A program made the position numbers and the translations under genes. Under the pieces are notes generated by a model. It was not told where the DNA came from. It was given only the letters and a program-made list of their open reading frames with translations, and searched no databases. From positions 1-9,787 of the forward strand of contig JALOPK010000099.1 in NCBI GenBank assembly GCA_025453925.1: 9,787 nucleotides of DNA. The letters are read 5' to 3'. Positions 1 to 9,787 of this stretch are shown here, piece by piece (within the stretch, counting starts at the first letter, position 1; each line of letters starts with the position of its first letter). Source of the stretch: Candidatus Eiseniibacteriota bacterium (lineage in GTDB: Bacteria > JAFGKV01).

Positions 1-2
1 GC

Positions 3-224
3 ACTCACCACATCACGGTGCGACCTCCTCCTGCTCCTCCAGACCGGCCGGCTGGCATGGTTGCCTTCACTCACGACCTCGTTCGTCTTTTCGAGGAGGC
101 GGCACTGCGGCACCCCGCGCAACTGGATTGGATCTGGTACGTGATTCGATGCCAGGAGCGTCGGGGTGAGGTTGCGGCCTACGAGGAGGGCAAGATCCTC
201 CGTTCAAAGCGGCACCGGGGCTGA
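3..224 (+). CDS. C-terminal end of a probable LpxL/HtrB-like lipid acyltransferase (5' partial)
   Basis: The reading frame is open from the left edge (first whole codon at 3) to TGA 222-224, so this is read as the last 73 codons of a gene starting outside the window. A GTG at 18 and an ATG at 57 could be starts of a small gene, but neither has a convincing ribosome binding site. The visible end has a short basic/proline segment (HHITVRPPPAPP), then an amphipathic helix ending in EEAALRHPAQLDWIWYV and an Arg-rich tail. That pattern (helix, RxxPxQ, W.W, basic end) resembles the C-terminus of LpxL/HtrB-family acyltransferases, which transfer acyl chains onto lipid A or related lipids at the inner membrane. 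The catalytic HX4D region would lie upstream and is not seen. The next gene begins 3 nt after the stop, so the two are probably co-transcribed. The family call rests on a short tail and is moderate to weak. Confidence 0.5.
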   Translation, partial: THHITVRPPPAPPDRPAGMVAFTHDLVRLFEEAALRHPAQLDWIWYVIRCQERRGEVAAYEEGKILRSKRHRG

Positions 225-227
225 TTC

Positions 228-1661
228 GTGAACGTGCTCTTCCTCAATCCGCCATATCTCCCAAGGTTTTCGCGATCCCAGCGAAGTCCCGCAGTCACGC
301 GGAGCGGCACTCTCTACTATCCCATGTGGCTGGCATATGCCGCTGCCGCGACCGAGCAGCGGGGCCACCGGATCAATCTCGTGGATGCTCCCGCGGCCGG
401 GGTCAGCGTGCCGGATCTCCTCCGAGAACTCGCGGAACCCCAACTCGTGGTGCTTGAGACCTCGACGCCGAGCATCTCTGCCGATCTGGAGACGGCGACT
501 CACCTCGCCCAGCACTGGCGATCGACCCGCGTGTGTCTTGTCGGACCTCATGTCAGCGCGCTCCCCGACAGTGCCCTGCAGGCCTCCGGTGCCCATGCCG
601 TGGCTCGTGGCGAGTACGACCACACGGTCGCCGACCTGGCCGACGCCCTGGCGGGCGACATCGATCTGCGCCACGTGCGGGGCCTGAGCTGGAAATGCGA
701 CGAGTGCGTAATCCACAATCCGCCTCGGCCCTTGATTGAGAACCTTGACCTCATCCCCCCGGTATCGCGGGTGTACGCACGATTCCTTGACTTCAGAGAT
801 TACTTTAACCCAAACGCTCTCTATCCAATGGTGACAATAGTTTCCAGCAGGGGATGCCCCTACGGATGCTCCTTCTGCGTCTATCCGCACACCATGACGG
901 GGCTTCGGCAACGGTTCCGCGATGTCCGCCTCGTGGCGGACGAAATGGAGGAAATCGGCGCCAGGTTTCCTGGAGTCCGGGCGGTATTCTTCGAGGATGA
1001 CACTCTCACCGCCGGACGCCCCCACGTTCGTGCTCTCTGTGAGGAGATCATCAACCGTGGCATCGCATTGAGCTGGACGGCCAATGCCCGGGCCGACGTG
1101 GATCTCGATACTCTCCGGCTGATGAAGCGCGCGCGCGCCCGATGCGTCTGCGTCGGCTTCGAGAGCGGCTCCGCGGAGGTTCTCCAGCGGATGCAGAAAC
1201 GCCTTGAGGTCGACCGTGCCCGCCGGTTCATGGCGGACGCCCGTTCGGCGAACCTCCTGGTGCATGGCTGCTTCGTCTTGGGAATGCCGGGTGAGACCCG
1301 GGAGACGATGGAAGAGAGCCTGCGGCTGGCGCTGGACCTCGATCCGGATACTGCGCAGTTCTACCCGTTCATGGCATACCCGGGCAGCCCGGCATACGAG
1401 GAGGTGAAGAAGGCCGGTCTTCTCACCACGGAGCGCTTTTCGGACTGGCTGTGCCCGCGGGGTCACCACACGGCCGTTGCGGGAACGGGCACGCTCACAC
1501 CCGGCGACGTCGTCGCGTTTTGCGCCCGCGCCCGTCGGCGGTTCTACCTTCGTCCCCGGTACATGCTGCGCACTCTCGTGCGCGCTGCCTCTGACCGGGG
1601 CGAGCGGGTGCGCATCGTTCGGGCCACGCGAACCTTCTGGAAACACCTCATCCGCCGATGA
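228..1661 (+). CDS. B12-binding-type radical SAM protein, HpnJ-like
   Basis: A 477-residue radical SAM protein. Residues about 1-150 form the Rossmann-like region typical of B12-binding radical SAM enzymes (MNVLFLNPP start, LVDAP, VCLVGPHVSALP), but the DxHxxG cobalamin-ligand motif is not visible. The radical SAM core follows at about 200-410. It has the [4Fe-4S] cluster motif C210-PYG-C214-SF-C217, then FFEDDT, VGFESGS and VLGMPGET, all typical of this class. The C-terminus is basic and Arg-rich. Order and length (about 470 residues) resemble HpnJ, the radical SAM protein of hopanoid side-chain maturation, including the YYPMWLA segment near the N-terminus. No other hopanoid gene is visible, so the substrate is open; a lipid or lipid-linked sugar would fit the neighbours. 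The GTG start at 228 is preceded by GGGG at 217-220 and lies 3 nt after the previous stop. The end overlaps the next gene by ATGA. Confidence 0.88.
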   Translation: MNVLFLNPPYLPRFSRSQRSPAVTRSGTLYYPMWLAYAAAATEQRGHRINLVDAPAAGVSVPDLLRELAEPQLVVLETSTPSISADLETATHLAQHWRSTRVCLVGPHVSALPDSALQASGAHAVARGEYDHTVADLADALAGDIDLRHVRGLSWKCDECVIHNPPRPLIENLDLIPPVSRVYARFLDFRDYFNPNALYPMVTIVSSRGCPYGCSFCVYPHTMTGLRQRFRDVRLVADEMEEIGARFPGVRAVFFEDDTLTAGRPHVRALCEEIINRGIALSWTANARADVDLDTLRLMKRARARCVCVGFESGSAEVLQRMQKRLEVDRARRFMADARSANLLVHGCFVLGMPGETRETMEESLRLALDLDPDTAQFYPFMAYPGSPAYEEVKKAGLLTTERFSDWLCPRGHHTAVAGTGTLTPGDVVAFCARARRRFYLRPRYMLRTLVRAASDRGERVRIVRATRTFWKHLIRR

Positions 1662-3937
1662 TCAGCGTCGTCATCCCCGCCTTCAATGCTTCGGCCACTA
1701 TCGAGGCAACCCTCCGGGCCCTGCAAGGCCAGACCCTGCCTCGGGATTCATTCGAAGTGATCGTGGTGGATGACGGCTCAACCGACTCGACCACGGCGAT
1801 CGCTGGACGGTTCGCGGACCGTGTCGTGAGCCAGGAAAGGGCCGGGCCCGCTGCGGCGCGGAACCATGGAGCGCGACTCGCCCGCGGTGACATTCTGGTG
1901 TTTACCGACAGCGATTGCGAGGCCGATCCGGAATGGCTTGCCAGGCTCACGACGCCCATGAGCGACCCGGAGGTCGTCGCCGTGAAGGGTGCCTACCGGA
2001 CGCGTCAGAGACGCGTGGCCGCCCGATTCGCGCAGGTGGAATTCGAGGAGCGCTACCGCCGGCTCCGAGGCTATCACCGCATTGACTTCGTAGACTCCTA
2101 TTCTGCGGCCATCCGCGCGGAGTCATTCCGGTCGGTCGGCGGTTTCGACCTTCGGTTCCCCAAAGCGAACAACGAAGATGTCGACCTCTCGTACAAACTT
2201 GCCGCGCGGGGAGCGGGGATGGTGTTCGCACCCGACGCCATCGTCTACCATCGGCACCCGAACTCGGTCCGCAGATACCTGCGCACCAAGTTCTTGCGGG
2301 CATACTGGCGGGCGATGGTCTACCGGCGCCATCCGGCCAAGCTGCTCGCGGACAGCTACACACCGCAATTGTTGAAGATACAGGCTGCCCTGGCCCCGCT
2401 GACGTGCCTTCTCGGCGCCGGCGCGGCCGCGGGCATGATCCCCTGGCTGATCCCGGCGGCGGCAGGCGCCGTGTTTGCTATCACAACCTTGCCTCTCATG
2501 GCGGTCACCGCGCACTCGGACCGGCCTCTCGTTCCACTTGTGCTTCCCCTGGCTATCGGCCGGGCGCTGGCTCTCGGCGCAGGGGGAGCCGCCGGGGCCC
2601 TGGCCCACCGGGAGAGAGATCGACTAATCCCGGCGCTTCTGGTCGCGGCGGACAGCCTCGCCGTGCTGGCGGCCTTCGTGCTTGCATTCCTCGCCAGGAC
2701 CCGGCTCATGGCCGACGCGCTCACCCCGTTCGCCCATGGAATCGACGTCTATCTGCGCCCACTGCCGGTCGTGCTCTGCCTCTGGCTGGCAGCGTTTGCC
2801 TACTTGAATCTCTATGCTGTCCGCGTTCACACGACGCCGTTCGTGGAGTTTATCCGCGTGGCCAGGGGGTCCGTGTTCTCTCTGCTCGTGATCATGTCCC
2901 TGTCTTTCCTCGCGAAGTTCGACTACAGCCGAGTCCTCGTGCTCCTGTACTTCATTCTGGTCGTTCCGCTCACGGTGTCCCTGCGGTCCGCCGTTCGATT
3001 GCTGCAGCATCGCCTGCTGCTGCACGGCTACCGCACCTCCCGGTGCCTGATAGTCGGCACAGGCGAGACAGCACGCGATCTCGTTGACCGGATGCTCCGG
3101 TACCCGTCGCTCGGATACACCCCGGTCGGCATCGTGAGTGAGCTTCCGCCGGACACGGTCCCGCACGAGGAAGTGCCATGGGTCGGCAGGCCGGAGAACA
3201 TCTCCGGTCTCGCGCTGACCCTCGGCGTCGATGAGGTCTTCATCTCGGATCCTTCCCTCGCGCCCGTGGAAACCATGGCCTTGGCGCTGGCCTGCGATGC
3301 CGCGGGCACGTCCTGCAAGGTGGTGTCGCGTCCGACCCCGCTGGACGCGACGAGCAGTGAGGTCACCTCGCTCACGAATCTCTCGATCCTCGATCTCAGC
3401 AGACCCCGGTTCGGACCGGTGCAGGAGGCCATTAAGACCACGTTCGATGGACTCGTGGCCTCCATTGTGCTCCTGGCCTTCGCACCTCTGGCGATTCTGT
3501 ACGGTGTCTCGCTGGCAATCCGGAGCATTCGTCCCCTACTGATCACTGAGGAACGTGTCGGCAAGGGCGGACACCACTTCACGACCACAAGACTTACCAT
3601 ACCGGCATCGGCATGTTTCATTGATCGGTGTGTTCGCCGTATCGGCCTGGACCGGGTGCCAAGGCTTATGGCCGTGCTGCGGGGGGACATGAGCCTCGTC
3701 GGCCCACGCGGGGAGTCGCCGGACAAGATAGCCGCAGCTCCGCACTGGGAGCGTGTGCTTCTGGAGGTTCGGCCTGGGCTCACGGGCCTGTGGCTGGTGG
3801 GGAGAACAGGTGATGTGGGCGGAGGGTCAGATGTGGAGCATGATTTCTTCTACCTCAGGAATCGATCGTTGCTGCTGGATGTGGTTATCATCCTGAGAAG
3901 CATACCGGCACTTTGGAAGACGAGGACTACTGCGTGA
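1658..3937 (+). CDS. Fusion of GT2 glycosyltransferase and WbaP/WcaJ-type polyprenyl glycosylphosphotransferase
   Basis: A 759-residue membrane protein with two enzyme-type halves. Residues 1 to about 240 are a GT-A fold family 2 glycosyltransferase: VVIPAFNA at the start, D38-D39 in VVDDGSTD, the DXD metal site D84-S-D86 and the acceptor-side E173-D174. Hydrophobic segments follow at about 245-275 and 288-312. The second half begins near 320 with a WbaP-like membrane region (about 323-345, then three more segments). Next come a CoA_binding_3/Rossmann segment from C463 (CLIVGTGETA), K593, and the sugar-transferase core with RVGKGGHHF, GLD665-R666-VPRL, VLRGDMSLVGPRG and RPGLTG. Such phosphotransferases load a sugar phosphate onto undecaprenyl phosphate, and GT2 enzymes add sugars, so one chain could do two early steps of a surface glycan or glycolipid. 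The core is diverged: canonical LDE reads LDR and the DPRVT stretch is missing, so phosphotransferase activity is uncertain. ATG 1658 overlaps the previous stop; no clear ribosome binding site, suggesting translational coupling. Confidence 0.87.
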   Translation: MISVVIPAFNASATIEATLRALQGQTLPRDSFEVIVVDDGSTDSTTAIAGRFADRVVSQERAGPAAARNHGARLARGDILVFTDSDCEADPEWLARLTTPMSDPEVVAVKGAYRTRQRRVAARFAQVEFEERYRRLRGYHRIDFVDSYSAAIRAESFRSVGGFDLRFPKANNEDVDLSYKLAARGAGMVFAPDAIVYHRHPNSVRRYLRTKFLRAYWRAMVYRRHPAKLLADSYTPQLLKIQAALAPLTCLLGAGAAAGMIPWLIPAAAGAVFAITTLPLMAVTAHSDRPLVPLVLPLAIGRALALGAGGAAGALAHRERDRLIPALLVAADSLAVLAAFVLAFLARTRLMADALTPFAHGIDVYLRPLPVVLCLWLAAFAYLNLYAVRVHTTPFVEFIRVARGSVFSLLVIMSLSFLAKFDYSRVLVLLYFILVVPLTVSLRSAVRLLQHRLLLHGYRTSRCLIVGTGETARDLVDRMLRYPSLGYTPVGIVSELPPDTVPHEEVPWVGRPENISGLALTLGVDEVFISDPSLAPVETMALALACDAAGTSCKVVSRPTPLDATSSEVTSLTNLSILDLSRPRFGPVQEAIKTTFDGLVASIVLLAFAPLAILYGVSLAIRSIRPLLITEERVGKGGHHFTTTRLTIPASACFIDRCVRRIGLDRVPRLMAVLRGDMSLVGPRGESPDKIAAAPHWERVLLEVRPGLTGLWLVGRTGDVGGGSDVEHDFFYLRNRSLLLDVVIILRSIPALWKTRTTA
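3922..3926 (+). promoter_or_regulatory. Shine-Dalgarno-like GAGGA for the start at 3934
   Basis: GAGGA ends 7 nt before GTG 3934. It supports that GTG, which overlaps the upstream TGA as GTGA, over the in-frame TTG at 3913, which lies upstream of this site. Spacing is normal for a bacterial ribosome binding site. Confidence 0.6.
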
Positions 3938-5583
3938 GCACAACATCATACAGAAGCGGCACTCTCCATCACGCTTTGGCACAGCTTGGTAGAACAAGCC
4001 CCCGGCGCAACGCGCTCCTCTGGGACGATTCGGTGTTCACATGGGAGGACCTGCTTCTGGAGAGCCTCGCCATGGCCGAGGCGTTACTGGATGCCGGCGT
4101 GACGCCCGGCGACACCATTGCGGCGTGGGGCACGTCGGCGCCGTTTCATGTCGTGAGCCTGTGCGCTTCGGGCATGGTGGAGGCGGTGCAGGTGCCGTTG
4201 AATCCACGCTGGCCCCAGTCCTGGCTCCGGGAAGCGGCTTTGGGGACCTCCGTGCTCATCTCCGACGGCAGGCTACCGGTGACGCGATGGCTGCGGCGCC
4301 CCAAGGTGCTGTCTTGGAGCTCGCGAGAGCGAGCCCATCCCCGGGTATCGGAGTCGCGAGTCTTCCCTGGTGAAGAGAACAACCCCGTGACGGTGGATTT
4401 CACGAGAGGCAGAGACGGTGCTTCTCCGCGCGGAGCACTGCTTACCCATGGCATGGTGCTTGGCAATGCGGCTGCCACCGCCCGGGTTCTTGACATCGGG
4501 TCGGATGACGTCGTCGCGTACCTCTTTCCGTCGTGGCAGCATCCCCATGAGTTGGTCGGCAAGGGCCTCGCCGCCGGCTGTACCTCCATCGGTGTCGACT
4601 TCCCCTATCCGCGCACGATCCTCTCGCTAATCGGTCGCCACTCCCCCACCTGGATCATCGGTTCCCCTCGCGTCATGGAGGGGCTGCTTCCCTTCGGAGA
4701 CCGGTTGACGGAAGCGCTGCAGGGAGTGCGCGGGATTGTCCTGGTGGGAGATTACGCCAGACCGCGGCTTATCTCCCGCCTCGCGGCTGCAAAGCTGAGA
4801 TTGTTCAATGCCTGGGGATCCGCGGAGACTGCCGGCATCGCACTCCTCGGCGAGATGACGACCGACACGGTCGACGGGTGTGGCGTCCCCTGCCCGGGCT
4901 ATGAGGCATCGGTCCGCTCCTCCGGTGGCGCCAAGGAAGGCCAGCTTCTCATCAGGGGGCCGGCGGTGAGCCTTTCGTACCTCGACCGCCGGTCAGTGCT
5001 GGGCGCCGAAGGATGGTTCGACACGGGCGATCTGGTGCGGCTCATGCCCGACGGCACGCTACGGCTGGCGGGCCGCCCCGGCGAAGCAGTGCTTGGGGAG
5101 GGACGCCGCATCTCGCTGGCAAGGTTGGAGACCACCATTGCCCGAATGCCGGGCGTAGCCGATGTCGCGGCCCTCCAAATTCCCCCGGGGAGCGATTCTG
5201 TGGCCGTGTACATTGAACCGGAAGGCACGACGATCTCTATTTCGCAGATCATCCGCAAGCTGCGGCAGTTCTTTGGGCCCGTCGTGCCGGAGATCTGTGT
5301 TGTCAGTTCGTTGCCCCGATCCGCTGACGGCAGGATCGACAAAGCCCGGCTCGTGGCCGGGGAGATTCCCCCGATGAGCCTCGAGGCCGTGGACAAGGCC
5401 ATGCTGGAACTCCTCAATCGCCGGGCTCTCCTCTCCGCCGAGGCTCCGCGGGGCGATGAGAGTCCTCTGTCGGCTGATGAGACGGTGCTCCAGCGTATGG
5501 TCGGCAGCAACGCGGGCCCGCTGTTTGATGATTCCGTCCGCGAGATCTTCCGATGTATCCTCGATCACAGCAGGCGGACATGA
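3934..5583 (+). CDS. ANL-superfamily AMP-dependent ligase-like protein with C-terminal degenerate chorismate mutase domain
   Basis: A 549-residue protein from GTG 3934. Residues 1 to about 475 have the acyl-CoA synthetase/adenylation fold order: an N-terminal subdomain, an A3-type loop at 156-167 (FTRGRDGASPRG), an A5-type WGSAE with E298, the A7 motif TGD with D366, LAGRPGE, and a C-terminal subdomain ending in DGRIDK. ANL enzymes activate a carboxylate as acyl-AMP and usually pass it to CoA or a carrier. Two sites deviate: the Ser/Thr-rich A3 loop has R158, R160, D161 and R166, and the A10 catalytic Lys position is R467. The last 69 residues (481-549) look like an AroQ chorismate mutase: EAVDKAMLELLNRR, then NAGPLFDDSVREIFRCIL. 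Only R496/R497 remain of its usual catalytic residues, so it is probably inactive and may regulate or dock. The stop overlaps the DAHP synthase start (ATGA), the enzyme AroQ domains are normally joined to. The substrate is unknown; an aromatic acid is a guess. Confidence 0.82.
   Translation: MSTTSYRSGTLHHALAQLGRTSPRRNALLWDDSVFTWEDLLLESLAMAEALLDAGVTPGDTIAAWGTSAPFHVVSLCASGMVEAVQVPLNPRWPQSWLREAALGTSVLISDGRLPVTRWLRRPKVLSWSSRERAHPRVSESRVFPGEENNPVTVDFTRGRDGASPRGALLTHGMVLGNAAATARVLDIGSDDVVAYLFPSWQHPHELVGKGLAAGCTSIGVDFPYPRTILSLIGRHSPTWIIGSPRVMEGLLPFGDRLTEALQGVRGIVLVGDYARPRLISRLAAAKLRLFNAWGSAETAGIALLGEMTTDTVDGCGVPCPGYEASVRSSGGAKEGQLLIRGPAVSLSYLDRRSVLGAEGWFDTGDLVRLMPDGTLRLAGRPGEAVLGEGRRISLARLETTIARMPGVADVAALQIPPGSDSVAVYIEPEGTTISISQIIRKLRQFFGPVVPEICVVSSLPRSADGRIDKARLVAGEIPPMSLEAVDKAMLELLNRRALLSAEAPRGDESPLSADETVLQRMVGSNAGPLFDDSVREIFRCILDHSRRT
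5374..5580 (+). other. Degenerate AroQ-type chorismate mutase domain (inside the ligase gene)
   Basis: Residues 481-549 of the ligase follow the three-helix AroQ pattern. Helix 1 has LEAVDKAMLELLNRR, like the ID..D..LL.L...R signature. The last part, SNAGPLFDDSVREIF, resembles the NxGPxxxxxxxxIF segment of the chorismate mutase domain fused in front of Bacillus-type DAHP synthases. Mapped by eye, the first active-site Arg is Pro, the helix 1 Lys is missing, the Arg-Glu pair of helix 2 is Ala-Asp, and the terminal Gln is cut off by the stop. R496/R497 covers the one retained Arg. Catalysis is unlikely. Binding of chorismate or prephenate, or docking to the DAHP synthase, is possible. Confidence 0.65.
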
Positions 5584-6377
5584 CCCGCCTCTGCCCTGTT
5601 CTCACCGCCCTGAAGGCATCGGTCGGCATACCCGATGACGAGCCGCTCATCATTGCAGGCCCGTGCGCGGTTGAGAGTGAGTCGATGTTCGATGAAACCG
5701 TGCAGATGCTGGTCGAGCACGGAATACGCTTCGTGAGGGCGGGAATCTTCAAACCGCGTACGTCCCCTTTCACGTTTCAGGGCATGGGCGAGGATGCCCT
5801 GGAGGTCATCGGGAGGGTCGCTGCCAAGTACGCGGTGGCGCTGGTGAGCGAGGTCATGGAGTCCGAGCAGATCCCGATCCTGTCCACCGTTGCCTCCGTA
5901 CTCCAGGTGGGAACCCGCAACATGGACAACTACGCCCTGCTGAAGCGCCTCGGATGCCAGCCGCTACCGGTGCTCTTGAAGCGCGGCTTCATGGCTGACA
6001 GCAAAGAGTTCTTCCTCGCCGCGGAGTACGTGAGGCGGGAGGGAAACGAGCGAGTGGTGCTGTGCGAACGGGGAATCCGCACATTCGAGAGCGCGACCAG
6101 AAACACCCTGGATCTCAATGTCGTTCCAATCGCCAGGTTGGCGACGGACCTCCCCATCATCGTCGACCCGTCCCACGGCACGGGCCGGTCGGACATTGTG
6201 ATTCCCATGGCCCGGGCCGCAATTGCCGCCGGAGCGGACGGGCTCATGGTGGAAGTCCACCCGAATCCACCGAAAGCTCTTTCCGACGGCCTGCAGTCAC
6301 TTGATTTCGAGCGTTTCGCCGCCATGCTCCAGGAGGTGCGTGCGATTTACGCATTTGTGGGAGAAGGCGGCCGATGA
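5580..6377 (+). CDS. aroF: 3-deoxy-7-phosphoheptulonate (DAHP) synthase, catalytic domain only
   Basis: A 265-residue class I DAHP synthase of the compact Bacillus/Thermotoga/Pyrococcus-like group. It condenses phosphoenolpyruvate with erythrose 4-phosphate, the first step of the shikimate pathway, in the cytosol. The barrel motifs are complete: IIAGPCAVES with metal ligand C29, the KPRTSP substrate loop (which separates it from KDO8P synthase), RNMDNYALLK, LLKRG, VVLCERGIRTFE, DPSHGTGRSD with H199, VEVHPNP with E225 and LSDGLQS with D236. There is no ferredoxin-like or chorismate mutase regulatory domain in this chain; a degenerate chorismate mutase sits at the end of the preceding protein. 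ATG 5580 is chosen because it overlaps the upstream stop as ATGA, like other junctions here, and has AGG at 5572-5574; an in-frame ATG at 5553 would add nine residues with no homology. As the last gene of this block it may supply aromatic precursors for the cluster rather than housekeeping. Confidence 0.93.
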   Translation: MTRLCPVLTALKASVGIPDDEPLIIAGPCAVESESMFDETVQMLVEHGIRFVRAGIFKPRTSPFTFQGMGEDALEVIGRVAAKYAVALVSEVMESEQIPILSTVASVLQVGTRNMDNYALLKRLGCQPLPVLLKRGFMADSKEFFLAAEYVRREGNERVVLCERGIRTFESATRNTLDLNVVPIARLATDLPIIVDPSHGTGRSDIVIPMARAAIAAGADGLMVEVHPNPPKALSDGLQSLDFERFAAMLQEVRAIYAFVGEGGR

Positions 6378-6397
6378 TCCGGCCGGCCGACCCAGAA

Positions 6398-6443
6398 TCC
6401 CGGGCGGGACGGGCTCTAGAATCGGAATTGCTCCGGCCCGGGA
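6398..6443. repeat. 8-bp inverted repeat in the gap before the two-component genes
   Basis: TCCCGGGC at 6398-6405 and GCCCGGGA at 6436-6443 are perfect reverse complements, 30 nt apart, in the only sizeable gap between the two blocks (6378-6494, 117 nt). Each arm also contains the palindrome CCCGGG. There is no T-run after the right arm, so it is not a standard intrinsic terminator. It could be an operator pair or an RNA hairpin. A TAGAAT at 6417-6422 between the arms looks like a -10 box, but no credible -35 stands at the right distance. A short CGGCC/GGCCG dyad also lies around the DAHP synthase stop. In this GC-rich sequence chance is a real alternative. Confidence 0.35.
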
Positions 6444-6481
6444 GGGCACGGCAGCCTGCGTCCACCGCTCAGAGACGCATC

Positions 6482-6486
6482 GGGAG
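6482..6486 (+). promoter_or_regulatory. Shine-Dalgarno GGGAG for the response regulator gene
   Basis: GGGAG lies 8 nt before ATG 6495. It favours that ATG over the adjacent in-frame GTG at 6492, which would add one residue. Expression does not depend on an overlapping upstream gene, consistent with a new translational unit. Confidence 0.6.
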
Positions 6487-6494
6487 TGTGAGTG

Positions 6495-8363
6495 ATGAGT
6501 GAGAGAGTCCTTGTCGTCGACGATGATCCCGTGATGCGGGAACTGCTCCGCGCGGTTTTCGCCCAGGCCGGGATGACCGTTCTGGAGGCGGAGGATGGTC
6601 AGGAAGGTCTTGAGGAGATCCGCGGGGAGCGGCCTGACCTTGTTCTGAGCGACGTGATGATGCCGATAATGGATGGATTCGAACTCGTGCGCCGGGTACG
6701 TTCCGACCCGCTTCTTGCGAGTACGCCCCTGATCATCCTCAGCGCCAAAGGCGAGGAAGAGGACCGAATCAAGGGCCTTGAACTCGGCGCCAACGACTAT
6801 ATGACCAAGCCTTTCAGCGGCAAGGAGCTCGTTGCCCGTGTCCGCGGCACTATCCGCTATCGGGACATGGTGCGCCTACAGCGAGCACCTCTCTCGGATG
6901 GGCCCTTTGCTGCGAAGGGCTTGGAGCACCTGGCGCAACTCACTTTTCAGACCTTCGTCCCCGGCACGGGCAACCGTTCCGCCTACGAGGCGTGCCTGGC
7001 GGCGGCGGAGAACCCGGGGAAACGCTTCAATCCGCTGTTCCTTTACGGTGGCCCGGGGATGGGCAAGACCCACATGATGTGCGCCCTGGCAAACGAGGTC
7101 TTCCGCCGAAACAACGCCGTCAAGCTGCTGTACCTCACGTCGGAGGTGTTCAGCAGCCAGATCATCGATGCCTATCGGGACCGACAGGTAACGCAACTGC
7201 GGGATCAATACCTTCAGGCCGACGTGATGCTGGTCGACGATATCCAGTTCCTGGCTATCTCGCCTAGTATGCAGACCGTCGCTGCGGACCTTCTCGCCGT
7301 TATGTACGACAAGGGGAAACAGATCGTCATTTCGAGTGATCGCCGCCCCGAGGAACTGCAGGCCCTGACCACCGAGATCAGCACGGCGTTTGCCCTTGGC
7401 CTGGTAGTACGGATCGACCAGCCCGATGCGACGCTGCGCACCAGCATCCTCCGTGCAACGGCCCAGCGCAACAACTGGGCGGTCGATGTGGCCATGTTGG
7501 ACTACCTTGCGGCGAACCTGGAGTCGGATCTGCGGACACTGGGCGGCCTGGCCAAGCGTCTTGTGGCGCTGAAGACTCTGTCTGGGACGGCGATATCCAG
7601 GGAGATCGTTGATGATCTGATCGCCGAGGTCACGGGACCGCCTGGAACAGACATGCCGCCCGAGTCCCCGGCCGGGAAGGCATCACCCGTGCCGGCGGCA
7701 TCTTCCCCCGACGCGGCGGCACCACCGGCACCCGGGGCCGGCGAACCGCCCGCCCACCCGGCACTTGCCTTCCAGGATCCCCTGGCCGCTGAATTCACCC
7801 CGCTCGCCTCCCTCACCCGAGTTCTGGGTGGCTTCCGCGACGCCGCCATGGCTCTGGCCTGCCTCAAGGCACGCCCGGTGATCGTTCTCGGCACGTCTCC
7901 CACCCTCGCCCTCGACACGGTAGACATGCTTGCTGAGTCCCGCAAACGATCGGTGACGCTTCCTGAGGGTGATGAGTGGGCCTACGTGGTGCATGTTCAA
8001 CGGGAGGCTCCCTCCTGGGTGCTGGTCGCTCTCCCGGGCTGGCGGGAAGGCACCGAGGTTACCCGGATGCTGCCGGCCGACCGAAATCCAGCATTTCTCA
8101 TCGTTCTGGACAGCATGAGCCCCAAGGTGATGGAGGCCCGCCAGCTCATCGATGGCCTCCCCGCCACGTGCGGGATGGCCGTGGTGGTGCTGGTGCCCAC
8201 CCTGACCGATGACTCCTCCGAGCGAACGGTTGAGACCCTGTCCCGAAGCATGCGCAGGCTCTTCAAGGTTAAGGCGTGCGCGCCATTGATCGTCAGCCCG
8301 CGGCTGACCACGGCCGCGACCAGGAACTGGCTGCACATGGCCAGCGAGCCGCCCCCGACGTGA
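6495..8363 (+). CDS. Response regulator with DnaA-type AAA+ ATPase output and unknown C-terminal domain
   Basis: A 622-residue cytosolic fusion. Residues 1 to about 120 are a complete receiver domain: acidic pair D9-D10, phosphoacceptor D53 (LSDVMMP), S83 and K105 (MTKPF). Residues about 145-380 match DnaA domain III: LTFQTFVPGTGNR, NPLFLYGG, Walker A GGPGMGKT (185-192, K191), an initiator-specific region around SEVFSSQIIDAYRD, Walker B D248-D249 followed by IQFL, sensor 1 VISSDRRPEEL, and sensor 2 R347 (LRTLGGLAKRL). Box VII has lost both usual arginines: ETERLxSRF-type residues read TEISTAF, with E294 and A298. Domain IV, which binds DnaA boxes, is absent. A Pro/Ala linker (about 381-421) leads to a C-terminal alpha/beta region (about 430-622; strands PVIVLG, WVLVALPG, FLIVLD, MAVVVLVP) that I do not recognise. 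DnaA-family proteins control replication initiation, as Hda does without domain IV, or act as ATPase scaffolds. Here phosphorylation probably gates the ATPase. It is coupled to the downstream kinase by GTGA. Confidence 0.9.
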   Translation: MSERVLVVDDDPVMRELLRAVFAQAGMTVLEAEDGQEGLEEIRGERPDLVLSDVMMPIMDGFELVRRVRSDPLLASTPLIILSAKGEEEDRIKGLELGANDYMTKPFSGKELVARVRGTIRYRDMVRLQRAPLSDGPFAAKGLEHLAQLTFQTFVPGTGNRSAYEACLAAAENPGKRFNPLFLYGGPGMGKTHMMCALANEVFRRNNAVKLLYLTSEVFSSQIIDAYRDRQVTQLRDQYLQADVMLVDDIQFLAISPSMQTVAADLLAVMYDKGKQIVISSDRRPEELQALTTEISTAFALGLVVRIDQPDATLRTSILRATAQRNNWAVDVAMLDYLAANLESDLRTLGGLAKRLVALKTLSGTAISREIVDDLIAEVTGPPGTDMPPESPAGKASPVPAASSPDAAAPPAPGAGEPPAHPALAFQDPLAAEFTPLASLTRVLGGFRDAAMALACLKARPVIVLGTSPTLALDTVDMLAESRKRSVTLPEGDEWAYVVHVQREAPSWVLVALPGWREGTEVTRMLPADRNPAFLIVLDSMSPKVMEARQLIDGLPATCGMAVVVLVPTLTDDSSERTVETLSRSMRRLFKVKACAPLIVSPRLTTAATRNWLHMASEPPPT

Positions 8364-9502
8364 ACGCGTCATTCATGCACCCCGCCTCCTCTGCGGGGGC
8401 AGAGGCGCGGCTGGTCGGCGAGAATGCGTTTTTCGTCCCGTTCTCGGAAGCGGGACGCACTCGCCTCTTGGGGGCGGTGACATTGACCGCACACCGCGCC
8501 GGCGACGTCCTGTTCGAGGAGGATGATGCCCCGGATGCGGTCTATCTCGCGATCTCAGGGTCTGTGGCACTCGCCAAACGTACCCGAGAAGGGCACGTGG
8601 AGACTCTGGCTCGGGTTCAGCCCGGCGAATACTTTGGGGAGATGGGAGTGATCGACAATCTCGGCCGGAGTGCGACCGCCAGCGCCGAGACCGATGCCGT
8701 CGTCGCGCGGGTACCGGGGCCGCTGCTTATGGACGTACTCCGGAGCGAGCCGAGCACGGCCAGTCTCCATTTCGTCCATCGCGTCTCGGAGTATCTCCGA
8801 ACGACCAACGCCCGGTTCATCGCGCAGGTGCTCCAGAAGGAGCGGATGCAGGTCGTCGGGGAAATGGCCAGTTCCATCATCCACGACTTCAAGAATCCGA
8901 TGACCAGCATACAGCTCGGCGCCGAGATGATCGATCAGAACACCGATGATCCGGCGACGCGGCGCTACTGCGAACTCATCATCGGGCAGCTTCGTCGAAT
9001 GCTGGCCATGGCGGAGGAATTGCTGGCCTACTCCCGTGGCTCGTCCGAGCTGCAGCGGGAACGCGTCACGGTTCGGCAGTTTCTTCGAGAGTTCGAAGTC
9101 TACAACGAGGATTTCCTGCGGCAGAGTAAGGTCGGGCTCACGTTGGAGCCCGTCGATACGGTGATCGAGATCGATCGTACTCGGTTCATGCGCGTGTTCC
9201 AGAATCTGCTCAGCAACGCGGTTGAAGCGTGCGGTGACCGCGGCGGACACGTCACGATCCGCGCGGCCGTGGAGGATTCGGCCCGGTTGCGCTTTGATGT
9301 GGCCGATACCGGTCCGGGCATACCTGAGGCTATTCGTAGTAGGGTGTTCGATCCCTTCGTGACCCATGGCAAACGCAGGGGGACCGGGCTAGGCATGGCG
9401 ATTGCCCGTACTATCGTCGAGGCCCACGCCGGCTCAATTGTCTTCGAGACCGAGAGCGGCAAGGGTACCACCTTCACGATACGCATTCCACTCGGCAGCT
9501 AG
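8360..9502 (+). CDS. Soluble histidine kinase with N-terminal cyclic-nucleotide-binding-type domain
   Basis: A 380-residue kinase from GTG 8360, which overlaps the regulator stop as GTGA. An in-frame ATG at 8375 is an alternative; neither start has a strong ribosome binding site. Residues about 18-140 form a CRP-like beta-roll: AGDVLFEEDDAPDAVYLAISG, then a phosphate-binding cassette GE94MGVIDNLGR103SATA that keeps the Glu and Arg used to hold cyclic nucleotides. There is no DNA-binding helix-turn-helix after it; a helix (RTTNARFIAQVLQKERMQVV) leads into the dimerisation/phosphoacceptor domain with H175 in the H-box IIHDFKNPMTSIQ. The ATPase domain has the N-box FQNLLSNAVEAC, G1 DTGPGIP, F-box FDPFVT and G2 GTGLGMAI, all intact. 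No signal peptide or membrane segment is seen, so it senses an internal signal, perhaps cAMP or cGMP. The obvious partner is the receiver domain of the preceding gene. The stop codon TAG lies at the boundary of an IS630-type element. Confidence 0.92.
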   Translation: MNASFMHPASSAGAEARLVGENAFFVPFSEAGRTRLLGAVTLTAHRAGDVLFEEDDAPDAVYLAISGSVALAKRTREGHVETLARVQPGEYFGEMGVIDNLGRSATASAETDAVVARVPGPLLMDVLRSEPSTASLHFVHRVSEYLRTTNARFIAQVLQKERMQVVGEMASSIIHDFKNPMTSIQLGAEMIDQNTDDPATRRYCELIIGQLRRMLAMAEELLAYSRGSSELQRERVTVRQFLREFEVYNEDFLRQSKVGLTLEPVDTVIEIDRTRFMRVFQNLLSNAVEACGDRGGHVTIRAAVEDSARLRFDVADTGPGIPEAIRSRVFDPFVTHGKRRGTGLGMAIARTIVEAHAGSIVFETESGKGTTFTIRIPLGS

Positions 9503-9505
9503 TGT

Positions 9506-9530
9506 ATTGTCCGAGAACTTGCTTGACAAT
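9506..9530. repeat. ATTGTC/GACAAT inverted repeat in the IS left end
   Basis: ATTGTC (9506-9511) and GACAAT (9525-9530) are perfect 6-bp reverse complements about 4 nt inside the presumed IS end. The right arm contains TTGACA (9523-9528), a perfect -35 hexamer, but the best -10 at normal spacing (GACCAT, 9545-9550) is poor. The dyad may be a subterminal transposase-binding site or operator, or a weak transposase promoter element. Confidence 0.35.
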
Positions 9531-9556
9531 TGCGCGTGAGTGCTGACCATGTGAGC

Positions 9557-9787
9557 ATGTTTCCACCCGCCACACCGCTCTTGATCGACGACAGTCAACG
9601 GAAGAGGCTCAGCTTCCTCGCCTCGTCCGGGAAGACGCCGCAGGCCATCGCGAGGCGCGCGCGCATTGTTCTTCTTGCTGCCGAAGGCACGTCGAACACT
9701 GCAATCGCTCGCGTGTTGGGAATCAGCCGCCCCACGGTCCTGCTGTGGAGGGCACGGTTCACCCGGTTCGGCGTACGGGGACTGATG
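9557..9787 (+). CDS. IS630-family transposase, N-terminal part (3' partial)
   Basis: Seventy-seven codons from ATG 9557 stay open to the window edge; an in-frame GTG at 9551 is another possible start. The sequence has the typical IS630 N-terminus: TPQAIARRARIVLLAAEG, then a helix-turn-helix (IARVLGISRPTVLLW) that binds the element ends, and RARFTRFGVRGLM, where family members usually continue into a GL.D-type linker. The DDE catalytic domain, and therefore whether the gene is intact, lies outside the window. It is too close to the edge to judge activity. It belongs to the mobile element and not to the two-component operon. Confidence 0.85.
   Translation, partial: MFPPATPLLIDDSQRKRLSFLASSGKTPQAIARRARIVLLAAEGTSNTAIARVLGISRPTVLLWRARFTRFGVRGLM

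Follow-up and report, generated by a model that had tools for sequence, protein, structure and literature searches.

Receiver domains fused to DnaA-type ATPases and predicted pseudo-GTPase domains: a probable non-replicative output of two-component signalling

Results

The window analyzed here, a stretch of 9,787 nucleotides from a Candidatus Eiseniibacteriota genome (contig JALOPK010000099.1), carries on its forward strand an open reading frame (6492..8363) for which ATG 6495 was judged to be the best start codon, yielding a protein of 622 amino acids (6495..8363, + strand) that joins a receiver (REC) domain, a DnaA-type AAA+ module and a predicted pseudo-GTPase domain. The REC domain spans residues 5-117 (6507..6845, + strand; Pfam PF00072, Response_reg, E 9.4e-33), and its structural relatives, as determined by sequence against solved structures, are receivers of the PhoB/PhoP/PleD type. 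Its catalytic set of acidic pair, phospho-acceptor Asp, Ser/Thr and Lys is complete, and the residues named in an earlier note on this DNA (D9, D10, D53, S83, and K105) proved exact in every case, with the codon of the phospho-acceptor D53 at 6651-6653 (+ strand). These catalytic residues are intact in 15 of 18 relatives, with Thr replacing S83 in four of those 15, and degenerate receivers are confined to one group of three proteins (group f).

The receiver is followed by a DnaA domain III AAA+ module at residues 148-380 (6936..7634, + strand), an arrangement proposed in the earlier note and on which Pfam, sequence and fold agree. The Bac_DnaA family (PF00308) matches residues 148-305 with an E-value of 2.9e-48, the nearest solved structures by sequence and fold are those of DnaA domain III (8bv3, 8btg, and 2z4r), and DnaA domain III is likewise the top Foldseek match of the AlphaFold model; a match to IstB_IS21 is also present (E 1.5e-10). 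All four elements of the ATP site that had been read from the sequence were recovered in the motif table, namely Walker A (GGPGMGKTH, 7047-7073), Walker B (VDDIQF, with its DD pair at 7236-7241), sensor 1 (SSDR, with its DR pair at 7338-7343) and sensor 2 (R347, 7533-7535), all on the + strand. The DnaA-box helix-turn-helix domain IV is missing, as previously noted, with no Pfam match to Bac_DnaA_C (PF08299) in the window protein. An NtrC-type AAA+ domain was considered and rejected, since Pfam and fold both point to DnaA domain III, and the protein does not match Sigma54_activat (PF00158) in Pfam at E-values up to 0.01.

Alignment to E. coli DnaA reveals a conserved ATP-binding site and a replaced arginine finger. 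All REC-DnaA proteins preserve, in E. coli DnaA numbering, K178 of the P-loop, R334 of sensor 2 and both Asp residues of Walker B. The position of the arginine finger R285 is occupied by Ala298 in the window protein (7386..7388, + strand), a change absent from the earlier note, and is replaced in most REC-DnaA relatives; each genome has four long-form proteins, of which just one keeps the finger (L011, L098, and L109). In all 12 long forms, Ser occupies the positions of R245, a residue of the single-stranded DNA (ssDNA) H/B motif, and of its neighbor K243, and the V211 position shows conservative changes, being Ile in the window protein and Ile, Leu or Val among the long forms; the roles of R285, V211 and R245 in E. 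coli DnaA follow published work (PMC12122000). The same motif comparison shows that the arginine finger is retained in Hda and is Ala in the window copy, which makes an Hda-like role in stimulating hydrolysis unlikely for this protein. Furthermore, the Hda model (NCBIfam TIGR03420) scores 83.0 bits on the window protein vs. a cut-off of 194.8, and a motif scan across relatives detects no conserved clamp-binding motif, only scattered chance matches.

The AAA+ module is connected through a Pro/Ala linker at residues 381-430 (7635..7784, + strand), predicted to be disordered (pLDDT <50) and fast-evolving (dN/dS ~1), to a third conserved domain at residues ~431-620 (7785..8354, + strand) that the earlier note had also not described. 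Pfam assigns no family to this C-terminal domain, and a sequence search with it returns only weak matches to the GTPase Der (E 0.02), which were later explained by its predicted structure. Modeled alone, the domain reaches a pLDDT of 90.7 and a pTM of 0.89 in AlphaFold and adopts a small-GTPase fold, with EngB 4dhe as the top Foldseek match (E 1e-4, TM 0.54/0.52) and YsxC 1sul aligning with a Z-score of 13.4 over 165 residues (rmsd 3.3). The G1 (GxxxxGK[ST]), G3 (DxxG) and G4 (NKxD) motifs are absent from the window copy, where GTSPTLALDT replaces the P-loop, and from the motif positions in all 12 members. On the basis of the predicted model, the domain is thus a pseudo-GTPase. The full-length AlphaFold model, built on an alignment of 12 relatives, has a pLDDT of 76.9 and a pTM of 0.44, a value at which the relative placement of domains is unreliable. 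Between orthologues from two species of the genus, dN/dS for the window protein is 0.08 in REC, 0.08 in AAA+ and 0.23 in the C-terminal domain, and the protein is therefore under purifying selection; across REC-DnaA members for which the ratio was computable in two species of the genus, it is 0.05-0.09 for REC and AAA+ and 0.10-0.23 for the pseudo-GTPase domain.

Immediately downstream, a gene at 8360..9502 (+ strand) encodes a histidine kinase with cNMP-binding, HisKA and HATPase_c domains (Pfam), a putative partner whose likely GTG start at 8360, as read from the sequence, overlaps the upstream TGA stop by 4 bp (gtga, 8360-8363). Neither this kinase, read as translationally coupled, nor the paralogue family featured in the earlier note. 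The orthologue of the window gene in genome G001 is adjoined by the same kinase. Among the paralogues, group b genes sit in a peptidoglycan-recycling operon, with a kinase that overlaps by 4 bp in G000 and lies close upstream in G001 and G002, and genes of group c adjoin one for a hybrid HK-REC-REC-Hpt protein and, in G000, also one for a REC-HK protein. Kinase adjacency is thereby seen in groups a, b and c; groups d and e have no adjoining kinase. The neighbors of REC-DnaA genes thus vary, encompassing exopolysaccharide and aromatic biosynthesis, peptidoglycan-recycling and signaling genes, and no pilus genes lie beside any of them, including among the neighbors in the window. The remainder of the window encodes a 759-amino acid fusion of a family 2 glycosyltransferase with a polyprenyl glycosylphosphotransferase (1658-3937), an AMP-dependent ligase with a weak C-terminal match to type II chorismate mutase (3931-5583; E 1.7e-4), an adjoining DAHP synthase gene (5553-6377) and, at the contig end, the start of an IS630-type transposase (9530-9787).

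The genome contains nine Bac_DnaA matches. A canonical DnaA with PF08299 accounts for one of them, the ordinary initiator that the earlier note had suggested looking for, so that the window protein is not the sole DnaA of its genome; six carry REC or degenerate REC in front of the DnaA domain, and others have MshEN-type N-termini. In the phylum sample, comprising three genomes of a single family, each genome encodes a canonical DnaA with PF08299, four REC-DnaA-pseudoGTPase paralogues and two shorter REC-DnaA proteins, adding up to 12 full-length intact REC-DnaA-pseudoGTPase members, and in each of the two members of the genus some 14 kb separate the paralogue RECc from dnaA. Outside the phylum, REC-DnaA was found in none of ~970 genomes, in a survey that scored the best 3-6 candidates per genome and in which a degenerate REC might score too close to the DnaA background to stand out. 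For 383 genomes sampled across the remainder of the domain, every top match listed outside the phylum is restricted to the DnaA part, starting at model position 113 or later, and 396 and 195 genomes of two large phyla yielded no REC-DnaA. The absence outside the phylum is hence firm solely for intact REC-DnaA within the sampled genomes. A search of named organisms with the REC-DnaA alignment recovered no closely related full-length protein, most matches covering either REC or DnaA alone.

A maximum-likelihood tree of 53 DnaA domains recovers the REC proteins as one clade (support 99/94) and places this clade, together with four short MshEN-DnaA proteins from the phylum of the window protein, on one side of a branch with support 100/96. 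Canonical DnaA falls apart from the REC and MshEN side, in one group (95/91) that includes two other proteins devoid of domain IV. Pfam detects no MshEN domain in the window protein. MshEN domains serve as c-di-GMP receptors in pilus and secretion ATPases (PMC5013675), and the two 24-residue half-motifs of the domain are kept in most MshEN-DnaA proteins, usually with a 5-residue spacer. As judged from the tree, the AAA+ domains of REC-DnaA and MshEN-DnaA share ancestry.

Eight genomes from four further families likewise encode MshEN-DnaA fusions, and two unrelated phyla have such genes inside type IVa pilus (T4aP) operons. All three genomes of family f25 carry the MshEN-DnaA gene immediately 5' of pilB and pilT, and this placement upstream of pilB-pilT is seen at L158 (G026:C68), L172 (G311:C14) and L173 (G173:C62), in a phylum unrelated to that of the window; pilS, pilR and pilC were also identified after the MshEN-DnaA-pilB-pilT genes in G026. 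In G002, three MshEN-DnaA genes, one of them encoding a giant of 1,993 amino acids, lie between pilD and pilB-pilT-pilC-pilS-pilT-pilR.

Several other unusual DnaA-like proteins were observed. MshEN-DnaA clusters with coiled-coil giants of 983-1993 amino acids are present at L107:4309-15923 (G002), L097:8940-18339 (G001) and L016 (G000), where some giants carry a second DnaA-like domain, and the C-terminal part of an MshEN protein at L107:7245-8555 resembles, by sequence, an AAA+ domain lacking the P-loop. Giants of 2132 and 1752 amino acids at L115:6958-13356 (G014) and L143 (G301), respectively, end in a DnaA AAA+ domain with the arginine finger kept; the former consists mostly of TPR repeats, and its N-terminal Cys/His stretch resembles a primase-type zinc finger. 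Two tandem DnaA AAA+ domains per protein are encoded at L134:1890-3995 and L176:1927-4041 (G107), with no domain IV detected by Pfam in the L134 protein, and the genes at L177:3233-5362 (G118) and L178:4014-6158 (G382), whose products of 709-714 amino acids have a DnaA AAA+ domain but lack domain IV, adjoin a gene for a pilT-family ATPase.

Discussion

The window protein is probably a response regulator that is coupled to a kinase and has, as its output, a DnaA-type ATP switch repurposed for a non-replicative role. The intact receiver, the intact ATP site, the overlapping kinase gene, the constrained paralogues and the ancestry shared with MshEN-DnaA proteins are the basis for this reading, under which REC-DnaA proteins would be neither replication initiators nor Hda and the pseudo-GTPase domain, probably a docking surface, would form part of the output. 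Counting against it, no REC-DnaA gene lies beside pilus genes, and an adjoining kinase is found for some members only. The earlier note had envisaged a receiver-controlled DnaA-type ATPase that could either link signal transduction to replication initiation in an Hda-like manner or act as a repurposed switch ATPase. Receiver control of a DnaA-type ATPase holds and the switch provides the best fit, whereas the replication option is disfavored by the absence of the arginine finger, of the Arg in the H/B motif, of a DnaA-box domain and of a clamp-binding motif, and by the nearest relatives without REC belonging to a family from pilus operons.

In the proposed mechanism, the adjoining cNMP-sensing kinase would phosphorylate D53, and the signal would travel from REC via a long helix (residues 109-130) to alter the ATP-bound conformation or the assembly of the AAA+ module. 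Because the arginine finger is missing from most paralogues, ATP turnover would depend on one supplied by a different subunit, such as the single paralogue per genome that keeps it; alternatively, the protein may stay bound to ATP and act as a scaffold. Docking on a target, for which envelope or pilus machinery is the most plausible candidate, would then fall to the pseudo-GTPase domain. The likeliest history, in a direction that the tree does not fix, involves the recruitment of a DnaA copy to a pilus-linked signaling ATPase, after which REC replaced MshEN, and the REC-DnaA line probably arose through this exchange of inputs. On a wider and more tentative reading, a family of signal-gated DnaA-type ATPases, controlled by c-di-GMP through MshEN or by phosphorylation through REC, might serve the type IV pilus and the envelope, with mixed assemblies of finger-bearing and finger-less subunits read out by the pseudo-GTPase.

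A narrower form of the switch reading, in which REC-DnaA would regulate the type IV pilus by binding PilB, PilM, PilC or MshEN-DnaA and would set extension or retraction on kinase signals, draws on the sister MshEN-DnaA genes within T4aP operons of two unrelated phyla and on the association of MshEN with pilus ATPases (PMC5013675). The location of REC-DnaA genes outside pilus clusters leaves it somewhat doubtful. It is unlikely that the proteins convey kinase signals to oriC as phosphorylation-controlled replication regulators, either acting like Hda or co-assembling with canonical DnaA, for instance as a finger-less filament cap. The AAA+ domain is truly of the DnaA type, a finger-less subunit could accept the arginine finger of DnaA and so cap its filament, and RECc and dnaA lie ~14 kb apart in the two members of the genus; nevertheless, the substitutions at R285, R245 and K243, the lack of domain I, domain IV and a conserved clamp-binding motif, the Hda score far under its cut-off and the position of the closest relatives in a non-initiator family with pilus-operon members all argue against such a role.

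The relationship of DnaA domain III to IstB and DnaC, visible in the IstB_IS21 match, would accommodate a DnaC/IstB-like loader or remodeler working on nucleic acid, yet the ssDNA-contact residues are lost and, except for the IS630 fragment, no helicase or transposase core gene is found nearby, making this alternative highly improbable. An assembly in 502 contigs and the degenerate receivers of group f could be taken to indicate a decaying paralogue or an assembly artifact; against this, the 12 full-length intact members in three genomes and dN/dS values well below 1 render it scarcely credible.

The AAA+ domain of DnaA is usually regarded as restricted to replication, in DnaA and Hda, and response regulators with AAA+ outputs are already known in NtrC. 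In the literature searched, of which coverage was partial, no description was found of REC-DnaA proteins or receiver-bearing DnaA paralogues, nor of MshEN-DnaA fusions or DnaA-type ATPases in pili or pilus operons; the MshEN-DnaA ATPases of T4aP operons are recognized in the present analysis. The DnaA AAA+ domain would here constitute a two-component output with an expanded set of paralogues and with relatives in pilus operons across phyla. If this is true, response regulators gain a new class of output and the DnaA fold a new function, and DnaA-domain matches cannot by themselves denote replication initiators; confirmation of the DnaA-type pilus family would permit a larger claim.

Comparison with known systems places the window protein among several families. 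With DnaA it shares an AAA+ module that Pfam, sequence and fold all identify as domain III, with Walker A, Walker B and both sensors kept, but REC replaces domains I-II, the predicted pseudo-GTPase replaces domain IV, and the arginine finger and ssDNA-contact residues have been lost. Hda is likewise a DnaA-type AAA+ protein without domain IV; unlike the window protein, it keeps the arginine finger, carries a clamp-binding motif and is described by a model whose 194.8-bit cut-off the window protein, at 83 bits, does not approach. Regulators of the NtrC type share the succession of REC and AAA+ ATPase, but the AAA+ module of the window protein is not of the sigma-54 activator type and no helix-turn-helix follows. 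The C-terminal domain has the fold of EngB/YsxC and other small GTPases (Z up to 13.4 at 10% identity), whereas its 12 members lack the P-loop, DxxG and NKxD at the motif positions. The MshEN-DnaA ATPases of T4aP operons, which form the adjoining group in the tree, also combine an N-terminal signal-input domain with a DnaA-type AAA+ module, and differ in having MshEN instead of REC as input, in lacking the pseudo-GTPase domain and in being, in some lineages, pilus-operon genes.
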